Source: Streptomyces sp. ISL-96
GTDB lineage: Bacteria > Actinomycetota > Actinomycetes > Streptomycetales > Streptomycetaceae
DNA length: 64,000 nt
Assembly (NCBI RefSeq): GCF_018614035.1
Contig: NZ_JAGGPA010000009.1
Location: 62,001 to 126,000 of the forward strand
Reading direction: 5' to 3'
Notes under the pieces: model-generated
Told to the model about the DNA's origin: nothing
Seen by the model: only the letters and a program-made list of their open reading frames with translations
Database searches by the model: none
Made by a program: the position numbers and the translations under genes
In this document: piece after piece, positions 1 through 64,000 of the stretch
Position numbering within the stretch: position 1 is the first letter of the stretch
How the letters are laid out: every line of letters begins with the position of its first letter

Positions 1-135
1 CGATCTGTGGCCGGTCTGCGGGCCTGGTTCGGCGGGTTCGTCGAGGGCGTGTACACGTCGTGCGGCGAGCGGCGGCCCATACGCTGGCGCACGGTGTGGC
101 GCATGAGCCGTCTGGGGCGACCGCCGGTGATCTAA
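1..135 (+). CDS. C-terminal fragment of an unidentified protein (cut by window edge)
   Basis: Frame 1 is open from the first base to a TAA at 133-135 and gives 44 residues, rich in Arg and ending RLGRPPVI. No family was recognised. The start lies outside the window. The open frame that follows directly in the same frame belongs to a different type of protein, so the TAA may also be a truncation point. Confidence 0.35.
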   Translation, partial: RSVAGLRAWFGGFVEGVYTSCGERRPIRWRTVWRMSRLGRPPVI

Positions 136-741
136 CCGGCGCGGCTTGTCTCCCGTAGCCAGTCCGGTACGGACGGCGGGGTCTTCTGGTATCGGGCCGT
201 CGCCGTACGGCTGGCGGAGAAGTGCGTCGAACAGGCCAAGCACCTGTCCGACCCGCGTGCCGTCTCGTACTACCAGACCACGTTGGCGGATGCCGCTGCC
301 CACGACGGCGACCACGCCACCGCCACCCGAGCTCTCGGCGCCTCGCAGACCGCCATCGAACGCTCCGGCCTTGCGCCGGGCGAGTCGTGGGCCTCGCACT
401 TCGACATCGGCCGGTGGGCCCACCACTCGGGGATGATCCTGGCTCAGCTGGGGGACTTCAACGGGGCGTCCGAGCACCTGCACCAGGCCCTCGAAATCCA
501 CGGCCTCGACCGCCGCCGCAGTCGCGCGATCGTCCTGGCCGACCTCGGCCAGGTCCAGCTCCGCCAAGGAGACCCGGACGCCGCCTTCGCCACCTGGGGC
601 GACTTCGTGGTGTGCGCGGAGGGAATCAAGTCGGTCAAGGTCCACGACGCGGCCCAGGACATGCACGCCCGCCTCAGGCTATACGAGAGCGTTGCCGAAG
701 CCCAGGAACTCCGCGACCGTGCCGCACGGTTGGTGCTGTGA
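136..741 (+). pseudogene. 5'-truncated TPR-type regulator remnant
   Basis: The frame is open from just after the TAA at 133-135 to TGA at 739-741, about 201 codons, but the first possible start is a TTG at 283. The translation before that TTG is already helical TPR-like sequence (RLAEKCVEQAKHLSD), followed by repeated helix pairs such as ASEHLHQALEIHGLD and AFATWGDFVVCAEG. This resembles the C-terminal TPR array of Streptomyces XRE-type regulators, which normally follows an N-terminal helix-turn-helix that is missing here. I read it as the 3' remnant of a broken gene. Alternatively a short 152-residue protein starts at TTG 283, but I see no ribosome-binding site for it. Confidence 0.5.
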
Positions 742-1033
742 ATATCTGGAGCGAAATGGCTGTTTCGGCCGGATCGTAACTGCCGCGACCCGGTGGGCCG
801 CGACCCGGTGTTCCGCGACGCAAAACACTTAAAAACTTGAGAGAAAGGAACCTTCCCAGCCCATCCCGTCTTTCATCACCCACACGGGTGATTGAGCGAA
901 TTCGGGTGTGATGCGAGGGAGTTGGCGGGCTAGTGTGCTGCCGCAGCAGACAACTCCAGAGACTTTGACGGCCACCGGCCGGGACGGCAATCCCGACCGG
1001 GGCCTCACCACCCAGGAAGTCGAGACCTTCCCC
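742..1033. other. intergenic region with a hairpin and short direct repeat
   Basis: This gap precedes the helix-turn-helix gene. It contains a 13-bp direct repeat (CCGCGACCCGGTG at 783-795 and 798-810), an unusually AT-rich patch around 822-850, and a small hairpin with arms ATCACCC / GGGTGAT at 875-892. The GTG at 908 and ATG at 911 are in frame with the next gene, but residues encoded there do not look conserved. Promoter function is inferred from position only. Confidence 0.4.
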
Positions 1034-2035
1034 ATGGCTGAGAAGAACCTTAGCGCGCCCGCGCGCTCCCGGTCCGGCGGTTCCGTCGCCGGCGTCCGGC
1101 ACATCAAGTTCCGGCACACGGAACGCTTCACCGTGCTCGGCAACCACCTCACCCAGCACCCCGACCTGTCGCTGACCGCGATCGGCCTCGCCGCGCACAT
1201 TCAGTCGCTGCCCGACGGGATCCGGATCGGCATCAAGGAGCTGGCGAAGAAATTCGCCGAGAGCGAGGCGCGGATCGCCGCCGCGCTGCGGGAGTTGGGT
1301 GCGTACGGCTATCTCGTGCGGTCCAAGGAGCGGACCGCCTCAGGGACGGTCGTGACCCGCACGGTCTTCTACGACAATCCGACGGCCGGGGTGCGGGCCG
1401 CCGTCGCGGACCTTGCCTGCGAGGCCGGGGAGCCGCCGGCCGATCCTCCGGCTGTGGAGGCGGCGGAGGGGCAGCCTCCGGTAGCCGCTCCGCCGCTCGT
1501 CGTGGATGTGGATGTGGATGTGGAGATGGGACCCCCGGCCATGGACACGGCCAAAACCCAGTTGCCGCTTCCCGTGCCTAAGTCCGAGCCCACTGCCGAA
1601 ATCCACCGCACCGCCGCCGACCTTCTCGCGGGGCTCCGTGGCGTCGACCCCCGGCTCAGGCTCGCCCAGGCGGAGGTGCATCGGCTCGCGCCCGCCGTCG
1701 CCGCCTGGCTGGAGCGGGGCCTCAGCGTTACCGACGTACGCCGTGCGCTGCTGGAACGGTTGCCCGACGAGCCCATCCGTCATCCCGCCGGGCTCGTCGG
1801 GCACCGGCTGGCCGTACTGTTGCCGCCACCGCTCCCCGCCACGGCGGCGACGCGTTCCTTTTACGCCCTGCCACCCGTCCGCCGCGCCCCCTTCCAGACC
1901 TGCGACGGCTGCGAGCGTGCCTTCCGGTCCGAGAAGCGCGGCGAGAGGTGCCAGGACTGCCGCTTCGAGGGCGAGGGCGACGGTGAGGACGAGGCGCGGA
2001 TCCGTGCCGTCATCGCGGCCGCCCTTGCCGCCTAG
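1034..2035 (+). CDS. Helix-turn-helix DNA-binding protein with C-terminal zinc-ribbon
   Basis: 333 residues. The N-terminal third (GNHLTQHPDLSLTAIGL, then IGIKELAKKFAESEARIAAALREL) is the winged-helix core found in a large Streptomyces family often annotated simply as helix-turn-helix protein. A variable acidic/proline-rich middle (about residues 125-180) follows. The C-terminus carries four cysteines in CDGCERAF...CQDC, a likely zinc ribbon. The family is known mostly from genomes and its role is unclear; DNA binding is inferred. I chose ATG 1034 because the MAEKN start matches where the conserved part begins; an in-frame GTG at 908 would add 42 residues of no recognisable character. It converges on the amidase with only 7 bases between stop codons. 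Confidence 0.75.
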   Translation: MAEKNLSAPARSRSGGSVAGVRHIKFRHTERFTVLGNHLTQHPDLSLTAIGLAAHIQSLPDGIRIGIKELAKKFAESEARIAAALRELGAYGYLVRSKERTASGTVVTRTVFYDNPTAGVRAAVADLACEAGEPPADPPAVEAAEGQPPVAAPPLVVDVDVDVEMGPPAMDTAKTQLPLPVPKSEPTAEIHRTAADLLAGLRGVDPRLRLAQAEVHRLAPAVAAWLERGLSVTDVRRALLERLPDEPIRHPAGLVGHRLAVLLPPPLPATAATRSFYALPPVRRAPFQTCDGCERAFRSEKRGERCQDCRFEGEGDGEDEARIRAVIAAALAA

Positions 2036-2042
2036 CGTGCGC

Positions 2043-3425
2043 CTACGCCGTCACCCCCGCCCCGTACAGCGCGTGCGCCGCGCGCAGCACCAGGTCGTCG
2101 CGGTGGCGCGCCGCCACCACCTGCAACCCGACCGGCAGCCCGTCGGCGTCCGTCCCGCAGGGCACGCTCGCCGCGGGCTGCTGGGTGAGGTTGAAGGGGT
2201 ACGTGAACGGGGTCCAGCCGGTCCAGCGGCGGTGGCCCGATCCCCTGGGCACCTCCGCGCCCCCCTCGAACGCGGTGATCGGCAAGGTGGGCGTGACCAG
2301 CAGGTCGTACGCCGAGTGGAAGCGCCCCATGCGCCGGCCGAGATCCATGCGGACATCGACGGCCGCCAGATAGTCCAGCGCGCTGTACCGCGCCCCCATC
2401 CCCGCGATCTCCCGCAGGCCCGGATCCAGCAGCTCCCGCTGCTCCTTCCCGAAGTGCTGCACCACCCGCGCCGCCCCGCTGAACCACAGCGTGTGGAAGG
2501 CCTCCACCGGGTCCGCGAAGTCGGGGTCCGCCTCTTCGACGTACGCTCCCGCCTCGGCCAGCGCCCCCACCGCCGCACGCACCGCCGCCGCCACCTCCGG
2601 CCGTACCGCCACCTGCCCGCCGAAGGACGGCGAGTACGCCACCCGAAGCCCCTTCACCCCACCCTCCAGGGCCGCGGTCATGCTCCCGCCGCCCGGCGCC
2701 AGCTGCGACCAGTCGCGCCAGTCCGGCCCGCTGATGACGTCCATCAGCAGCGCCGCGTCCGCCGCGTCCCGCGTCATCGGGCCCACGTGCGCGAGTGTCC
2801 CGAACGGGCTCGACGGATACAGCGGCACGCGCCCGTACGTCGGTTTCAGCCCGAAGATCCCGCAGAAGGACGCCGGGATACGGACCGACCCCCCACCGTC
2901 CGTGCCGAGCGACAGCGCCCCCGCCCCCAGCGCCACTGCCGCAGCGCTGCCGCCGCTGGAGCCGCCCGCCGTGCGCGACGGATCGTACGGATTGCCGGTC
3001 ACACCACTCAGCGGCGAGTCGGTCACACCCTTCCACCCGAACTCGGGCGTGGTCGTCTTGCCGAGGAACACCGCGCCGTGCTCCCGCAGCCGCGCGACGG
3101 ACGGCGCGTCCTCGTCCCAGTCACCTGCCGCCCGTACGGCCCTGGAGCCCCGCAGCGTCGGCCCGCCCCGCATCAGCAGGATGTCCTTCACCGAGACCGG
3201 CACCCCGTCGACCAGACCCTGCGGTTCCTTCCTCCGCCACCGCGCGGCGGAGTCCTCCGCCTGCGCGAGGGCCTCTTCCGTGTCGACCCGGACGAAGGCG
3301 TTGACGAGCGGCTGTACGGCTTCGATCCGGGCCAGGGCGGCGCGGGTCGCATCGACGGGGGAGAACTCACCTTTCTCGTACCCGGCCAGCAGTTGTCGGG
3401 CGGTCAGTGCGCTCAGGTCAGTCAT
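2043..3425 (-). CDS. Amidase signature family hydrolase
   Basis: 460 residues, normal length for amidase-signature enzymes that hydrolyse carboxamides. The catalytic triad is visible: Lys80 in GVPVSVKD, the cis-Ser in the glycine/serine-rich GGSSGGS around 154-160, and the nucleophilic Ser180 in GTDGGGSVRIPA. ATG at 3425 is chosen because MTDLSALTARQLL is the usual family start; a longer frame reaches 3548 but reads through the neighbouring gene. Its start overlaps the end of the dehydrogenase gene by 8 bases, so the two are co-transcribed and probably translationally coupled. The substrate is unknown. With a hydroxyacid dehydrogenase and maleate-isomerase-like proteins next door, a small dicarboxylic monoamide is a reasonable guess only. 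Confidence 0.88.
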   Translation of the reverse strand: MTDLSALTARQLLAGYEKGEFSPVDATRAALARIEAVQPLVNAFVRVDTEEALAQAEDSAARWRRKEPQGLVDGVPVSVKDILLMRGGPTLRGSRAVRAAGDWDEDAPSVARLREHGAVFLGKTTTPEFGWKGVTDSPLSGVTGNPYDPSRTAGGSSGGSAAAVALGAGALSLGTDGGGSVRIPASFCGIFGLKPTYGRVPLYPSSPFGTLAHVGPMTRDAADAALLMDVISGPDWRDWSQLAPGGGSMTAALEGGVKGLRVAYSPSFGGQVAVRPEVAAAVRAAVGALAEAGAYVEEADPDFADPVEAFHTLWFSGAARVVQHFGKEQRELLDPGLREIAGMGARYSALDYLAAVDVRMDLGRRMGRFHSAYDLLVTPTLPITAFEGGAEVPRGSGHRRWTGWTPFTYPFNLTQQPAASVPCGTDADGLPVGLQVVAARHRDDLVLRAAHALYGAGVTA

Positions 3426-4368
3426 GCATGGGGACGTACCCACGTTTCTTGTCCACCACGTTCGGCAGAGGGCTTCCGGAGGCCCAAAGTTCATACAATT
3501 CAACGAATTGCGCGCCCAGCTCGTCGCGCCACCCGACCGTGTCCCCACTCATGTGCGGGGACACGATCAGCCCGGGCACATCCCACAGCGGGCTGTCCGG
3601 CGGCAGCGGCTCCTCGCCGAACACGTCGAGCGCCGCGCCCGCGATCCACCGCTTCCGGAGGGCCGCGACGAGGTCGTCCTCAACGACGAGCGGGCCGCGC
3701 CCCACATTGATGAAGCGGGCCGACGGTGGCATTACGCCGAATGCCGCCGCGTCGAACATCCCGCGCGTCGCGTCGGTCAGCGGCGCCGCGCACACCACCC
3801 AGTCGGCGCGTGAGAGCAACGGGGTCAGCTCGTGCGCGCCGTGCACGCCGGGGCGCGCGGTTCGACCGACCACAGCGGTCACAACCCCGATAGCCTGGAG
3901 GTGGCGCGCGATCTCCCGCCCGATGGGCCCGGAACCCACGATCACCGCTCTGCTCCCCGCCACGCGCAGGGTCTCCCGGTGGCGCCAGCGCCGCTGCCGC
4001 TGGAGCTCCAGCGTGCTGGGCAGGTCCTTCGCCATGGCGATGACCAGCCCCGATACGTACTCGGCGATGGGCAGATCGAAGATCCCGCGGGCGTTGGTCA
4101 CCACCGTGTCCGACGCGACCAGTTCAGGGCACATGAGGTGGTCGACGCCGGCGCTGGCGGTGTGCACCCAGCGCGGCCGGGGTCCGTCGCCGGGCCACGC
4201 ACGGCGTACCGCGTCGGAGGTGAAGTCCCAGACCAGAAGTACATCGGCGAGCGGCAGTTGACGGGCGAGCGTGGACTCGTCACCGTGCAGAATGCGGGCC
4301 CGTCCGGCCAGCCGGCCCAGGCGGGGCGGCGGGTCGGCGTCGAGGACAAGAAGGGTCTCTTCGGACAT
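3418..4368 (-). CDS. D-2-hydroxyacid dehydrogenase (NAD-dependent)
   Basis: 316 residues. The C-terminal two thirds form the NAD-binding domain with VIVGSGPIGREIARHLQAIG (GxGxxG type, about 150-170). The family catalytic residues are in NVGRGPLV (Arg), DVFGEEPLP (Glu) and SPHMSGDT (His). Enzymes of this family interconvert 2-keto acids and D-2-hydroxy acids. Start ATG 4368 (MSEETLLVLDAD) is preferred over an upstream frame start at 4434, which lies inside the divergent promoter region. It is the first gene of a two-gene unit with the amidase and is transcribed away from the maleate-isomerase-like pair. It could act on any 2-keto acid; substrate specificity cannot be read from the sequence. 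Confidence 0.88.
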   Translation of the reverse strand: MSEETLLVLDADPPPRLGRLAGRARILHGDESTLARQLPLADVLLVWDFTSDAVRRAWPGDGPRPRWVHTASAGVDHLMCPELVASDTVVTNARGIFDLPIAEYVSGLVIAMAKDLPSTLELQRQRRWRHRETLRVAGSRAVIVGSGPIGREIARHLQAIGVVTAVVGRTARPGVHGAHELTPLLSRADWVVCAAPLTDATRGMFDAAAFGVMPPSARFINVGRGPLVVEDDLVAALRKRWIAGAALDVFGEEPLPPDSPLWDVPGLIVSPHMSGDTVGWRDELGAQFVELYELWASGSPLPNVVDKKRGYVPMHD

Positions 4369-4396
4369 GGAGGCGAAACCCCTTCGACACGTCTGA

Positions 4397-4420
4397 GATG
4401 TACGGATTGATGTACGGATT
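4397..4420. repeat. Perfect tandem 12-bp repeat in divergent promoter region
   Basis: The unit GATGTACGGATT occurs twice back to back (4397-4408 and 4409-4420) between the divergently transcribed dehydrogenase and racemase-type genes. A tandem 12-bp direct repeat, about one helical turn per copy, is a plausible operator for a regulator of both units. No regulator gene lies beside it, so this is inference from position. Confidence 0.6.
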
Positions 4421-4474
4421 GACCACGCTCGCACCCGAACCTACGGTCGTCAACACACGCACCTGGGGGCCGCA

Positions 4475-5293
4475 TTGGACATCTCCTTCCTCGGCGGACC
4501 AAGGCCACAACGCGGCGTAGGCGTCGTGGCCCCCTTCGACTTCGCGCTGGACCGGGAACTGTGGCGCTGGGTCCCCGACGAAATCTCGCTGCACCTCACC
4601 CGGACCCCCTTCGTTCCCGTCGAGGTCAGCCTCGACCTGGCCCGGCTCGTCAGCGAGCACGAGACGCTGCGCGAGGCGGTGCGGGCGCTTACCGCGGTGG
4701 CGCCCGAAGTCGTCGCGTACGCCTGTACGTCGGGGAGCTTCGTCGGCGGAGTGGCCGGCGAACGCGCCATGTGCACGGCGATGACCCAGGCCGGGGAGCT
4801 GCCCGCGGTCACCACGTCGGGCGCGCTGCTCGACGCCCTCGGCGAGATGGGGGCGCGGCGGATCGCGCTCGTCACCCCGTACACCGAATCAGTGACGAGC
4901 TCGCTGGAGGAATATCTCGGGCAGGCGGGGATAGCGGTCACTGGACGCGCTTTCCTCGGACTGACCAGTCACATCTGGAAGGTCCCCTACCGGGATGTGG
5001 TCGACATGGCCCGACAGGCGGTGGTGGGGGCGGCCGACTGCCTCTTCATCAGCTGTACGAATCTTCCGACGTACGACGTGATTCCGCAGCTGGAGGCGGA
5101 GCTGCGGATGCCGGTGCTCTCCGCGAACCAGGTCACGATGTGGTCCGCGCTGCGGCGGATCGGGGCGTGCGCCGTGGGGCCGTACCAGCAGCTGCTGATC
5201 GACGAGGCGGCGCGCACCCAGGCGCAGGCGCAGGGGCAGGCGCGGGAAGAGCCAGAGCCCCAGCGGCCCCGGCAACAGGAAGGATGGTCATGA
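4475..5293 (+). CDS. Maleate isomerase / arylmalonate decarboxylase family protein 1
   Basis: 272 residues, Asp/Glu racemase superfamily. Two cysteines sit in the positions expected for maleate cis-trans isomerases: Cys84 in YACTSGSF and Cys194 in FISCTNLPTY. In that family the first attacks the double bond and the second assists. The start is TTG 4475, 4 bases after a GGGGG-type ribosome-binding site; no ATG is available. The last about 25 residues are a Gln/Arg-rich tail not typical of the family. The stop overlaps the next start as ATGA, so the two paralogues are translationally coupled. Role: probably isomerisation or decarboxylation of a small dicarboxylate in the same pathway as the divergent amidase/dehydrogenase. 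Confidence 0.8.
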   Translation: MDISFLGGPRPQRGVGVVAPFDFALDRELWRWVPDEISLHLTRTPFVPVEVSLDLARLVSEHETLREAVRALTAVAPEVVAYACTSGSFVGGVAGERAMCTAMTQAGELPAVTTSGALLDALGEMGARRIALVTPYTESVTSSLEEYLGQAGIAVTGRAFLGLTSHIWKVPYRDVVDMARQAVVGAADCLFISCTNLPTYDVIPQLEAELRMPVLSANQVTMWSALRRIGACAVGPYQQLLIDEAARTQAQAQGQAREEPEPQRPRQQEGWS

Positions 5294-6012
5294 CAGCGGT
5301 CGGGTTTCTCTACCCAGGTCACTCCGCGGAGGACGACTACCCGCGGATCGAGATGCTGCTGCTGGACAGCGATGTGCGGCTGTACGTCGTCCACACCGAC
5401 ATCGGTGAGGACGCGCACCGGGTCGACGCCCTCCTGGAGATGGGCTCGCCGGCGCGTCTTGCGGCCAAGGTGGAGGAACTGCGGCTGGCGGGCGCGGAGG
5501 CGGTGGTGTGGGCCTGCACGAGCGGCAGCTTCGTCTTCGGCTGGGACGGCGCGCACGAACAGGTCCGGTCATTGGCGCGGGCGGCGGGCCTGCCGGCGTC
5601 CAGCACGTCGTTCGCGTTCGCCCACGCGGTACGGGAGGTGGGGGCGGCCCGGGTCGCGGTCGCGGCGACGTACCCCGACGACGTGGCGGCGTACTTCACC
5701 GACTTCCTCAAGGCGGCAGGCATCGAGGTGGTCGCGGCGCGCGGCAGCGGCATCATCACGGCGGCCGAGGTGGGCAGGTGGGGCCGGGAGGAGGTCCTGG
5801 AGCTGGCCCGCGCGGGCGACCATCCGGACGCGGAGGCGGTGCTGCTGCCGGATACGGCGCTGCATACGGCGGCGTACATCCCGGAGCTGGAGGAGGCGCT
5901 GGGCAAGCCGGTCCTCACGGCGAACCAGGTCACGGTGTGGGAGGGCTTGCGGCTGGCGGGCCGCCGGGCCCGCTCAAAGCGCCTGGGCACGCTGTTCGCC
6001 ACCCGGGAGTAG
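5290..6012 (+). CDS. Maleate isomerase / arylmalonate decarboxylase family protein 2 (second Cys missing)
   Basis: 240 residues, paralogue of the preceding gene. The first active-site cysteine is present (Cys76 in VWACTSGSF), but at the place of the second cysteine the protein reads LLPDTALHT, with Asp188 instead. A one-cysteine arrangement is known for arylmalonate decarboxylase, although there it is the other cysteine that is kept, so the chemistry may differ from protein 1 or the protein may serve as a partner subunit. Start ATG 5290 has AGGAAGG seven bases upstream; an ATG at 5284 is also in frame. The two proteins may form a heteromer, which is inference from coupling. Confidence 0.78.
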   Translation: MTAVGFLYPGHSAEDDYPRIEMLLLDSDVRLYVVHTDIGEDAHRVDALLEMGSPARLAAKVEELRLAGAEAVVWACTSGSFVFGWDGAHEQVRSLARAAGLPASSTSFAFAHAVREVGAARVAVAATYPDDVAAYFTDFLKAAGIEVVAARGSGIITAAEVGRWGREEVLELARAGDHPDAEAVLLPDTALHTAAYIPELEEALGKPVLTANQVTVWEGLRLAGRRARSKRLGTLFATRE

Positions 6013-6030
6013 CCGCCTGCGGCGGGCCTC

Positions 6031-6262
6031 TGGGGGCGCTGCCCCAGGCCCTGGTCCTCAATCGCCGGACGGGCTGGAGTGGCCAGGGCAGGCCGAGCAA
6101 CTGGGGCTCCGCCCCAGACCCCGCTCCTCAAACGCCGGAGGGGCTGGAGTTGCCCAGGGGACTCATCCGAGCTGAGGGCTTCGCCCCAGCTCGGACGTTG
6201 CCGCGCTCCGTGCATTGCCGCGCTCTGGGACTCCAGTTCAGCAAAATCCAGCCCGTCCGGCG
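6031..6262. repeat. Cluster of Streptomyces-type intergenic repeat copies
   Basis: The gap after the racemase pair holds two near-identical units: a small palindrome of the type GGGGCnCnGCCCC followed by TCCTCAA(T/A)CGCCGGA(C/G)GGGCTGG. One lies at 6031-6079, the second at 6101-6152. A partial third palindrome is at 6173-6193, and an inverted partial copy (CCAGCCCGTCCGGCG) at 6248-6262. A further partial copy is at 18413-18436. Such units are common between Streptomyces genes; here they may also act as terminators for the upstream operon. Confidence 0.7.
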
Positions 6263-6370
6263 CAGGCGATCCGGGCCGCCCCACCCCGGGGAATAACCGG
6301 AGCCCCCCTCCTGTTGGCGCACTCGGTGCACGCACCGCACCGCACGCACACACCCCAGGAGGAACCACCG

Positions 6371-7432
6371 GTGGACGCGATCCGAGGCACGGCGAGCGGA
6401 AGCGCGCCAGTACCCCTTTCCGTACTCGACCTGGCCACAGTCGGCCACGGCACCACCGCCACCGACGCCCTGCGCACCAGCGTCGCCATCGCCCGCCAGG
6501 CCGAGACCCGCGGCTTCCACCGCTACTGGGTCGCCGAGCACCACTCCATGCCCGGCGTCGCCAGCTCCTCCCCGGCAGTGATCCTGGCCCACATCGCCGC
6601 CCACACCGACCGCATCCGCCTCGGCTCCGGCGGTGTCATGCTGCCCAACCACGCACCGCTGGTCATCGCCGAACAGTTCGGCACCCTCGAAGCCTTCGCC
6701 CCCGGCCGCGTCGACCTGGGCCTCGGCCGCGCCCCCGGCACGGACGGCGCCACCGCAGCCGCACTCCGCCGCGGCGAACGACGCAACGAAGGCGCCGACG
6801 ACTTCCCCCAGCAGCTCGCCGAGCTGACCCGCTTCCTCGACGACGACTTCCCGGACGGCCACCCCTACGCCCGCATCCACGCGGTCCCCGGCCCCGTCCA
6901 GGGCCCCGCCGCCCGCCCCCCGATCTGGCTGCTCGGATCCTCCGGCTTCAGTGCCCGCCTCGCCGCCACTCTCGGCCTGCCGTTCGCCTTCGCCCACCAC
7001 TTCTCGGCGCAGAACACCATCCCGGCGCTCGACCTCTACCGCGAGTCGTTCCGCCCCTCGGCCGTCCTCGACGCCCCGTACGCCCTCATCGGCGTATCGG
7101 CGCTCGCCTCGGACGACGAGAAGGAGGCCCGCCGTCAGGTCCTCACCGGCGCCCTGTCGATGGTCCGCCTGCGCACCGGCCGCCCCGGACTGATCCCGAC
7201 GCCCGAAGAGGCGGCGGCGTACAACTTCAGCTCCCTGGAGCGCGAGTTCGTCGACAGCTGGCTCGGCAACGTCGTCCACGGGACCCCGTACGAGGTCCGC
7301 ACCGGCCTCGACGACCTGGCCAAGCGCACCGGCGCGGACGAGCTGATGATCACGGCGAACGCCCACGGCGGCGACGCCCGCCTGCGCTCGTACGAACTCA
7401 TCGCGGACGCGTACGGCCTGCCCAGGGCGTAA
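6371..7432 (+). CDS. LLM-class flavin-dependent oxidoreductase (luciferase-like monooxygenase)
   Basis: 353 residues with the luciferase-like TIM-barrel signature: SVLDLATVG at the start, HRYWVAEHHSMPGVASSSP (about 50-70), IRLGSGGVMLPNHAP and LGRAPGTDG, then PPIWLLGSSGFSARLAA. These match the bacterial-luciferase-like group (YhbW/MsnO8 type) that uses reduced FMN and oxygen. Start GTG 6371 has AGGAGG eight bases upstream; the ATG-lacking 5' extension to 6215 runs through repeat sequence. Its substrate is unknown. It stands alone and converges with the c-di-GMP gene. Confidence 0.88.
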   Translation: MDAIRGTASGSAPVPLSVLDLATVGHGTTATDALRTSVAIARQAETRGFHRYWVAEHHSMPGVASSSPAVILAHIAAHTDRIRLGSGGVMLPNHAPLVIAEQFGTLEAFAPGRVDLGLGRAPGTDGATAAALRRGERRNEGADDFPQQLAELTRFLDDDFPDGHPYARIHAVPGPVQGPAARPPIWLLGSSGFSARLAATLGLPFAFAHHFSAQNTIPALDLYRESFRPSAVLDAPYALIGVSALASDDEKEARRQVLTGALSMVRLRTGRPGLIPTPEEAAAYNFSSLEREFVDSWLGNVVHGTPYEVRTGLDDLAKRTGADELMITANAHGGDARLRSYELIADAYGLPRA

Positions 7433-7456
7433 CGCGTAACCGCCCGGCGATCGCCG

Positions 7457-9268
7457 TCAGACCCGCTGCGGACTGACGGCGATCATCGCGGCGATACGCT
7501 CCGGCGTCACCGCCCGCGAGTACAGCCACCCCTGCCCCGTGTCGCAGCCGATCTGCCGCAGCCGCGCCGCCTGCCCCGACGTCTCCACGCACTCCGCCGT
7601 GACCGTCAGCCCCAGCCGGTGCGCGAGCTGCACCAGCGCCTCGACAATCGTTTCATCAGCGGGATTCGCATGCGCCTCGTCCTGGAAGCCGCGCACGAAC
7701 GACCCGTCCAGCTTGAGCACCGAGACGGGCAGCCGGCTCAGATACGCGAGATTCGAGTAGCCGGTCCCGAAGTCGTCGATCGCGATGTGTACGCCCATGT
7801 CGCTCAGCGCCTGCAAGGCCTGCAGCGGCCGTCCCGCCGAGCCCATCACCGCGGACTCGGTCAGCTCCAGTTGCAGCAGATGCGGCGCGAGCCCCGTCTC
7901 GGCGAGGATCTCGGCGACATCGGCGACCAGATCCGAATCCCACACCTGGCGCACGGCGACATTGACGCTGACGAAGATCGGCGGGGTGCCGGGGTGTGCG
8001 ATCTGCCACTGCCGGGCCTGCCGGCACGCGGTCCGCAGCACCCACCGGCCGAGCTGGACGATCGAGCCGTCCTCCTCGGCAATCGAGATGAACCGATTCG
8101 GCGCCAGCGTCCCGAACTGCGGGTGTTTCCAGCGGACCAGCGCCTCAACCCCCCGTACGCCGCCGCCCTCCAGGTCCACCAGCGGCTGGTACTCCAGGTT
8201 GAACTCGCCGCGCTCGACGGCCGGGCGCAGCGTGCTCGACAGTGCCTGGCGGGTCATGCGGTGGGCGTTGCGCTCGGGGTCGAAGAGCGTCCAGCGCGCC
8301 TTGCCGTCCGCCTTCGCCCAGTACAGCGTCGTGTCGGCGGCCTGCATCAGACAGGTCGCGGTGGTCCCGGCCGCCGGCCGCTCCACGACTCCGATGGACG
8401 CGGACACCGCCAGCCGCTGCCCGCCGAGGTCGAAGGGCTGCTGAAGGGCGGTCAGTACGGCCTGGGCGAGGTCGGCGAGCTGTTCCGTACCGGTGGAGTC
8501 CTCGACGAGCAGCGCGAACTCGTCGCCGCCGAGCCGCGCGACCAGATGGCCGCCGGCCCGCGCGTAGCCGTACTGGTCGGCGCACCTGGCCAGCCGCGAG
8601 GCCACGGCGGTCAGCAGCCGGTCGCCGACGCGGTGGCCGAGCGTGTCGTTGACGGCCTTGAACCCGTCGAGGTCGAGATAGCAGACGCCGATCCGGCCGG
8701 TGCCCCCGTCACGCCCGTGGCCGTATGCCGAATTCTCCAGCGCGGAGGTGAGGCGCTCGAAGAAGAGCGTGCGGTTCGGGAGCCGGGTCACCGGGTCGTG
8801 CATCTGGAGATGGCGCAGCCTGGCCTGGAGCTCACGCCGGTCGCTGGTGTCCGCGACCGACAGCAGGACGGTGCCGCTGTCCGGTACGGGCGTGAGGGTG
8901 ACCTCGGCCCACAGCGAGCGACCGTCCGGGTGTTTGATCCTGCGCGTGCAGCGGAAGCGGGCGCGCCGGCCGGCGAGGACTTCGAGGTAGGCGTGGAAGC
9001 TGCGGGCGTCGGACGCCAGGTCGAGGAGGTCCGCGGCGGACTGTTCACGCAGCTGGAGGGTTTCGGTGCCGAGGAGCTCGGCGAGGGAGGGGTTGGCGGT
9101 GACGACGAGGCCCTGGCGGTCCACGAGGGCCATGGCGAGGTGCGCGGCGTTCCAGGCCGCCCGGTAGTCGCGCAGCTCGGACGCTGAGCGACCGGCGCCA
9201 TTACTCTGTGTGACGGTCGGCCGGGTCGTGTCGGGTGCTGAACCGGGTCCTTCGGAGGTTCCGCTCAC
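7457..9268 (-). CDS. cdgA: PAS-GGDEF-EAL cyclic di-GMP turnover protein (CdgA-like)
   Basis: 603 residues from GTG 9268, which has GGGAG six bases upstream (an ATG at 9295 and longer forms are also in frame). Order of domains: PAS about 33-150, GGDEF about 155-325 with intact GGDEF at 247-251, EAL about 345-590 with EAL at 375-377, LELTES, IDDFGTGYSNL and the ADETIVEAL loop. Both catalytic sites look complete, so the protein could make and degrade c-di-GMP. No membrane segment is seen, so it is probably cytoplasmic. Distance and orientation relative to adpA match S. coelicolor CdgA (SCO2817), a PAS-GGDEF-EAL protein that affects aerial growth and pigment when overproduced; the assignment rests on architecture and synteny. 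Confidence 0.82.
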   Translation of the reverse strand: MSGTSEGPGSAPDTTRPTVTQSNGAGRSASELRDYRAAWNAAHLAMALVDRQGLVVTANPSLAELLGTETLQLREQSAADLLDLASDARSFHAYLEVLAGRRARFRCTRRIKHPDGRSLWAEVTLTPVPDSGTVLLSVADTSDRRELQARLRHLQMHDPVTRLPNRTLFFERLTSALENSAYGHGRDGGTGRIGVCYLDLDGFKAVNDTLGHRVGDRLLTAVASRLARCADQYGYARAGGHLVARLGGDEFALLVEDSTGTEQLADLAQAVLTALQQPFDLGGQRLAVSASIGVVERPAAGTTATCLMQAADTTLYWAKADGKARWTLFDPERNAHRMTRQALSSTLRPAVERGEFNLEYQPLVDLEGGGVRGVEALVRWKHPQFGTLAPNRFISIAEEDGSIVQLGRWVLRTACRQARQWQIAHPGTPPIFVSVNVAVRQVWDSDLVADVAEILAETGLAPHLLQLELTESAVMGSAGRPLQALQALSDMGVHIAIDDFGTGYSNLAYLSRLPVSVLKLDGSFVRGFQDEAHANPADETIVEALVQLAHRLGLTVTAECVETSGQAARLRQIGCDTGQGWLYSRAVTPERIAAMIAVSPQRV

Positions 9269-9649
9269 CGCTCGCTCCCGCAGGGCATTGATCATTTTGT
9301 GATCGCTTACAGAGGTCGTCGGGGTTGTCGGCGGGGTGGGGGACCACCGCCCGGGGCGGATTCCACGCAGGAAAGTGTGCCGATCATAGAGGCTGCCGGG
9401 AGGGCCGATCCAGCTACGCCGCCGTGACCCCGAGCGCGAGGCGGCTGCGGGCGATCGTTTCTGCACAAGTGCGCCTTGCGGTGTTCCTACGTGATCGATT
9501 GTGACTTTCCGTGATCCCGTCGGGGTGTCGGCCCACCGGAGGCCGCCAGAGGTGCTGGTCACCCGTGTGGGGCAGTGGAACAGGGCGTATCACACGAAAC
9601 CCGAACAATGTGGGTGGCGTGCCCCGTATTTCCGTACCCGGAGGTCGAC

Positions 9650-10924
9650 GTGGTCCGCCAGCAGACACCCGGGGGAGCCGGCCCCCGAGCCGACCCGTCC
9701 CGCCGATGCCGACGCGAGCGCCTGCGCAGTACGGCCGCCGTGTTCACCTCCCTCACGGCGCTCGCCGCCACCTCGCTCGTCGCGGGCCCCGCGGTGGCGG
9801 CACGGGGCGACGGGCCGTGCGTGCTGACGCGCACCGCGGCGCACCACTCGCTGGGCCTCGACACCTGGAACCCGGCCTACCCGCGCCCCCTGCACACCCT
9901 CAACGCGGTCATGATCTTCCTGGCCTTCCCCGACTCGGTCCCCACGACCTCCCCGGACGAGCTCGCGGCCGACTACTTCCCGGGCACCAGCGACTTCTTC
10001 CGGCGCGCCTCGTACGGCAAATTCGCACTGCGGGCGCACCCGCAGCGCGACTGGGTCGAGATGCCGCAGGACTCCACGGCGTACGGGATAGAGCGCGACT
10101 GGGACGCCGGGCGGCGCTCGGCGTACCTGCGCGACGCGGTGGCCGCGGCGGACGGCCAGGTCGACTTCACCCACTACGACATCGTCTATCTCGTCGCCGA
10201 CCCGGACGCGCCCGGCGTCGACTCGGACGCGACCAAGGTCGTCAACTTCGACAAGCCGCTGCACGCCGACGGCCGGGACATCAAGCGCATCGTCACCGTT
10301 TTCGAGCAGCACCCGCCGGACCGCAACGTGCTGGCCCACGAGACGGGCCACGTCTTCGACCTCCCCGATCTCTACCACCGGCCGGTGGACGGCAAGGGGG
10401 ACTGGGACACGTACGTCGGCGACTGGGACGTCATGGGAAGTCAGTTCGGGCTCGCCCCGGAACTCTTCGGCTGGCACAAGTGGAAGCTCGGCTGGCTGGA
10501 CCGGCGGCAGGTGGCCTGCGTGGAGGAGGCCGGCCCGACCCGGCTCACGCTGGAGCCGCTGGCGGCGGAGCACCCCCGCGGTGCGACGGGCGGTACGCGG
10601 CTCGCGGTCGTACGGACCGGGAAGGGCGGCGTCCTGGCCGTCGAGGCGCGCAGCGGGGCGGGAAACGACGAGTCGCTGTGCACGGAGGGCGTGCTGATCT
10701 ACCGGGTGCGCAACGGGGCGGCCTCGGGCGGCGGGCCGATCGAGGTGGTGGACGCACACCCGGAGACCGACGCGTGCTGGGACCGGTCGGTGTACCCGCC
10801 GCTGGCGGACGCGCCGGTGGCGGAGGGGGAGACGTTCACGGTGCCGGGGGAGGGGACCCGGGTGGAGGTGGCGGAACGTACGAGGTCGGGGGCGTGGACG
10901 GTACGGATCACACCCGGCGTCTGA
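9650..10924 (+). CDS. Secreted M6-family metalloprotease
   Basis: 424 residues. GTG 9650 is preceded by GGAGGT five bases away. The N-terminus has a long basic region then a hydrophobic stretch ending AGPAVA|ARG around residue 50, a good signal peptide. The zinc site HETGH is at 230-234 in LAHETGHVFDLPDLY, and GDWDVMGSQFG follows with the Met-turn, as in immune-inhibitor-A-type M6 peptidases. The chain is shorter than InhA and ends without extra domains. Likely an extracellular protease. A strong hairpin terminator follows. Confidence 0.85.
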   Translation: MVRQQTPGGAGPRADPSRRCRRERLRSTAAVFTSLTALAATSLVAGPAVAARGDGPCVLTRTAAHHSLGLDTWNPAYPRPLHTLNAVMIFLAFPDSVPTTSPDELAADYFPGTSDFFRRASYGKFALRAHPQRDWVEMPQDSTAYGIERDWDAGRRSAYLRDAVAAADGQVDFTHYDIVYLVADPDAPGVDSDATKVVNFDKPLHADGRDIKRIVTVFEQHPPDRNVLAHETGHVFDLPDLYHRPVDGKGDWDTYVGDWDVMGSQFGLAPELFGWHKWKLGWLDRRQVACVEEAGPTRLTLEPLAAEHPRGATGGTRLAVVRTGKGGVLAVEARSGAGNDESLCTEGVLIYRVRNGAASGGGPIEVVDAHPETDACWDRSVYPPLADAPVAEGETFTVPGEGTRVEVAERTRSGAWTVRITPGV

Positions 10925-10948
10925 CCTGGCACGCGGTCCGGGCAACGA

Positions 10949-10978
10949 AAAAGCCCCTCGCTCTCGCGAGGGGCTTTT
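10949..10978. terminator. Bidirectional hairpin terminator
   Basis: Inverted repeat AAAAGCCCCTCGC / GCGAGGGGCTTTT with a 4-base loop at 10962-10965. The A-tract on one side and T-tract on the other let it serve both the protease gene (plus strand) and the tRNA-Lys transcript (minus strand). Confidence 0.85.
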
Positions 10979-10986
10979 CCCGTCTG

Positions 10987-11060
10987 TGCGCCGCCAGGGA
11001 CTCGAACCCCGGACCCGCTGATTAAGAGTCAGCTGCTCTAACCAACTGAGCTAGCGGCGC
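10987..11060 (-). tRNA. tRNA-Lys (CTT anticodon)
   Basis: 74 nt on the minus strand. The acceptor stem GCGCCGC pairs with GCGGCGC, the D-arm TAGCTCAGTTGG and T-arm GGTTCGAGTCC are standard, and the anticodon loop CTCTTAA gives CTT. CCA is not encoded. The preceding open frame ends inside its first ten bases. Confidence 0.95.
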
Positions 11061-11704
11061 CTGCTGACGTCGTAGACATTAGCACCCTGTTCGGCGGGAG
11101 GAAAAATCGATATCCGGGCCTTGGCGGTCTGGCTGGGGCGGGCCGCCCGTACGCACGCCCAGAGCATCGCCTCGGGGCCCGGCAGCCACGGATGGCGCAC
11201 GTCGGGGGCGACCAGCCAGCGCGGTCCCGCGCCGGCGGGGGCGGCCGGTTCACTGAGCGGGGGGACGGTCACGGCGTCGCCCGAGCCGTGACACAGGACC
11301 GGCGGCGGCACGGCGCCTTTCGCGCCGCCCCCGGCGGTGTCTCCCGTACGTCCCCACTCCTCCCAGGTGAGCAGCGAGGGGAGCCGGTGGGCGGTGCCGG
11401 GGCAGGTGAAGAGCAGCATGCGGCCGCGGTGGGTGGCGACGGGGCCGGAGCCGGGCCCGTCCGCCCATAACCGGTCCAGCATGCGCCGGCCGAAGACCGC
11501 GGGGACGCTCACGACGTCGAACGTGGAACCGCAGGGCAGGACGCAGGGGTCGGTGGGGCGCGTCTCCCAGAGCGAGAGGGTGCTGCGCGGGTACGCGGCG
11601 GCGGAGGCGAGCCAGGCCGCTCCGGCGGCGGTGACGTGGGCGGGGGTGTTGGAGTGCGCGTAGGCGCTGTACTGGGGGACGTCGTTTTGCTTGCAGGCGG
11701 TCAT
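11051..11704 (-). CDS. Small prim-pol-like protein (bifunctional DNA primase/polymerase N-terminal type)
   Basis: 217 residues from ATG 11704. The segment FDVVSVPAVFGRRMLDRLW...GPVATHRGRMLLFTCPGTA resembles the short Streptomyces proteins annotated as bifunctional DNA primase/polymerase N-terminal domain. I cannot see the DxD metal pair of active enzymes, so catalytic activity is doubtful. The middle region is Pro/Gly rich. The last codons and the TAG stop (11051-11053) lie within the 5' end of tRNA-Lys, a 10-base overlap. A second protein with the same core motif is at 22974. Function unknown. Confidence 0.6.
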   Translation of the reverse strand: MTACKQNDVPQYSAYAHSNTPAHVTAAGAAWLASAAAYPRSTLSLWETRPTDPCVLPCGSTFDVVSVPAVFGRRMLDRLWADGPGSGPVATHRGRMLLFTCPGTAHRLPSLLTWEEWGRTGDTAGGGAKGAVPPPVLCHGSGDAVTVPPLSEPAAPAGAGPRWLVAPDVRHPWLPGPEAMLWACVRAARPSQTAKARISIFPPAEQGANVYDVSRRR

Positions 11705-11841
11705 GGCGCCTACATCTACCGGCAGTAGCCGTTCCGTTTCGGTTAGTTGCCGGAAAACGGGACAGGGCGGGGCGGCAGGGGGTATCTTGCGGCCAGGCAT
11801 ATGCCACAAGCCTTTGGCTGTGCGGTTACGGATGCTTGCCG

Positions 11842-12183
11842 TTACGGGTGCTTGGGGCCGCGCAGCAGGTCCCGGCCGAACTCGACCATCTTCTTGGCGT
11901 AGTCCTCGGTCCAGTCGGCGCGTTGCGCGATGTCCGCCGGGGACAGCCGGTCGAAGCGCTTGGGGTCGGCGAGCTGGGCGGCCGCGATGGCCTGGTACTC
12001 GGTGGCCCGGTCGGCCGCGGTCCGGAACGCGAGCGTCAGCTCCGTGGCACGTTCCAGCAGCTCACCGGGGTCCTCCATCGACTCCAGGTCGAAGAAGTGC
12101 TCGGGATCGGCGGCTGCCTCCGAAGGCTCGAAGAGCAGCGGCGCGGGGCGCAGTCGCCGCTCGGTGCGCTCGGGTTCCGCCAT
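11842..12183 (-). CDS. Conserved hypothetical protein, 113 aa
   Basis: 113 residues, acidic and helical, with no cysteine, signal peptide or membrane span. ATG 12183 has AGGGAAGG about eight bases upstream. Motifs such as DIAQRADWTEDYAKKMVEFGRDLLRGPKHP look like a compact helical domain but match no family I can name. It lies upstream of the prim-pol-like gene on the same strand with a 137-base gap. In the opposite direction lies the inserted element. Confidence 0.65.
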   Translation of the reverse strand: MAEPERTERRLRPAPLLFEPSEAAADPEHFFDLESMEDPGELLERATELTLAFRTAADRATEYQAIAAAQLADPKRFDRLSPADIAQRADWTEDYAKKMVEFGRDLLRGPKHP

Positions 12184-12286
12184 GGGTTTTCCTTCCCTCT
12201 CGCGGCCATGCGTGCTCGATGGCCACCGTCCATTGTCCCGGACCGTGCAAGTACGCCTCGGGCAGGCGGCGTCGCCTGCGGCGGAG

Positions 12287-12319
12287 CCCCAGTTCGGGAA
12301 GGGGCGGGGTGGGGAAAAG
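12287..12319. repeat. Intergenic repeat copy, C-rich/G-rich unit
   Basis: CCCCAGTTCGGGAAGGGGCG followed by GGGTGGGGAAAAG. The reverse complement of the same unit occurs at about 60344-60382 inside the carboxylase alpha gene, so this is a dispersed element. Confidence 0.6.
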
Positions 12320-12324
12320 ATCCG

Positions 12325-12411
12325 TCACCCCCGGTACCGCACCCGGTGTTCCGCCAGGTGCGCCAGCACCGCGTGATTCGCCTCCCACCCCTCAGATTCC
12401 AAGATCACCAT
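12325..12411 (-). pseudogene. Displaced old 3' end of the helicase gene
   Basis: Reading the minus strand, a short frame ends EGWEANHAVLAHLAEHRVRYRG and TGA. The intact helicase gene 3 kb to the right ends DGWDAMMTTWEHLSNHRVRWRP. Over 21 aligned residues from Gly-Trp about ten are identical, including GW, HL and HRVR.R near the stop. The fragment lies on the correct strand and at the downstream side of the helicase. The simplest reading is that an element inserted into the last codons of the helicase gene, supplied a new end, and pushed the original end here. Confidence 0.65.
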
Positions 12412-12589
12412 GTAGCCTCGAAGGAGACCAGTACATAGGGGGAACGACATGCCGTACAAGCCGTCACCTGGGGGGCGCCATGAGAAGCGGAAACCCGTAC
12501 AGGGGTGAAGGATGGCTCCCCTGCGGTCCATGTCGCTTTGAACTCAGGGTGTTACCCCCGTGGTGCACGGAGCGTGACCAGCGGGGGGC

Positions 12590-12710
12590 GTCTCGAAAAC
12601 CATGGTTAATGAGACGTCTCGGTGATGGCCGCCAGAGTGCTCCAGGGGTGTCCAAAACCCGTCTCGAAACATGCTCCAGGCTCTTGAGATTCTGAGACGA
12701 GTTATGAGAC
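12590..12710. promoter_or_regulatory. Cluster of GTCTC/GAGAC motifs, candidate recombinase site
   Basis: Six copies of GTCTC or its complement lie at 12590, 12611, 12616, 12661, 12694 and 12706, ending ten bases before the recombinase start. Two copies are extended (GTCTCGAAAAC and GTCTCGAAAC), and 12589-12616 forms an imperfect palindrome around CATG. Resolvases bind repeated half-sites next to their own gene, so this is a candidate res-like site. Confidence 0.45.
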
Positions 12711-12719
12711 TGTCTGGAT

Positions 12720-13307
12720 ATGACGAAGGCTTCAACGGCAACAGGTCACTTGATCGGGTATGCCAGGGTCTCCACCGATGCCCAGGAAGCGCAGCTACAG
12801 CTCGATGCGCTGGACGCTGCGGGATGCTCCCGGATCTTCATCGACAAGGCCTCGGGCAAGAGCATGGAGCGGCCGGAACTCAAGGCGGCCTTGGACTACC
12901 TCAGGGGCGGAGACTCGCTCTGCGTGTGGAAGCTGGACCGCTTCGCACGTTCCCTCATCGACCTGGTGGGGGTGGTGGACCAGCTTGCCCAACGGGGCAT
13001 TGGCTTCAAGGTGTTGACCGGTGCACTGGCCAACATCGACCCGAACACCCCGGACGGCCGCCTCATGCTCCAAGTCATCGGAGCCATGGCGGAGTTCGAG
13101 CGGGCACTCATTCGAGAGCGCACCAAGGCCGGACTGGAAGCGGCCAAGGCGCAGGGGCGAACTGGAGGGCGGCCCGCGGTCATCACTGATGACATGCTCA
13201 CGGTGGCCAAGGCCCGGAAGGCCAAGGGTGAGAGCGTAAGTGCCATCGCCAAGGCTCTCGGAGTCTCAAGGGCCACCCTGTATCGGTACCTCGATGAGAG
13301 CGGCTGA
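12720..13307 (+). CDS. Serine recombinase (resolvase/invertase family)
   Basis: 195 residues, the usual length of a small resolvase/invertase. The catalytic serine is Ser18 in YARVSTDAQ. Conserved segments follow: SGKSMERPELKAAL, VWKLDRFARSLIDL, GALANIDPNTPDGRLMLQVIGAMAEFERALIRERTKAGL. The C-terminal helix-turn-helix is SVSAIAKALGVSRATLYRYL. Such enzymes cut and rejoin DNA through a phosphoserine bond. They normally resolve or invert; integration by this size class is known mainly for IS607-type enzymes, so whether it moved the surrounding element is open. The ATG at 12720 lies directly behind the GAGAC cluster. Confidence 0.93.
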   Translation: MTKASTATGHLIGYARVSTDAQEAQLQLDALDAAGCSRIFIDKASGKSMERPELKAALDYLRGGDSLCVWKLDRFARSLIDLVGVVDQLAQRGIGFKVLTGALANIDPNTPDGRLMLQVIGAMAEFERALIRERTKAGLEAAKAQGRTGGRPAVITDDMLTVAKARKAKGESVSAIAKALGVSRATLYRYLDESG

Positions 13308-13528
13308 GATGGGCGCACAGCGACGGGCGGGCCACACCAGTGGACGGGGTACGGCTACCCCTTCACTCCGACTTGTCCGATCGGGGGACGCGTAGCCCGC
13401 TCCCATCGCGTCGCGCCGACTCGATCACGGGAGAGCGGGAGTTCTTCGGGTGCTGGTTTTGGGGGAGCAACTTCCGCAGGGACTCGGGGATCATCGGGGT
13501 AATAACGTGGAACACGGCCGACCCTTTC

Positions 13529-13714
13529 CTAGTCGGGGCAATCGGTGGCGTGTCGGTAGACGACTGTGGGCGGTCCGGACGTGCGCTGATGTTCGCAACG
13601 ACGTACCGGCTCAAGCTGTTTGATCACCTTCCGGCACGCGGAGCACCGGCTTTTGGCAGGTGCGTACGTGACGTACTCATAGGTGTCTTCGCTGGCTTTC
13701 GTAGTGCTCGCCAT
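13529..13714 (-). CDS. Small cysteine-rich (zinc-ribbon-like) protein
   Basis: 61 residues from ATG 13714, with GGGGAGG about eight bases upstream. Four cysteines and two histidines occur in SRCSACRKV, RRCEHQR and YRHATDCPD, consistent with a small metal-binding fold. It follows the XRE gene on the same strand with a 61-base gap and is likely the last member of that cassette. Function unknown. Confidence 0.65.
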   Translation of the reverse strand: MASTTKASEDTYEYVTYAPAKSRCSACRKVIKQLEPVRRCEHQRTSGPPTVVYRHATDCPD

Positions 13715-13775
13715 TGCGTGGGCCTCCCCGGCTTGTCTCTCCGGGGTCCATCGTGGGACCGGGATTGAACTGCGC

Positions 13776-14606
13776 CTAGCTGCTTTCCTGTTGAGGCAAG
13801 TACCCATCTCGGATGGAATCCACCAGGGTCCGCATCGGGTCTCCGTGCAACGCGACAGAGGAGAACCGTTCGAAGGTGTCGACGTAGGTCTGTACGTCTT
13901 TCGGGTCGCGGGTGGTGATCTCGGAGTGGAACGTTTCCACGATCACCAGCCGGTCGTCGTGCAGGCTGAAGCACGTCATGGGGAAGTCAGGCATCCGGCC
14001 CGCCAGGGGAACAACTCCCATGGCCACGTTGGGGAGTCGAGAGAACGAAACCAGTCGGTCCAGCTGTAGCGCCATGATCAGAGGCTCACTGATCAGCCAC
14101 CGGAGAACGTGCTCACAGATCAGGAAGTGGAACGACCGGTCAGGGTCGTACAGGGCTGCCTGCCGCTCCAGGCGGGCAGCGACGGTCTTGACCCGCGTCT
14201 CATCCGGCAAGGCCGGGGGCAGGCTGAAGACGGCATTGGCGTACTCGGGTGTCTGAAGTAGGCCAGGGATGAGCTGTCCCTGGAAGAGCCTGAGCGCGCT
14301 GGTGCTGGCTTCAATGGCTTGGATGGTCTTCTGGTGCTTCCACGGGCCCATGCGGCGAAGCAGGCGCCACGCTGTCGCTTCTGTGGCTTCCGTGCGAGCA
14401 GTGGCCAGGAACTGTTCCTTCGCCTCAGCCGAGATGCCGAGCGCGGTCAGGATGAGGTCGACGTCTTGGACGGTCGGCCGTACCTTGCCTGTTTCGAGCT
14501 TGGACAGCTTGCCGGCGGACATGGAGGCCCTGCGGGCGACTACGTCACCGGTGAGTCCCGATGCTTCTCGCAGTGTCCGTAGGGCTGTCCCCAGTGATTC
14601 CGTCAA
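13776..14606 (-). CDS. XRE-family regulator with DUF5753 domain
   Basis: 276 residues. The N-terminal helix-turn-helix is about residues 5-60 (LREASGLTGDVVARRASMSAGKLSKLETGK). The remainder is the DUF5753 domain, marked by FQGQLIPGLLQTPEYA around 110-125 and the long C-terminal helix region. These proteins, related to WhiJ and Scr1, typically pair with a small partner protein (DUF397 or DUF6879) in a regulator module that affects development or antibiotic output. Start overlaps the preceding DUF6879 stop as ATGA, so stoichiometric co-production is expected. Confidence 0.88.
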   Translation of the reverse strand: MTESLGTALRTLREASGLTGDVVARRASMSAGKLSKLETGKVRPTVQDVDLILTALGISAEAKEQFLATARTEATEATAWRLLRRMGPWKHQKTIQAIEASTSALRLFQGQLIPGLLQTPEYANAVFSLPPALPDETRVKTVAARLERQAALYDPDRSFHFLICEHVLRWLISEPLIMALQLDRLVSFSRLPNVAMGVVPLAGRMPDFPMTCFSLHDDRLVIVETFHSEITTRDPKDVQTYVDTFERFSSVALHGDPMRTLVDSIRDGYLPQQESS

Positions 14607-15136
14607 GGTTGCGGCGCTCCCCCTCCCGCGTGGTGCCGCTCCCAGTAGTTCGCGAACGGCACAGCAGCGGCCAGGGCCCGGTCGCGGTACTCCTGGTACT
14701 CGGGAAGCCGCTCCGGGGGCAGCAGCTCGCCACCGATGAATGCCCCGGCTTCGGTGTAGTGCATCCGGTAGACCGCTGTGTCGTCGAAGAGCCAGAAGTC
14801 ATGGTCAGGGAGCCCTGTGACCGGCTGCTCTGTCTGGTCGATGATCCCGATGGACTCACCGGCCTTGATGTTGCCCGGATATGCGGCCAGCTCATACCGC
14901 AGGTAGTCCGTGAGCGGTGATTGTAGGACGTGCACGCGTGCCACGTGCTTGCCCTTGTCGGTCATGGACCGCACCCAAGGGTTGTCAGTCCACTCAGGGC
15001 CCATGCCCTCACCCGCGAGGAACCGCGCGATCTCCTCGCGTTCCTCCTCCACGTCGTACTCGTCCAAGGTCTCCAGTCGGAACGCTGTCCGCTCGAAGGT
15101 GTCGAAAAGGGCCCCGAATTCTTCACCGCTGAGCAT
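14603..15136 (-). CDS. DUF6879-family partner protein
   Basis: 177 residues from ATG 15136 (MLSGEEFGALFDTFERTAFRLETL), which is the typical beginning of this family; a longer frame to 15256 reads out of the neighbouring gene. Conserved features are the opening FERTAFRLETLDEY, WTDNPWVRSM, GKHVARVHVLQSPLTDYLRYEL and DFWLFDD. The family accompanies XRE-DUF5753 proteins in Streptomyces; its biochemical role is not established. It sits in the middle of a three-gene overlapping unit. Confidence 0.72.
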   Translation of the reverse strand: MLSGEEFGALFDTFERTAFRLETLDEYDVEEEREEIARFLAGEGMGPEWTDNPWVRSMTDKGKHVARVHVLQSPLTDYLRYELAAYPGNIKAGESIGIIDQTEQPVTGLPDHDFWLFDDTAVYRMHYTEAGAFIGGELLPPERLPEYQEYRDRALAAAVPFANYWERHHAGGGAPQP

Positions 15137-15341
15137 TGGCGAAGTACTCCTCAAGCACTGCGGCAGGGACGTGTACTGCGGTCTCCCCTTCGGGCAAGTC
15201 CATCTGCGCCAGTTCGGCAGGGTCAGTGACCACGTAGCCCTGCACCACGTAGTCACCGTTCGCGGTCTTGGTCCACAGGGTCGGGCATGTGCCGTTCTTA
15301 CAGGACGGGTCTCCGGACAGCTTCCGCAGCGGCTCAGTCAT
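15123..15341 (-). CDS. Small protein, first gene of the XRE/DUF6879 cassette
   Basis: 72 residues from ATG 15341. It contains Cys residues in PSCKNGTCPTLW and a TDPAELAQMDLPEGETAVHVP segment often found beside DUF6879 genes. Its end overlaps the DUF6879 start by 14 bases. Probably expressed as one mRNA with the next two genes. Function unknown; it may be the effector or a stabilising partner of the cassette. Confidence 0.7.
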   Translation of the reverse strand: MTEPLRKLSGDPSCKNGTCPTLWTKTANGDYVVQGYVVTDPAELAQMDLPEGETAVHVPAAVLEEYFANAQR

Positions 15342-15446
15342 CGTGACGTCCCCTCATGTCGTCGGATGCGTTCGATGCTTCCGACCGGGTGGGAGCAAGG
15401 TCAAGGCCCTGAGCTTTCCAGAACGGGAAACCCCGGAGGGCTCAGG

Positions 15447-16802
15447 TCAAGGCCGCCACCGAACGCGGTGGTTGGACAGGTGTTCCCACGTGGTCATCAT
15501 TGCGTCCCACCCGTCGGGGAACTTGACCGTGACGCCAAGCTGCACCGGCTCCGTCGACGGATGCTCGTCCAGCAGATCCGCCACCCCCTCCCGGCACACC
15601 ACCACACACGCGTGCCGATGCCGCGAAGCCAGCACGCACAGCCGCCCCGTCTCCAGATGGAACGCCGTCGCGTCCGGCCGCCCCGACAGCGGGTGCAGCA
15701 CCACCGTTACGTCGAACTCGCGCCCCTGGAGCCGGTTCGCCGTATCGACCGCGACGCCCACCACACCGAGGTCCGCCAGCGCCGCCCGGACCGCCGCCGC
15801 CTGGTCGCGGTGGGCCGTGCCGACCGCGATGCGGTCCGCCGTCAGCGGGACCGGGTCGGGGGAGCGCTCGCTGACCGCCGCGCCGCCCCGGTCCAGGAGG
15901 CGGCGTACGACCTGAGCCACCGCCCGCACCGCCTCCGGGTCCGTACGCGGGGTGTGCCGGGCGGGAAGCTCCAGCAGTCCCCAGCCCGAGGCGGCCGCCT
16001 CGTCCAGCACCCGGTCGGGCCCGGAGCCGTCGGAGGCGACCCCGAAACTGAGCCGCCGGTCGCCGTGGCCCGTACCGCTGCGGAAGGGCGTGTACGGATA
16101 GAACGCGTCCGAGACCAGCGGCGCGGCCGACGCCGGGAGCCGCCAGGACACGGGCAGGCGGTGCTGCGGCAGCTCGGGGTTGTGGGCCAGCAGGGTCGAG
16201 ACCGCGCTGGCCGACGGGTCGTACGACAGCCCCGCCCACTGGTCGGCGCCGACGATCGAGAACGGGTCCAGCTGCCCCGGATCGCCGACGAACAGCGCCC
16301 GCTCGAACAGCCCGGCCACCGCGAGCAGCGCGTCCGAACGCATCTGGTACGCCTCGTCGACGATCGCGTGCGTCCACGGGTCCGTGGTCTTCACGTGCGC
16401 CCACTTCGCGGCCGTCGAGATGACGATGTCCAGGCCCGCCAGGTCCCCCGCCTTCGCGGATTTCCGTACGTTCGCCAGGTCGTCCAGGGCCTTGTCGTAC
16501 GGGTCGGTGTCATTGCTGTGGAGGCGGCCGACCGGGAGGTCCGGTTCCTTCTCCGCGAGCCGCAGCACCAGGTCGTCGACCTGGGCGTTCGTCTGCGCGA
16601 TCACCATCAAGGGGCGGCCCGCGGCGGCCAGTTCGAGCGCGGCCCGCACCACGAGCGTCGACTTGCCCGCGCCGGGCGGCGAGTCCACGACGACGCCGCG
16701 GTGCGCGCCGTGCAGCGTGTCGTGGAGGATCGCGGCGGTCGCGCGGCCGGCCTCGGCGCCAGGGTCGAAGCGCGGCGCCCCGGCAGGGAGGGGACGGTTC
16801 AC
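15447..16802 (-). CDS. SF1-type DNA/RNA helicase-like ATPase
   Basis: 451 residues. Walker A GAGKST lies at 44-49, motif II DEAYQ at 149-153, motif III GDPGQLDP at 173-180, motif IV-like SWRLPASAAP, and motif V/VI in VDTANRLQGREFDVTVVLHPL and ASRHRHACVVV. This is the minimal Upf1/Dna2-like SF1 core with no accessory domains. Start ATG 16802 overlaps the 532-residue gene by four bases (ATGA). Its last about 20 codons were probably provided by an inserted element (see the displaced end at 12325). With the upstream Fe-S nuclease and unknown protein it forms a tight operon. Confidence 0.85.
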   Translation of the reverse strand: MNRPLPAGAPRFDPGAEAGRATAAILHDTLHGAHRGVVVDSPPGAGKSTLVVRAALELAAAGRPLMVIAQTNAQVDDLVLRLAEKEPDLPVGRLHSNDTDPYDKALDDLANVRKSAKAGDLAGLDIVISTAAKWAHVKTTDPWTHAIVDEAYQMRSDALLAVAGLFERALFVGDPGQLDPFSIVGADQWAGLSYDPSASAVSTLLAHNPELPQHRLPVSWRLPASAAPLVSDAFYPYTPFRSGTGHGDRRLSFGVASDGSGPDRVLDEAAASGWGLLELPARHTPRTDPEAVRAVAQVVRRLLDRGGAAVSERSPDPVPLTADRIAVGTAHRDQAAAVRAALADLGVVGVAVDTANRLQGREFDVTVVLHPLSGRPDATAFHLETGRLCVLASRHRHACVVVCREGVADLLDEHPSTEPVQLGVTVKFPDGWDAMMTTWEHLSNHRVRWRP

Positions 16803-18397
16803 AGGATGTCCTCCGTCGTCACCGGGTCGGGATGTTCCGTGCCCGCGCCCGGGGGGCCGCCGTGCGTCCAGGGGGTCGCTTCCGGATCCGGCAGCTGCGG
16901 GCCACCGCGCTGGTCGTGCTCGAAGAGCGTCCAGCAGATCCGCTCGCCCTTCTCCGGCACGGAACCGGGCGCCGGCTCCTTGCCGCGGCCCATCTTGTCG
17001 GTCACCCGCAGCACCAGGACGCCGGTCTCGTCCTCGTACCGTACGAACTCAGCGGTCTGCGGCCTGCCGTCCAGCGAGCGGTAGACCTTTGTGCGCTCCA
17101 CGGCGAGGTGCGGGGCGTCGTCCGTGCGGACGGTGACCAGCGGTCGGGGGCTCGGACGCTTGCCCTCGCTCATGGTCATCACCACGTCCAGGACCTCGCT
17201 GGTGAACGCCTCGCCCGCGAGCCGCCGGCCGGCCATCACCAGCGGATCGTCGAGCGCCTCCTGCGCCTCCAGTTGCGCCTGTGCGCTCTCGCGGGAGGCG
17301 AGCTTCTGCGCGGCGGTCACCGCGTCGTCGCGCCGGGGCTGCGGCGGCTCGCCGGCCCGTACGCGGTCGCGGTGGCCGGTGTACGACCAGCGGTCGCGCG
17401 TCCAGCGGTCCGTGGCCCGCGTCCCCTCCGGCAGCTCCCGCAGCAGGTCGAGCCCGCGCCACACGGCGTTCCAGGTGGGCAGCATCTGATCGTGGAGCAG
17501 GTGACGGATGTGCCGTTCGGCGGCAGTCAGTTCACCCAGGTGCGCGTCCGCCGCGAGGCCGTCCTCGGCGGCGGCGAGCGCCTTGCGGGCGCGGTCGTAA
17601 CGGTCGATGGCGGGCGCCAGCAGCTTGTTGTCGAACGCCGGGTCGGTCGCGGGGCCGGCCGGCGGGCACACCAACTGTCCGTCCCGGTCCCGCTCCAGCT
17701 CCGCCCGCAGCGCCGCGTCGGCGCCGGACTCGCACTGCGAATTCTCCGGGTCGATCCACGCCAGCAGCGCGCCCAGATGCTGGTCCTCCAGGTTGGACTG
17801 CCCGGTCGCCCAGTGCCGGCCCAGCAGATCGGTCGCCGCGAGGAGGAGCGAGGAACCGGGCACCCGGGCGCGCTCGCCGTAGTGCGTCAGCCAGCGGCCG
17901 AGCAGCGGGATGTGCGGCGGCGCGGGGTAGGGGGTGTCCGGATCCTGCTCGGCCGTACGCCGGAATCGCATGGAACGCCCGAGGAGCCGTACGTACTCGA
18001 TGCCCGCCCGGCTCGGCACGATCAACTGCGGTGCGTCCGCGCACAGTTCGACCTCGACCTTGACCCGCTTGCCGGTCTCGGGGTCGGTCTCGTTGCGTTC
18101 CGCCGCCTCGACGTCGTCGGCGTACCCGTCGATGTACGGCAGGACGGTCTCGGCCAGCTCCGCGAGAAACGCGAACCGCAGGTCGCGGTCGCGGGGCTGC
18201 GTCACGGCGAGCAGTCGCGGGGCGTCCCGGTCGGTGCCGACGAGCGCGCCGAGCGGCGCGCCGGCCTCGCCCGCGGTGGTCAGCGGGACGAAGACCATCG
18301 GCCGCTCGGACAGGTGCCGGTGGCGGACGGTGGCCAGGGCCTGTGCGCGGCCGCTGCGGACGGCGTCGAGCCGGGCGAGGGTGCTGATCAGCGACAT
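16799..18397 (-). CDS. Conserved protein of unknown function in helicase/nuclease operon, 532 aa
   Basis: 532 residues, ATG 18397. No signal peptide or membrane span. The N-terminal part (RPMVFVPLTTAGEAGAPLGALVGTD; RFAFLAELAETVLPYI) is globular. A helical, acidic middle (about 255-330) contains HIRHLLHDQMLPTWNAVWRGLDLLRELP. The C-terminal part (about 380-515) has beta-rich segments such as KVYRSLDGRPQTAEFVRYEDETGVLVLRV. No known domain was recognised. The fixed pairing with a helicase and a nuclease suggests it is a structural or DNA-recognition subunit; that is inference. Confidence 0.78.
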   Translation of the reverse strand: MSLISTLARLDAVRSGRAQALATVRHRHLSERPMVFVPLTTAGEAGAPLGALVGTDRDAPRLLAVTQPRDRDLRFAFLAELAETVLPYIDGYADDVEAAERNETDPETGKRVKVEVELCADAPQLIVPSRAGIEYVRLLGRSMRFRRTAEQDPDTPYPAPPHIPLLGRWLTHYGERARVPGSSLLLAATDLLGRHWATGQSNLEDQHLGALLAWIDPENSQCESGADAALRAELERDRDGQLVCPPAGPATDPAFDNKLLAPAIDRYDRARKALAAAEDGLAADAHLGELTAAERHIRHLLHDQMLPTWNAVWRGLDLLRELPEGTRATDRWTRDRWSYTGHRDRVRAGEPPQPRRDDAVTAAQKLASRESAQAQLEAQEALDDPLVMAGRRLAGEAFTSEVLDVVMTMSEGKRPSPRPLVTVRTDDAPHLAVERTKVYRSLDGRPQTAEFVRYEDETGVLVLRVTDKMGRGKEPAPGSVPEKGERICWTLFEHDQRGGPQLPDPEATPWTHGGPPGAGTEHPDPVTTEDIL

Positions 18398-18412
18398 GTG
18401 GCGCCTTTCCTG

Positions 18413-18436
18413 TCCTCGAACGCCGGACGGGCTGGA
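18413..18436. repeat. Partial intergenic repeat copy
   Basis: TCCTCGAACGCCGGACGGGC followed by TGGA, the same unit as the copies at 6056-6079 and 6125-6148, placed between the nuclease gene and the 532-residue gene. Confidence 0.6.
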
Positions 18437-18482
18437 AGGTTGCCGCAGTGCTCAGGGTCGCGGCGCCGGGCCGGGTGTGACG

Positions 18483-19700
18483 TCAGCACCGGACCTCCGC
18501 CCCCGCCTGCGCCAGGGCTTCCGACCGCAGCGTCGCCGCCCGGCGCAGTGCGGCGACCGTCGGGTCGGCGGGGTCGCCGGACTCGCCCTCCGCCGCTGCC
18601 AGGACCTCGCCGATCGTCGTCAGGCCGCCGAGCTCACCGCGCACGCTGCGGCCCAGCGCCTCCACCGCGCCCGCCGCCCGCGCCTTCGCGCGGCAGTGGA
18701 AGGCCAGTTCACAGGCGGCCAGGCACTCCGGGGCGTACGCCGCGTCGACCGAATCCACCGCCGCTGCCAGCTCCTCCGCCGGGCGGTCGACGTCGAACGT
18801 CGTGCCGGGCAAAAGCGCGGCGGCCAAGTCCTCGATGCGCGTCAGGCGGTCCAGCTGGCGCCGGGTCACCGACCGCTGCTTGCGTACGTCGACGGCCGAC
18901 GCCGTCGGCAGGTTCGAGAAGTCCTGGGGGCAGACCAGCAGCACCGAGTGCCGCACCTCGGCCCCCGTCACCTTTGCCGCGACCCGCTCCAGCGCCAGGA
19001 CGTACACGGCGGCCTGGCGCGCCGCCGCGCCCACCTTCGCCGCGTCCGCCGAGCCGTCGAGCATCGGGAAGCTCTTGATTTCCACAACCGTCCAATGGCC
19101 GTCGGGGTGCACCACCACCGCGTCCGGCTCCAGGTACGCGGGGGAGCCCGCCACCTCCAGGGCCAGCATGGGGTGGTCGAGCAGCGCCCAGGCGCCGGCC
19201 GCCGTGGCCTCGCGCAGCGCCAGCGCCGTACGCGCCGCCCGGCCCTCGGGGCCCGCCGCCGTCAGGTCGGGTACGTGCGTCTCGCCGGGCACGGGAGCCT
19301 CGCAGCCCGGGCCGGCGCCCATCCGTTCGTACAGCAGCCGCATCAGTTCCGTGCCGCCGTCGGCCTTGACGCGGGCCTCGAAGGCATTGCCCCGCATGAA
19401 CGCGAACTGCGACTGGCCGAAAGCGGCAGGGGATCCGAGCGCGGCGGCGAGCGCGGCCTTGTTCACCCCCGCGCCGTCGAGCAGCGCGCGGCGCTTGCAG
19501 CCCGGGTTGGCGGCGAGCGCCGCCAGCGCACGCGCGTCCAGGGGCAGCGGCGCGACGGACGGGCCGCGCAGCTCAGCGAGCCGCTGCCGGAGTGCCGTCG
19601 CCGGCGCCCGCGTTGGCGCTTTCGCCGGTGCTGCCGCCTTCGCCTGCGGAGGCACCCGCGGGGGTGCTGGTTCGGGTCCGCTGCCCAGGGATTCGCTCAC
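18483..19700 (-). CDS. Cas4/RecB-like PD-(D/E)XK nuclease with predicted Fe-S cluster
   Basis: 405 residues from GTG 19700 (start uncertain; a TTG at 19742 is also in frame). The nuclease core shows RGNAFEARV near 103, then PD at 192-193 and EIK at 207-209 in EPDAVVVHPDGHWTVVEIKS, the classical PD-(D/E)XK arrangement. Four cysteines stand where Cas4 and AddB hold an iron-sulfur cluster: Cys68 in NPGCKRRALL, then Cys326, Cys330 and Cys336 in PECLAACELAFHC. So a DNA exo- or endonuclease is likely. Residues 1-45 are Pro/Ala-rich and disordered. It overlaps the PAP2 gene by about 128 bases at its start and precedes the 532-residue gene and the helicase. Confidence 0.75.
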   Translation of the reverse strand: MSESLGSGPEPAPPRVPPQAKAAAPAKAPTRAPATALRQRLAELRGPSVAPLPLDARALAALAANPGCKRRALLDGAGVNKAALAAALGSPAAFGQSQFAFMRGNAFEARVKADGGTELMRLLYERMGAGPGCEAPVPGETHVPDLTAAGPEGRAARTALALREATAAGAWALLDHPMLALEVAGSPAYLEPDAVVVHPDGHWTVVEIKSFPMLDGSADAAKVGAAARQAAVYVLALERVAAKVTGAEVRHSVLLVCPQDFSNLPTASAVDVRKQRSVTRRQLDRLTRIEDLAAALLPGTTFDVDRPAEELAAAVDSVDAAYAPECLAACELAFHCRAKARAAGAVEALGRSVRGELGGLTTIGEVLAAAEGESGDPADPTVAALRRAATLRSEALAQAGAEVRC

Positions 19701-20520
19701 CCTCGGAAGTCTCGCATCCGGCACTGACAACGCCGCGGGCAACGATGGATTCCACCCCGCGCGACTGCGGCGCGAAACGGTCCCGCACCCGGTTGGCCAG
19801 ACGCATGAAAGGCCTGGTCAGAGCCAGCCCGGCGCCCATCACGGCGGCGCCCGCGACCGCGTCGAGGAAGTAGTGGTTGGCCGTCCCCATGACCACGAAA
19901 GTGGTCAGCAGCGGGTATGCGACACCGAGCGACTTCATCAGCGGCGTACGCCCGTGCCGCCACAGCATCACCCCGCACCAGAGCGCCCAGCCCACATGCA
20001 GGCTCGGCATCGCCGCGTACTGGTTGGTGAACCCGCCCAGCCCGCGCGGCGCGCTCGCCTGGGCGCCCCACCAGCCGTACGCGCTGTACTGCGCCATCGT
20101 GTCCACGAAACCGTGCCCCGCTTCGAGGAGGCGGGGCGGGCAGGTCGGCATGAGCGTGAAGCCGATCAGGCCGAGGAAGGTCGACAGCATCAGCCAGGTC
20201 CGCGCGGCCCGGTAGCGGACCGTGCGCCGCCGGAAGAGCCAGACGAGGATCGCGGGGGTGACGACGTAGTGCAGCGACGCGTACGCGAAGTCGGCGGGTA
20301 TCCCGAGCCAGGAGTGTGCGGTGAACAGCCGGTTGAGAGGGTGCTCGGCGTTGAGATACAGGAGCTTTTCGACGCGCAGTATCGCCAGACCGTGCTCCAC
20401 GGCAGTCGCCTCGCCGCCGCGTACGAGCAGCCGGCCGCCGCTGTACGCGGCGTAGACGGCCACGAGGAGCAGCAGCTCTGTCCACCAGCGGGGTCTTGGG
20501 CGGGGCGCGGTGTCCTGCAT
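19573..20520 (-). CDS. PAP2-type phosphatase/transferase, membrane protein
   Basis: 315 residues. About six membrane segments are visible (for example LLLLVAVYAAYSGG, FAYASLHYVVTPAILVWLF, LMLSTFLGLIGFTLMP, VAYPLLTTFVVMG, AVAGAAVMGAGLAL). Active-site motifs are AMPSLHVGWALW and GTANHYFLDAVAG, the PAP2_3 (inositol phosphorylceramide synthase-like) versions of PSGH and SRxxxxxH. ATG 20520 has GGAG nine bases upstream; ATG 20535 is the alternative. The C-terminal 60 residues are Gly/Thr/Ala-rich and overlap the nuclease gene start. Probable role: lipid-phosphate or phosphatidylinositol-type headgroup chemistry in the membrane. Confidence 0.85.
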   Translation of the reverse strand: MQDTAPRPRPRWWTELLLLVAVYAAYSGGRLLVRGGEATAVEHGLAILRVEKLLYLNAEHPLNRLFTAHSWLGIPADFAYASLHYVVTPAILVWLFRRRTVRYRAARTWLMLSTFLGLIGFTLMPTCPPRLLEAGHGFVDTMAQYSAYGWWGAQASAPRGLGGFTNQYAAMPSLHVGWALWCGVMLWRHGRTPLMKSLGVAYPLLTTFVVMGTANHYFLDAVAGAAVMGAGLALTRPFMRLANRVRDRFAPQSRGVESIVARGVVSAGCETSEGERIPGQRTRTSTPAGASAGEGGSTGESANAGAGDGTPAAAR

Positions 20521-20748
20521 CCGGACGATCTCCATTTGTCTGCATGTGCGGCCTACGGGCTGACTGGCCACCCTTTCAACCGTACGGTGTATGGGAACAC
20601 GTACACGCACCGGGTACGTGAGGAATACGCGAGACATACGCGAGCGGTACGCGAGTAGGTGGACGTGGAAATCCCCCCGGAGGTTGCCCCTCCGCCCGGT
20701 GCGCGATGATGGTGGGCCGCTCTTCGCACCGCCCAGGGAGACATCGTC

Positions 20749-21345
20749 ATGGCACCGCGCATCCTGCTGGCCCGGCACGGACAGACGGAATGGTCCCTGT
20801 TGGGGAAGCACACCGGCAGGACCGACATCCCCCTGCTCGACGAGGGCCGCCGCGGCGCGAAGCTGCTCGGCGAGCGCCTGAACCGGACGCCGCTCGACGG
20901 CCTCCCGGACGCCGAGGTGCGCACGAGCCCGCTCCGGCGGGCGAGCGAGACGTGCGCGATCGCCGGGTTCGGCGGCCGGGCGCAGGAGTGGGACGCGCTG
21001 ATGGAGTGGGACTACGGGGCGTACGAAAGCATGACGCCCACCCAGATCAAGGCGGAGCGGCCCGACTGGTTCATCTGGCGCGACGGGGTACCGGGCGGCG
21101 AGACGCTCGCGCAGCTCTCCGACCGCGCGGACGAGGTTATCGCCTGGGCCCACTCGGCCGACCGCGACGCCCTCGTCTTCGCGCACGGCCACATCCTGCG
21201 CGCCATCGGCGCCCGCTGGCTGGGCCTGGACGTCTCGTTCGCCGCCCGCATCCGACTGGACCCGACGTCCCTGTCGGTCCTCGGCTGGGCGTACGGCGAC
21301 CCGGCGATCGAGCGCTGGAACGACGTCGGGCACCTGAGCGGCTGA
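20749..21345 (+). CDS. Histidine phosphatase family protein
   Basis: 198 residues. The RHG motif is at 9-11 ([12 protein letters not shown]), the second arginine in [11 protein letters not shown], and the second histidine in [16 protein letters not shown]. Together they form the phosphohistidine pocket of the phosphoglycerate-mutase-like family. It may act on a sugar phosphate or another small phosphoester; the exact substrate is not evident. ATG 20749 follows CAGGGAG. It converges with the TPR regulator gene downstream. Confidence 0.88.
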
Positions 21346-21370
21346 CGGCCCCCGTCCTACCCGCCGGGGC

Positions 21371-22750
21371 TCAGCCGCGGCCCCGGGGCTCGACCGTCGC
21401 GTGGCGGGCGAGGAAGGGGGCCACCGACGGCGAGCGGCGGTGCGGCAGCAGGACGCGGGTCGTCTCGGCGAGCATCGTCCGTACCCGTGACGACTGCACC
21501 TCCTCCAGAAGATCCAGTACGCCCTCTCCCACCGCCGCCGCCTCGTCCGGCGCCCCGGCGCGGGCCAGGTCGTCCGCGAGCTCCGCGCTGTAGAGGGCCA
21601 GGTTCCGGGTGAAGTGGGGGTCCTGGAGCGCCGCCGCCCGCCGGGCGTGCCGGGCCGCGCGCGCCCAGTCGCCCAGCGCCGACCAGCACTGCGCCTCAAG
21701 CCCCTCCAGCTCCGCCTCCCCGAAGAAGCTCATCCACTCCGGGTCGGCGTGCGCCGTACCGCGCTCGAAGAGGGTCTTGGCGCGGGCGAGCGACTGTTCG
21801 CAGCCCGCACGGTCACCGAGCCCCGCCCAGCCGCCGGCCTCGCGCAGGGTGAGCAGCGACAGCAGCCGCGGCGAGGCCAGCTGCCGGGCCGCGCGCTGCC
21901 CCGCCTGGGCCGCCCGTACCGCCTCGCGCGGCCGCCCCGTGTCCCGCGCGAGAAACGCCGAGTTGCTGAACGCGTGGGCCTCCAGCGCCGGGTCACTCGC
22001 CACCCGGGCCGTCGCCAGCGCCTCCGCGTAGTGCGAGCGTGCGTCGTCGAAGCGGCCCGAGTCGTGCGCGAGCCAGCCCACCGAGAGGGCGAGTTCTCCC
22101 GCGCCGGTGTGCAGCCGGTCGGCCATGGATCTGCGGGACGTCGTACTCGCGTCGAGCAGGGCGTAGGCGGTACGCAGTGGCTGTGCGGCGCGCTTGTAGA
22201 GGCCGTCGGCGCCGTGCCGGTCGTCGAGCAGCCGGATCTGTCGCACCGCGTCCTCCACGGCGCTGACCTCGGCCTCGCCGACCCGGCGGCGCGGAGCGGT
22301 TGACGCGGTTGGCGCGGTTGGCGCGTGAGCGTCAAAGGGGGCGGACGTACTGGATGCCGAGGCACTCGGCGCGGTGCCGAGCCCTAGGGATGCGGCCGCC
22401 ATGGTGACGGTGCCGCTCGTCATGAACGCGCGACGCAGCACGTCGCTCTCCTCGTCGATGTTGCTTTGGGTCGTGGTGACATGGGTCGTGGTGGCGCGTG
22501 CCCCCCTGCCACGTACCGTTTCGCGGGCCGAGAAGCCCAGGTCCGACAGCGTCAGGCCGGGGAACATGTGCAGGAAGACCCGCTCGTACGCGTAGTTGGG
22601 ACAGCGGATTTCGCCGGCCTCTACGCGCCCGATGTAGCGGGCGTCGCATGCGACCTGTTCACCGATCTCACGTGCCGCCCGGCGCACGGCTGCGGCGAAT
22701 TCGGCCGGTGAACGAGACCCTCGCAGTCGGCGGAAGTCGTTGTTCGGCAT
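21371..22750 (-). CDS. XRE-type regulator with TPR array
   Basis: 459 residues, ATG 22750 with GGGAGG seven bases upstream. The N-terminus (SPAEFAAAVRRAAREIGEQVACDARYIGRVEAGEIRCPN) is a helix-turn-helix related to the XRE type. A low-complexity Ser/Thr/Ala segment (about 100-165) contains a hydrophobic patch RRAFMTSGTVTMAAASLGLG. From about 170 to the end is a TPR array (for example GRFDDARSHYAEALATARV, GDRAGCEQSLARAKTLFERG, GDWARAARHARRAAAL). Such Streptomyces regulators are thought to sense peptides or proteins through the TPRs. It is divergent from the prim-pol-like gene. Confidence 0.8.
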   Translation of the reverse strand: MPNNDFRRLRGSRSPAEFAAAVRRAAREIGEQVACDARYIGRVEAGEIRCPNYAYERVFLHMFPGLTLSDLGFSARETVRGRGARATTTHVTTTQSNIDEESDVLRRAFMTSGTVTMAAASLGLGTAPSASASSTSAPFDAHAPTAPTASTAPRRRVGEAEVSAVEDAVRQIRLLDDRHGADGLYKRAAQPLRTAYALLDASTTSRRSMADRLHTGAGELALSVGWLAHDSGRFDDARSHYAEALATARVASDPALEAHAFSNSAFLARDTGRPREAVRAAQAGQRAARQLASPRLLSLLTLREAGGWAGLGDRAGCEQSLARAKTLFERGTAHADPEWMSFFGEAELEGLEAQCWSALGDWARAARHARRAAALQDPHFTRNLALYSAELADDLARAGAPDEAAAVGEGVLDLLEEVQSSRVRTMLAETTRVLLPHRRSPSVAPFLARHATVEPRGRG

Positions 22751-22973
22751 GGCCAAGCCCTCCCGCAAGGTTCGCGTGCTCCGGCGGAGCAAAAACGTAC
22801 CGGCTGTGACGGACCGAACACGCGCGGTTTCGCTACAAACGGGATATCTCACCCACGATTTGCCATGAACTGCCATCCTTTGCGGCGGAGCGGCGCCGTA
22901 GCCGTTGACAGCCTCGCGCGTTGAACCATGAGGAGAGGGAGCGCGGCTCCCACTCGAGCGAGGAGGGGTTCCC

Positions 22974-23525
22974 TTGTTGGAGGCCGGCATGGAGATCAGC
23001 GGCTCACGATCAGGCTCACCGTCAACGGCCACGCACAGGCCCAGCCAGGAACTCAGCGCCGGTCCACCGGCGGTGAGAAGCCCCGGCGCCGAGCCGTGCG
23101 ACCTGGTGACGGTCCCGGTGCGCCAGGGCCTCGAAGCGGTGGACATCATCCGCCGCGCTTCCGCACCCGCCGTCGGCCCCGTCCTGCACGACGGCCCCTG
23201 CGCGACCCTCGGCTTCCTCGTGCCCCCCGGCACCGCCGACGGCTGGGACATGCCGGGCAGCGCCTGTACGCAGACCTCCGGACGCGGCCTGCGCATCCCC
23301 TCCATCCCCTCCGCCCTCTCCGTCCCCTCCATCCCCTCCGTCCCGGCCGTCCTGGCCGGCGACATCGGGGCGGACTCCCCGCCCCTGGTCCCCGAGCCCC
23401 CACTCGCCGGGTCCGGCTGGCTGCTGCCGCCCACCGACACGGGCCCGGTCACCGACCCGGCCGTGCTCAGGGCCGCGCTCGGCGAGGCCGCCCGGCTGAT
23501 CGAAGCGGCCGACCGCGTCCGCTGA
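22974..23525 (+). CDS. Prim-pol-like C-terminal domain protein, 183 aa
   Basis: 183 residues. TTG 22974 is used because AGGAGGGG lies eight bases upstream; an ATG at 22989 is also in frame. The core CDLVTVPVRQGLEAVDIIRR...GPVLHDG...LGFLVPPGTADGW parallels the motif in the protein at 11051-11704. The N-terminal half of the prim-pol family seems absent. The segment 105-125 (SIPSALSVPSIPSVPAVL) is a Ser/Pro/Ile repeat. Function unknown; likely non-catalytic. Confidence 0.6.
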   Translation: MLEAGMEISGSRSGSPSTATHRPSQELSAGPPAVRSPGAEPCDLVTVPVRQGLEAVDIIRRASAPAVGPVLHDGPCATLGFLVPPGTADGWDMPGSACTQTSGRGLRIPSIPSALSVPSIPSVPAVLAGDIGADSPPLVPEPPLAGSGWLLPPTDTGPVTDPAVLRAALGEAARLIEAADRVR

Positions 23526-23558
23526 ACCGATCCGGCAGGCGCAGCCGATACTGGCTGC

Positions 23559-24431
23559 GTGGCAAAGAACGCAAAGAACAAGCGGCGCGAGCGCGCCGCC
23601 CCCGAGCCGGTCGTCGAGCACGTCGACGGCGGACTGGCCGAGCTGATACCCGACCGGGACCGCCCGCGCGGCTGGACCCTGCTCATCGACGGCGCCCCGC
23701 AGTCCCACGTGGACCTCGACGAACCGTCCTACCTCGACTTCGCCTACCAGCGCAGGCTCGGCCACATCGCCGATCTCACCGCCCCGCAGGGACAGCCCGT
23801 ACACGTCCTGCACCTGGGCGGCGGCGCGTTCTCCCTCGCCCGTTACGTCGCCGCCACCCGGCCCCGCTCCACGCAGCAGATCGTGGAGGTGGACGCGGCG
23901 CTCGTCCAACTGGTGCGCAAGGAACTCCCGCTGGACGCCCAGGCCCGTATCCGCGTCCGCTCCGTCGACGCCCGCGCCGGCCTCGGCAAGGTCGCGGACG
24001 GCTGGGCGGACCTGGTGATCGCAGACGTGTTCAGCGGCGCCCGTACGCCCGGACACCTCACCAGCACCGAATTCCTCGCCGACGTACGCAGGGTGCTGAA
24101 GCCCGGCGGCTTCTACGCCGCCAACCTCGCCGACGGCCCGCCGCTCGCGTACCTGCGCGGCCAGATCGCCACCGCGGCCGCCGTCTGGCCCGAGCTCGCC
24201 CTGGCCGCCGACCCGGCCGTGCTGCGCGGCCGCCGCTTCGGCAACGCGGTGCTGCTCGCGTCGGACCGTACGCTGCCCATCGCCGAATGGACCCGCCGCA
24301 TCGCGACCGACCCGCACCCCGGGCGGGTGGAACACGGGCGGGAGCTGGCCGACTTCACGGGCGGCGCGGCCGTGGTCACGGACACGAGCGCGCGGCCGTC
24401 ACCGGAACCGCCGGAGTCCGCCTTCAAGTAG
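23559..24431 (+). CDS. Spermidine-synthase-like SAM-binding protein
   Basis: 290 residues from GTG 23559, 33 bases after the previous stop. The basic opening MAKNAKNKRRERA is followed by a Rossmann methyltransferase core: VHVLHLGGGAFSLARYVA, QQIVEVDAALVQLV, RVRSVDARAGL, DLVIADVFSG and LKPGGFYAANL. This is the spermidine-synthase-like family. The aminopropyltransferase signature is incomplete, so it may be a methyltransferase or a non-polyamine enzyme. Streptomyces commonly carry one such stand-alone protein. No membrane domain is fused. Confidence 0.8.
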   Translation: MAKNAKNKRRERAAPEPVVEHVDGGLAELIPDRDRPRGWTLLIDGAPQSHVDLDEPSYLDFAYQRRLGHIADLTAPQGQPVHVLHLGGGAFSLARYVAATRPRSTQQIVEVDAALVQLVRKELPLDAQARIRVRSVDARAGLGKVADGWADLVIADVFSGARTPGHLTSTEFLADVRRVLKPGGFYAANLADGPPLAYLRGQIATAAAVWPELALAADPAVLRGRRFGNAVLLASDRTLPIAEWTRRIATDPHPGRVEHGRELADFTGGAAVVTDTSARPSPEPPESAFK

Positions 24432-24463
24432 GCCGCGGGCGGGCAAGCGGTTCGGGCAGGGCC

Positions 24464-25060
24464 TCAGGACTCCACGATCTCGACCGTCGGCTCGTGGTCG
24501 TGCCAGGTGCAGAAGACCGACACGCTCGCCGTGCCCGCCGTGAACTCCACCCGGATCCACGTCGGCTGCTTCCACACCTGCATCGACCAGCCCGTCGCCG
24601 GAGTGGCCGACACCAGCTTGGCGGAGGTCTTCCCGATGTCGAAGGTGACCCGGCCGCCATCGGTGTTGTAGCTCTTGACCTGGCCGTTCGCGGTCGCGGG
24701 CGGACTCGGTGGGGCTGGGGTGCCCAGGGCCGGCGGGTCGGCGGGACTGCTCGGCGTACGGCTCGGCTGCGCGGTGTTCCGCTCGGCCGGGGTGCGCGAG
24801 GGCGGCTTCGGGCTCTCCGGCGTCCGGGACGGGCCTTTGGACTCCGGCCGGCGCGTCGACGACTCCTTCGACTGCGGCTTCGCATCCTGCGCGATGCCGC
24901 TCCGCGCGGGCAGATCGGTGGGGATCGGGAGTGCCTGCGGAGGGTCGTACGCCGTACCCGCCATGACCGTGTGCACGCCCCACCACGACAGCGTGACCGC
25001 CGCGCCCGTGGCGAGCGACCACGCGATGGCGTGTACGAATCCTCGTTGCATCGGGGCCAT
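24464..25060 (-). CDS. Membrane-anchored Pro/Ser-rich extracytoplasmic protein
   Basis: 198 residues from ATG 25060 (ATG 25051 also possible). One membrane segment AIAWSLATGAAVTLSWWGVH lies near the N-terminus, followed by an extended Pro/Ser/Thr/Lys-rich linker (about 50-120) and a small beta-type domain (GQVKSYNTDGGRVTFDIGKTSAKLVSATP...WIRVEFTAGTASVSVFCTW). It is likely exported with the C-terminal domain outside the cell. It is divergent from the OmpR-type regulator, which may control it. Function unknown. Confidence 0.7.
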   Translation of the reverse strand: MAPMQRGFVHAIAWSLATGAAVTLSWWGVHTVMAGTAYDPPQALPIPTDLPARSGIAQDAKPQSKESSTRRPESKGPSRTPESPKPPSRTPAERNTAQPSRTPSSPADPPALGTPAPPSPPATANGQVKSYNTDGGRVTFDIGKTSAKLVSATPATGWSMQVWKQPTWIRVEFTAGTASVSVFCTWHDHEPTVEIVES

Positions 25061-25128
25061 ACTGCACCACCCGCCCCACCCCGTCCCACGGGGGACCCGC
25101 ATCCCCCGCATGGCGTACGGTGCCGCCC

Positions 25129-25818
25129 ATGGCAAGTGTGCTCGTGGTCGAGGACGACCAGTTCGTACGTTCCGCCCTCATCCGGCACCTGACCGAAGCC
25201 ACCCACACGGTGCGCAGCGTCGGTACGGCACTTGAGGCGTTGCGCGAGGTCGCTCATTTCCGCTTCGACGTGGTCATTCTCGACCTCGGTCTGCCCGACC
25301 TGGACGGGTCGGAGGCGCTGAAGATGCTGCGCGGGATCACCGACGTACCCGTGATCATCGCCACTGCGCGCGACGACGAGGCGGAGATCGTACGGCTGCT
25401 CAACGACGGCGCCGACGACTACCTCGTCAAGCCCTTCTCGGTCGAGCACCTGTCCGCCCGCATGGCCGCCGTACTGCGCCGCTCCCGCGCCGTCGCGGGC
25501 GCCGAGCCGCCGCCCCGGGTGATCCAGGTGGGAGGGCTGTCGATCGATCCTCTGAGGAGGCAGGCCGAGCTGGACGGCGGGCGGCTCGACCTGACCCGTC
25601 GTGAGTTCGACCTGCTGGCCTTCCTGGCGGGGCGGCCGGGAGTCGTCGTACCGCGCAAGGAGCTGCTCGCCGAGGTCTGGAAGCAGAGTTACGGCGACGA
25701 CCAGACCATCGACGTCCACCTGTCCTGGCTGCGGCGCAAGCTCGGCGAGACGGCGGCCAACCCGCGCTATCTGCACACCCTGCGCGGCGTCGGCGTGAAG
25801 CTGGAGCCGCCGCGATGA
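25129..25818 (+). CDS. OmpR/PhoB-family response regulator
   Basis: 229 residues. The receiver domain spans 1-115 with the acidic pocket VVEDD, phospho-acceptor in VVILDLGLPDLDG (Asp near 51) and the Lys in YLVKPFSVEHL. The winged-helix domain covers about 130-227 (LTRREFDLLAFLAGRPGVVVPRKELLAEVW, TIDVHLSWLRRKLGE, RYLHTLRGVGVKLE). ATG 25129 is taken; a GTG at 25120 adds three residues. Its stop overlaps the kinase start, giving a coupled two-component system. The signal and regulon are unknown; the divergent secreted protein is the first candidate target. Confidence 0.92.
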   Translation: MASVLVVEDDQFVRSALIRHLTEATHTVRSVGTALEALREVAHFRFDVVILDLGLPDLDGSEALKMLRGITDVPVIIATARDDEAEIVRLLNDGADDYLVKPFSVEHLSARMAAVLRRSRAVAGAEPPPRVIQVGGLSIDPLRRQAELDGGRLDLTRREFDLLAFLAGRPGVVVPRKELLAEVWKQSYGDDQTIDVHLSWLRRKLGETAANPRYLHTLRGVGVKLEPPR

Positions 25819-27302
25819 GGTGGGCACTGGTCAAGGTGAGCCTGGCGGTGACGGTGATGGTGGTGCTCGCCTTCGCCGTACCCCTCGGGCTCGTCATCAA
25901 GGAGATGGCCAGGGACCGGGCCTTCTCCAACGCCGAACGCTGGGCCGCCGCCATCGGCCCCACCCTCTCCATCACCACCGACCGCGACTCGCTCAACCGC
26001 GCCGTCCAGACGACGGAGGTCGGCATCGAGGGGCGTATGGCGGTCCACATCCCGGCGGCAGCCGGTGAGCCGGGCAAGCCGGGCGGTCTGCCGCTGGAGA
26101 TCGGGCGGCGACGGGTGGCGCAGCAGGACCTGGAGACGACGCGGCGGATCGGGCGGGCTTCGATCTCGGAGGTGACGGGGGGCTTCGCGCTGCTCCAGCC
26201 GACCGCGATCGCGAGCGGGCAGATCGCCGTGGTGGAGGTCTTCGTGCCGGAGGACGACGTCACCAATGGCGTGGCGACGGCGTGGCTCGTGCTGGCGGGC
26301 GTCGGGATCGCCCTGATCGTGGGGTCGGTGGCGGTCGCGGACCGGCTGGGCGTACGCATGGTCCAGCCCGCCCAGCGGCTCGCGGGCGCCGCGCACGACC
26401 TGGGGGAGGGCAGGCTCGGCGTACGCGTGCCCGAGGAGGGGCCGACCGAACTGCGTTCCGCTGCCGCGGCGTTCAACTCCATGGCGGACCAGGTGGTCCA
26501 GCTGCTGGCGAATGAGCGGGAGCTGGCGGCCGATCTGTCGCATCGGCTGCGGACTCCGCTGACGGTGCTGCGGCTGAACGCCGCCTCGCTGGGCGAGAGC
26601 CCGGCCGCCGAACAGACCAGGTCGGCGGTCGAGCAGCTGGAGCGCGAGGTCGACACGATCATCCGTACGGCGCGTGAGCAGCGGTCGCAGTCACAGGCGC
26701 AGTCACAGGCGCAGTCGCAGTCGCAGTCGCAGTCGCGGGCGCAGGGAGCTGCTGGCGGCGCCGGTCCTGGTGCGGGCTGTGACGTCTCCGAAGTCGTGCG
26801 CGAGCGGATGGCCTTCTGGTCGGCGCTGGCGGAGGACGAGGGCAGGAAGGTGCGGCTGGCGGGCGTCGAGCGTCCGGTACGTATCCCGGTCGCCCGGCCC
26901 GAACTGGCGGCGGCACTGGACGCGCTGCTGGGCAACGTCTTCCGGCACACCCCGGTGGGCACGGCCTTCTCGGTGGACGTGCACAACGGCGACGACGCCG
27001 TGATCGTCCTGGTGTCGGATGCCGGCCCCGGCATCGCGGACCCGAAGGCGGCGCTGGTGCGCGGCAACAGCGGCGACCGGGACGGGTCCACGGGCCTCGG
27101 CCTGGACATCGTGCGGCGGGTCGCGGAATCGACGGGCGGCGACGTACGCATCGGGCACTCGGTGCTCGGCGGTACGGAGGTCCGCATCTGGATCGGGCTC
27201 GGGCTCGACGGGCGGCGTACGGCGGGCGGCCAGAACGGCCACCGACTGGGACGGCGCAAGCGGCCTGCGGGGGCTCGGCGGGGGAACGGTCTGCGGGCGT
27301 GA
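25815..27302 (+). CDS. Membrane sensor histidine kinase
   Basis: 495 residues. Two membrane segments (VSLAVTVMVVLAFAVPLGLVI near 6-26; AWLVLAGVGIALIVGSVAVA near 160) flank an extracytoplasmic sensor loop of about 130 residues. HAMP is about 180-230, the phospho-His lies in LAADLSHRLRTPLTVLRL, and the ATPase domain has the N-box-like LDALLGNVFRHTP, SDAGPGI and STGLGLDIV. Between dimerisation and ATPase domains is a Ser-Gln repeat (about 289-311), unusual for a kinase. It is coupled to the OmpR-type regulator by an ATGA overlap. Confidence 0.9.
   Translation: MRWALVKVSLAVTVMVVLAFAVPLGLVIKEMARDRAFSNAERWAAAIGPTLSITTDRDSLNRAVQTTEVGIEGRMAVHIPAAAGEPGKPGGLPLEIGRRRVAQQDLETTRRIGRASISEVTGGFALLQPTAIASGQIAVVEVFVPEDDVTNGVATAWLVLAGVGIALIVGSVAVADRLGVRMVQPAQRLAGAAHDLGEGRLGVRVPEEGPTELRSAAAAFNSMADQVVQLLANERELAADLSHRLRTPLTVLRLNAASLGESPAAEQTRSAVEQLEREVDTIIRTAREQRSQSQAQSQAQSQSQSQSRAQGAAGGAGPGAGCDVSEVVRERMAFWSALAEDEGRKVRLAGVERPVRIPVARPELAAALDALLGNVFRHTPVGTAFSVDVHNGDDAVIVLVSDAGPGIADPKAALVRGNSGDRDGSTGLGLDIVRRVAESTGGDVRIGHSVLGGTEVRIWIGLGLDGRRTAGGQNGHRLGRRKRPAGARRGNGLRA
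26684..26744 (+). repeat. Ser-Gln coding microrepeat inside kinase gene
   Basis: Tandem hexanucleotides of the TCGCAG / TCACAGGCGCAG type encode about ten consecutive Ser-Gln or Ala-Gln pairs. The repeat keeps the reading frame and joins two folded domains, so copy-number change would alter linker length without frameshift. Confidence 0.75.
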
Positions 27303-27612
27303 AGTTTTAACGGGCTCCCATGGCTTCCTTAACTGCGCCCTAAGATCCTCAAGCCCCGCACCTATCCCGGCTTTTGTCCGTTTCCGGCTCGCTAGCGTGC
27401 TACCGCACCCCAACGGCGTAACCCCCGCCGCCGTGCACCCCCGGGGCCGTCCCCCCCGGGGTATCCCCTCGGAGGCACCGTGTGCTCGGACGGTGGAAGA
27501 GATGTTGCCGCTCCCCTCACCCGCGGCGAGGGTGAGGGGGACGACGCCACCGTGGCTTCAGTGTGCGCGGATGGGACCGTGCCGGCCGTGGTGTGCCGAA
27601 GGAGCGAATTCC
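27303..27612. other. Intergenic region downstream of the kinase
   Basis: 310 bases with no convincing gene. The first 60 bases are relatively AT-rich (TTTTAACGGGC, CTTCCTTAACTGCGCCCTAAG), suggesting a promoter for the small downstream gene. A G/C palindromic patch CCCCCGGGGCCGTCCCCCCC lies around 27439-27458. An open frame from 27480 is a shadow. Confidence 0.4.
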
Positions 27613-27912
27613 ATGAGGGTCATGCTGCACGCCCATGTCGACACGGAAGCCGGGAACGAGGCGATCCGAAAGGGCATGATGCCGCAGATGCTGGACTCGG
27701 TGATCCAAGAGCTCAAGCCCGAGGCGGCCTACTTCTTCCCCAGCATGGGGAGGCGGTCCTGCATGCTCGTGTTCGACATGCAGGACAGTTCTCAGTTGCC
27801 CAAGGTTGCGGAGACGTTCTTCATGGAACTCGGTGCGGACGTCGAGGTCGTACCGGTGATGAACCACGACGACCTCAAGAAGGGCCTGCAAGCCTTGCAG
27901 TCCCAGAGGTAA
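27613..27912 (+). CDS. Conserved small protein, 99 aa (DUF3303-like)
   Basis: 99 residues, ATG 27613 with AAGGAGCG eight bases upstream. The fold looks like a small alpha/beta dimeric barrel: MRVMLHAHVDTEAGNEAI, MLDSVIQELKPEAAYFFPSMGRRSCMLVFDM, LPKVAETFFMELGADVEVVPVMNHDDLKKGL. This is the pattern of DUF3303-type proteins, of unknown role. Alone on its strand and convergent with the CBS protein. Confidence 0.7.
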   Translation: MRVMLHAHVDTEAGNEAIRKGMMPQMLDSVIQELKPEAAYFFPSMGRRSCMLVFDMQDSSQLPKVAETFFMELGADVEVVPVMNHDDLKKGLQALQSQR

Positions 27913-27963
27913 AGGCGCGAGGGCCTCGGTCCCGGAGGTAAAGGCGCGAGGGCCTCGGTCCCG
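27906..27963. repeat. Perfect 29-bp tandem duplication
   Basis: The 29-bp unit beginning GAGGTAAAGGCGCGAGGGCC occurs twice without a gap (27906-27934 and 27935-27963). The first copy contains the stop codon of the preceding gene. Confidence 0.85.
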
Positions 27964-27969
27964 GCGAGG

Positions 27970-28010
27970 GCCCCGGCGACGGCCGGCGGGAGGCCGCCCG
28001 TCGCCGGGGC
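27970..28010. terminator. GC-rich hairpin between convergent genes
   Basis: Arms GCCCCGGCGACGG (27970-27982) and CCGTCGCCGGGGC (27998-28010) form a 13-bp stem without a T-tract, a common terminator type in Streptomyces. It separates the small protein and the CBS gene. Confidence 0.6.
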
Positions 28011-28062
28011 GGCGAGCGCACGAGCGCAGCTGTCCTGCGACGTTCGACGTTATCCTGCGACG

Positions 28063-28509
28063 TTATCCTGCGACGTTTGCGTAGACGCGCGTTGCGAACT
28101 CGGCGATCTGTTCGTCGCTGAGGTTCTTGGCGAGGTTGGCTTCCGTGATCATTCCGACGAGCTGGTGGCCGCCTGCGACGTCGATGACGGGGACGCGCTT
28201 GATCTGGTGCGTCTCCATCGTCTGCAGAGCCTCGTTGGCGTCGGCGTCGGCGTCGATCCAGTGCACGGGCCCGCCCAGCGTGCCGGCCTGCACCGTCGCC
28301 GGGTCGATGCCTTCGGCGCAGCACTGCACGACGATGTCGCGGTCGGTGATCAGGCCGGTGAGCCTGTTGTCGTCGCCGCAGATTGGCAGACAACCGACGT
28401 TCAGGTCACGCATCATCTGCGCGGCGTCGTACAGCGACTGGTGCGCACCGATGCACTGGACCCCGCTGGTCATGATGTCGCGGGCCTTGAGCTGCTTGTT
28501 CGTAGCCAT
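28063..28509 (-). CDS. Tandem CBS-domain protein
   Basis: 148 residues, ATG 28509 with GGGAGG about ten bases upstream; a longer frame to 28566 lacks support. Two CBS motifs are present: KARDIMTSGVQCIGAHQSLYDAAQMMRDLNVGCLPICGDDNRLTGLITDRDIV (about 6-60) and the second from about 75 to 135 ending RVPVIDVAGGHQLVGMITEANLAKNL. CBS pairs usually bind adenosine nucleotides and regulate a partner. The protein has no other domain. A 13-bp repeat (TATCCTGCGACGT) runs across its stop codon. Confidence 0.9.
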   Translation of the reverse strand: MATNKQLKARDIMTSGVQCIGAHQSLYDAAQMMRDLNVGCLPICGDDNRLTGLITDRDIVVQCCAEGIDPATVQAGTLGGPVHWIDADADANEALQTMETHQIKRVPVIDVAGGHQLVGMITEANLAKNLSDEQIAEFATRVYANVAG

Positions 28510-28677
28510 GATTTTTGGGTCCTCCCGCATTCGGGACGTTGTTTTCTCCTCCATCGATGACAACACGGATGGCTCACTGCCGCCCCTCGGGACCAGGGGA
28601 CTATGGGGCGCGTCGCCGGTGCCGGTGCCGACGCCGGTGCTGGGGCGGCTGGGGGCTGGGTGGGTGTGGGTGTGGGT

Positions 28678-29049
28678 TCAGGAGCCGGCGGGTACGGCGT
28701 AGTCGCCGAAGCCGACCCAGTCGAGGGTCACGCAGGGTTCGTCGCCGAGTACCCAGGCGTCGTGGCCGGGCGCGATGGAGATGAAGTCGCCAGGTCCGGC
28801 TTCTCCGCTCTCGCCGTCGTCCATGACGACCTTCATCCGGCCGCTCACGACGTAGCCGACATGGGCAGCCTGGCAGCTGTCGGTCCCGGCGATGGGCTTG
28901 ACGTGCTTGGACCACTGCCAGCCCGGCTCGAAGACGGCACGGCCCACCGGGCCTCGGTCTGTGGTGAGCAGATCGAGCCTGCCCTTTCCGTCCTCGAAGG
29001 GGCGGGTCTCATCTGGGGAGTCGAAGTTCTTGCACACGAGCGTGGCCAT
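28678..29049 (-). CDS. Single-domain cupin protein
   Basis: 123 residues. ATG 29049 is nine bases from AGGAGG and preferred over ATG 29055. The cupin core is seen in PGWQWSKHVKPIAGTDSCQAAHVGYVVSGRMKVVMDDGESGEAGPGDFISIAPGHDAWVLGDEPCVTLDW, with His/Glu-type metal ligands partly conserved (KHVKP, AAHVGYV, GHDAW). It may bind a small ligand or metal ion. The N-terminus resembles cupins that pair with stress or CBS proteins, but this is only suggested by neighbourhood. Confidence 0.82.
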   Translation of the reverse strand: MATLVCKNFDSPDETRPFEDGKGRLDLLTTDRGPVGRAVFEPGWQWSKHVKPIAGTDSCQAAHVGYVVSGRMKVVMDDGESGEAGPGDFISIAPGHDAWVLGDEPCVTLDWVGFGDYAVPAGS

Positions 29050-29220
29050 AGTCATCCGCCTCCTGGCGCGTAGCGCGCAGCGAGCGATTGCGATCCCCCG
29101 AGTCCACTTTCCAGGCTACGCCGGGGGCGTTGGTTGGGCGGCTTGGCGGGGGTCGGGGTCGGGGTCGCAAACCAAGGCTTGCTTCTGGGGGTTTCGGGCC
29201 GTCCCGGGCGCTCGAGTGTC

Positions 29221-29313
29221 GGTGGGCCGGGGCGGCGCGTCAAGGGCGCTCCTGCGTCGCGTCGCTGCGCGAGAACCCTTCGGGCTCCCCTTGACCCGCC
29301 GCCCCGGCCCACC
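29221..29313. repeat. Large imperfect palindrome
   Basis: Arms GGTGGGCCGGGGCGGCGCGT (from 29221, 26 bases) and its complement (29287-29313) differ at one base. The loop holds a second nested inverted segment (GGGCGCTCC...). I have the impression that sequences of this kind are widespread in Streptomyces, but cannot verify it here. Confidence 0.75.
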
Positions 29314-29401
29314 GCTAACGCTTGTAGGGGGACGGCCCAAAGAAAAACGCCCTGCACGGGGGCTGGGGGAGTGGTGCGGGTGGGTTCGGTGGCTGTCGGC
29401 C

Positions 29402-29593
29402 GAGTGGGTGGGGCGCATGAGGTCTATGGGGTGGCGCGGCTCCAGCCTCAGCGACTGCGGCGACGGCCGCTGGTGCGACACCCCCATTCCCACGCACACG
29501 AGCACCCACACCGGTGGACGGCCGACCGACCGCGCCGACCTGCGGACTCATGTCGGCGCGGGTGGGGCGCGACAGTTGAATGGGGTGACTCGG
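29402..29593 (+). repeat. Left arm of a ~190-bp inverted repeat
   Basis: Starts GAGTGGGTGGGGCGC, contains GGCCGCTGGTGCGACA followed by CCCATTCC, ACGCACACGAGCACCCAC, GACCTGCGGACTCA, and ends GGTGGGGCGCGACAGTTGAA plus TGGGG. The same blocks occur in the same order on the minus strand at 32852-33044. Confidence 0.8.
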
Positions 29594-29949
29594 GTGGGTG
29601 TGGCGTCCACCCCGGCCCGTGGTCGGTTGGGCCGCAAGCAGGTTGCTGATGTGGGTGGGTGGAGGGGCCTCCGGGGGTTGGTGGTCCTGCCGACGGTCCG
29701 GCCGGGACGATGACTCGACCGGGCCAGATGGGGCAATTCGCGCTCTCAGCCGGGCGGGAGGGGCACTGTCCCGGCTCCCACACCGGCGGGATGGGACGAA
29801 CCCAGCACGTGACACACAGGCGCGTCCGTTTCGCCCCATATTTGACCCATGGGCGCGGTCTCGTCGTGCGTCATCTGTGGGGTTGGTTGCACGCCAATGG
29901 CAGAAGGCGGCTTCCGACGGTCCACCAGTCACAGCGGCCCTCTCCGGGA

Positions 29950-30253
29950 GCACGGAACGCAATGAACCCCGCACATGGCGAATCCGAAGACCCCTCCAAC
30001 CCCACCAGTCCCAGCCGTATCGGTTGCGCCCGTCACGGGAGCGTTTCGACCGCAGCCCATCGCGCGGACGACCGGCTGATGTGCTGGCCCGGCGGCCGCC
30101 TGAACTATCGCCTTTGCTGGGGTTGGGCCGCTCCAGGAACCCGGTTCCGCGCTAGAAACGCAACTAACCCCGCACATGGCGAATCCCAACACCTCTCCAA
30201 CCCCACACGTCCCAGTCGTAGCGTTTCCAGGCATCACAGGAGTGTTTCGACCC
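29950..30253. repeat. Imperfect ~105-bp duplicated block, 200 bp apart
   Basis: Copies at 29950-30054 and 30150-30253 share AACCCCGCACATGGCGAATC, CTCCAACCCCAC and GGAG(C/T)GTTTCGACC. The surrounding 29050-30593 shows no convincing gene; open frames there are artefacts of the composition. Confidence 0.7.
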
Positions 30254-30593
30254 ACGTCGTATCCACGGATCGCGCGCTGGCCAATGTGAGGTGGCAGGGG
30301 TTATGGCCGCTGGTGTCTTGCCGCATTCCCCCACCATCAGCAACGCGCTTGTAGCTCAACCGGCTCACCGGTCGGGGTGGACGCCTAGGGGTGTTTTGAA
30401 AGTCCCGCACAGCACCCACGGGCGTTAACGGCCGCCCGCCCCAGCACGGCCCGGGACCGGCCAGCGCCGACCGCGCACCCCTCGTCGCTCACCGAAGCCG
30501 ACCGTCACGAGTGCTGCGTTTGACGACAGCTCGGCACGGGGCTGCACTGGATTCATGGACGCTGCGGCAGCCTCCGTCCTAGGGAGAGCAGCG

Positions 30594-31445
30594 ATGACAA
30601 CAATGGAGAGTTTCGACCTTCTGCAGCCGTACAAGATCGCCGAGGAGACGTTCGTCATCCCGTGGGCCCTTGAGGCCCCGCCGGTCGGCCACTTCCCGAT
30701 GAACTCGATGGTGATCCGGGGAACCGAACCGGTCCTCGTGGACACCGGGGCGCCCGCAGTGCGCTCCCAGTGGCTGGAGGCAGCCTGGTCCGTCGTGGAT
30801 CCCCTGGACGTACGGTGGATCTTCCTCACCCACGACGACCGCGACCACGCCGGCAACCTCCTGGCGGTCCTCGCGGAATGCCCGAACGCGACCTTGCTGA
30901 CGACATGGTTCTCCATAGGCCGCATGGCCGAGGAGTGGGAGACTCCCATCAACCGGTGCCGCTTCATGACCGACGGCGACACGATCGACGCGGGCGATCG
31001 CACCCTGGTCGCTAAGCGACCGCCCCTGTACGACAACCCCACAACCCGCGCCCTCTTCGACCCGAAGGCCAACGTCCTGTGGGCCGTAGACACCTTCGCC
31101 ACGAACGTGCCGACCCCTATGCCCGAAATGGCGGCACTGTCGCCAGACGAATTCCGCGACGGCCAGTTCTTCGGCGGAAGCCTGGTCTCCCCCTGGGTCG
31201 CCCTGCTGGACGCCCAAAAGTTCGGGACGGTCGTCACCGACTTCCAACACCTGAACGCCGAGGTCATCGCCGGCTGCCACTGCCCGGTCCTCCGCGGAGC
31301 CCAGATCCCCGAGGCCTACGACCTCCTCCGCCAGCTCCCCGGAATCCCACCGTGGGCAGAGTTCACCCAGACCGACCTGGACCAGTGGATGGCGGTTGCC
31401 GAGAGCTCAGTTCCGCCGGAGCAGCCGCGGCCGTCGGGGACGTGA
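30594..31445 (+). CDS. MBL-fold hydrolase/oxidoreductase-like protein
   Basis: 283 residues; ATG 30594 follows AGGGAG. The metallo-beta-lactamase fold is marked by VLVDTGAP, LTHDDRDHAGNLLA, LWAVDTFA and GCHCPV. The metal motif reads HDDRDH: the second His of the usual HxHxDH is Asp, closer to the HxExDH motif of flavodiiron/ODP-type proteins, which bind two irons. It lacks a flavodoxin domain. It lies inside the inverted-repeat-bounded region. Possible role in oxygen or redox chemistry; not certain. Confidence 0.8.
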   Translation: MTTMESFDLLQPYKIAEETFVIPWALEAPPVGHFPMNSMVIRGTEPVLVDTGAPAVRSQWLEAAWSVVDPLDVRWIFLTHDDRDHAGNLLAVLAECPNATLLTTWFSIGRMAEEWETPINRCRFMTDGDTIDAGDRTLVAKRPPLYDNPTTRALFDPKANVLWAVDTFATNVPTPMPEMAALSPDEFRDGQFFGGSLVSPWVALLDAQKFGTVVTDFQHLNAEVIAGCHCPVLRGAQIPEAYDLLRQLPGIPPWAEFTQTDLDQWMAVAESSVPPEQPRPSGT

Positions 31446-31549
31446 GTGGCGCTGCCGCGCGGCGTTGGGATCTGCTGCACTCCGGCGCCTACGACCAGAA
31501 ACCTGCCGCTCGGCTAGGCCGTGCTTAGAACTGGGATCCGTGTCTCGCC

Positions 31550-32434
31550 TTGTGCCGTGATGATCTCGGTGTGGGGCGAGGGGATCTTTCAGATGACCAG
31601 TGGGCGGTGTTGGGGCCGTTGGTGCCGGTCGGTGTTGGGCAGGCCGTCGGTATGTCGGCGGCGGTTGATCGACGGGATCCGCTGGCGTGTGGAACCGGTG
31701 CTCCGTGGCGCGATCTGCCGGGGGAGTACGGTCCGTGGCAGACGGTCTACGGGCTCTTCCGCCGATGGCAGCGCGACGGGACGTGGGCATTGGTGTTGAC
31801 CGGGCTGCAGGCTCGGGCGGACGCGGCCGGACTGATCACGTGGGAGGTCAAGTCGACTCCACGATCTGCCGGGCTCATCAGCACGCGGCCGGTGCCCGGC
31901 GTGACGGGCAGGCCCAGAAGGAGCCGCCGGGCGGCAGCCAGGCCGAGCCTGATGACCACGGCCTGGGCAGGTCCCGCAGAGGCTGGACCACGAAGGTTCA
32001 CCTGGCCTGCGAACAAGGGCAGAAGCCGTTATCGCTGCTGGTCACAGCCGGGCCGGGGAGACAGCCCGCAGTTCACGGCCGTTCTGGAAGCCATCCGGGT
32101 TCCTCGCCTCGGGCTGGGCCGGCCCCGCATCCGTCCCCTGCGGGTCCGTGGCGACGAGGCGTACTCGGCACGCGCGAACCGCGCGTATCTGCGTCGCCGG
32201 GGAATCCGCTGCACGATTCCGGAGCGCCGATCAGTCCGACCACCGCAGACGCCGGGGAGCGCTTGGCGGGCGGCCTCCAGCTTTCGATCGTGAGGACTAC
32301 AAGGCCCGGCATGCGGTCGAGTGCGGCATCAACCGGCTGAAGAGGAACCGGGCAGTGGCCACCCGGTTCGACAAGCTCGCGGTCCGCTTCGAGGCAAACC
32401 GTCCTGATCGCCGCGATCAACGAATGGCTGTGAC
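31550..32434 (+). pseudogene. Degenerate IS5-type transposase
   Basis: Transposase segments occur in order but in changing frames: DLSDDQWAVLGPLVP, then PSVCRRRLIDGIRWRV in another frame, [80 protein letters not shown], and [38 protein letters not shown]. These match IS5-family DDE transposases. At least four frameshifts disable it. I could not find clear terminal inverted repeats. Confidence 0.85.
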
Positions 32435-32506
32435 CTGCCGGAAGTGTCAGCACCACATGTCATTCTGGCCACGGTCAGGTCAGCGGGGCGAGGGGAGACA
32501 GGGGCG

Positions 32507-32848
32507 ATGGGGGCTGCGTACTACCGCGCCGACAGTGAGAACGGCGACCGGATCGACGATCCGTCCGAGGACGCGCTGTTCATGCTGATCGACGACCTCA
32601 ACGGTTCAGACGACACCTTCGTCGTCATCCAGCCCGGCGACGACGACCCGGCCTGGTTCACCTCCGTCGCGGTCCCGGACGAAGGCGGCTACGAGGTCGT
32701 CCGCCGCGACACGACCCGCCGCGAACACGACATCGCCACTGAGGCCAGCATCGACCAGATCGCCCGCGACCTCACGATCTGGATGGCCGCCCGCGACTTT
32801 CCCGGAGGGCCCACCCCGCACAACAGCAACTTCCAAAACACGCCCTAA
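32507..32848 (+). CDS. Imm1-like (immunity-type) small protein
   Basis: 113 residues, ATG 32507 with AGGGGAG ten bases upstream. The layout [48 protein letters not shown]...[18 protein letters not shown] resembles the Imm1 immunity family: a domain start, a central sheet, a DxxH-type segment and a C-terminal helix. No toxin gene is adjacent. The call is by pattern only; it may instead be a general small acidic protein. Confidence 0.5.
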
Positions 32849-32851
32849 CCG

Positions 32852-33044
32852 GCCCGAGAGTCCCCCCATTCAACTGTCGCGCCCCACCTGCACGACCGTG
32901 AGTCCGCAGGTCGACCGGACATGCCAGCTGGCCGTCAGCGTGGGTGCTCGTGTGCGTCGGAATGGGGATGTCGCACCAGCGGCCGTTCCCGCAGCCACTG
33001 AGCCTGGGGCCGAGCCGCCCCCTCAACCTTCCGCGCCCCACTCA
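32852..33044 (-). repeat. Right arm of the ~190-bp inverted repeat
   Basis: On the minus strand it starts GTGAGTGGGGCGCGG and ends GGTGGGGCGCGACAGTTGAA, TGGGG, mirroring the left arm at 29402. The inside distance between arms is about 3.26 kb. Confidence 0.8.
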
Positions 33045-33145
33045 CCGGGCCCGTCGGGCGGCGACGGTGAGCGGCCAATCGCCGGACCTTCCCGTGGGCG
33101 GCCCCCAACGCAGACGCGATCAACGCCCCAGGGCCGCCAACGCCC

Positions 33146-33337
33146 CTACCCCACGATGCGCTCGTCCTTGATCGCGTTCAGCAGCGCTGCCAAGGCCGTC
33201 GGCGTCGCGGTGGTGATCTCCGTGGGGCGGTCGCTCTCGCGGAGGTGGATGTGGCCAGTGGCGCCGGTTGCCAACTCGACGCATTCACCCTCGCCGCCGG
33301 TGCTGAATGAGGACTTCTGCCAGGTGAGCTGCGGCAT
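33146..33337 (-). CDS. DUF397 small partner protein
   Basis: 63 residues. The pattern MPQLTWQKSSFSTGGEGECVELATGATGHIHLRESDRPTEITTATPTALAALLNAIK is a complete DUF397 domain (W.KSS.S...G.CVE.A, then a 'RDS'-like segment and helix). These are partners of XRE-DUF5753 regulators (AbaA/WhiJ/Scr-type modules). It follows the regulator gene with 8 bases between. ATG 33337. Confidence 0.92.
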   Translation of the reverse strand: MPQLTWQKSSFSTGGEGECVELATGATGHIHLRESDRPTEITTATPTALAALLNAIKDERIVG

Positions 33338-33345
33338 CTGACTCC

Positions 33346-34233
33346 CTACAGTTCGTACATGATGTGCTGGATCAGGCTGAGCGAGTCCCGGCTGTCGTGA
33401 GACTCGGGTGCGGACTCCGGATCGACCGGTTCGAGCGCCAGTTCGGAGAGCCGCTCAAACATCTTGCCGTACTTGTCGTTGGCATCTCCATCCCCCAGGA
33501 AGACGGACTTCAGCGGGTGTTCGATGTAGACGGTGTCCAACTCCCGTGTCGCACCGCTGAAAAGAATGAACGGACGGCTGAACGCGGCGTAAGCACCGCG
33601 CTCGAAGGGGAAGATCTGGAGCGTCACGTTGGGCAGGCGGGCGATCTCGATCAGTCGCAGCAACTGCTTGCGCAGTGTCCTGGTGCCGCCCACGTGCAGG
33701 CGTAGAGCGGCCTCGTGGACGATTGCGTGGTACGGGACCGCGTCGGGGTCGGTCAGGACGCGTTGCCGGGCCATACGAAACGCCACGTATCGGTCCACAC
33801 GCTCCTGGTCCTGATCCTGCTCGGCCGTGGAGACCACCGCGCGAGCGTAATCCTCGGTCTGGAACATGCCTGGAATGAAAAGCGGCTCGTGGATGCGGAT
33901 GCCGGAGCAGCGAGACTCCAGTTCCGCGAGGTCGCGCGCCCTCGGTCCGATGGCGTTCTTGAAGTCGTCCCACCATCCCTTTCCCAGTTCCTGTGCCATT
34001 TCCATGAGCCCGTCGAAGTACGGGCCGTGTGGGCATCCGTACTCCCGCAGCAGCTTGTAGAGCCGGTTGCGGGACACGTCGATCCGGCCCGCCTCGATGT
34101 TGCTGATCCGCGTGCGGTCCGCGTCGAGCAGGGCGCCGGCCCGGTCGCCGGAAAGCCCCGCGCTGTTCCTGAGCTTGCGAAGTTCGAGCCCGAGCCGTCG
34201 CTGCCGCTCGCTGGGGTTGCTCCTGGGTGGCAT
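33346..34233 (-). CDS. XRE-family regulator with DUF5753 domain
   Basis: 295 residues, ATG 34233 with AGGAGG seven bases upstream. The helix-turn-helix is about 12-60 (LGLELRKLRNSAGLSGDRAGALLDADRTRISNIEAGRIDV). DUF5753 runs from about 90 (IHEPLFIPGMFQTEDYARAVV; LRLHVGGTRTLRKQLLRLIEIARLPNVTLQIFPFERGAYAAF). With DUF397 downstream and a divergent ATPase it makes the classical Streptomyces three-part module. Likely DNA-binding repressor whose activity is changed by the DUF397 protein. Confidence 0.92.
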   Translation of the reverse strand: MPPRSNPSERQRRLGLELRKLRNSAGLSGDRAGALLDADRTRISNIEAGRIDVSRNRLYKLLREYGCPHGPYFDGLMEMAQELGKGWWDDFKNAIGPRARDLAELESRCSGIRIHEPLFIPGMFQTEDYARAVVSTAEQDQDQERVDRYVAFRMARQRVLTDPDAVPYHAIVHEAALRLHVGGTRTLRKQLLRLIEIARLPNVTLQIFPFERGAYAAFSRPFILFSGATRELDTVYIEHPLKSVFLGDGDANDKYGKMFERLSELALEPVDPESAPESHDSRDSLSLIQHIMYEL

Positions 34234-34468
34234 GTTCGACCTCCTGCAGCGCAGTCTGCCGGTGCGAACCCCCGTGGTCACCGGAACGTTCGCCTGTCAC
34301 CCACTCTGGTGACATATCTGGTAAACGGTTGCACCTAGCAAAACGCGTTCCCTACCTTCGGGAGCAACCGAACCAACCCCCGCAGCATGAGGAAGTACCC
34401 CCGGCCTTCGGCGATTTGAGGGCGGACCTGGTCACCACAACGCGCTGCGCGCTCCCAGGAGGCTCCCC

Positions 34469-34903
34469 ATGGAGGACCCGCCCCGCCCCACCGACGTATC
34501 CCTCGTCTTCCCGCCCGACCCCGTCTGGGTCCGCACCGCCCGCGAGACCGTCCGTACGCTCCTCGCCGTCGCCGGCCGCGCCGACCTCACCGACGCCGCG
34601 CTCCTCCTCACCTCCGAGGCCGTCACCAACGCCGTCAACGCCTGCCGAACCACCGCGTGCACCAGCCCCGTGACTCTCTCCGCCGGATGGACCGACCCTC
34701 ACCGGCTCCGAGTGCTCGTCCATGACGGCGCGCCGGGGCTCCCGGAATGCCGAGCACCCGCCGCCGAGGAGGAGGGCGGGCGCGGGATGATGCTGATCTC
34801 GTACGGCGCCGATGCCTGGGGCGTCTGCACGCACGGGCCCGGTAGGGGCAAGGCGACCTGGTTCGAACTCGGTCGGCTCAAGCTCGACAGGTCGTCACAG
34901 TGA
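34469..34903 (+). CDS. ATP-binding anti-sigma/RsbW-like protein
   Basis: 144 residues with a GHKL/HATPase fold: N-box LLTSEAVTNAVNACRT, then LRVLVHDGAPGLP and GRGMMLISYGADAWG as G-boxes. Family members are anti-sigma factor kinases or regulators. ATG 34469 has AGGAGG seven bases upstream. It is divergent from XRE-DUF5753, the usual partner arrangement. The target sigma factor or anti-sigma antagonist is not in the window. Confidence 0.87.
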   Translation: MEDPPRPTDVSLVFPPDPVWVRTARETVRTLLAVAGRADLTDAALLLTSEAVTNAVNACRTTACTSPVTLSAGWTDPHRLRVLVHDGAPGLPECRAPAAEEEGGRGMMLISYGADAWGVCTHGPGRGKATWFELGRLKLDRSSQ

Positions 34904-35011
34904 GGACGCTGCCTGCGTTGCGACAGGTTGTAGCGGCGACGGTCGTGCCGTCCGGCTGACTGGCATGGGGAGTACGGCCCGGGTCTCGGACCGAACACTG
35001 CCGTCGTCTCA

Positions 35012-36448
<1,437 letters not shown>

Positions 36449-36482
36449 GGAAGTCCTCCTTGTAGGAGAGGGAAAAGGAAAG

Positions 36483-37331
36483 TCAGCCCTTGACCGCGCC
36501 CTGCATGATCCCGCCCACGATCTGCCTCCCGAACAGCACGAAAGCCAGCAGCAGCGGCAGCGTGCCGAGCAGCGCGCCGGCCATGATGACCGACTGGTCC
36601 GGGACGAATCCCTGGCCGAGGTTGGCGAGCGCCACCTGCACGGTCGGGTTGTCCTGGGTGAGGGCGATGATCGGCCAGAAGAAGTCGTTCCAGGCGGCCA
36701 CGAACGTGAGCATGCCCAGTACCGCCATAGCCGGTCGCGCGGCCGGGAAGACGATGTGCCAGATGACGCGAAGACTGCTCGCGCCGTCCACCCGCGCCGC
36801 CTCGACCAGTTCGCTGGGCAGCGCCTGCACCAGGTACTGGCGCATGAAGAAGACCCCGAAGGCGCTGACGAGAGTCGGCAGGATGACGGCCTGGAGCTGG
36901 TCGGTCCACTCCAGCTCCGCGACCGTCATGAACAGGGGTACGACGCTGAGCTGCGGCGGCACCATCATCGTGGCCACGACCAGCAGCATCAGCAGGTTCT
37001 TGAAGCGGAAGCGGAGCTTGGCGAACGCGAAGCCCGCGAGGGTCGAGAAGAGCACCGTACCCAGCGCGATCGTCCCGGCCACCACCGCCGTATTGAGCAG
37101 CGCCAGTCCCATGTTGGCGTCGGTCCAGGCCGTCTGGAGATTTTTGAAGAGGTTGCTGCCGAACCAGAACGGCGGCGGCGTCTGTGACAGCCGGGTGCTG
37201 TTGCGGGAGGCCGCGATCGCCGTCCACACAAGGGGGAAGAGCGACCCGACCGTGAAGATGATCAGCACGGCGTAGGTGAGGGGGCCGCCGTGCAGATGGC
37301 GGCCGGCGCGAGTACGCAATGTATTCGTCAA
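36483..37331 (-). CDS. cebG: Cellobiose ABC transporter permease (MalG type)
   Basis: 282 residues, six membrane segments beginning [21 protein letters not shown]. The cytoplasmic coupling loop [25 protein letters not shown] is the EAA motif near residue 190. CUT1 MalG class. Start overlaps the previous stop by four bases. The transporter needs an ATPase; none is in the window, and Streptomyces use the shared MsiK, so this is expected. Confidence 0.93.
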
Positions 37332-38359
37332 TGGCTCTTCCTCAGGCGGCGGGCGATCAGCAGGTACACACCCGCGACGATCAGCAGAATCAGGAACATC
37401 GCCCAGGCGATAGCGGAAGCCCGCCCGAGGTGGAAGTTGAACCAGCCCTGCTCGTAGAGGTACAGGCCCAGGGTCTGGAACTGGTGCGACGCCCCGCCCT
37501 TCTGCCCGCCAGCCCCGCCGAACAGCAGCGGCTCACCGAAGAGCTGCGTCGCCCCGATCGTCGACACGACGACCGTGAAGAGGATCGTCGGGCGAAGGGA
37601 GGGGATGGTTACGTGGATGAACTGCTGCCATCTGGTCGCCCCGTCCAGCGCCGCCGACTCGTACAGGTCGTTCGGCACGGCCTGCATCGCGGCCAGATAG
37701 ATCAGCGCGTTGTAGCCGGTCCACCGCCAGATCACGATTGTCGAGACGGCGACCTGCGACGACAGGGTCCCGCTCTGCCAGTCGACCTTCCCGAGCCCCA
37801 CCGCGTCCAGTGCCCAGTTGATCATCCCGTAGTCGCGCCCGAAGAGGAGTACGAAGACGAGGGTCGCTGCCGCCACCGACGTGGCGTACGGAGTCAGGAT
37901 CGCTACCCGGAAGAAACCCGAGGCGCGCAGCCGGTAATTGAGCAGATGTGCGATGCCGAGCGCCATCAGGAGCTGCGGCACCGTCGAGATGATTCCGATG
38001 GTGAAGGTGTTGCGCAGTGCGTTCCAGAAGAACTCGTCCTCCAGCAGCCGCGTGTAGTTGTGCAGCCCCACCCACTGCATGTCGTTCGGCGCCGACAGCG
38101 ATACGCGGTGCAGCGACGACCAGCCCGTATAGAGGAGAGGGAAGACCCCGAAGGCCGCGAAGAAGACGAAGAAGGGCGCGACGAAGGCGTACGGGCTGTA
38201 CTTCGTGTCCCAGCGGTAGCGCCTGCTCCGCCACACCCGGCGGCGGTCGGTGCCCTGCGGCCGCTCGACCGCCACGGGCGCGGGGCGGTCGGGGGCCGGG
38301 ACCGCGTCCCCCGAGGAAGGGGACGCGGCCTGGTCGGACTGGTCGGTGTACGGACGCAT
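37328..38359 (-). CDS. cebF: Cellobiose ABC transporter permease (MalF type)
   Basis: 343 residues. A variable N-terminus of about 60 residues precedes YAFVAPFFVFFAAFGVFPLLY, the first of six membrane segments. The EAA loop is YESAALDGATRWQQFIHVTIPSLRP. MalF-type CUT1 permease, forming the channel with the neighbouring MalG type. Its start overlaps the binding-protein stop (TGATG). Confidence 0.93.
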   Translation of the reverse strand: MRPYTDQSDQAASPSSGDAVPAPDRPAPVAVERPQGTDRRRVWRSRRYRWDTKYSPYAFVAPFFVFFAAFGVFPLLYTGWSSLHRVSLSAPNDMQWVGLHNYTRLLEDEFFWNALRNTFTIGIISTVPQLLMALGIAHLLNYRLRASGFFRVAILTPYATSVAAATLVFVLLFGRDYGMINWALDAVGLGKVDWQSGTLSSQVAVSTIVIWRWTGYNALIYLAAMQAVPNDLYESAALDGATRWQQFIHVTIPSLRPTILFTVVVSTIGATQLFGEPLLFGGAGGQKGGASHQFQTLGLYLYEQGWFNFHLGRASAIAWAMFLILLIVAGVYLLIARRLRKSH

Positions 38360-39693
38360 CAGCCGTCCACCGCGTTGTCGATCTCCTTCAGGGCCGCCTT
38401 CCAGCCCTCCTCCGGGCTCTTGCCCTGCTGCTCCACCTGGAGGATGCCGACATCACCGAAAGCGGTACCGATCTGCTGATCCTTCGGGCCGATCACCAGC
38501 GTCGGAATGCCCTTGGCCGCCGCGGCGAAGAGCTGCCCGGTCGGTGCGTCGCCGAAGTACGGGTTCTTGGCGCCGGAGACCACGTCCAAGTCGTACGCCG
38601 GCGGGGTGGACGGGAAGCTCGCCTGCTTGTCGAAGAGCTTCGCCTGCTGTTCGGGTGCGGTCAGCCAGGCCGCCAGCTTGATCGCTTCCGCCTTGTTCTT
38701 GGCCGCCTTCGGTACGCCGATGAACGAGCCGCCCCAGTTGGCGGGCTTCGGCGCCGCCGCGACGTCCCACTTGTCCTCGCCCGCCTTGCCCGACTTCTCC
38801 TTGATGTAACCGAGCATCCACGGCGGGCAGGAGACGGTGGCGAAGGCCCCGTTGGCGTACGCCTGGTCCCAGGCCTTGTCGAACTGCTTCAGCTTGCCCG
38901 TCAGTCCGCCCTGCGCCGCCTGCATCGCCAGGTCCCATGCGGTCTTCACGGCCGGGCTGTCCTTGTAGATCAGCTTGCCGTCGCTGTCGTAGAACCGCTG
39001 CGCGTAACCGTTGTTGACGGCGGCGAAGAGGCCGGCGGCCGAGTCGGTGAACGTGGTGCCCTTGGGGCCCTTCGCCTTGTATTCCTTGCCGGCGTCGACG
39101 TACTTCTGCCAGTCGCCCGCCCACAGCTTGCCCACCGCCTCGCGGTCGGTCGGCAGCCCGGCCTTCTCGAACAGGTCCTTGCGGTAACACATGCCCATGG
39201 GCCCGATGTCCGTACCGAGCGCGATGGTCCGCCCGTCCTTGGTGGACCCCTGCGCCCACTTCCAGTCCAGCCAGTTGGACTTGTCGACACCCGGCGCCTT
39301 TGAAAGGTCCTCGAACTTGTCGGCCTGCGTGGTGGCGATCTCGTTGATGTTCCCGACCTCTATGGCCTGGATGTCCTGGAGGCCGCTGTTGGCCGCGAGG
39401 TGCGTCAGGAGTTCCGGGTAATACGTGTCGACGCGCTCGGTCACGTCCTCCTTGATGACGATCTCCGGGTGCAGCTTCATGTACTCGTCGTAGAGCCCGG
39501 CCTGTTTGTAGCCGAAGACGCCGAAGGTGCCGATCTCGATGACGGTCTTGCCCTTGGCGTCCTTCTTGCTGCCGCCGGAGCCACGGGTTCCCTCGTCGCT
39601 GTCCTCGGCGCAGCCGCCGAGCAGGCCGGCGCCGAGTGCGACCACAGCGGCGACGACCACCGTCCGGCGAGGCGTACGGGTACTGATGCGCAT
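38359..39693 (-). CDS. cebE: Cellobiose-binding lipoprotein
   Basis: 444 residues, ATG 39693 with AGGAGG six bases upstream. The signal peptide has the lipobox LLGGC (Cys near 29), then a Gly/Ser/Lys linker and a type-1 extracellular solute-binding domain (QAGLYDEYMKLHPEIVIKEDVTERVDTYYPEL, AIEVGNINEIATTQADKFEDL). It captures cello-oligosaccharides and delivers them to the two permeases. First gene of a four-gene operon. The perfect CebR palindrome lies 115 bases upstream of its start. Assignment rests on that operator, on divergent cebR and on synteny. Confidence 0.92.
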   Translation of the reverse strand: MRISTRTPRRTVVVAAVVALGAGLLGGCAEDSDEGTRGSGGSKKDAKGKTVIEIGTFGVFGYKQAGLYDEYMKLHPEIVIKEDVTERVDTYYPELLTHLAANSGLQDIQAIEVGNINEIATTQADKFEDLSKAPGVDKSNWLDWKWAQGSTKDGRTIALGTDIGPMGMCYRKDLFEKAGLPTDREAVGKLWAGDWQKYVDAGKEYKAKGPKGTTFTDSAAGLFAAVNNGYAQRFYDSDGKLIYKDSPAVKTAWDLAMQAAQGGLTGKLKQFDKAWDQAYANGAFATVSCPPWMLGYIKEKSGKAGEDKWDVAAAPKPANWGGSFIGVPKAAKNKAEAIKLAAWLTAPEQQAKLFDKQASFPSTPPAYDLDVVSGAKNPYFGDAPTGQLFAAAAKGIPTLVIGPKDQQIGTAFGDVGILQVEQQGKSPEEGWKAALKEIDNAVDG

Positions 39694-39807
39694 TGCGTCC
39701 TCCTTGCGCCCTGACGTGCCGACCCCCCGGCCAACTGCGTTGATGAGCCCCTGAGGTGCGGCTGCGGCCCGGGCGGGGAACGTGCGGGATGTGTATGAGT
39801 CCGGTAG

Positions 39808-39825
39808 TGTGGGAGCGCTCCCACA
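39808..39825. promoter_or_regulatory. CebR operator
   Basis: Perfect 18-bp palindrome TGTGGGAGCGCTCCCACA containing the published CebR consensus TGGGAGCGCTCCCA. It lies between cebE and cebR and would give cellobiose-inducible expression of the operon. Confidence 0.92.
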
Positions 39826-39936
39826 TGTGATGTGTTGAAGGTTCGCGGCTCCTCGCGGGGGTGTCAAGGCACCGGACGCGGGATTTCGGGTCCGAGACCG
39901 CTATGAGATATTGCGCAGCGCCGTTCGGCCACCGGA

Positions 39937-39969
39937 CGGCGACCGAACGGCGACCGAACGGCGACCGAA
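39937..39969. repeat. Three tandem 11-bp units upstream of cebR
   Basis: CGGCGACCGAA occurs three times in exact tandem, ending 28 bases before the cebR start, followed by a partial CGGCG. A similar unit in inverse order (GCCGTTCGGCC) lies just upstream (39920-39930). Confidence 0.75.
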
Positions 39970-39997
39970 CGGCGCACGATATGGGGAGGTCGGGACG

Positions 39998-41065
39998 ATG
40001 GTGAATCGTGGAATCCGGGGCCAAGGGGGCCGGAGCGGCGGACGGCCGACTCTTGAAGAAGTGGCCGCACGCGCCGGTGTGGGCCGGGGCACCGTCTCCC
40101 GGGTGGTGAACGGCTCCCCGCGCGTCAGCGACGAGACCCGCGCCGCCGTGGAGGCCGCGGTGGACGAGCTGGGGTACGTACCGAACCGCGCGGCCCGCGC
40201 CCTCGCCGCCAACCGCACCGACGCCGTCGCGCTCGTCGTCCCCGAGGTCGAGTCCCGGTTCTTCGCCGAGCCGTACTTCTCCGACATCGTGCGCGGCGTC
40301 GGCGCCGCCCTCGACAGCACCGAGATGCAGCTGCTGCTCACCATCGTCGGCAGCGACCGCGAGCGCGGCCGCCTGGCCCACTACCTCGCCGGGCACCGTG
40401 TCGACGGCGTGCTGCTCGTCTCCGTGCGCGCCGACGATCCGCTGCCCGAGCAGCTGGTCCGGCTCGGCATCCCGACGGTCATCAGCGGCCGCCGCTCCGA
40501 GCAGGAGGCACTGCCCTGTGTCGACGCGGACAACGTGACGGGCGCGCAGAGCGCCGTGGCTCACCTCATATCCCGCGGCCGGCGCACGATAGCGACCATC
40601 ACAGGACGACTGGAGGTGTACGGCGCCCAGTGCCGCCTCGACGGCTACCGCCAGGCCCTGGCCGCGGCCGGCCTCGGCGTCGACGAGCGGCTGATCGCCC
40701 CCGCCGACTTCACCGAGGAGGGCGGCCGCCGCGCCATGACCGACCTGCTCGAACGCAGTCCCGACCTGGACGCGGTCTTCGTCGCGTCGGACGTCATGGC
40801 GGCGGGCGCCCGCCAGGTCCTGCGCGAGCAGGGCCGCAGTGTCCCCGGCGATGTGGCGCTGGTCGGCTTCGACGACTCGCCCATCGCCCGGCACATGGAC
40901 CCGCCGCTGACCAGCGTCCGGGTGCCGATCGAGGAGATGGGCCGCGAGATGACGCGCGTCCTGCTGGAAGAGATCGCCGACCGCCGCCCGGACGGCACGC
41001 GCAGCATCACCGCCCCGCGCCAGAGCGTGTTCCCGACGGAGCTGGTGACCCGTGCCTCGTCATGA
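39998..41065 (+). CDS. cebR: CebR-type LacI-family repressor
   Basis: 355 residues from ATG 39998; GGGGAGG is ten bases upstream. The LacI helix-turn-helix is PTLEEVAARAGVGRGTVSRVVNGSPRVSDETRAAVEAAVDELGYVPN (about 16-63), followed by the periplasmic-binding-like ligand domain (ALVVPEVESRFFAEPYFSDIV, VDGVLLVSVR, PGDVALVGFDDSPIARHMDPPLTSVRVP). CebR represses cellulose and cellobiose utilisation; cellobiose releases it. In some species it also affects phytotoxin genes. It is divergent from the operon it should control. Confidence 0.92.
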   Translation: MVNRGIRGQGGRSGGRPTLEEVAARAGVGRGTVSRVVNGSPRVSDETRAAVEAAVDELGYVPNRAARALAANRTDAVALVVPEVESRFFAEPYFSDIVRGVGAALDSTEMQLLLTIVGSDRERGRLAHYLAGHRVDGVLLVSVRADDPLPEQLVRLGIPTVISGRRSEQEALPCVDADNVTGAQSAVAHLISRGRRTIATITGRLEVYGAQCRLDGYRQALAAAGLGVDERLIAPADFTEEGGRRAMTDLLERSPDLDAVFVASDVMAAGARQVLREQGRSVPGDVALVGFDDSPIARHMDPPLTSVRVPIEEMGREMTRVLLEEIADRRPDGTRSITAPRQSVFPTELVTRASS

Positions 41066-41112
41066 CCTGTACCCGTCATGACCCGTGCATGGTCATGACG
41101 GACACAGCAAAA

Positions 41113-41156
41113 CGATCCGAGCCCCCGACCTGTTTCCAGGTCGGGGGCTCGGATCG
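41113..41156. terminator. Bidirectional strong hairpin
   Basis: A perfect 20-bp stem (CGATCCGAGCCCCCGACCTG and complement) with a 4-base loop TTTC separates convergent cebR and tRNA-His. Confidence 0.85.
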
Positions 41157-41161
41157 ATCAG

Positions 41162-41234
41162 GGTGAGTGACGGGACTTGAACCCGCGGCCACCTGGACCA
41201 CAACCAGGTGCTCTACCAACTGAGCTACACCCAC
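41162..41234 (-). tRNA. tRNA-His (GTG anticodon)
   Basis: Minus strand. Acceptor GTGGGTG pairs with CACTCAC, the D-arm TAGCTCAGTTGG and T-arm GGTTCAAGTCC are standard, the anticodon loop TTGTGGT gives GTG. An extra G follows at 41235 on the 5' side opposite C73, as in all tRNA-His. Confidence 0.95.
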
Positions 41235-41327
41235 CGTGGCCGGTCGTTTCCGACCGGCTGAGAAAAAGTGTACAGGGTCCCAGAGGGTGCTCGCGCCCGG
41301 GTTTGACCGGGCCTCACCGAATGCTTA

Positions 41328-41936
41328 TTACCCGTGTTCCGCAGGCAGGACGTACTTCGCGGCGATCTTCTTCGCCGTTTCGGAGTCGGGCCCGGGCTGC
41401 GGTACGAACACCGCTTCCCGGTAGTAGCGCAGCTCCGCGATGGAGTCCTTGATGTCGGCGAGCGCCCGGTGGTTGCCGTTTTTCTCCGGGCTGTTGAAGT
41501 ACGCCCGCGGGTACCAGCGCCGGGACAGCTCCTTGATCGACGAGACATCCACGATCCGGTAGTGGAGGTACGCCTCCAGCTCCGACATGTCCCGCAGCAG
41601 GAACCCGCGGTCGGTGCCGACCGAGTTTCCGCACAGCGGGGTCTTGCCGGGCTCCTTCACGTATTTCTTCACGTAGGCCAGGACCTGTTCCTCGGCGTCG
41701 GCCAGCGTCGTTCCGCCGGCCAGCTCGTCGAGCAGGCCCGAGGCGGTGTGCATCTGCCGCACCACCTCGGGCATGGTCTCCAGGGCCGCGTCCGGCGGGC
41801 GGATCACGATGTCCACCCCGTCGCCGAGCACGTTGAGCTCCGAGTCGGTGACCAGTGCGGCCACCTCAATGAGTGCGTCGTCCGTCAGCGAGAGCCCGGT
41901 CATCTCGCAGTCGATCCACACCATGCGATCGTTCAT
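41328..41936 (-). CDS. orn: Oligoribonuclease
   Basis: 202 residues. DEDDh exonuclease motifs: Asp9 and Glu11 in MVWIDCEMTGL, Asp in NSVGTDRGFL, and His/Asp in HRALADIKDSI. It degrades 2-5-nt RNA to nucleotides and in many bacteria also pGpG, linking it to c-di-GMP turnover. ATG 41936 is five bases after the adpA stop; an in-frame GTG at 41945 would overlap adpA. Downstream of adpA and probably co-transcribed, as known for ornA of Streptomyces. Confidence 0.94.
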   Translation of the reverse strand: MNDRMVWIDCEMTGLSLTDDALIEVAALVTDSELNVLGDGVDIVIRPPDAALETMPEVVRQMHTASGLLDELAGGTTLADAEEQVLAYVKKYVKEPGKTPLCGNSVGTDRGFLLRDMSELEAYLHYRIVDVSSIKELSRRWYPRAYFNSPEKNGNHRALADIKDSIAELRYYREAVFVPQPGPDSETAKKIAAKYVLPAEHG

Positions 41937-41941
41937 ATGTC

Positions 41942-43177
41942 TCACCCTACGGGGCGATCCCGCTGGCCGGGCAGCGTCGGGCGGCCGGGGGCGTACACGT
42001 CGGAGCCGGGCTTGCCCGGCTCGTGGTTCGACGAGGCCGCCGACGTGGTCGCCGAGGGTCCCGCCTGCGCGGCCGCCGCCGTACGCCTGCCCTGCTGCGG
42101 CACCGAGTCGCCGCCCTGGCCGCCCGCGGGCAGCCCTGACGCGACCGAATGCATCTCACTCTGCGGGCGCCGGGCCCGGTACGCCGCCCGGTACGCGGCC
42201 GGGGACGAGCCCAGCTGACGCCGGAAATGCCCGCGCAGCGCGACCGGCGAACGGAAGCCGCAGCGGCCCGCCACCTCGTCGACCGAGTAGTCGGACGTCT
42301 CCAGCAGACGCTGCGCCTGAAGCACCCGCTGAGTGATCAGCCACTGCAGGGGAGCGCTCCCGGTGAGGGAACGAAAGCGCCGGTCGAAGGTGCGGCGGCT
42401 CATATAGGCGCGCGCGGCCAGCGTCTCCACGTCGAACTGCTCGTGGAGATGCTCCAGCGCCCAGGCGACGACCTCGGCCAGCGGGTCGGCGCCGATCTCC
42501 TCCGGTAAAGACCTGTCGAGGTAGCGCTCCTGGCCGCCGCTTCGGCGCGGAGGTACGACGAGCCTGCGGGCCAGTGCCCCCGCCGCCTCGGTGCCGTGGT
42601 CCGTACGCACGATGTGCAGGCACAGGTCGATTCCGGCCGCCGTGCCGGCCGACGTGAGGACGTCGCCGTCGTCGACGAAGAGCTCGCGCGGATCGACGTG
42701 GACCGACGGGTAACGCTTGGCCAGCGTCGGCGCGTACATCCAGTGCGTGGTGGCCGGGCGGCCGTCGAGCAGCCCGGCTGCCGCCAGTACGAAGGCGCCG
42801 GTGCACAGCCCGACGATGCGGGCGCCCTCCTCGTGCGCGCGGCGCAGCGCGTCGAGCGCTTCCGGCGGTGGTGGCGAGGTGATGGACCGCCACGCCGGTA
42901 CGACCACGGTGCCCGCTCTGCTCATCGCCTCCAGGCCGTAGGGCGCGGTGAGTTCGAGCCCGCCGGTGGTCCGCAGCGGTCCGTCCTCGCCCGCGCACAC
43001 CAGTAGCCGGTAGCGGGGTACTCCTGCGTCCTGCCGGTCAATGCCGAACACAGAGAGCGGAATGGAGCTCTCGAAGATGGGGCCGCCGCTGAAGAGCAGC
43101 ACGGCTACGATCTCCCGGCGGCGGCGTCCGGAGAGCTTCCGTGCGGCCTCCGGTACGGCAGTGGAGTCCTGGCTCAT
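41942..43177 (-). CDS. adpA: AdpA, AraC-family developmental master regulator
   Basis: 411 residues. The N-terminal DJ-1/PfpI-like dimerisation domain is about 20-200 (FSGGPIFESSIPLSVFGIDRQDAG, VGLCTGAFVLAAAGLLDGR, VDDGDVLTSAGTAAGIDLCLHIV). The C-terminal AraC pair of helix-turn-helix motifs is about 240-340 (LAARAYMSRRTFDRRFRSLTGSAPLQWL; VDEVAGRCGFRSPVALRGHFRRQLGSSP). Residue 224, in the linker, is encoded by TTA, needing bldA tRNA. AdpA activates or represses hundreds of genes for aerial growth and antibiotics. The length is close to known AdpA. Downstream orn follows immediately. ATG 43177. Confidence 0.95.
   Translation of the reverse strand: MSQDSTAVPEAARKLSGRRRREIVAVLLFSGGPIFESSIPLSVFGIDRQDAGVPRYRLLVCAGEDGPLRTTGGLELTAPYGLEAMSRAGTVVVPAWRSITSPPPPEALDALRRAHEEGARIVGLCTGAFVLAAAGLLDGRPATTHWMYAPTLAKRYPSVHVDPRELFVDDGDVLTSAGTAAGIDLCLHIVRTDHGTEAAGALARRLVVPPRRSGGQERYLDRSLPEEIGADPLAEVVAWALEHLHEQFDVETLAARAYMSRRTFDRRFRSLTGSAPLQWLITQRVLQAQRLLETSDYSVDEVAGRCGFRSPVALRGHFRRQLGSSPAAYRAAYRARRPQSEMHSVASGLPAGGQGGDSVPQQGRRTAAAAQAGPSATTSAASSNHEPGKPGSDVYAPGRPTLPGQRDRPVG
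42506..42508 (-). promoter_or_regulatory. In-frame TTA codon (bldA control point) in adpA
   Basis: Codon 224 (DRS-L-PEE) is TTA on the minus strand. This is the conserved bldA-dependent codon of adpA in Streptomyces, linking its translation to the developmental Leu-tRNA. Confidence 0.93.
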
Positions 43178-43545
43178 GACGCTAAGCCCCCCTTGGTGTT
43201 CGCGTCCTCTCGGTCCTGCACGTTTCCCCTCGGTCCTGCATGATTCCCCCGCCGTATATACCCATGATCGAATCTACTGTGTCCGGTGGCGCCGGCGTGA
43301 CAACTTCGGCATTCGGCACTATGTCGACAAGGCCACTTGGCGCGAAGCATTCGATCACGAAGCGTTCCACTCACGGGCCCCGCAGGGAAGTGCGCGTCCC
43401 GCTCATGGCCCGTCCCCGTAGGGTGCATTGGCCGGAGACGGTCCTTTCATGCCTGGTGGAACGGGGGTGGGGAGGGTATTTCGACAAGGGTTGGGTAGCG
43501 GCCAGAAGTTGGCTGAAAAGGTACGGTCCCGTGTGTGCGAGCCCG
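43178..43545. other. adpA upstream region with 20-bp tandem repeat
   Basis: The 368-base leader contains two tandem 20-bp units, CTCGGTCCTGCACGTTTCCC (43209-43228) and CTCGGTCCTGCATGATTCCC (43229-43248). They differ at two bases. An AT-rich patch GTATATACCCATGATCGAAT lies at 43254-43273. TGGCGCGAAG at 43339-43348 matches the AdpA consensus TGGCSNGWWY at nine of ten positions, so autoregulation is plausible. No gene is convincing here. Confidence 0.6.
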
Positions 43546-43872
43546 TCATTCTCCCGGCGCGCTTCTTCCGGCATGACGCCCGCCCCGCCGCGCCCCCGGC
43601 ACCTTCGCCTGTTCCCGCTTCCGTACCGCCGCGATTTCCCCGGCCGCCTCGGCCGCCGCGCGCTCGGACCGGCGCAGGAGTACCCGGCAGACGGCGGTCA
43701 CGGCAGTGAGCCCCAGCGCGGCGGCGGCCGCCCCGCCGAACGACATCCCGTACACGACGAGCACCACAGGGACGAGGGCGCAGCTGAACGCGGCCCACCG
43801 CACCACCTCGCCGACAGTGTCGCCGACCGGAGCGGCGGCAGGAGTGGCGGGGGTGGTCGAAGGTCCGGGCAC
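43546..43872 (-). CDS. Small two-span membrane protein
   Basis: 108 residues from GTG 43872 with GAGGAG about eight bases upstream. Membrane segments AAFSCALVPVVLVVYGMSFG and GGAAAAALGLTAVTAVCRVLL are followed by a basic cytoplasmic tail (LRRSERAAAEAAGEIAAVRKREQAK). Located upstream of adpA on the same strand, 368 bases away, and divergent from the stress protein. No function recognised. Confidence 0.7.
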   Translation of the reverse strand: MPGPSTTPATPAAAPVGDTVGEVVRWAAFSCALVPVVLVVYGMSFGGAAAAALGLTAVTAVCRVLLRRSERAAAEAAGEIAAVRKREQAKVPGARRGGRHAGRSAPGE

Positions 43873-44187
43873 GGCGGGCTCCTCACGTACGCGGGCTTGG
43901 GCTCGTGACTAACGTACGGCGGGCCCGGGTGGTCACCGGTGGGTGAGCCTGTCGAGACAGCGTGTAATGGCCAACCGGCATTGCCTTACGGGCCGGGCTC
44001 GTGCATGCTCCCTGGAACGCCGCGTGAGGGACGGCGGGCTCTGGGCAGGAGAGGAGTGTCGCCGTACCCTTGGGGGTATGGGCTTGGGAAGATGATTCCC
44101 GGACACCGCTCCACCGCCCTTGCCACTGCTTCCCTCGACAAAAGCGACCAGCGACCCCTCCCAAGAGGATTCTTCGCCGAGACACCC
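43873..44187. other. Divergent promoter region
   Basis: Lies between the small membrane protein gene and the universal stress protein gene. It contains no gene. An in-frame ATG at 44092 would extend the stress protein by 32 residues, but that sequence does not look conserved. A short inverted motif GTACCCTTGGGGGTAT lies at 44063-44078. Confidence 0.4.
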
Positions 44188-44709
44188 ATGGCCGGTCACG
44201 AACTCCCCGAACCCGCAGACCGCAAGCAGGTTGTCGATCCTCTGGACGACCTCCGGGCGGCGGAAGAAACACGCCATTCTTGCGATCCCGCCTTCCAGCA
44301 CGGCGTGGTCGTCGGCTTCGACGGCTCCACGTCCAGTGAGCGGGCGCTTTCGTACGCGATCGGCATGGCGGTGCGGTCGGGCTCCGGTCTGATCATCGTC
44401 CATGTCGCCAACCGGCTGCCGACCACGGTCTGGGCGGGCTGCGAGCCCCCCGTCTTCGTGGACGTACCGGATCACCGCACCGAGGTGCTGGGGCTGGAGC
44501 TGGCCTGCGCGGGCTATCTCGCCGAAGTGCCGTGGATCCTCGTCGAGCGCGGTGGCGACATCTGCCACGAGCTGGAGGAGGTCGGCCAGGAGTACTCGGC
44601 CGACGCGATCGTGGTCGGCTCGACGCACGGCATCGTCGGGCGGATCTTCGGCTCGGTGGCGGGCCGGCTGGCGCGGCGCGCGCAGCGGCCGGTCATTGTG
44701 ATCCCGTAA
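44188..44709 (+). CDS. Universal stress protein family
   Basis: 173 residues from ATG 44188. The opening MAGHELPEPADRKQ is followed by a UspA fold: GVVVGFDGSTSSERALSYAIGMAV (about 45-70), SGLIIVHVANRLP, and the ATP-binding loop VVGSTHGIVGRIFGSVAGRLARRAQRPVIVIP. The G-2x-G-9x-G(S/T) pattern suggests ATP binding. Stand-alone; its role is probably in stress adaptation. It converges with glmS through a shared terminator. Confidence 0.87.
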   Translation: MAGHELPEPADRKQVVDPLDDLRAAEETRHSCDPAFQHGVVVGFDGSTSSERALSYAIGMAVRSGSGLIIVHVANRLPTTVWAGCEPPVFVDVPDHRTEVLGLELACAGYLAEVPWILVERGGDICHELEEVGQEYSADAIVVGSTHGIVGRIFGSVAGRLARRAQRPVIVIP

Positions 44710-44730
44710 CCCGTTCGTACGGGATCACAA
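44696..44730. terminator. Bidirectional hairpin between convergent genes
   Basis: A perfect 13-bp inverted repeat TTGTGATCCCGTA / TACGGGATCACAA with a 9-base loop. The left arm includes the end of the stress protein gene. Confidence 0.8.
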
Positions 44731-44754
44731 CGACCTTCTGGCTGCCGGCGGCTG

Positions 44755-46572
44755 CTACTCGACCGTCACGGACTTGGCGAGGTTACGCGGCTTGTCGATG
44801 TCGCGGCCCATGGCCAGTGCCGTGTGGTATGCGAGGAGTTGGAGCGGAATGCCCATGAGGATCGGGTCCAGCTCCGTCTCGTTCTTCGGGACCACAATGG
44901 TGTGGTCGGCCTTTTCCTGCTCGCGGTGCGCGACCGCCAGGATCCGGCCGCTGCGCGCCTTGATCTCCTCCAGCGCCGCCCGGTTCTTCTCCAGCAGCTC
45001 GTCGTCGGGCACGATCGCGACCGTCGGCAGCGCGGGCTCGATCAGCGCGAGCGGGCCGTGCTTGAGCTCGGAGGCCGGGTACGCCTCGGCGTGGATGTAG
45101 GAGATCTCCTTCAGCTTGAGGGAGGCCTCCAGCGCCACCGGGTAGCCGCGGACCCGCCCGATGAACATCATCGACTGGGCGCCCGCGTACTCCTCGGCGA
45201 TCTTCTTGATGTCGTCCTCGGTCTCCAGGATCTCCGCGATCTGGGCGGGCAGCTTGCGCAGGCCCGCGATCAGCCGCTTGCCGTCCGAGACCGACAGGTC
45301 GCGGATGCGGCCCAGGTGCAGGGAGAGCAGTGCGAAGGCGACCACCGTGTTGGTGAAGCACTTGGTGGAGACGACGCAGACCTCGGGCCCGGCGTGGACG
45401 TACATGCCGCCGTCGGCCTCGCGGGCGATCGCCGAGCCGACGACGTTGACGACGCCGAGGACGCGGGCGCCCTTGCGCTTCAGCTCCTGCACGGCGGCGA
45501 GGACGTCGTACGTCTCACCGGACTGGGAGACCGCGACGTAGAGGGTGTCGGGGTCCACGACCGGGTTGCGGTAGCGGAACTCGGACGCCGGCTCGGCGTC
45601 GGCGGGGATGCGCGCCAGCTCCTCGATCAGCTGCGCGCCGATCATGCCCGCGTGGTACGAGGTGCCGCAGCCGAGGATCTTGACGCGGCGGATGCCGCGC
45701 GCCTCGCGGGCGTCCAGGTTCAGGCCGCCCAGGTGCACGGTGGAGAAGCGGTCGTCGATGCGGCCGCGCAGCACGCGGTCCACGGCGTCGGCCTGCTCGG
45801 AGATCTCCTTGTGCATGTACGTGTCGTGGCCGCCCATGTCGTACGACTCGGCCTCCCACTCCACGGTGGTCGGCGTGGCCGTCGTACGCGAGCCCTCGGT
45901 GGTGTACGTACGGAAGTCGTCGGCCTTGAGGGTGGCCATCTCGCCGTCTTCGAGGGTGACGATCTGGCGGGTGTGCGAGACGAGCGCGGCGATGTCGGAG
46001 GCGACGAACATCTCCTTCTCGCCGATGCCGAGGACGACCGGCGAGCCGTTGCGGGCCACGACGATGCGGTCGGAGAAGTCGGCGTGCATGACGGCGATGC
46101 CGTACGTGCCCTCGACGTGGCGCAGCGCCTCGCGGACCTTCTCCTCAAGGGTGACCGCCTGGGAGCGGGCGACGAGGTGGACGAGGACCTCGGTGTCGGT
46201 CTCGGAGAGGAACTCGACGCCGTCGGCGACCAGCTTCGCGCGCAGCTCGGTGGCGTTGTCGATGATGCCGTTGTGTACGACGGCGACCTTGCCCTCGGCG
46301 TCGAGGTGCGGGTGCGCGTTCTCGTCGCTCGGGGCGCCGTGGGTGGCCCAGCGGGTGTGCGCGATGCCGGTGGTGCCGGCGAAGCGCTTGGGGACCTTGG
46401 CCTCCAGGTCGCGGACGCGGCCCTTCGCCTTGACCATCTTCAGGCCGCTGGCCTTCGGGCTCGTGATGACGATGCCCGCCGAGTCGTAGCCGCGGTACTC
46501 CAGGCGCTGGAGGCCTTCGAGCAGCAGCGGGGCGACGTCACGCTTGCCGATATAACCGACGATTCCGCACAT
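44755..46572 (-). CDS. glmS: Glutamine-fructose-6-phosphate aminotransferase
   Basis: 605 residues. The N-terminal glutaminase domain begins MCGIVGYIGKRD with catalytic Cys2; ADGVEFLSETDTEV and SDIAALV follow. Two SIS isomerase domains occupy about 290-420 and 460-590 (ILGCGTSYHAGMIGAQLIEEL, VSQSGETYDVLAA, PASELKHGPLALIEP, KSVTVE at the end). It makes glucosamine-6-phosphate, the entry to cell-wall amino sugars. No ribozyme is seen upstream. Its neighbour is a hexosaminidase. ATG 46572. Confidence 0.96.
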   Translation of the reverse strand: MCGIVGYIGKRDVAPLLLEGLQRLEYRGYDSAGIVITSPKASGLKMVKAKGRVRDLEAKVPKRFAGTTGIAHTRWATHGAPSDENAHPHLDAEGKVAVVHNGIIDNATELRAKLVADGVEFLSETDTEVLVHLVARSQAVTLEEKVREALRHVEGTYGIAVMHADFSDRIVVARNGSPVVLGIGEKEMFVASDIAALVSHTRQIVTLEDGEMATLKADDFRTYTTEGSRTTATPTTVEWEAESYDMGGHDTYMHKEISEQADAVDRVLRGRIDDRFSTVHLGGLNLDAREARGIRRVKILGCGTSYHAGMIGAQLIEELARIPADAEPASEFRYRNPVVDPDTLYVAVSQSGETYDVLAAVQELKRKGARVLGVVNVVGSAIAREADGGMYVHAGPEVCVVSTKCFTNTVVAFALLSLHLGRIRDLSVSDGKRLIAGLRKLPAQIAEILETEDDIKKIAEEYAGAQSMMFIGRVRGYPVALEASLKLKEISYIHAEAYPASELKHGPLALIEPALPTVAIVPDDELLEKNRAALEEIKARSGRILAVAHREQEKADHTIVVPKNETELDPILMGIPLQLLAYHTALAMGRDIDKPRNLAKSVTVE

Positions 46573-46617
46573 ACAGTCTGTATCCCTCGAGTCGTGTGGT
46601 GTGGGTGCCCGGCCGTG

Positions 46618-46899
46618 TCAGCCGTAGACGATGCGGCGCAGCTGGCGGAGTGAGAGTTCCGGCGGCGCCACGGCGCGGTGTGGCAGCTCGGCCGCGATCC
46701 GTTCGAAGATCTCCGTGTTCACCAGGCCGCCGGACTGCAGCTCGCGGTGGCGGCGGCGCACAAAGTCCTCGGCCGTCTCGTCGAAGTACGCGAGTACGTC
46801 GAGCACCACCCGGGCGGCCTCACCGCGCGGGAGCGCGGTGCTGCGGACCAGATGGTCGATGAGGTCGTCGTACGGGGACGACGGGCGGCGATCGAGCAC
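46618..46899 (-). CDS. Conserved hypothetical helical protein
   Basis: About 93 residues from GTG 46899. The conserved part reads DDLIDHLVRSTALPRGEAARVVLDVLAYFDETAEDFVRRRHRELQSGGLVNTEIFERIAAELPHRAVAPPELSLRQLRRIVYG. It is helical, without a recognised domain. The start is uncertain; TTG 46935 is also in frame, and a longer frame to 47145 runs into the divergent promoter. It lies upstream of glmS on the same strand with a 45-base gap. Confidence 0.6.
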   Translation of the reverse strand: MLDRRPSSPYDDLIDHLVRSTALPRGEAARVVLDVLAYFDETAEDFVRRRHRELQSGGLVNTEIFERIAAELPHRAVAPPELSLRQLRRIVYG

Positions 46900-47036
46900 C
46901 CGGTAGATACTGCGGGGGATTCGGGGCGTACGCAAGAAATCTGCCCGTAATCGGGCAGGATTTCGGTCACAGAGGGGAAAGTGTGGGCCGGAGTCCCGTC
47001 CGGCTTGCGGCGGACGCGCGGGACACGAGATGGGGA

Positions 47037-47052
47037 AGTGGTCTAAACCCTT
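47037..47052. promoter_or_regulatory. DasR-like site (dre)
   Basis: AGTGGTCTAAACCCTT matches the dre consensus ACTGGTCTAGACCACT at 12 of 16 positions including TGGTCTA. It lies 85 bases upstream of the hexosaminidase start. DasR controls GlcNAc and chitin genes. Confidence 0.65.
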
Positions 47053-47136
47053 GACCCTGGACGGGGTGCGCGATACGCATGGTGACCATTCGCCTGCACC
47101 ACGCCACCGTTGCGAAGCCCGCTGAAGGGACCGCTC

Positions 47137-48744
47137 GTGAGTCAACGCAGAAGGATTCCACGCCTGTTCGCCCCGCTGCTGCTCGTCGTCGCCGTCGGCG
47201 CGACGAGCATCGCGGCCGCTCCGGCCGCCGCCGAGCCGGCCGCCGAAGCGAGACCGTTGGGCCAGGTGATTCCGGCGCCCGCCTCCGTCTCAGAGGGCGG
47301 GTCTTCTTATGCCCTCACGAGCCGTACGCGCATCAGGGTCGACGACGAATCGCGCGAGGCGCGGCGGATCGGCTCGTACCTCGCGGACATACTGCGTCCC
47401 TCCACCGGCTTCCCCCTGCCCGTCACCGACTGGGACGCCAGGGACGGCATCCGGCTGCGGCTCGACTCCGAGGACGACTCGCTGGGCGACGAGGGCTACC
47501 GGCTGGAGTCCGGCCGCCACGGCGTGACCATCAGCGCCCTCAAGCCCGCCGGGCTCTTCCACGGCGTGCAGACGCTCCGTCAGCTGCTGCCCGCCTCGGT
47601 GGAGAAGGACACGCGGCAGCAGGGGCCGTGGGTCGTCGCGGGCGGCAGCATCAAGGACGTGCCGCGCTACGGCTACCGGGGCGCGATGCTCGACGTCTCG
47701 CGGCACTTCTTCAGCGTGGACAAGGTCAAGACGTACATCGACCAGATGGCGCTCTACAAGATCAACAAGCTGCACCTGCACCTCACCGACGACCAGGGCT
47801 GGCGCATCGCCATCGACTCCTGGCCCCGGCTGGCGACGTACGGCGGCTCCACCCAGGTCGGCGGCGGTCCCGGCGGCTACTACACGAAGGCCGAGTACAA
47901 GGAGATCCTGCGGTACGCCGCCTCCCGTCACCTGGAGGTCGTCCCCGAAATGGACATCCCCGGCCACACCAACGCGGCGCTCGCCTCGTACGCCGAGCTG
48001 AACTGCAACGGCGTCGCGCCGCCCCTCTACACGGGGACCAACGTGGGCTTCAGCTCGCTGTGCGTGCCGAAGGACATCACGTACCGCTTCCTGGACGACG
48101 TGGTGCGTGAGATCGCCGCGATGACGCCCGGCAAGTACTTCCACATCGGCGGCGACGAGGCGCACTCCACGCCGCACGCGGACTACGTCACCTTCATGGA
48201 CAAGGCGCAGGCCATCGTCGGGAAGTACGGCAAGACGGTGATGGGCTGGCACCAGCTGACGGGCGGGAACCCGGTCGAGGGCGCCGTCGCCCAGTACTGG
48301 GGTCTCGACAGGACCTCGGCCACGGAGAAGGCGCAGGTCGCCAATGCCGCCAAGAACGGGACGAAGCTGGTGCTGTCGCCGGCGGACCGGGCGTACCTCG
48401 ACATGAAGTACGACAAGAGCACGCCGCTGGGACTCAACTGGGCGGGCTACGTGGAAGTGGAGCGCTCGTACGACTGGAACCCGGGGAACTACCTGCCGGG
48501 TGCGCCGGCCGAGTCCGTCCTGGGGGTCGAGGCGCCCATGTGGTCGGAGACCGTCTGGACCAACGACCAGGTCGAGTACATGGCGTTCCCGAGGCTGCCG
48601 GGCATCGCGGAGCTCGGCTGGTCGCCCGCGGCCACGCACGACTGGGACACGTACAAGGTGCGGCTGGCGGCGCAGGGGCCGCGGATGTCCGCGCTGGGGA
48701 TCGACTACTACCGCTCGGCGCAGGTGCCGTGGGCTGCGGAGTAG
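47137..48744 (+). CDS. Secreted GH20 beta-N-acetylhexosaminidase
   Basis: 535 residues. GTG 47137 has GAAGGGA about seven bases upstream. The signal peptide RRRIPRLFAPLLLVVAVGATSIAAAPAAAEP ends near residue 33. A GH20b N-terminal domain runs to about 170. The catalytic domain has RGAMLDVSRHFFSVDKVKTYID, LHLHLTDDQGWRI, EMDIPGHTNA and the Asp340-Glu341 pair in HIGGDEAHSTP. It removes terminal GlcNAc (chitobiose or wall fragments). With glmS and a DasR site it belongs to amino-sugar metabolism. Confidence 0.94.
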   Translation: MSQRRRIPRLFAPLLLVVAVGATSIAAAPAAAEPAAEARPLGQVIPAPASVSEGGSSYALTSRTRIRVDDESREARRIGSYLADILRPSTGFPLPVTDWDARDGIRLRLDSEDDSLGDEGYRLESGRHGVTISALKPAGLFHGVQTLRQLLPASVEKDTRQQGPWVVAGGSIKDVPRYGYRGAMLDVSRHFFSVDKVKTYIDQMALYKINKLHLHLTDDQGWRIAIDSWPRLATYGGSTQVGGGPGGYYTKAEYKEILRYAASRHLEVVPEMDIPGHTNAALASYAELNCNGVAPPLYTGTNVGFSSLCVPKDITYRFLDDVVREIAAMTPGKYFHIGGDEAHSTPHADYVTFMDKAQAIVGKYGKTVMGWHQLTGGNPVEGAVAQYWGLDRTSATEKAQVANAAKNGTKLVLSPADRAYLDMKYDKSTPLGLNWAGYVEVERSYDWNPGNYLPGAPAESVLGVEAPMWSETVWTNDQVEYMAFPRLPGIAELGWSPAATHDWDTYKVRLAAQGPRMSALGIDYYRSAQVPWAAE

Positions 48745-48781
48745 CGGCGGCTGGATCCGTCGGCCCCGGCCCCTGTCACCG

Positions 48782-49593
48782 TCAGACGACCTTCTTGGCC
48801 TTCTCGATGGCCTCGGCGAGGTCTTCGAGGATCGGGGCGCACTTGTCGTAGGAGTAAATCGGCTCCGTGGTGCGCGGGACGACCTGGCCGGCCTTGACGG
48901 CGGGCAGCCGGGTCCAGGTCGGCTTGTCCTTGAGGGCGGACGGCTGCAGGACGGCGGTCCGGTTGTCCATCATGATGATGTCGGCCGGGTACTTGTCGAC
49001 GTTCTCCCAGCTGAGCTCCTCGAAGAAGCCGGCCGCGTTCACCTTCGGCTCGACGAACTTCACGCCCAGCTCCTGGAAGTAGAGCGTGTCCGCCGCCGTC
49101 TTCGCGAGGGTGACGTAGAAGAGGTCCGGGCTCGCGGAGCCGATCATGACCCTGACCTTCGGGTTGGCCTTGGCGGCCTGGCGCAGGCGTTCGGCGGCCT
49201 TCTCGAAACGGACCTTGGAGTCGGTGATCTTCTTGGACTTGATGTCGGCGCCCAGGGACTCGGCGAGGTCGGCGTGGCGCTGGATCGCCTTGGGGATGGT
49301 GGTCTCGGCGGCCCACAGCGCGACGCTCGGAGCGCCGACCTTGAGGATCTTCGCGGTGAACTGCTCGGGGACGTAACGCCCGTGAACGCGACGATGTTCT
49401 TGGGGGTGGCCGGCTGCTTCGCCGTCTTGCCGCGGTCGTCCTTGAAGGACCACGGCCCCGACTTCCCGGTGGCCGTCTCCTCGTTCTTCGCGGCGGTCTT
49501 CCCGCAGGCGGTCAGCGCGGCGCCGATGCCGAGGGCGCCACCGACGGCCAGCAGGCTGCGACGGGAGAGGCGGGAAGGTCGGGCGTGAGGCAT
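48782..49593 (-). pseudogene. desE: Ferric-siderophore-binding lipoprotein (DesE-like), internally deleted
   Basis: The 5' part (ATG 49593) encodes MPHARPSRLSRRSLLAVGGA, a lipobox LTAC and PWSFKDDRGKTAKQPATPKNIVAFTG. The 3' part in another frame continues VPEQFTAKILKVGAPSVALW through SASPDLFYVTLAKTAADTLYFQELGVKF, SWENVDKYPADIIMMDN and KCAPILEDLAEAIEKAKKVV. Compared with the family, roughly 70-80 residues between them are missing, and the join near 49371-49385 is out of frame. So the protein cannot be made whole. The iron box upstream is intact. A sequencing error could explain a frameshift but not the missing residues. Confidence 0.8.
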
Positions 49594-49653
49594 GACGGTG
49601 TCTGCTTTCGTACGTGCGGCTGGGGTCCTGGTCCACAGGTGGACAAGTTGAAG

Positions 49654-49672
49654 TTAGGTTAGGCTAACCTTA
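49654..49672. promoter_or_regulatory. DmdR/IdeR iron box
   Basis: TTAGGTTAGGCTAACCTTA is a near-perfect 19-bp palindrome matching the iron box consensus. It is 61 bases upstream of the desE-like remnant and 43 bases from the divergent histidine kinase start, with a run of ten Gs between. Confidence 0.9.
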
Positions 49673-49714
49673 CAAGCTGTCCGGGGGGGGGGTTCCTGGC
49701 GCTACGCTGCGCCG

Positions 49715-50935
49715 ATGCTCTCGAAGGCCTGGTGGGCCGTGTCGCGCCGGCGGATTCCCCCGCTCGCCGTGGACGCGGTCCTCACCCTGTCGTACGTGGG
49801 CGTCAGCCTGCTGCTCGGCGACGAGCATCCGCCCGCGGGGTGGCGGGAGATGGACCGGACCGGGGTCGCCCTCATCTGGCTGATCAACCTTCCGCTGGTG
49901 GTGCGCAGGCGGTCGCCGGTCGCGGTGATGGTCGTGCTGTGCACCCTGTGGGCCTGGTACATCCACCTCGGCTACTGGCCCGTCGTGAACTCGCTCGGCT
50001 CACTGATGGCGCTCTACACCGTCGCTTCGCTGCGTACGCCACGCACGACAGCCGCCTGCGCCGCCCTGGTCAGCGTGACGTGGTGGTACGGCGGCTGGGC
50101 CCGCGAAGGGGGCTCCATGCCTACGGTGATCGCCCAGAGCGTGGTGATTCCCGCCGGTATCTGCTGGTTCGGCGCGGCGGCCCGGCGTCTCGCTGAACGC
50201 AATGCGCAACTAGCGGTTCTGGCAGCGCAGTTGGAGCGGGAACAGGAGGGGCGGGCGCGGCGGGCCGTCACCGACGAGCGCGTACGCATCGCCCGGGAGC
50301 TCCACGACGTCGTCGCCCACCATCTGTCCGTCATCTCCGTCCAGGCGGGGCTCGCCCAGTACGTCGTCACGACCGACCCCGCCACGGCGGAGAAGGCCCT
50401 GCGCACGGTGGGCGAGACGACGCGCGAGGCGCTGCACGAGATGCGCCGCACGCTGTCGCTGCTGCGCGCGGACCCGGAGGAGGAGGGGGAGGCCACCGGC
50501 GGGTTCGCGCCCGCGCCCGGCCTCGGCCGGCTGGGTGAACTCACCCGGCGCGTACGGGAGACGGGAGTGCCGGTGCGGCTGCGCGTCACGGGGCAGCCGC
50601 GTCCGCTGGCGCCGGGGGCGGAACTCTGCGCCTACCGGATAGTCCAGGAGGCCCTCACCAACGTGCTCAAACACGCCCCCACCGCCCGGCGCGTGGACGT
50701 CGCGGCCGACTACCTGCCGGACGAGGTACGGATCACCGTCACCGACGACGGCCACGGCGGTGGTAGGGATCGCGCCACAATCGGCGCCGGGCAGGGCCAC
50801 GGCTTGATCGGCATGCGTGAGCGCGCCAAGCTCTACGGCGGGAGTCTGTCCGCGGGGCCGCGGCGCGAGGGAGGATTCGAGGTCGGACTCGTTCTGCCCG
50901 CGCCGCGCGCACCCGGTGTGCAGAAAGGGGATTGA
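49715..50935 (+). CDS. NarL-type sensor histidine kinase
   Basis: 406 residues, ATG 49715. Four to five membrane segments occupy the first 150 residues (AVDAVLTLSYVGVSLLLG, GVALIWLINLPLVV, VAVMVVLCTLWAWYI, IAQSVVIPAGICWFG). A HisKA_3 domain follows with phospho-His in ARELHDVVAHHLSVISVQA, then the ATPase domain with EALTNVLKHAP and TVTDDGHGGG...GHGLIGMRERA. It ends overlapping the regulator region. Located next to an iron box, it may be iron-responsive; this is speculation. Confidence 0.9.
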   Translation: MLSKAWWAVSRRRIPPLAVDAVLTLSYVGVSLLLGDEHPPAGWREMDRTGVALIWLINLPLVVRRRSPVAVMVVLCTLWAWYIHLGYWPVVNSLGSLMALYTVASLRTPRTTAACAALVSVTWWYGGWAREGGSMPTVIAQSVVIPAGICWFGAAARRLAERNAQLAVLAAQLEREQEGRARRAVTDERVRIARELHDVVAHHLSVISVQAGLAQYVVTTDPATAEKALRTVGETTREALHEMRRTLSLLRADPEEEGEATGGFAPAPGLGRLGELTRRVRETGVPVRLRVTGQPRPLAPGAELCAYRIVQEALTNVLKHAPTARRVDVAADYLPDEVRITVTDDGHGGGRDRATIGAGQGHGLIGMRERAKLYGGSLSAGPRREGGFEVGLVLPAPRAPGVQKGD

Positions 50936-50976
50936 CGGGCCGGGGGAACGCCGGCCGGGTGAAGGAGCCGACCGCG

Positions 50977-51663
50977 GTGACCACGGTGCTTGTTGTCGAC
51001 GACCAGGACCTCATCCGGGCAGGCCTCGCGGCGCTGCTGCGGGCGGCTCCGGGGATCGAGGTGGCGGGCGAGGCGGCGAACGGCGAAGAGGCCGTACGGC
51101 TGGCGTCGGCCCTGCGCCCTGAAGTGATCCTGATGGACATCCGCATGCCCGCCATGAGCGGAATCACCGCCACCGAGCGCATCCTCGCGGAGGCCGGCGA
51201 CCCTCCGCCCAAGATCATGGTGCTGACCACCTTCGACCTGGACGAGTACGTGTACGCCGCCCTGCGTGCCGGAGCCTGCGGGTTCCTGCTCAAGTCCGCG
51301 GGGCCCGAACGCCTGCTGGCCGCCGTCGACGTGGTCGCGGCCGGTGACCTGCTGTTCGCGCCGACCGTGACACGCCGCCTGGTCGAGTCGTACCTCAACT
51401 CCCCGCTGGCCCGGTCCGCCGGGCCGGCGACCCACCCGGACCTGTCCGTCCTGACCTCGCGCGAGCTGGAGGTGCTGCGCCTGGTCGGGACCGGTCTGTC
51501 GAACCTGGAGATCGCCAACAAGCTGGTCATCAGCGAGTCGACGGTCAAGACCCATCTCAACCGGACGATGACCAAGCTGGGCCTGTCCAGCCGCGCGCAG
51601 GCGGTGGTGCTCGCCTACGAGACCGCCCTCGTCGTGCCCGGCGGCCTGGATGTACCGCAATAG
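50977..51663 (+). CDS. NarL/LuxR-family response regulator
   Basis: 228 residues from GTG 50977, with AAGGAG ten bases upstream; GTG 50959 and TTG 50932 are alternatives. Receiver: VVDDQDLIRAGL, Asp in VILMDIRMPAMSG, Lys in GFLLKSAGPE. C-terminal LuxR helix-turn-helix: LTSRELEVLRLVGTGLSNLEIANKLVISESTVKTHLNRTMTKLGL. Partner of the kinase just upstream. Confidence 0.92.
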   Translation: MTTVLVVDDQDLIRAGLAALLRAAPGIEVAGEAANGEEAVRLASALRPEVILMDIRMPAMSGITATERILAEAGDPPPKIMVLTTFDLDEYVYAALRAGACGFLLKSAGPERLLAAVDVVAAGDLLFAPTVTRRLVESYLNSPLARSAGPATHPDLSVLTSRELEVLRLVGTGLSNLEIANKLVISESTVKTHLNRTMTKLGLSSRAQAVVLAYETALVVPGGLDVPQ

Positions 51664-51797
51664 TCCACAAGGACATCAACCCTGGGTGCGACGCGCCCGC
51701 TCCGCGCCCGCCCTAGGCTCTCGCAGTGCCGGCGCGGGGATGAGGCACACGGGGGCCCCGCGCCGGCACATCCATGCCGAGACCTAGGGGGACGCCC

Positions 51798-53222
51798 ATG
51801 GACCCGTACGCGAGACCCTTAGCGAGACCCGTACCGAAACCCGCACCGAGACCCTTGTTCAGCCGCAGGCGCGCCCTTGGCCTGCTGGCCGCGACCGGTG
51901 CGCTCACCGCACTGCCGGCCACCGCCCGGCGCGCCGACGCTGCGGCCAGGCCCGCGGCCGCCCGGGCTGCCGCCTTCGTGGGCGACCCGGTCCACTACTG
52001 GAACGGCGTCCTGCTGGACGTGTTCAGGAAGCAGACCGGTGTCGGACCGGGGCCGCTCGCGCGTGCGGCCGCCATGACCAATGTGGCGATCTTCGACGCC
52101 GTCAGCGCGTACTACAACACCTGGTACAAGATGAAGTACCGGCCGTATCTGGAAGCGCCCAAATACTCCGGGGCGCCCTTCCAGCAGGGCCCGGACGAGC
52201 AGGAGCGCGTGATCGGGTTCACCGCCCGCGACATCCTCGTGCGGCTCTTCCCGAACGAGAGCCTGTTCGTCAACCAGCGCTTCAAGGACCGGTTCGGCAA
52301 CGACTGGACCGCCTTCGACATCATCAAGCCGCTGATCGCCGAACCCACGGCCAAGCGCGTCTGGGACCACCGTCTGCTCGACAGGTCGAGCAACGAGGAC
52401 GCGTACAACCTCGACGGAAAACCCGGTGCCTGGCGTCCGACCGGTGGCGCGTCCTGTTCACAGGAGAGCGACGCGGTCGACCCGTACTGGGGACTGGTGG
52501 AACCCTTCGCCATCCCGGCCGGCGCGCATTTCCGGCCACCGACGCCGGAGCGCTTCGCCACGTACGAAGCCCTCCTGGCCAGTGAGGAGTACCGCAAGCA
52601 GGTGGAAGAGGTGCGCCGGGTGGGGTCGGCCACCGCCTCGCCCGCCGACCGCGACGCCGACAAGACCGCCGCCGCGTGGTTCTGGGCGAACGACGCCGAC
52701 CGGACGTACAAGCCGCCGGGGCAGCTGATCGACCACACGCGGACTGTCACCGCGCTGCGGAAGCTGGACACCTACGAGAACGCCCGGCTGTTCGCGCTGC
52801 TGTCGCTGGCCCTCGCGGACGCCGCGATCGCGGAATGGGACGTGAAGTACCGCACGGAGATCGACCTGTGGCGGCCGGTCTCGGCCATCCGAGAGGGCCT
52901 CGGCGACACGGCCTGGCAGCCGCTCGGCGCCACGCCGTGCTTCCCCGCCTGGGCTTCGGGGCATGCTGCGTTCGCCGGTGCGTGGGGCACGATCATGCGG
53001 GCGTACTTCAAGACCGACGCGATCGCGTTCGAGGGCCGGACGGACGACACCAAGTCCCCGGTGCGCACGCGCAGGTTCACCGGCTTCCGTCACGCCGAGG
53101 AGGAGAACGCCATGAGCCGCCTCTACCTCGGTGTGCACTACCGCTGGGACGCCACCGACGGCTTGCAGCTCGGCCGCGATGTCGGAAACCACGTCTTCAC
53201 GAACAAGCTCCAGGAGATCTGA
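51798..53222 (+). CDS. Tat-exported vanadium haloperoxidase / PAP2-type enzyme
   Basis: 474 residues from ATG 51798 with AGGGGGA about six bases upstream. Tat signal FSRRRALGLLAATGALTALPATARRADA precedes the mature part. The active-site blocks of the vanadium haloperoxidase/acid phosphatase superfamily are present: KYRTEIDLWRPVSAIR, PAWASGHAAFAGAW (SGH) and RLYLGVHYRWDATDGLQLG (RxxxGxH). It may halogenate or dephosphorylate outside the cell. Possibly controlled by the upstream two-component pair on the same strand, 134 bases away. Confidence 0.85.
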   Translation: MDPYARPLARPVPKPAPRPLFSRRRALGLLAATGALTALPATARRADAAARPAAARAAAFVGDPVHYWNGVLLDVFRKQTGVGPGPLARAAAMTNVAIFDAVSAYYNTWYKMKYRPYLEAPKYSGAPFQQGPDEQERVIGFTARDILVRLFPNESLFVNQRFKDRFGNDWTAFDIIKPLIAEPTAKRVWDHRLLDRSSNEDAYNLDGKPGAWRPTGGASCSQESDAVDPYWGLVEPFAIPAGAHFRPPTPERFATYEALLASEEYRKQVEEVRRVGSATASPADRDADKTAAAWFWANDADRTYKPPGQLIDHTRTVTALRKLDTYENARLFALLSLALADAAIAEWDVKYRTEIDLWRPVSAIREGLGDTAWQPLGATPCFPAWASGHAAFAGAWGTIMRAYFKTDAIAFEGRTDDTKSPVRTRRFTGFRHAEEENAMSRLYLGVHYRWDATDGLQLGRDVGNHVFTNKLQEI

Positions 53223-53257
53223 CGGCTCCCGGGCCCCGCACCTTGTGTGGCTCGGAT

Positions 53258-55090
53258 GCTGACTCTGTCGGGGATCTTGGGGTTTTCCGGTGGGGCAGCG
53301 TGATCAGCGGGCATGCTCGGGCTGTCCCGCAGGTCGATGTGGTTGCCGAGGTGTTCGTTGTCTCTCAGTCCCCGTTCTGGTGAGCAAGTTCCGGCTCTGA
53401 CCGTGCAGATCGCACGTGCGAGTAACCCGAACGGCACGACAGCGATGTGGGTGAGAGACCGGCTGGACGGGCTGTGGGACGACCAGGACTTCGCCGACTG
53501 GTACCCGCGCGATGGCCGGCCGGGTCTCTCACCTGCCCAGTTGGCCACCGTCTGCGTGGTGCAGTTCCTCCTCGGCCTCTCGGACCGGCAGGCGGCCGAG
53601 GCAGTGCGCTGCCGCATCGATTTCAAGTACGCCATGGCTTTGGAGCTGGACGATCCGGGATTCCACCACAGCGTTCTGGGCGACTTCCGTGAACGCCTCA
53701 TCGAGGGTGATCGCACGGATCGGCTTCTGGACCTGGCGCTGACCCGGCTCAAGGACGCCGGGCTGGTGCGGGAGCGCACCACACAGCGCACCGATTCCAC
53801 CCATGTCCTGGCTGCAGTCCGTGACTTGACCCGGCTGGAGCTGGTCACCGAGGCGGTGCGGGCCGCGCTGGAAGAGCTGGCCGGCACCGCCTCGCACCTG
53901 CTGGACGGCCTGGTCGACGAGGAATGGGGACGCCACTACGGCCGCCCGGTCCGCCTGGGCAAGAACCCCACCCGTCCCAAGACCAGGATCCTCGCCACGG
54001 GCGACGACGCCGTCCGGCTGATCGAGCACCTCGGGCAGCACGGGGCGGAACGCCTGTCCGGGCCCCGGGTCCAGGCCCTGCGGCAGATCATGGTGCAGAA
54101 CTACTACCGCGACGGGGCTGGCCGCCTGCGCTGGCGCACCACCGAGGACGGCGGGCTGCCTCCTTCGCCGGCCGCAGTCGTCTCGCCCTACGACCCGACG
54201 GCCCGCCACGCGCGCCGCGGACATGTCACCCATTGGAAAGGGTTCGTCGCACATCTCACCGAGACCTGTGCTCCCGACGGCGTCAACGTGATCACAGATG
54301 TGGCCACCACCGACGCCACCAGCTACGACGCGAAGGCCCTGCCCGGCATCCACACCCGACTGAAGCGCCGTGGGCTGCTGCCCGCCGAGCACTTGGTCGA
54401 CGGCGGCTACACCTCCCTGGTCCACCTTGAGCAAGCAGCACGGGATCACCAGGTCACGGTCACCGGGCCACTGCCGGTCAACACCACCCGCCAGCACAGC
54501 AAGAACAATGGCTTCGGTCGCGACGACTTCCACATCGACTTCGACCGCCAACAGGTCACCTGCCCGCAGGGCGAGGTCAGCCGGGGCTGGCACGGCCCCT
54601 ACCCGACCTCCTCGCCCACCGCGGCGCCTCTGATCGTGGCACGGTTCACCAAGAGCCAGTGCCGTCCCTGTCCGGCCCGCACCCGCTGCACGAGCACCGC
54701 CGACAGTGCCCGAACCGTCGGGTTTCCCCCGCGAGAACTCCGCGACCTGCAACTCCGCGTCCGGGCCGAGCAGCGGACACCTGAGTGGAAGGCCCGCTAC
54801 TCGGCCCGCTCCGGAGTGGAAGGCACCATCAACGAATTCGCCCACGGACACGGCATGCGCCACTGCCGATACCGAGGACAGCCGAAAGTCCACCTGCAAC
54901 ACGTGCTCACGGCCATCGCCGTCAACATCGAACGCCTCAGCGGCCGGGCACCCGCCGACGAAGTCCGCTCAACCCGGCCACCGACTGCCTTCCAGACTTA
55001 CCTGGACCAGAACGCCATTCCCCGGTCAAAGTCCTGGCGCACCGTCGACACCTGACCAACGACCACCCCAAGATCCCCGACAGAGTCAGC
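53258..55090 (+). mobile_element. IS1182-family insertion sequence
   Basis: A complete element: perfect 25-bp terminal inverted repeats at 53258-53282 (beginning GCTGACTCTGTCGGGGATCT) and 55066-55090, with one intact transposase between. 1833 bp. No clear target-site duplication flanks it (GGAT versus GTCC). Confidence 0.92.
53358..55055 (+). CDS. IS1182-type transposase
   Basis: 565 residues from TTG 53358 ([21 protein letters not shown] matches the usual IS1182-type beginning); ATG 53337 is an alternative. The N-terminal DUF772-like region is [58 protein letters not shown] segments are [48 protein letters not shown] and [22 protein letters not shown]. The frame is intact so the element may be active. 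Confidence 0.92.
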
Positions 55091-55115
55091 GTCCGCGTAT
55101 GGAGCGGGGGCTTCG

Positions 55116-55358
55116 TCATGTCTGGAGGTTGGTTGGGCTCGTTCTAGAGTTGATCTTCCATTCGCCGTGGTCGGCGTGGAGCACCTTCCCGTTCTCGTCG
55201 GTGCGGGCGATGTCGCGGGCTACGTCCTTGACGCGGTCGGAGGGTGCGTCGTTGTCGCCTCCCCGCAGGGCGATGGTGCCCACTCCTGCTGCGAGTACTG
55301 CTCCTCCGGCCACCAGTACGCTGTGTCGCTTCGTGCGGATAGCATCACAGATGCCCAC
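55116..55358 (-). CDS. Small single-span membrane protein
   Basis: 80 residues from ATG 55358. One hydrophobic segment SVLVAGGAVLAAGVGTIAL (about 13-31) is followed by a polar part ending HGEWKINSRTSPTNLQT. It ends 25 bases before the IS, so the original gene may have been shortened by the insertion. No family recognised. It follows the small lipoprotein gene, 41 bases apart. Confidence 0.55.
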   Translation of the reverse strand: MGICDAIRTKRHSVLVAGGAVLAAGVGTIALRGGDNDAPSDRVKDVARDIARTDENGKVLHADHGEWKINSRTSPTNLQT

Positions 55359-55399
55359 GAATGTCTTCGTATTCAGACTCTGTCATACCGGTGATATCG

Positions 55400-55831
55400 T
55401 CAGCTTCGCTGAGGCTCCACCATCATGGCCCTTCCCATGCGCTTGCCCTGTGCGTCGAAGACACCGATCCGGACCGCGTCCGTGGCACGCTGAGGCCACT
55501 GTGTATACGCCTCTCCGATCGCCTGGGCCTGCATGTCGGGGTCGCCCTTCTTCGGGTTCAGGTCGGTGTGGATGTAGGCGTACACCGCGTCTCCCTCCAC
55601 CACGCGCTGCACCGCCTTCACGTGGCTCACGACGGACCAGTCCGAGCTGTTTTCGGAGGCTGCCCATGTCTTGAAGAGTTCGCCGTCCCTGGCCTCGTCC
55701 TGGTGGTAGAACCCGTGGGGCTGGGGTGTGAGACGGTCGGGTACGGCGAGGTCTCCCTTCGGATGGGCCTCCAGTGAGCATCCGGCCAGTGCAAGGAGGG
55801 ATGCGGTCAGCAGCAGACGGCGTGTGATCAA
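55400..55831 (-). CDS. Small lipoprotein
   Basis: 143 residues. The signal peptide MITRRLLLTASLLALAGC has a lipobox (Cys18). The mature part contains GFYHQDEARDGELFKTWAAS, HVKAVQRVVEGDAVYAYIHTDLNPKKGDPDMQAQAIGEAYTQWPQR and ends RMGRAMMVEPQRS. The fold resembles small SnoaL-like / nuclear-transport-factor-like exported proteins, but that is weak. It shares a strand with its neighbours and may be in one unit with the next small protein. Confidence 0.65.
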   Translation of the reverse strand: MITRRLLLTASLLALAGCSLEAHPKGDLAVPDRLTPQPHGFYHQDEARDGELFKTWAASENSSDWSVVSHVKAVQRVVEGDAVYAYIHTDLNPKKGDPDMQAQAIGEAYTQWPQRATDAVRIGVFDAQGKRMGRAMMVEPQRS

Positions 55832-55907
55832 GGCGGGCTCCTCGGGTGCAGGAATGGGAGAGCCCCCACACCGTAGTCAGTGCGGGGGCTCGGGTGACGG
55901 TGGGGTG

Positions 55908-56618
55908 TTACATGGTCAGTTCGTCGGCCTTGTCGCCCCAGTTCCCGCCGGTCGGGTAGCTGTAGCTGTGCAGGTTTCCGAGGCATCCGCCCCATGCGGT
56001 GATGATGGACGGGTCCGGCATCCCGGTGCGCCAGTCGTAGAGTGCCATGCCGCCGGACTCGTCGTTGTTGCAGGTGGACGACGCCTGGTCGCGGAAGGAG
56101 TAGTCGCCCAGGTTCTTCGAGCCGTCGCTGTAGAAGGTGAGCTGGCGGCCGTAGTACCAGATGTTGGCCCAGATGCGGGTGGAACCGTACGGGGTGTAGG
56201 CGGTGCCGTCACCGTCGACCGCGATGGCCATCGAGCCGAACTTGTTCGGTGCGCCCTTCTTCATCGTCAGGTCGGATCTGCCTTCGGGCGCCTCGGGGAT
56301 CGCGTACTTGGTCCCCTTCTTGGCCTTCTTGTAGGAGTTGGTGGCGGCCTTCTCCTCGTCTTCGGTGTCGAAGCACTTGACGGTGAGGTCGGGGTATTCG
56401 GCGCAGTTTTTGGCGGTGCCCCAGCCGTTCTTGGTCAGGTTGATCTTCTTGCCCTTGTACGTGGCGAAGATGTCACCGGTCTTCTTGGTACCGGCCCGGT
56501 CGGCCTGCTCCTTGGCCTGCTCTGCGGCGGGGTCGACGGTGTCGGCACTGGCGACCTGGGCTCCGGCGAGCACGAGCAGCGCGGCGGCGAAGGGTATGGC
56601 GATCTTTCGGGTCTTCAA
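55908..56618 (-). CDS. Secreted protein, peptidase inhibitor I36-like
   Basis: 236 residues. TTG 56618 is five bases after AGGAG; GTG 56621 is the alternative. Signal peptide MKTRKIAIPFAAALLVLAGAQVASA. The mature half is Lys/Asp-rich, and the C-terminal half (YGRQLTFYSDGSKNLGDYSFRDQASSTCNNDESGGMALYDW) resembles the beta-gamma-crystallin-like pattern of I36 peptidase inhibitors. The function is not proven. It could protect secreted enzymes. Confidence 0.6.
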   Translation of the reverse strand: MKTRKIAIPFAAALLVLAGAQVASADTVDPAAEQAKEQADRAGTKKTGDIFATYKGKKINLTKNGWGTAKNCAEYPDLTVKCFDTEDEEKAATNSYKKAKKGTKYAIPEAPEGRSDLTMKKGAPNKFGSMAIAVDGDGTAYTPYGSTRIWANIWYYGRQLTFYSDGSKNLGDYSFRDQASSTCNNDESGGMALYDWRTGMPDPSIITAWGGCLGNLHSYSYPTGGNWGDKADELTM

Positions 56619-57156
56619 CACGTCTCCTGGAATTCTGGTCAGATGAGATGAACTCGTCGACATACTAACCGAGTTGGGAATCACCAAGGAGATCCCACAG
56701 GCTGGGACGGGAGTGGAATCAGGTCCACCAGTGGACGGAGTCGACGCGCTGTTCGGGGTCGCTGGTGTCGTCGGTGGTGAGGGTGTGGGTGTGCTTGAGG
56801 CAGGCGAGCTGGCTGCCGGTCTGGGGGATGGACTGGGTGAGTGCGGTGAGCAGGCTGGTGAGGGCGCCGAGGGCGGTGTAAGAGGTCCTAACAAAGGCGT
56901 TGGACGTGGCGGTGGGTGATGAGGCGCTTCCTCGGCGAGGGCCGAGGTGAAACGGTAGACGCACGAAGGGGGCGCACCGTGGGGGAGGAGTGGCCGGTGC
57001 AGATAGTTCCGCAGGATGAGGAGACGCGTGCGCAGGAGGCCGCGTTCGTGGAGGCCATGACGAGTCCGGGGGCCGGCGAGGCGCTGACGCAGGCGGCGCT
57101 GGCGATCAGGCTGCTGCTGTTGAGCGCCGATCCGGTCGACGTGGCCGGTGAGGGAG
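56619..57156. other. Region with doubtful small open frames
   Basis: No convincing gene. A minus-strand frame ending SIPQTGSQLACLKHTHTLTTDDTSDPEQ (56719-56964) looks protein-like but is short and lacks a clear start; it may be the tail of a lost gene. A plus-strand frame from 56916 to 57200 (IVPQDEETRAQEAAFVEAMTSPGAGEALTQAALAIRLLLL) is similar in status. Both suggest a worn accessory region. Confidence 0.35.
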
Positions 57157-57609
57157 CTACTCCCTCGGAACTGGCTCTTCGACGATCTCGGCGTCCATGA
57201 TGCCCATCTGACCGAGAGCGTCTTGGGCTGACACTGCCCCGGCGGGGGACAGCGCGGGGGGCCCATCGGACTTTGGTCCGAAGAGGCGCGAGATCAAACC
57301 GACCTCCGCGTTGTCCTTCGACTGCATCTTCATCGAGAAGCTGAAACCGGCCTCCTCGATATCAGACTTCAGCTTGACGAACTTGGCGAGGCGATCCATC
57401 TCGGAGGAGAGATTCGGGTCGGCGTACCCGCCTTCGACCTCCTCTGACATGCGCATCGAGAACACGCGCATGGCTTGCATGCTGATCATGGAGTCGAGCA
57501 GCGCGATGTACTGCTCCTTCGTGCGGACGCGTACAGGCATCTCGTACGCACAGGATTCCCCGGGTTGGTACTCGGGACATTTTTGGGCCAGGAAGCACCC
57601 GTCGCACAC
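57157..57609 (-). CDS. Phage terminase-small-subunit-like protein, 5' truncated
   Basis: The annotated frame starts at GTG 57609 (VCDGCFLAQKCPEYQPGESCAYEMPVRVRTKEQYIALLDSMI), but the same frame remains open upstream to about 57741 with protein-like sequence (LLPGIETEEFTHRYTDPDTGERRTRTEHRISAVDPKVR) and no start codon. The CxxC...C cluster and the middle (RMSEEVEGGYADPNLSSEMDRLAKF) recall small terminase-like proteins of actinophages. It abuts the acyl-CoA dehydrogenase stop. I consider it a truncated prophage remnant; start and family are moderately uncertain. Confidence 0.5.
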   Translation of the reverse strand: MCDGCFLAQKCPEYQPGESCAYEMPVRVRTKEQYIALLDSMISMQAMRVFSMRMSEEVEGGYADPNLSSEMDRLAKFVKLKSDIEEAGFSFSMKMQSKDNAEVGLISRLFGPKSDGPPALSPAGAVSAQDALGQMGIMDAEIVEEPVPRE

Positions 57610-57793
57610 GCGGACCTTGGGGTCTACGGCGCTGATGCGGTGCTCGGTGCGGGTTCGGCGTTCCCCGGTGTCGGGGTCGGTGTAGCGGTGCGTGAATTCT
57701 TCGGTTTCGATGCCGGGCAGGAGCTTCTTCCCCCGTTCGGCGGGGGGTTCAGCATCTGTGTGGCTCGTGGTGCGGGGCCGGGGCGGTCGGACC

Positions 57794-58954
57794 TCAGTCG
57801 GTGAGGCCGAGCTCGCGGGCGATCAGCATGCGCTGGACCTCGCTCGTGCCCTCACCGATCTCCAGGATCTTGGAGTCGCGCCACATCCGGGCCACCGGGT
57901 ACTCGTTCATGAAGCCGTAGCCGCCGTGGATCTGGGTGGCCTCACGGGCGTTGTCGACCGCGACCGTGGAGGAGTAGAGCTTCGCGATCGCCGCCTCCTT
58001 CTTGAACGGCTCACCCCGGACCAGGCGTGACGCCGCGTCACGCCAGCCGATACGGGCCATATGGGCGCGCATCTCCATGTCGGCGATCTTGAACTGGATC
58101 GCCTGGTTGGAGCCGATGGGGCGGCCGAAGGTGTGGCGCTCCTTCGCGTACGCCACCGACTCGTCGACGCATCCCTGGGCCAGGCCCGTCGCGAGTGCCG
58201 AGATCGCGACGCGGCCCTCGTCGAGGATGCGCAGGAACTGGGCGTAACCACGGCCCTCTTCACCGAGGAGGTTGGCGAGCGGGACCCGTACGTCGGAGAA
58301 GGACAGCTCTCGGGTGTCCGAGGCGTTCCAGCCGACCTTGGAGTACGGGGCGGCGACCGTGAAGCCCGGGGTGCCGGACGGGACGATGATCGCGGAGATC
58401 TCCGGCTTGCCGTCGGGCTTGCGGCCGGTCACCGCGGTCACGGTGACCAGGCCGGTGATGTCCGTACCGGAGTTGGTGATGAAGCACTTCGAGCCGTTGA
58501 TCACCCACTCGTCGCCCTCGCGGCGTGCGGTCGTCTTCGTGCCGCCAGCGTCCGAGCCGCAGTCCGGTTCGGTGAGGCCGAACGCGCCCAGCAGTTCGCC
58601 CGAGCACAGGCGGGGCAGCCACTCGCGCTTCTGCTCCTCCGTACCGAAGCGGAAGATGGGCATCGCGCCGAGTGAGACGCCCGCTTCGAGGGTGATCGCG
58701 ACCGAGGAATCGACGCGGGCCAGCTCTTCGAGGGCGATGCCGAGCGCGAGGTAGTCGCCGCCCATGCCGCCGTACTCCTCGGGGAAGGGCAGGCCGAACA
58801 GGCCCATGCGGCCCATCTCGCGGACGATTTCGTACGGGAACTCGTGGCGCTCGTAGAGGTCGCCGATCTTGGGGGCGACCACGTCGTGGGCGAACTCCTC
58901 GACCGTACGGCGGAGTTCTTCGTGTTCGGGGGAGAGGCGGTGGTCGAGGGGCAT
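57794..58954 (-). CDS. acdH: Acyl-CoA dehydrogenase (branched chain)
   Basis: 386 residues, FAD enzyme. Typical motifs: AFGLTEPDCGSDAGG, WVINGSKCFITNSGTD, ISAIIVPSGTPGF, RERHTFG-like KERHTFGRPIGSNQAIQFKIADM and the catalytic-site end ILEIGEGTSEVQRMLIARELG. The Glu before GTSE is the catalytic base of short- and branched-chain forms; isovaleryl-CoA dehydrogenases place it elsewhere. By synteny it matches S. coelicolor acdH, which acts in branched amino acid breakdown. ATG 58954; last gene of the carboxylase operon. Confidence 0.88.
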   Translation of the reverse strand: MPLDHRLSPEHEELRRTVEEFAHDVVAPKIGDLYERHEFPYEIVREMGRMGLFGLPFPEEYGGMGGDYLALGIALEELARVDSSVAITLEAGVSLGAMPIFRFGTEEQKREWLPRLCSGELLGAFGLTEPDCGSDAGGTKTTARREGDEWVINGSKCFITNSGTDITGLVTVTAVTGRKPDGKPEISAIIVPSGTPGFTVAAPYSKVGWNASDTRELSFSDVRVPLANLLGEEGRGYAQFLRILDEGRVAISALATGLAQGCVDESVAYAKERHTFGRPIGSNQAIQFKIADMEMRAHMARIGWRDAASRLVRGEPFKKEAAIAKLYSSTVAVDNAREATQIHGGYGFMNEYPVARMWRDSKILEIGEGTSEVQRMLIARELGLTD

Positions 58955-58956
58955 GG

Positions 58957-59922
58957 CTACGACTCCTTGTGGGACAGGTCCTTGTGGGACAGGGCACGCA
59001 CGGTGCGGGAGGGACTGGGGCGGCCCAGCCGTTCGGCCATCCACGCGCTGGTGGCGGTGAGGCGGCCGAGGTCGACCCCGGTTTCGATTCCGAGGCCGTT
59101 GAGCATCCACACGAGGTCTTCGGTGGCGAGATTTCCGGTGGCGCTCTTCGCGTACGGGCAGCCGCCCAGGCCGCCCGCGGAGGCGTCCACGGTGGTGACG
59201 CCGTGCTGGAGTGCGGCGAGGGTGTTGGAGAGTGCCTGGCCGTATGTGTCGTGGAAGTGCACGCCGATGGCCGGGGTCGGGACTCCGGCCTCGTTGAGGT
59301 GGGTGAGCAGGGAACGGACGTGGCCGGGGGTGGCCACGCCGATCGTGTCGCCGAGGCTCAGTTCGTCGCAGCCGAGGTCCAGGAGTGCCTTGGCGACCCT
59401 GACGACTTGGGGGACCGGGACCGGGCCTTCCCACGGGTCGCCGAAGCACATGGAGAGGTAGCCGCGTACGTGAATGCTGTCCTGTTTCGCGCGGGCGACG
59501 ACCGGCTCGAACATGGCGAGCGACTCGTCGATCGTCCGGTTGAGGTTGCGGCTCGCGAACGTCTCGGTCGCGCTCCCGAACACGGCGATGCGGCGCGCGC
59601 CGAGCGCCAGGGCGCGGTCGAGGCCGCGGGCGTTCGGCACGAGCACGGGGAGGTCGGCGATCCCCCGCAAGTCGTGCAGGAGCGGGAACAGGTCCTCGGC
59701 GTCGGCCAGCTGGGGCACCCACTTGGGGTGCACGAAACTGGTCGCCTCGACGGTGCTCAGCCCGGCGTCGGCGAGGCGGTGGATGAACTCCGCCTTCACC
59801 TCGGTCGGTACGACGGTCTTCTCGTTCTGGAGACCGTCGCGGGCGCCGACTTCGTGGATGCGGACGCGGGTGGGCAGGCCGGGCTCCCCGACCCGCATCG
59901 GCAGTTGCGGCCCGTCGGTCAT
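58957..59922 (-). CDS. Hydroxymethylglutaryl-CoA lyase
   Basis: 321 residues. HMGL-type TIM barrel: VRIHEVGARDGLQNEK, EATSFVHPKWVPQLADAEDL, GYLSMCFGDPWEGPV, ELSLGDTIGVATPGHV, HFHDTYGQALSN and GGLGGCPYAKSATGNLATED (catalytic Cys). Splits HMG-CoA to acetoacetate and acetyl-CoA, the last step of leucine degradation. ATG 59922 overlaps the alpha subunit by four bases, with GGAGG nearby. Confidence 0.95.
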   Translation of the reverse strand: MTDGPQLPMRVGEPGLPTRVRIHEVGARDGLQNEKTVVPTEVKAEFIHRLADAGLSTVEATSFVHPKWVPQLADAEDLFPLLHDLRGIADLPVLVPNARGLDRALALGARRIAVFGSATETFASRNLNRTIDESLAMFEPVVARAKQDSIHVRGYLSMCFGDPWEGPVPVPQVVRVAKALLDLGCDELSLGDTIGVATPGHVRSLLTHLNEAGVPTPAIGVHFHDTYGQALSNTLAALQHGVTTVDASAGGLGGCPYAKSATGNLATEDLVWMLNGLGIETGVDLGRLTATSAWMAERLGRPSPSRTVRALSHKDLSHKES

Positions 59923-62159
59923 GACTCCTCCTGCGGCGTGACGACGGCCAGGACCTGGTCCATGGCGACGGTCGAGCCCGGCGTCACGTCGAGCTCGGTG
60001 ACGGTGCCGGCGTGCGGGGCGGAGATGACGTGCTCCATCTTCATCGCCTCGACGACGAGGAGACTCTGCCCGGCGTCGACGTGATCCCCGACGGCCACCT
60101 TGACCACGGTGACGGTGCCGGGCATGGGCGCGGCGAGGGTGTCCACCCCGGAGCGGGCGCCGCCGGTCAGGCTCGCCTCGACGGGGTCGTGGTCCTGGAC
60201 GTGCCAGGCGTCCCCGTCCCGGCCCAGCCAGGTGCCCTCCGGGCTGGTCGCGTGGCTGAAGGTGTGGGTGACGCCGGCGAGTTCGATGGTCACGGTGCCG
60301 GCGTCGGCGGTGACGAGGCGCGCGCGGGTGGGCAGTTTTTCTTCCCCCACCCCGCCCCTTCCCGAAACTGGGGGCAAGCCCCCAGCCCCCCGGGGCGGCA
60401 GCTGCGCGCCGCCGGGCCCTGTCGGGGCTTCGGCCTCGCCACGGGTGGGTGCGTCGGGGTGCGTGCCGTTGGGTTCCTGGGGCGGGAGTTGTGTGCCGTT
60501 CGGGGCGACGGGTTCCAGGGGGATGGCGGTTGCCAGGTCCGGGGCTGCCGGGTGCGGGGCGGGGAGTTGGATTTCCTGGCCCGCCGCCGTGGTGCGCAAG
60601 CGGATCGCCACCGGGTCGTGGCCCGGTACGCGGGCGTGGTGCACCGTCCAGGCGGGGGTGCCGCCCAGGCGCCAGCCCGTGCGGGCGGAGAAGGGATCCG
60701 TCCAGCCGGGTGTGCCGTCGGCGACGGCCGTCTCCCCGGACCGCAGCAGAGCCGCCGCCGCGTACACCTCCGGCGGGACTCCGTCCGGGATCAGGCTGTC
60801 CGCGTCGCGTTCGACCAGGCCCGTGTCCAGCGCTCCGGAGACGACGTCGGGGTGGGCCAGCAGGCGGCGCAGGAACCCCGCGTTCGTCGGGACGCCCAGG
60901 GTGACCGTGTCGGCCAGAGCCGCGCGCAGGCGGCGCAGGGCCGTGGCGCGGTCGGGGGCGTACGCGATGACCTTGGAGAGCATCGGGTCGTAGATGCTGC
61001 CGACCTCCGTGCCCTGCGTGAGGCCGGAGTCCGTGCGTACGCCGTCGCCCTGCGGCTCGTGGAGGGCGAGGATCGCGCCGCCCGAGGGGAGGAAACCGCG
61101 GGAGGGGTCTTCCGCGCAGATGCGGGCCTCCACCGCGTGGCCCGTGAGCGTGATGTCCTTCTGGGAGAAGGGGAGTTCCTCGCCGGACGCGACCCGAAGC
61201 TGCCACTCCACCAGGTCCAGGCCGGTGATCAGCTCTGTCACCGGGTGCTCCACCTGGAGGCGGGTGTTCATCTCCATGAAGTAGTACGAGGAGGGGTCGT
61301 TGCCCGGGACGATGAACTCCACCGTGCCCGCACCCCGGTAGCCGCACGAGCGCGCTGCCTGGACCGCCGCCTCGCCCATCGCCGCGCGGGTCGCCTCGTC
61401 GAGGAGGACCGACGGGGCCTCCTCGATGATCTTCTGGTGGCGGCGCTGGAGGGAGCATTCGCGCTCGCCCAGGTGGATCACGTTTCCGTGGGCGTCGGCC
61501 AGGACCTGGATCTCGATGTGCCGGGGGCGGTCGATCCACCGCTCGACGAGGAGGGTGTCGTCGCCGAAGGACGCCTTTGCTTCACGCCTCGCCGCCGCGA
61601 TCTCGTCGGCCAGTGCCGACTCGACCCGCGTCAGCCGCATGCCCTTGCCGCCGCCGCCGGCCGAAGGCTTGAGCAGGACCGGCATGCCGATCTCACGTGC
61701 CGCCGCCGCCAGTTCGGCGTCGGTCAGCCCGCTGCCGGACGAGCCGGGGACCACCGGCACGCCTGCCGCCCGTACCGTCTCCTTCGCCCGGATCTTGTCG
61801 CCCATCAGCGCTATGGCGGAGGCGGGAGGCCCGATGAAGGCGAGGCCCGCGTCCGCGCACGCCTGGGCGAAGGCGGCGTTCTCGGCGAGGAAGCCGTAGC
61901 CCGGGTGGACGGCCTGCGCGCCGGTACGGGCGGCCGCCTCCAGCAGGCGGTCCGTGCGCAGGTAGGAGGCGGACGCCGCCGCCGGGCCGATCCGGACCGC
62001 CGTGTCCGCCTCCCGTACATGACGGGCATCCGCGTCCGCGTCGCTGAACACGGCCACCGAGCGCACGCCCAGCTCCCGCAGCGTGCGGATGACGCGGACC
62101 GCGATCTCGCCGCGGTTGGCAACCAGGACTGTGTCGAACATCTTCATCGTCGTCGTCAT
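59919..62159 (-). CDS. Biotin carboxylase/BCCP alpha subunit (methylcrotonyl-CoA type)
   Basis: 746 residues. Biotin carboxylase: FDTVLVANRGEIAVRVIRTLRELG, GGGGKGMRLTRV, EIQVLADAHGNVIHLGERECSLQRRHQKIIEEAPS and EMNTRLQVEHPVTE. The C-terminal biotinyl domain has VEAMKMEHVISAPHAGTV with the biotinylated Lys. Between them a Pro/Gly/Thr linker of about 60 residues (about 575-635) contains an intergenic-type repeat read in frame. With the beta subunit it carboxylates 3-methylcrotonyl-CoA. ATG 62159. Confidence 0.93.
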   Translation of the reverse strand: MTTTMKMFDTVLVANRGEIAVRVIRTLRELGVRSVAVFSDADADARHVREADTAVRIGPAAASASYLRTDRLLEAAARTGAQAVHPGYGFLAENAAFAQACADAGLAFIGPPASAIALMGDKIRAKETVRAAGVPVVPGSSGSGLTDAELAAAAREIGMPVLLKPSAGGGGKGMRLTRVESALADEIAAARREAKASFGDDTLLVERWIDRPRHIEIQVLADAHGNVIHLGERECSLQRRHQKIIEEAPSVLLDEATRAAMGEAAVQAARSCGYRGAGTVEFIVPGNDPSSYYFMEMNTRLQVEHPVTELITGLDLVEWQLRVASGEELPFSQKDITLTGHAVEARICAEDPSRGFLPSGGAILALHEPQGDGVRTDSGLTQGTEVGSIYDPMLSKVIAYAPDRATALRRLRAALADTVTLGVPTNAGFLRRLLAHPDVVSGALDTGLVERDADSLIPDGVPPEVYAAAALLRSGETAVADGTPGWTDPFSARTGWRLGGTPAWTVHHARVPGHDPVAIRLRTTAAGQEIQLPAPHPAAPDLATAIPLEPVAPNGTQLPPQEPNGTHPDAPTRGEAEAPTGPGGAQLPPRGAGGLPPVSGRGGVGEEKLPTRARLVTADAGTVTIELAGVTHTFSHATSPEGTWLGRDGDAWHVQDHDPVEASLTGGARSGVDTLAAPMPGTVTVVKVAVGDHVDAGQSLLVVEAMKMEHVISAPHAGTVTELDVTPGSTVAMDQVLAVVTPQEES
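60337..60415. repeat. Intergenic-type repeat inside coding sequence
   Basis: CCCCCACCCCGCCCCTTCCC, GAAACTGGGGGCAAGCCCCC and AGCCCCCCGGGGC form palindromic blocks like those between Streptomyces genes (see 12287-12319). Here they encode part of the linker of the carboxylase alpha subunit. Confidence 0.65.
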
Positions 62160-62166
62160 CTGTCTC

Positions 62167-63783
62167 TCACATCCGGAAGATGCCGAAGGCGGGCTCGGGC
62201 AGCGGGGCGTTGGCGCAGGCCGTCAGGGCCAGGCCCACCACCTGCCGGGTCTCCAGCGGGTCGATCACGCCGTCGTCCCACAGCCGCGCGGTCGCGTAGT
62301 AGGCGTTGCCCTGGGCCTCGTACTGGGCGCGGATCGGATCCTTGAAGGCCTCCTCCTCCTCGGCCGGCCACTCCTCGCCCCGCCCCTCCAACTGGTCCCG
62401 CTTGACCGTCGCGAGGACCGACGCCGCCTGCTCGCCGCCCATCACCGAGATCTTCGCGTTGGGCCACATCCACAGGAAGCGGGGCGAGTACGCCCGGCCG
62501 CACATCGAGTAGTTGCCCGCGCCGTACGACCCGCCGACGACGACCGTCAGCTTCGGTACGCGCGTGCACGCCACCGCTGTCACCATCTTCGCGCCGTGCT
62601 TGGCGATCCCGCCCGCTTCGTAGTCCCTGCCGACCATGAAGCCCGAGATGTTCTGGAGGAAGAGGAGGGGGATGCCGCGCTGGTCGCACAGTTCGATGAA
62701 GTGCGCGCCCTTCTGGGCGGATTCGGAGAACAGGATGCCGTTGTTGGCGACGATGCCGACCGGGTGCCCGTGGATCCGCGCGAAGCCCGTGATCAGCGTC
62801 TGGCCGTACTCCGCCTTGAACTCCTGGAAGCGCGAGCCGTCGACCGTACGGGCGATCACTTCACGCACGTCGTACGGCGTACGGGAGTCCACCGGCACCG
62901 CGCCGTACAGCCCGGCAGGATCGACCTTCGGCTCCTCGACCGGCTCGACCGACCACGGCAGCGGGCCGCGCTCCGGGAGCGTCGCGACGATGTTCCGGAC
63001 GATGCGCAGCGCGTGGGCGTCGTCCTCGGCGAGGTGGTCGGTGACGCCCGACGTGCGGGAGTGGACCTCGCCGCCGCCCAGCTCCTCCGCCGTGACGACC
63101 TCGCCAGTGGCGGCCTTCACCAGTGGTGGCCCGCCCAGGAAGATCGTGCCCTGGTTCCGCACGATGACGGCCTCGTCGCTCATCGCGGGTACGTACGCCC
63201 CGCCCGCCGTGCAGGAGCCGAGCACCGCCGCGATCTGCGGGATGCCCGCCCCCGACATGCGGGCCTGGTTGTAGAAGATGCGCCCGAAGTGCTCGCGGTC
63301 CGGGAAGACCTCGTCCTGCATGGGGAGGAAGGCGCCGCCGGAGTCCACCAAGTAGACGCAGGGCAGCCGGTTTTCGAGAGCGACCTCCTGGGCGCGGAGG
63401 TGCTTCTTGACGGTCATCGGGTAGTACGTGCCGCCCTTGACCGTGGCGTCATTGGCGACCACGACCACCTCGCGGCCGCTCACCCGCCCGATCCCGGCGA
63501 TCACACCGGCGGCCGGCGCCGCCCCGCCGTACATCCCCTCGGCCGCCAGTGGGGCCAGCTCCAGGAAGGGCGATCCGGGGTCCAGGAGCGCGTCCACGCG
63601 GTCGCGGGGGAGGAGCTTTCCGCGCGCGGTGTGCCGGGCACGCGCCTTCTCGCCGCCGCCGAGCCGCGCCGCGGCGAGCCGCCCGCGCAGCCCCTCCACG
63701 AGCTCCAGGTGGGCCGCTTCATTGGCCCGCCATGCCTCGGCTGCCGGATCGGCGGTGCTGGTCAGCACCGGTGCCTGCCGCAT
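62167..63783 (-). CDS. Carboxyltransferase beta subunit (methylcrotonyl-CoA type)
   Basis: 538 residues, the two-domain carboxyltransferase. [78 protein letters not shown] and [16 protein letters not shown] are typical of 3-methylcrotonyl-CoA carboxylase. The second domain has [17 protein letters not shown] and [20 protein letters not shown]. It transfers CO2 from biotin to the substrate. First gene of a four-gene operon whose spacing is 7 to -4 bases. ATG 63783. Confidence 0.95.
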
Positions 63784-63832
63784 CTCCTGAGCCCCCTTGC
63801 CCGGTCGATGTGATGGTGATCATGACGCGCAT

Positions 63833-63874
63833 GTTAGTGAGCGTTAACGCCATTTCAGGTTAACGAGCGCTAAC
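63833..63874. promoter_or_regulatory. Two TetR-type operator sites
   Basis: Related quasi-palindromes GTTAGTGAGCGTTAAC (63833-63848) and GTTAACGAGCGCTAAC (63859-63874) lie 50 bases upstream of the carboxyltransferase gene, with centres 26 bases apart. This is a common TetR pattern for fatty or branched-chain catabolism. Confidence 0.75.
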
Positions 63875-63974
63875 CTTCCTGTCCAGGGGTGGCGGATTCC
63901 TCCTGCGGTATGACGCGGCCAGGATCGATTCCTGTCAGGATCTGTCCGACGCATTTCGTACGGGGCGAGGGATT

Positions 63975-64000
63975 GTGACGGCACTAGAGGGCACGGCGGC
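63975..64000 (+). CDS. Start of divergent gene (probably regulator), cut by window edge
   Basis: GTG 63975 begins MTALEGTA and runs off the window, with GAGG seven to ten bases upstream. Its location next to paired operator sites suggests a TetR-type regulator of the catabolic operon. Only eight residues are visible so the call is inference from position. Confidence 0.35.

Follow-up and report, generated by a model that had tools for sequence, protein, structure and literature searches.

The conserved helicase gene examined here, from Streptomyces sp. ISL-96, very probably carries at its 3′ end an integrative element that was inserted at a GG dinucleotide, likely by a large serine integrase (LSI), displaced the native helicase tail and supplies a look-alike replacement from its right end. 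The element is 3.1 kb in length and lies within the helicase gene end, in a 64,000-nucleotide stretch of DNA (the window; Table 1). Comparison of the window with related sequences reveals an empty site, two junctions, an 8-bp core, the displaced tail, a replacement of equal length and the loss of the LSI gene. The helicase itself is found in 282 of 295 genomes of the genus.

Table 1 Features of the helicase locus and the inserted element (positions within the window)
Feature	Position	Strand	Details
SF1-type helicase gene (AAA_11/AAA_12), conserved, insertion target	15447..16802	-	body 15513-16802
Replacement 3′ end, very probably element-supplied, 21 codons + stop	15447..15512	-	GWDAMMTTWEHLSNHRVRWRP; replacement type, not present in either of the two nearest relatives
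Displaced original helicase 3′ end	12325..12390	-	GWEANHAVLAHLAEHRVRYRG*; equals the empty-site end of G085
Conserved downstream neighbour, 113 aa	11842..12183	-	in the empty site of G085 starts 161 nt past the helicase stop
Predicted attR, ~50 bp round GG at 15511-15512	15487..15536	-	best inverted-repeat centre in 4/4 reconstructed attP
Predicted attL, ~50 bp round GG at 12389-12390	12365..12414	-	two-junction comparison and attP symmetry
LSI remnant, first ~8 codons, MPYKPSPG	12449..12471	+	alignment to the G025 element
Res-like site	12590..12713	+	site I 12590-12615 (GTCTC-N16-GAGAC); further GTCTC/GAGAC half-sites, picked out by eye, at 12661, 12694, 12706
Small serine recombinase, 195 aa, predicted resolvase	12720..13307	+	Resolvase 12-147, HTH_7 150-193
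XRE regulator with DUF5753, cargo	13776..14606	-	domain scan
DUF6879 protein, cargo	14603..15139	-	domain scan
72-aa ORF upstream of DUF6879, cargo	15123..15341	-	30-41% relatives in other elements

We compared the locus with that of the closest relative, G085, whose helicase is 96% identical to the one in the window. In G085 the site is unoccupied: the helicase there terminates in the tail that is displaced in the window (65 of 66 nucleotides and 21 of 21 residues identical) and the downstream gene follows directly. The second of the two nearest relatives, G114, also has an empty site. Thus, both genomes support the original prediction, for which an empty helicase site was to be sought in relatives: an insertion that is site-specific, lies at the 3′ end of a coding sequence and provides a replacement tail.

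In the window, the displaced tail forms the end of a minus-strand ORF at 12325-12531 (SEGWEANHAVLAHLAEHRVRYRG*; GW... at 12325-12390), and the present helicase C-terminus (15447-15512) reads GWDAMMTTWEHLSNHRVRWRP*. The two tails had been predicted to resemble each other at about ten of 21 residues, and 10 of the 21 are identical. Judged from the alignments, this likeness is not due to chance, because G085 ends in exactly the displaced 21 residues. When codons 9–21 of the present tail were scored against the native tail, the value was reached by 1 of 71,034 background windows (five element loci), a background in which displaced native tails are still present for some loci. Modelled structures of the helicase show a helix at either tail (430–443 and 433–446), and were dropped as proof of like-folding tails since the mean pLDDT there is below 50.

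A shared core had been anticipated near TCCCACCC, and the two junctions have 8 bp in common there, GGGTGGGA on the helicase strand and TCCCACCC on the plus strand. The attP rebuilt from both junctions contains inverted repeats with their best centre at the same GG in all four reconstructions, the GG crossover pair being a prediction from attP symmetry only. The element half of attR (ATGATGACCACGTGG) is the P′ arm and codes for M-M-T-T-W, while the element half of attL (ATCACCATGTAG on the plus strand) is the P arm. The LSI gene starts 60–70 nt from the core. A tyrosine integrase was set aside because the core is just 8 bp and occupied relatives have an LSI.

We propose that the LSI would recombine attP with attB at the GG in a Gly codon, 21 codons from the helicase end. 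The P′ arm of attP would then double as the tail codons A-M-M-T-T-W, and the remaining tail codons may have been selected so that the helicase still works. Beyond the integrase half-site, replacement tails keep the motif HRVxWRP, with a codon entropy of 1.11 at third positions versus 0.43 at positions 1–2 (20 tails).

Alignment to the G025 element indicates how the window's copy lost its integrase. Positions 12341-12471 match the integrase-proximal end of that element and 12490-13297 match it again beyond the integrase, with ~1.9 kb missing between the two matches. These alignments indicate that a ~1.9-kb deletion removed the LSI gene and left ~8 codons; the copy is without its own integrase gene and therefore would not move by itself. 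In same-site relatives the LSI has Resolvase and Recombinase domains (G025), plus Zn_ribbon (G077, G090), some of them scoring below the curated cut-off.

As had been noted from the window, a serine recombinase and an XRE/DUF6879 cassette lie between the tails, where we find the small recombinase, the XRE/DUF5753 regulator, the DUF6879 protein and the 72-aa ORF. The XRE/DUF6879 genes may be passengers. Two loci with the cassette have a first tail of the native type (G240 = L101 and G044 = L215); the XRE/DUF6879 genes are present there, with no match to this LSI or small recombinase. The G090 element encodes a major head protein (phrog_267, 5.7e-42), a DUF3987 primase-like protein and an Lsr2-like protein, and the G077 element resembles it as judged by ORFs; the head protein is not in the window's element. 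Capsid-carrying phage satellites are marked by a major head protein of their own, together with an integrase and a replication gene, but do not have a complete phage genome. Actinomycete integrative elements of the AICE type are marked by Rep, Tra and tyrosine Int/Xis genes, and these families were absent among the window element's scanned proteins. Rfam gave no match, and the matches from PADLOC were all weak and partial. The idea that a phage or plasmid carries a copy was rejected: the element had no match in the phage collection, and among the 877 plasmid rows the 20 listed reach a query coverage of 14% at most, nearly always within recombinase genes. The tail had no meaningful match in the phage collection (best E 4), where the top-scoring integrase is 30.5% identical to this LSI and all 779 are below 60%; no relative of the LSI was found in IMG/VR.

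The small recombinase had been suspected of inserting the element, which would be an unusual role for an enzyme of resolvase size. No other recombinase was recognised in the window's element, and enzymes of the resolvase type likewise cut at a central dinucleotide. However, its res-like site lies 200 bp inside the element, and the junctions match site I at 13 and 12 of 26 positions, no better than random DNA (median 12). It is missing from three of the four other occupied survey loci (G012, G077, G090), and of its 24 fetched relatives 23 are sited away from the helicase, 20 of the 24 loci having some LSI nearby. The idea of this enzyme as an integrase acting at the helicase core is thus very hard to sustain, and we predict from its own res-like site and the LSIs near its relatives that it is a resolvase, which would use that site to resolve dimers. 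Site I sequences of the same kind, 26 bp long, lie upstream of 23 of 23 compared recombinase genes (L085 with different half-site letters), the pattern having been defined after inspecting the genes and the 5′-cut genes L084 and L086 left out. Resolvase/res modules of the Tn3-family type combine a small serine recombinase, bearing a C-terminal HTH, with an adjacent multi-part site. The window's module is similar in its C-terminal HTH and adjacent inverted GTCTC/GAGAC half-sites, but no Tn3-family transposase is present among the element's proteins scanned, and the window's type of module goes with LSI elements.

We surveyed the helicase locus in 148 genomes, with G012 and G090, among the 16 replacement loci, added for carrying an LSI. 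Tail residue 5 is N in 132 genomes and M in 16, with no other residue, and the replacement tail is 21 codons long in all 16. The four other occupied survey loci with an LSI all have the replacement-type (M) tail, and this LSI was not seen at any of the 132 native-tail loci within the sequence read, more than 10 kb for 108 loci. When named genomes were scanned separately, five loci were returned, all at the helicase with a replacement tail, one of them from the G077 strain. By these comparisons, the LSI is present in other occupied loci with the same tail type.

Two tails could also arise if the 3′ end of the helicase gene was duplicated in tandem and the copies diverged, the cassette being a chance capture between them. 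Of 113 short-gap native loci, 21 do have tandem native tails at this site, as units of 85–171 bp (two three-tail loci excepted). Their copies, however, are identical at 54–63 of 63 nt within a genome in 17 of the 21, whereas the replacement tail forms a class of its own, contains the integrase half-site, coincides with an LSI in four of four loci and has its breakpoint at the attP symmetry centre. We regard such a duplication as highly improbable here. Four loci (L091, L149, L197, L228) bear on an expectation of the original prediction, that a W-type helicase tail followed by a second tail would not occur without the recombinase. The expectation fails in part, all four having this arrangement, but attB-like letters precede the second tail, which follows after just 60–109 nt, and we read these loci as candidate scars or tandem-tail loci.

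In favour of the insertion reading, 12 of the 16 replacement-tail rows have a native row as their nearest neighbour, and the 16 rows require 15 changes on a tree. Replacement tails may have spread by homologous exchange between helicase genes, with the element inserted beside them later. No LSI is shown at 11 of the 16 replacement-tail loci, the window not counted, and therefore the tail may also spread in this manner. Against this order of events, the native displaced tail is found at the far junction in six of nine element-bearing loci, which means that at these loci the element brought the replacement tail, while phage phiJoe has such a tail in its own genome. As an account of the window, we consider exchange followed by insertion unlikely, and arrival of the tail with the element remains our preferred reading. 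Counting against it, the displaced tail was not found in the other three element-bearing loci (G012, L154, L157). The G077 tail is about equidistant by score from the native (73) and the other reference (75), and codons 9–21 of replacement tails L173 and L226 score barely above background (431 and 332 of 71,034).

Comparison with phiJoe indicates that the arrangement extends beyond the helicase. Elements of the phiJoe/SCO2603 type use an LSI, have an attB that lies 74 bp short of a conserved ORF's end and a 5′-GG crossover, and carry variable cargo, some copies consisting of recombination genes only; the target is a radical SAM protein gene whose function may survive insertion, and the authors assayed recombination by the phiJoe integrase (PMC5311408). 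In the accessible part of that paper, the account of the insertion site makes no mention of a replacement tail (PMC5311408). We find that phiJoe encodes a mimic of its own target's tail, with 8 of 15 residues alike outside the 50-bp attP (attP and GG as annotated in the phage's record). The mimic's score was reached by 1 of 95,912 windows of 48 kb, that one being the mimic itself. Counting against mimicry of this kind, the gene end is native-like in six of the nine phiJoe-type loci where it was in reach. The two systems are alike in the LSI, the position of attB close to a conserved ORF's 3′ end, the GG and the look-alike tail, but differ in the target, radical SAM gene versus helicase, and in their integrases, which are only 26% identical. 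Thus, at the level of sequence, host-tail mimicry beside attP exists with two diverged serine integrases.

Other known systems share parts of this arrangement. Bxb1 and other mycobacterial Int-S prophages are described as having an LSI, a common core of 5–8 bp and an attB inside an ORF; insertion disrupts the ORF, with groEL1 inactivated, and no look-alike tail is reported in the sections available (PMC9262239, PMC8092301). They resemble the helicase element in the LSI, short core and attB within an ORF, but differ in disrupting that ORF. At bifidobacterial dnaJ2 (PMC6109161) and M. abscessus attB-8 (PMC8092301), protein genes receive their 3′ ends from tyrosine-integrase prophages, and the resulting proteins are thought still functional. 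The dnaJ2 phages use a 35-bp core (PMC6109161), in contrast to the 8-bp core of the helicase element, whose tail is similar at the protein level only. In the available parts of the mycobacterial accounts, LSIs break the ORF they enter, whereas tyrosine integrases rebuild tRNA or gene ends (PMC8092301, PMC9262239). Within the literature searched, mostly without subscription papers, we found no report of look-alike tails beside a serine integrase attP.

We think it probable that mimics of host proteins evolve repeatedly beside attP in serine-integrase elements and phages, in which the half-site serves as tail codons followed by a copied C-terminus, keeping the protein working. Such evolution would involve at least two diverged integrases and two unrelated genes, and would account for ~15 helicase C-terminus changes in Streptomyces, the tail outlasting decay of the element. 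One DNA stretch would then be both integrase half-site and coding tail. If so, attB sites could be predicted from phage sequence alone by matching codons beside attP to host C-termini, which would be useful for LSIs, a widely used class of genome-engineering tools. If serine integrases carry functional host-gene ends, conserved proteins would recurrently gain C-terminal variation from mobile elements.

The helicase is absent from the stretches that contain more distant integrases, at 40–43% identity (G118, G246, G051, G083). Two of these integrases begin just past the end of an ORF that we take to be Clp-like, with no second copy of that ORF end within 17 kb. Another locus of this group has a presumably dodecin-like end together with a partial second copy.

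The helicase gene is present in 282 of the 295 genomes of the genus, and the fetched loci share the gene order 532-aa gene, helicase, 113-aa gene, 252-aa gene. The stretch that separates the helicase end from a second tail in the window encodes a 195-aa serine recombinase (with an HTH of the resolvase type), an XRE/DUF5753 regulator, a DUF6879 protein and a 72-aa ORF. We compared this arrangement with its nearest relatives. The helicase of G085, the closest relative, terminates precisely with the tail displaced in the window and is followed 161 nt on by the 113-aa gene, and the site in G114 is likewise empty. The displaced tail of the window is identical to the G085 helicase end at 65 of 66 nt, and GGGTGGGA is common to the window and G085 at both junctions, beyond which the sequences diverge. 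At the far junction, six of nine element-bearing loci (window, G025, G077, G090, L155 and L158) have a displaced native tail; none was found there in G012, L154 and L157. The 532-aa gene upstream of the helicase (window 16799-18397) adjoins it in the fetched loci reaching that side, and has no match in Pfam, NCBIfam or PADLOC.

Features of the helicase locus and the inserted element in the window
Feature	Position	Strand	Sequence or description
Helicase gene	15447-16802	minus	C-terminal end GWDAMMTTWEHLSNHRVRWRP
Second tail	12325-12390		GWEANHAVLAHLAEHRVRYRG; gene-less, 3.1 kb beyond the helicase end
Site I and further half-sites	12590-12615 (site I)		GTCTC-N16-GAGAC, directly upstream of the small recombinase

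G025 is occupied at the same site and carries a 552-aa large serine integrase that directly adjoins the displaced tail. Relatives of this integrase at 66–100% occur in four of the 295 genus genomes (G025, G012, G077 and G090), in each case at the helicase and with a replacement tail, like the window's; four more matches, at 40–43%, lie in stretches without the helicase. The G025-type integrase was found in none of 132 native-tail loci (stretch read: more than 10 kb in 108, 1–10 kb in 21 and less than 1 kb in 3). In a separate scan of named genomes, all five integrase loci were at the helicase with a replacement tail, one being the G077 strain and one having a truncated integrase. No integrase is visible at 11 of 16 replacement-tail loci, not counting the window. 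Two of the 40–43% relatives (L117 and L119) start directly 3′ of the end of an ORF, which we take to be Clp-like and which is perhaps another ORF-end target.

The attachment sites were reconstructed from four two-junction loci, with the outer halves forming attB and the inner halves attP. A scan for inverted-repeat symmetry put the best centre of all four attP sites, within the range scanned, between the same two Gs of a Gly codon. Mean pairing is 0.54 at this centre; over every centre scanned it averages 0.26 (standard deviation 0.07). The same scan of the four attB sites gave no such agreement. By our reading, the attP arms, 11–22 bp off centre, carry ATGGTGATC to one side of the centre and GATGACCAC to the other, and the second arm doubles as codons A-M-M-T-T-W of the new tail. 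The layout reported for the Streptomyces phage phiJoe is the same, 5′-GG included (PMC5311408).

Two stretches of the window match the G025 element: 12341-12471, which covers the displaced tail, left arm and first 8 integrase codons, and 12490-13297, with the res region and recombinase. Approximately 1.9 kb of G025 sequence is missing between them, running from around integrase codon 8 to past the stop. Since the integrase is lost from this copy and the G025-type integrase has no match in the window's genome at E 1e-60, the element is probably a relic, no longer able to move by itself.

A 26-bp site I of the GTCTC-N16-GAGAC kind lies upstream of all 23 small-recombinase genes compared, the window's included, with two 5′-cut genes left out and the pattern drawn up after the genes were read. 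Compared with the 26 positions of site I, the two element junctions show 13 and 12 agreements, where random 81-bp windows give 12 (median) and 14 (95% point). For 23 of the 24 best-scoring relatives, the window's own excluded, the surrounding stretch has no helicase, and some large serine integrase is present in 20 of the 24 fetched stretches versus 0 of 109 native-tail helicase stretches (approximately 12 kb for these controls versus 15 kb). The small recombinase looks like an accessory resolvase common to many serine-integrase elements, and may resolve dimers. Across L065-L088, a small resolvase and res-like site stand beside very different large serine integrases (with G025's own set aside, 25–67% to whichever of three query integrases is nearest), a two-recombinase module of Streptomyces elements. 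At L085, the 62%-identical recombinase has upstream repeats ATTCC/GGAAC, not GTCTC/GAGAC, a possible change in half-site specificity.

We examined the helicase 3′ end of 148 genomes out of the 282, at a single locus each, using the best-ranked rows of the helicase search plus G012 and G090, added because of their integrase. There were 132 native and 16 replacement tails, frequencies that are biased since the ranking favours query-like tails. Residue 5 is N in all native and M in all replacement tails, and the length is 21 residues in 125 of 132 and 16 of 16, respectively. The G077 tail scores about equally against both references (73 for the native, 75 for the other). The 120 listed of 4,505 database helicase proteins found, ranked by likeness to the query, comprise 28 replacement-type, 89 native and 3 other native-like tails.

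Codons 9–21, past the integrase half-site, score against the native tail in 14 of the 16 replacement tails at a level matched by at most 3 of 71,034 windows, this background being five element loci with the displaced native tails of some included; the tails of L173 and L226 fail to reach it. For the HRVxWRP codons of 20 tails, mean entropy is 1.11 at the third position versus 0.43 at positions 1 and 2 (0.97 versus 0.56 in 125 native tails). A quick tree (helicase end plus neighbour gene, 612 columns), which cannot separate gains from losses, requires 15 changes to account for the 16 replacement tails; 12 of these have a native tail as their nearest row. From the tail scores, third-position variation and tree changes, we infer that the tail type switches repeatedly and is afterwards held under protein-level constraint.

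A further native-like tail lies 19 to 278 nt past the helicase stop in 21 of 113 short-gap native loci and in four replacement-tail loci; in most, by eye, it follows a conserved hairpin whose ACAGCCCGGAC end falls exactly at the GG. This motif occurs once per genome, at the helicase, in three genomes tested and is absent from three others. The repeat unit is 85–175 bp where two copies are present, and L160 and L229 have three tails. The copies within a genome agree at 54–63 of 63 nt in 17 of the 21 native loci, suggesting that duplication or conversion recurs at the helicase 3′ end. Tandem native 21-codon tails were seen at L127, L132, L139, L160, L189, L206, L213, L214, L229 and others.

Other occupants of the site include 11-kb elements at L116 (G090) and L114 (G077), between the helicase and the displaced tail. 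In the former, genes for a phage major head protein, a DUF3987 primase-like product and an Lsr2-like product accompany XRE/DUF5753 and DUF6879; the latter resembles it by ORFs. Both are possibly capsid-carrying phage satellites. XRE/DUF6879/72-aa cassettes lie downstream of a native helicase tail at L101 (G240) and L215 (G044), with no match to the G025-type integrase, and in G240 a broken tail copy follows.

Large serine integrases are known to enter ORFs near their end, where function may survive (PMC5311408), and in M. abscessus are said to disrupt the ORF entered (PMC8092301); element-supplied gene ends are known for prophages at dnaJ2, with a tyrosine integrase (PMC6109161), and at attB-8 (PMC8092301). 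In our literature searches, we found no report of host-tail look-alikes beside the attP of a serine integrase.

phiJoe, whose integrase shares 26% identity with the G025 enzyme, provides a second case. Its record places attP at 36556-36605 and the crossover pair at 36580-36581, from which the other strand encodes PQMDTWPQLAPPGGKMLPLTVRQGSDLRERP. The target is an SCO2606-like radical SAM gene, usually ending P-Q-M-D-T-x-I-Q-I-G-P-T-G-K-K-L-L-P-L-T-V plus a few residues. Outside the 50-bp attP, the phage tail is identical to the common native end at 8 of 15 residues, and its score of 46 is unique among 95,912 windows in 48 kb of phage (runner-up 31). The phage-type DTWPQ end occurs in four host genes: L276, L279 and L280, from the 9 of 20 phiJoe-type integrase loci with a gene end in reach, and L306, from 17 readable of 20 other gene ends. 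Six of those nine loci have a native-like gene end, and there either copy may have come with the element. In the window's own genome, on contig C10 (88796-92357; L272, L301), a phiJoe-type integrase match adjoins the radical SAM gene, here with a native-like end.
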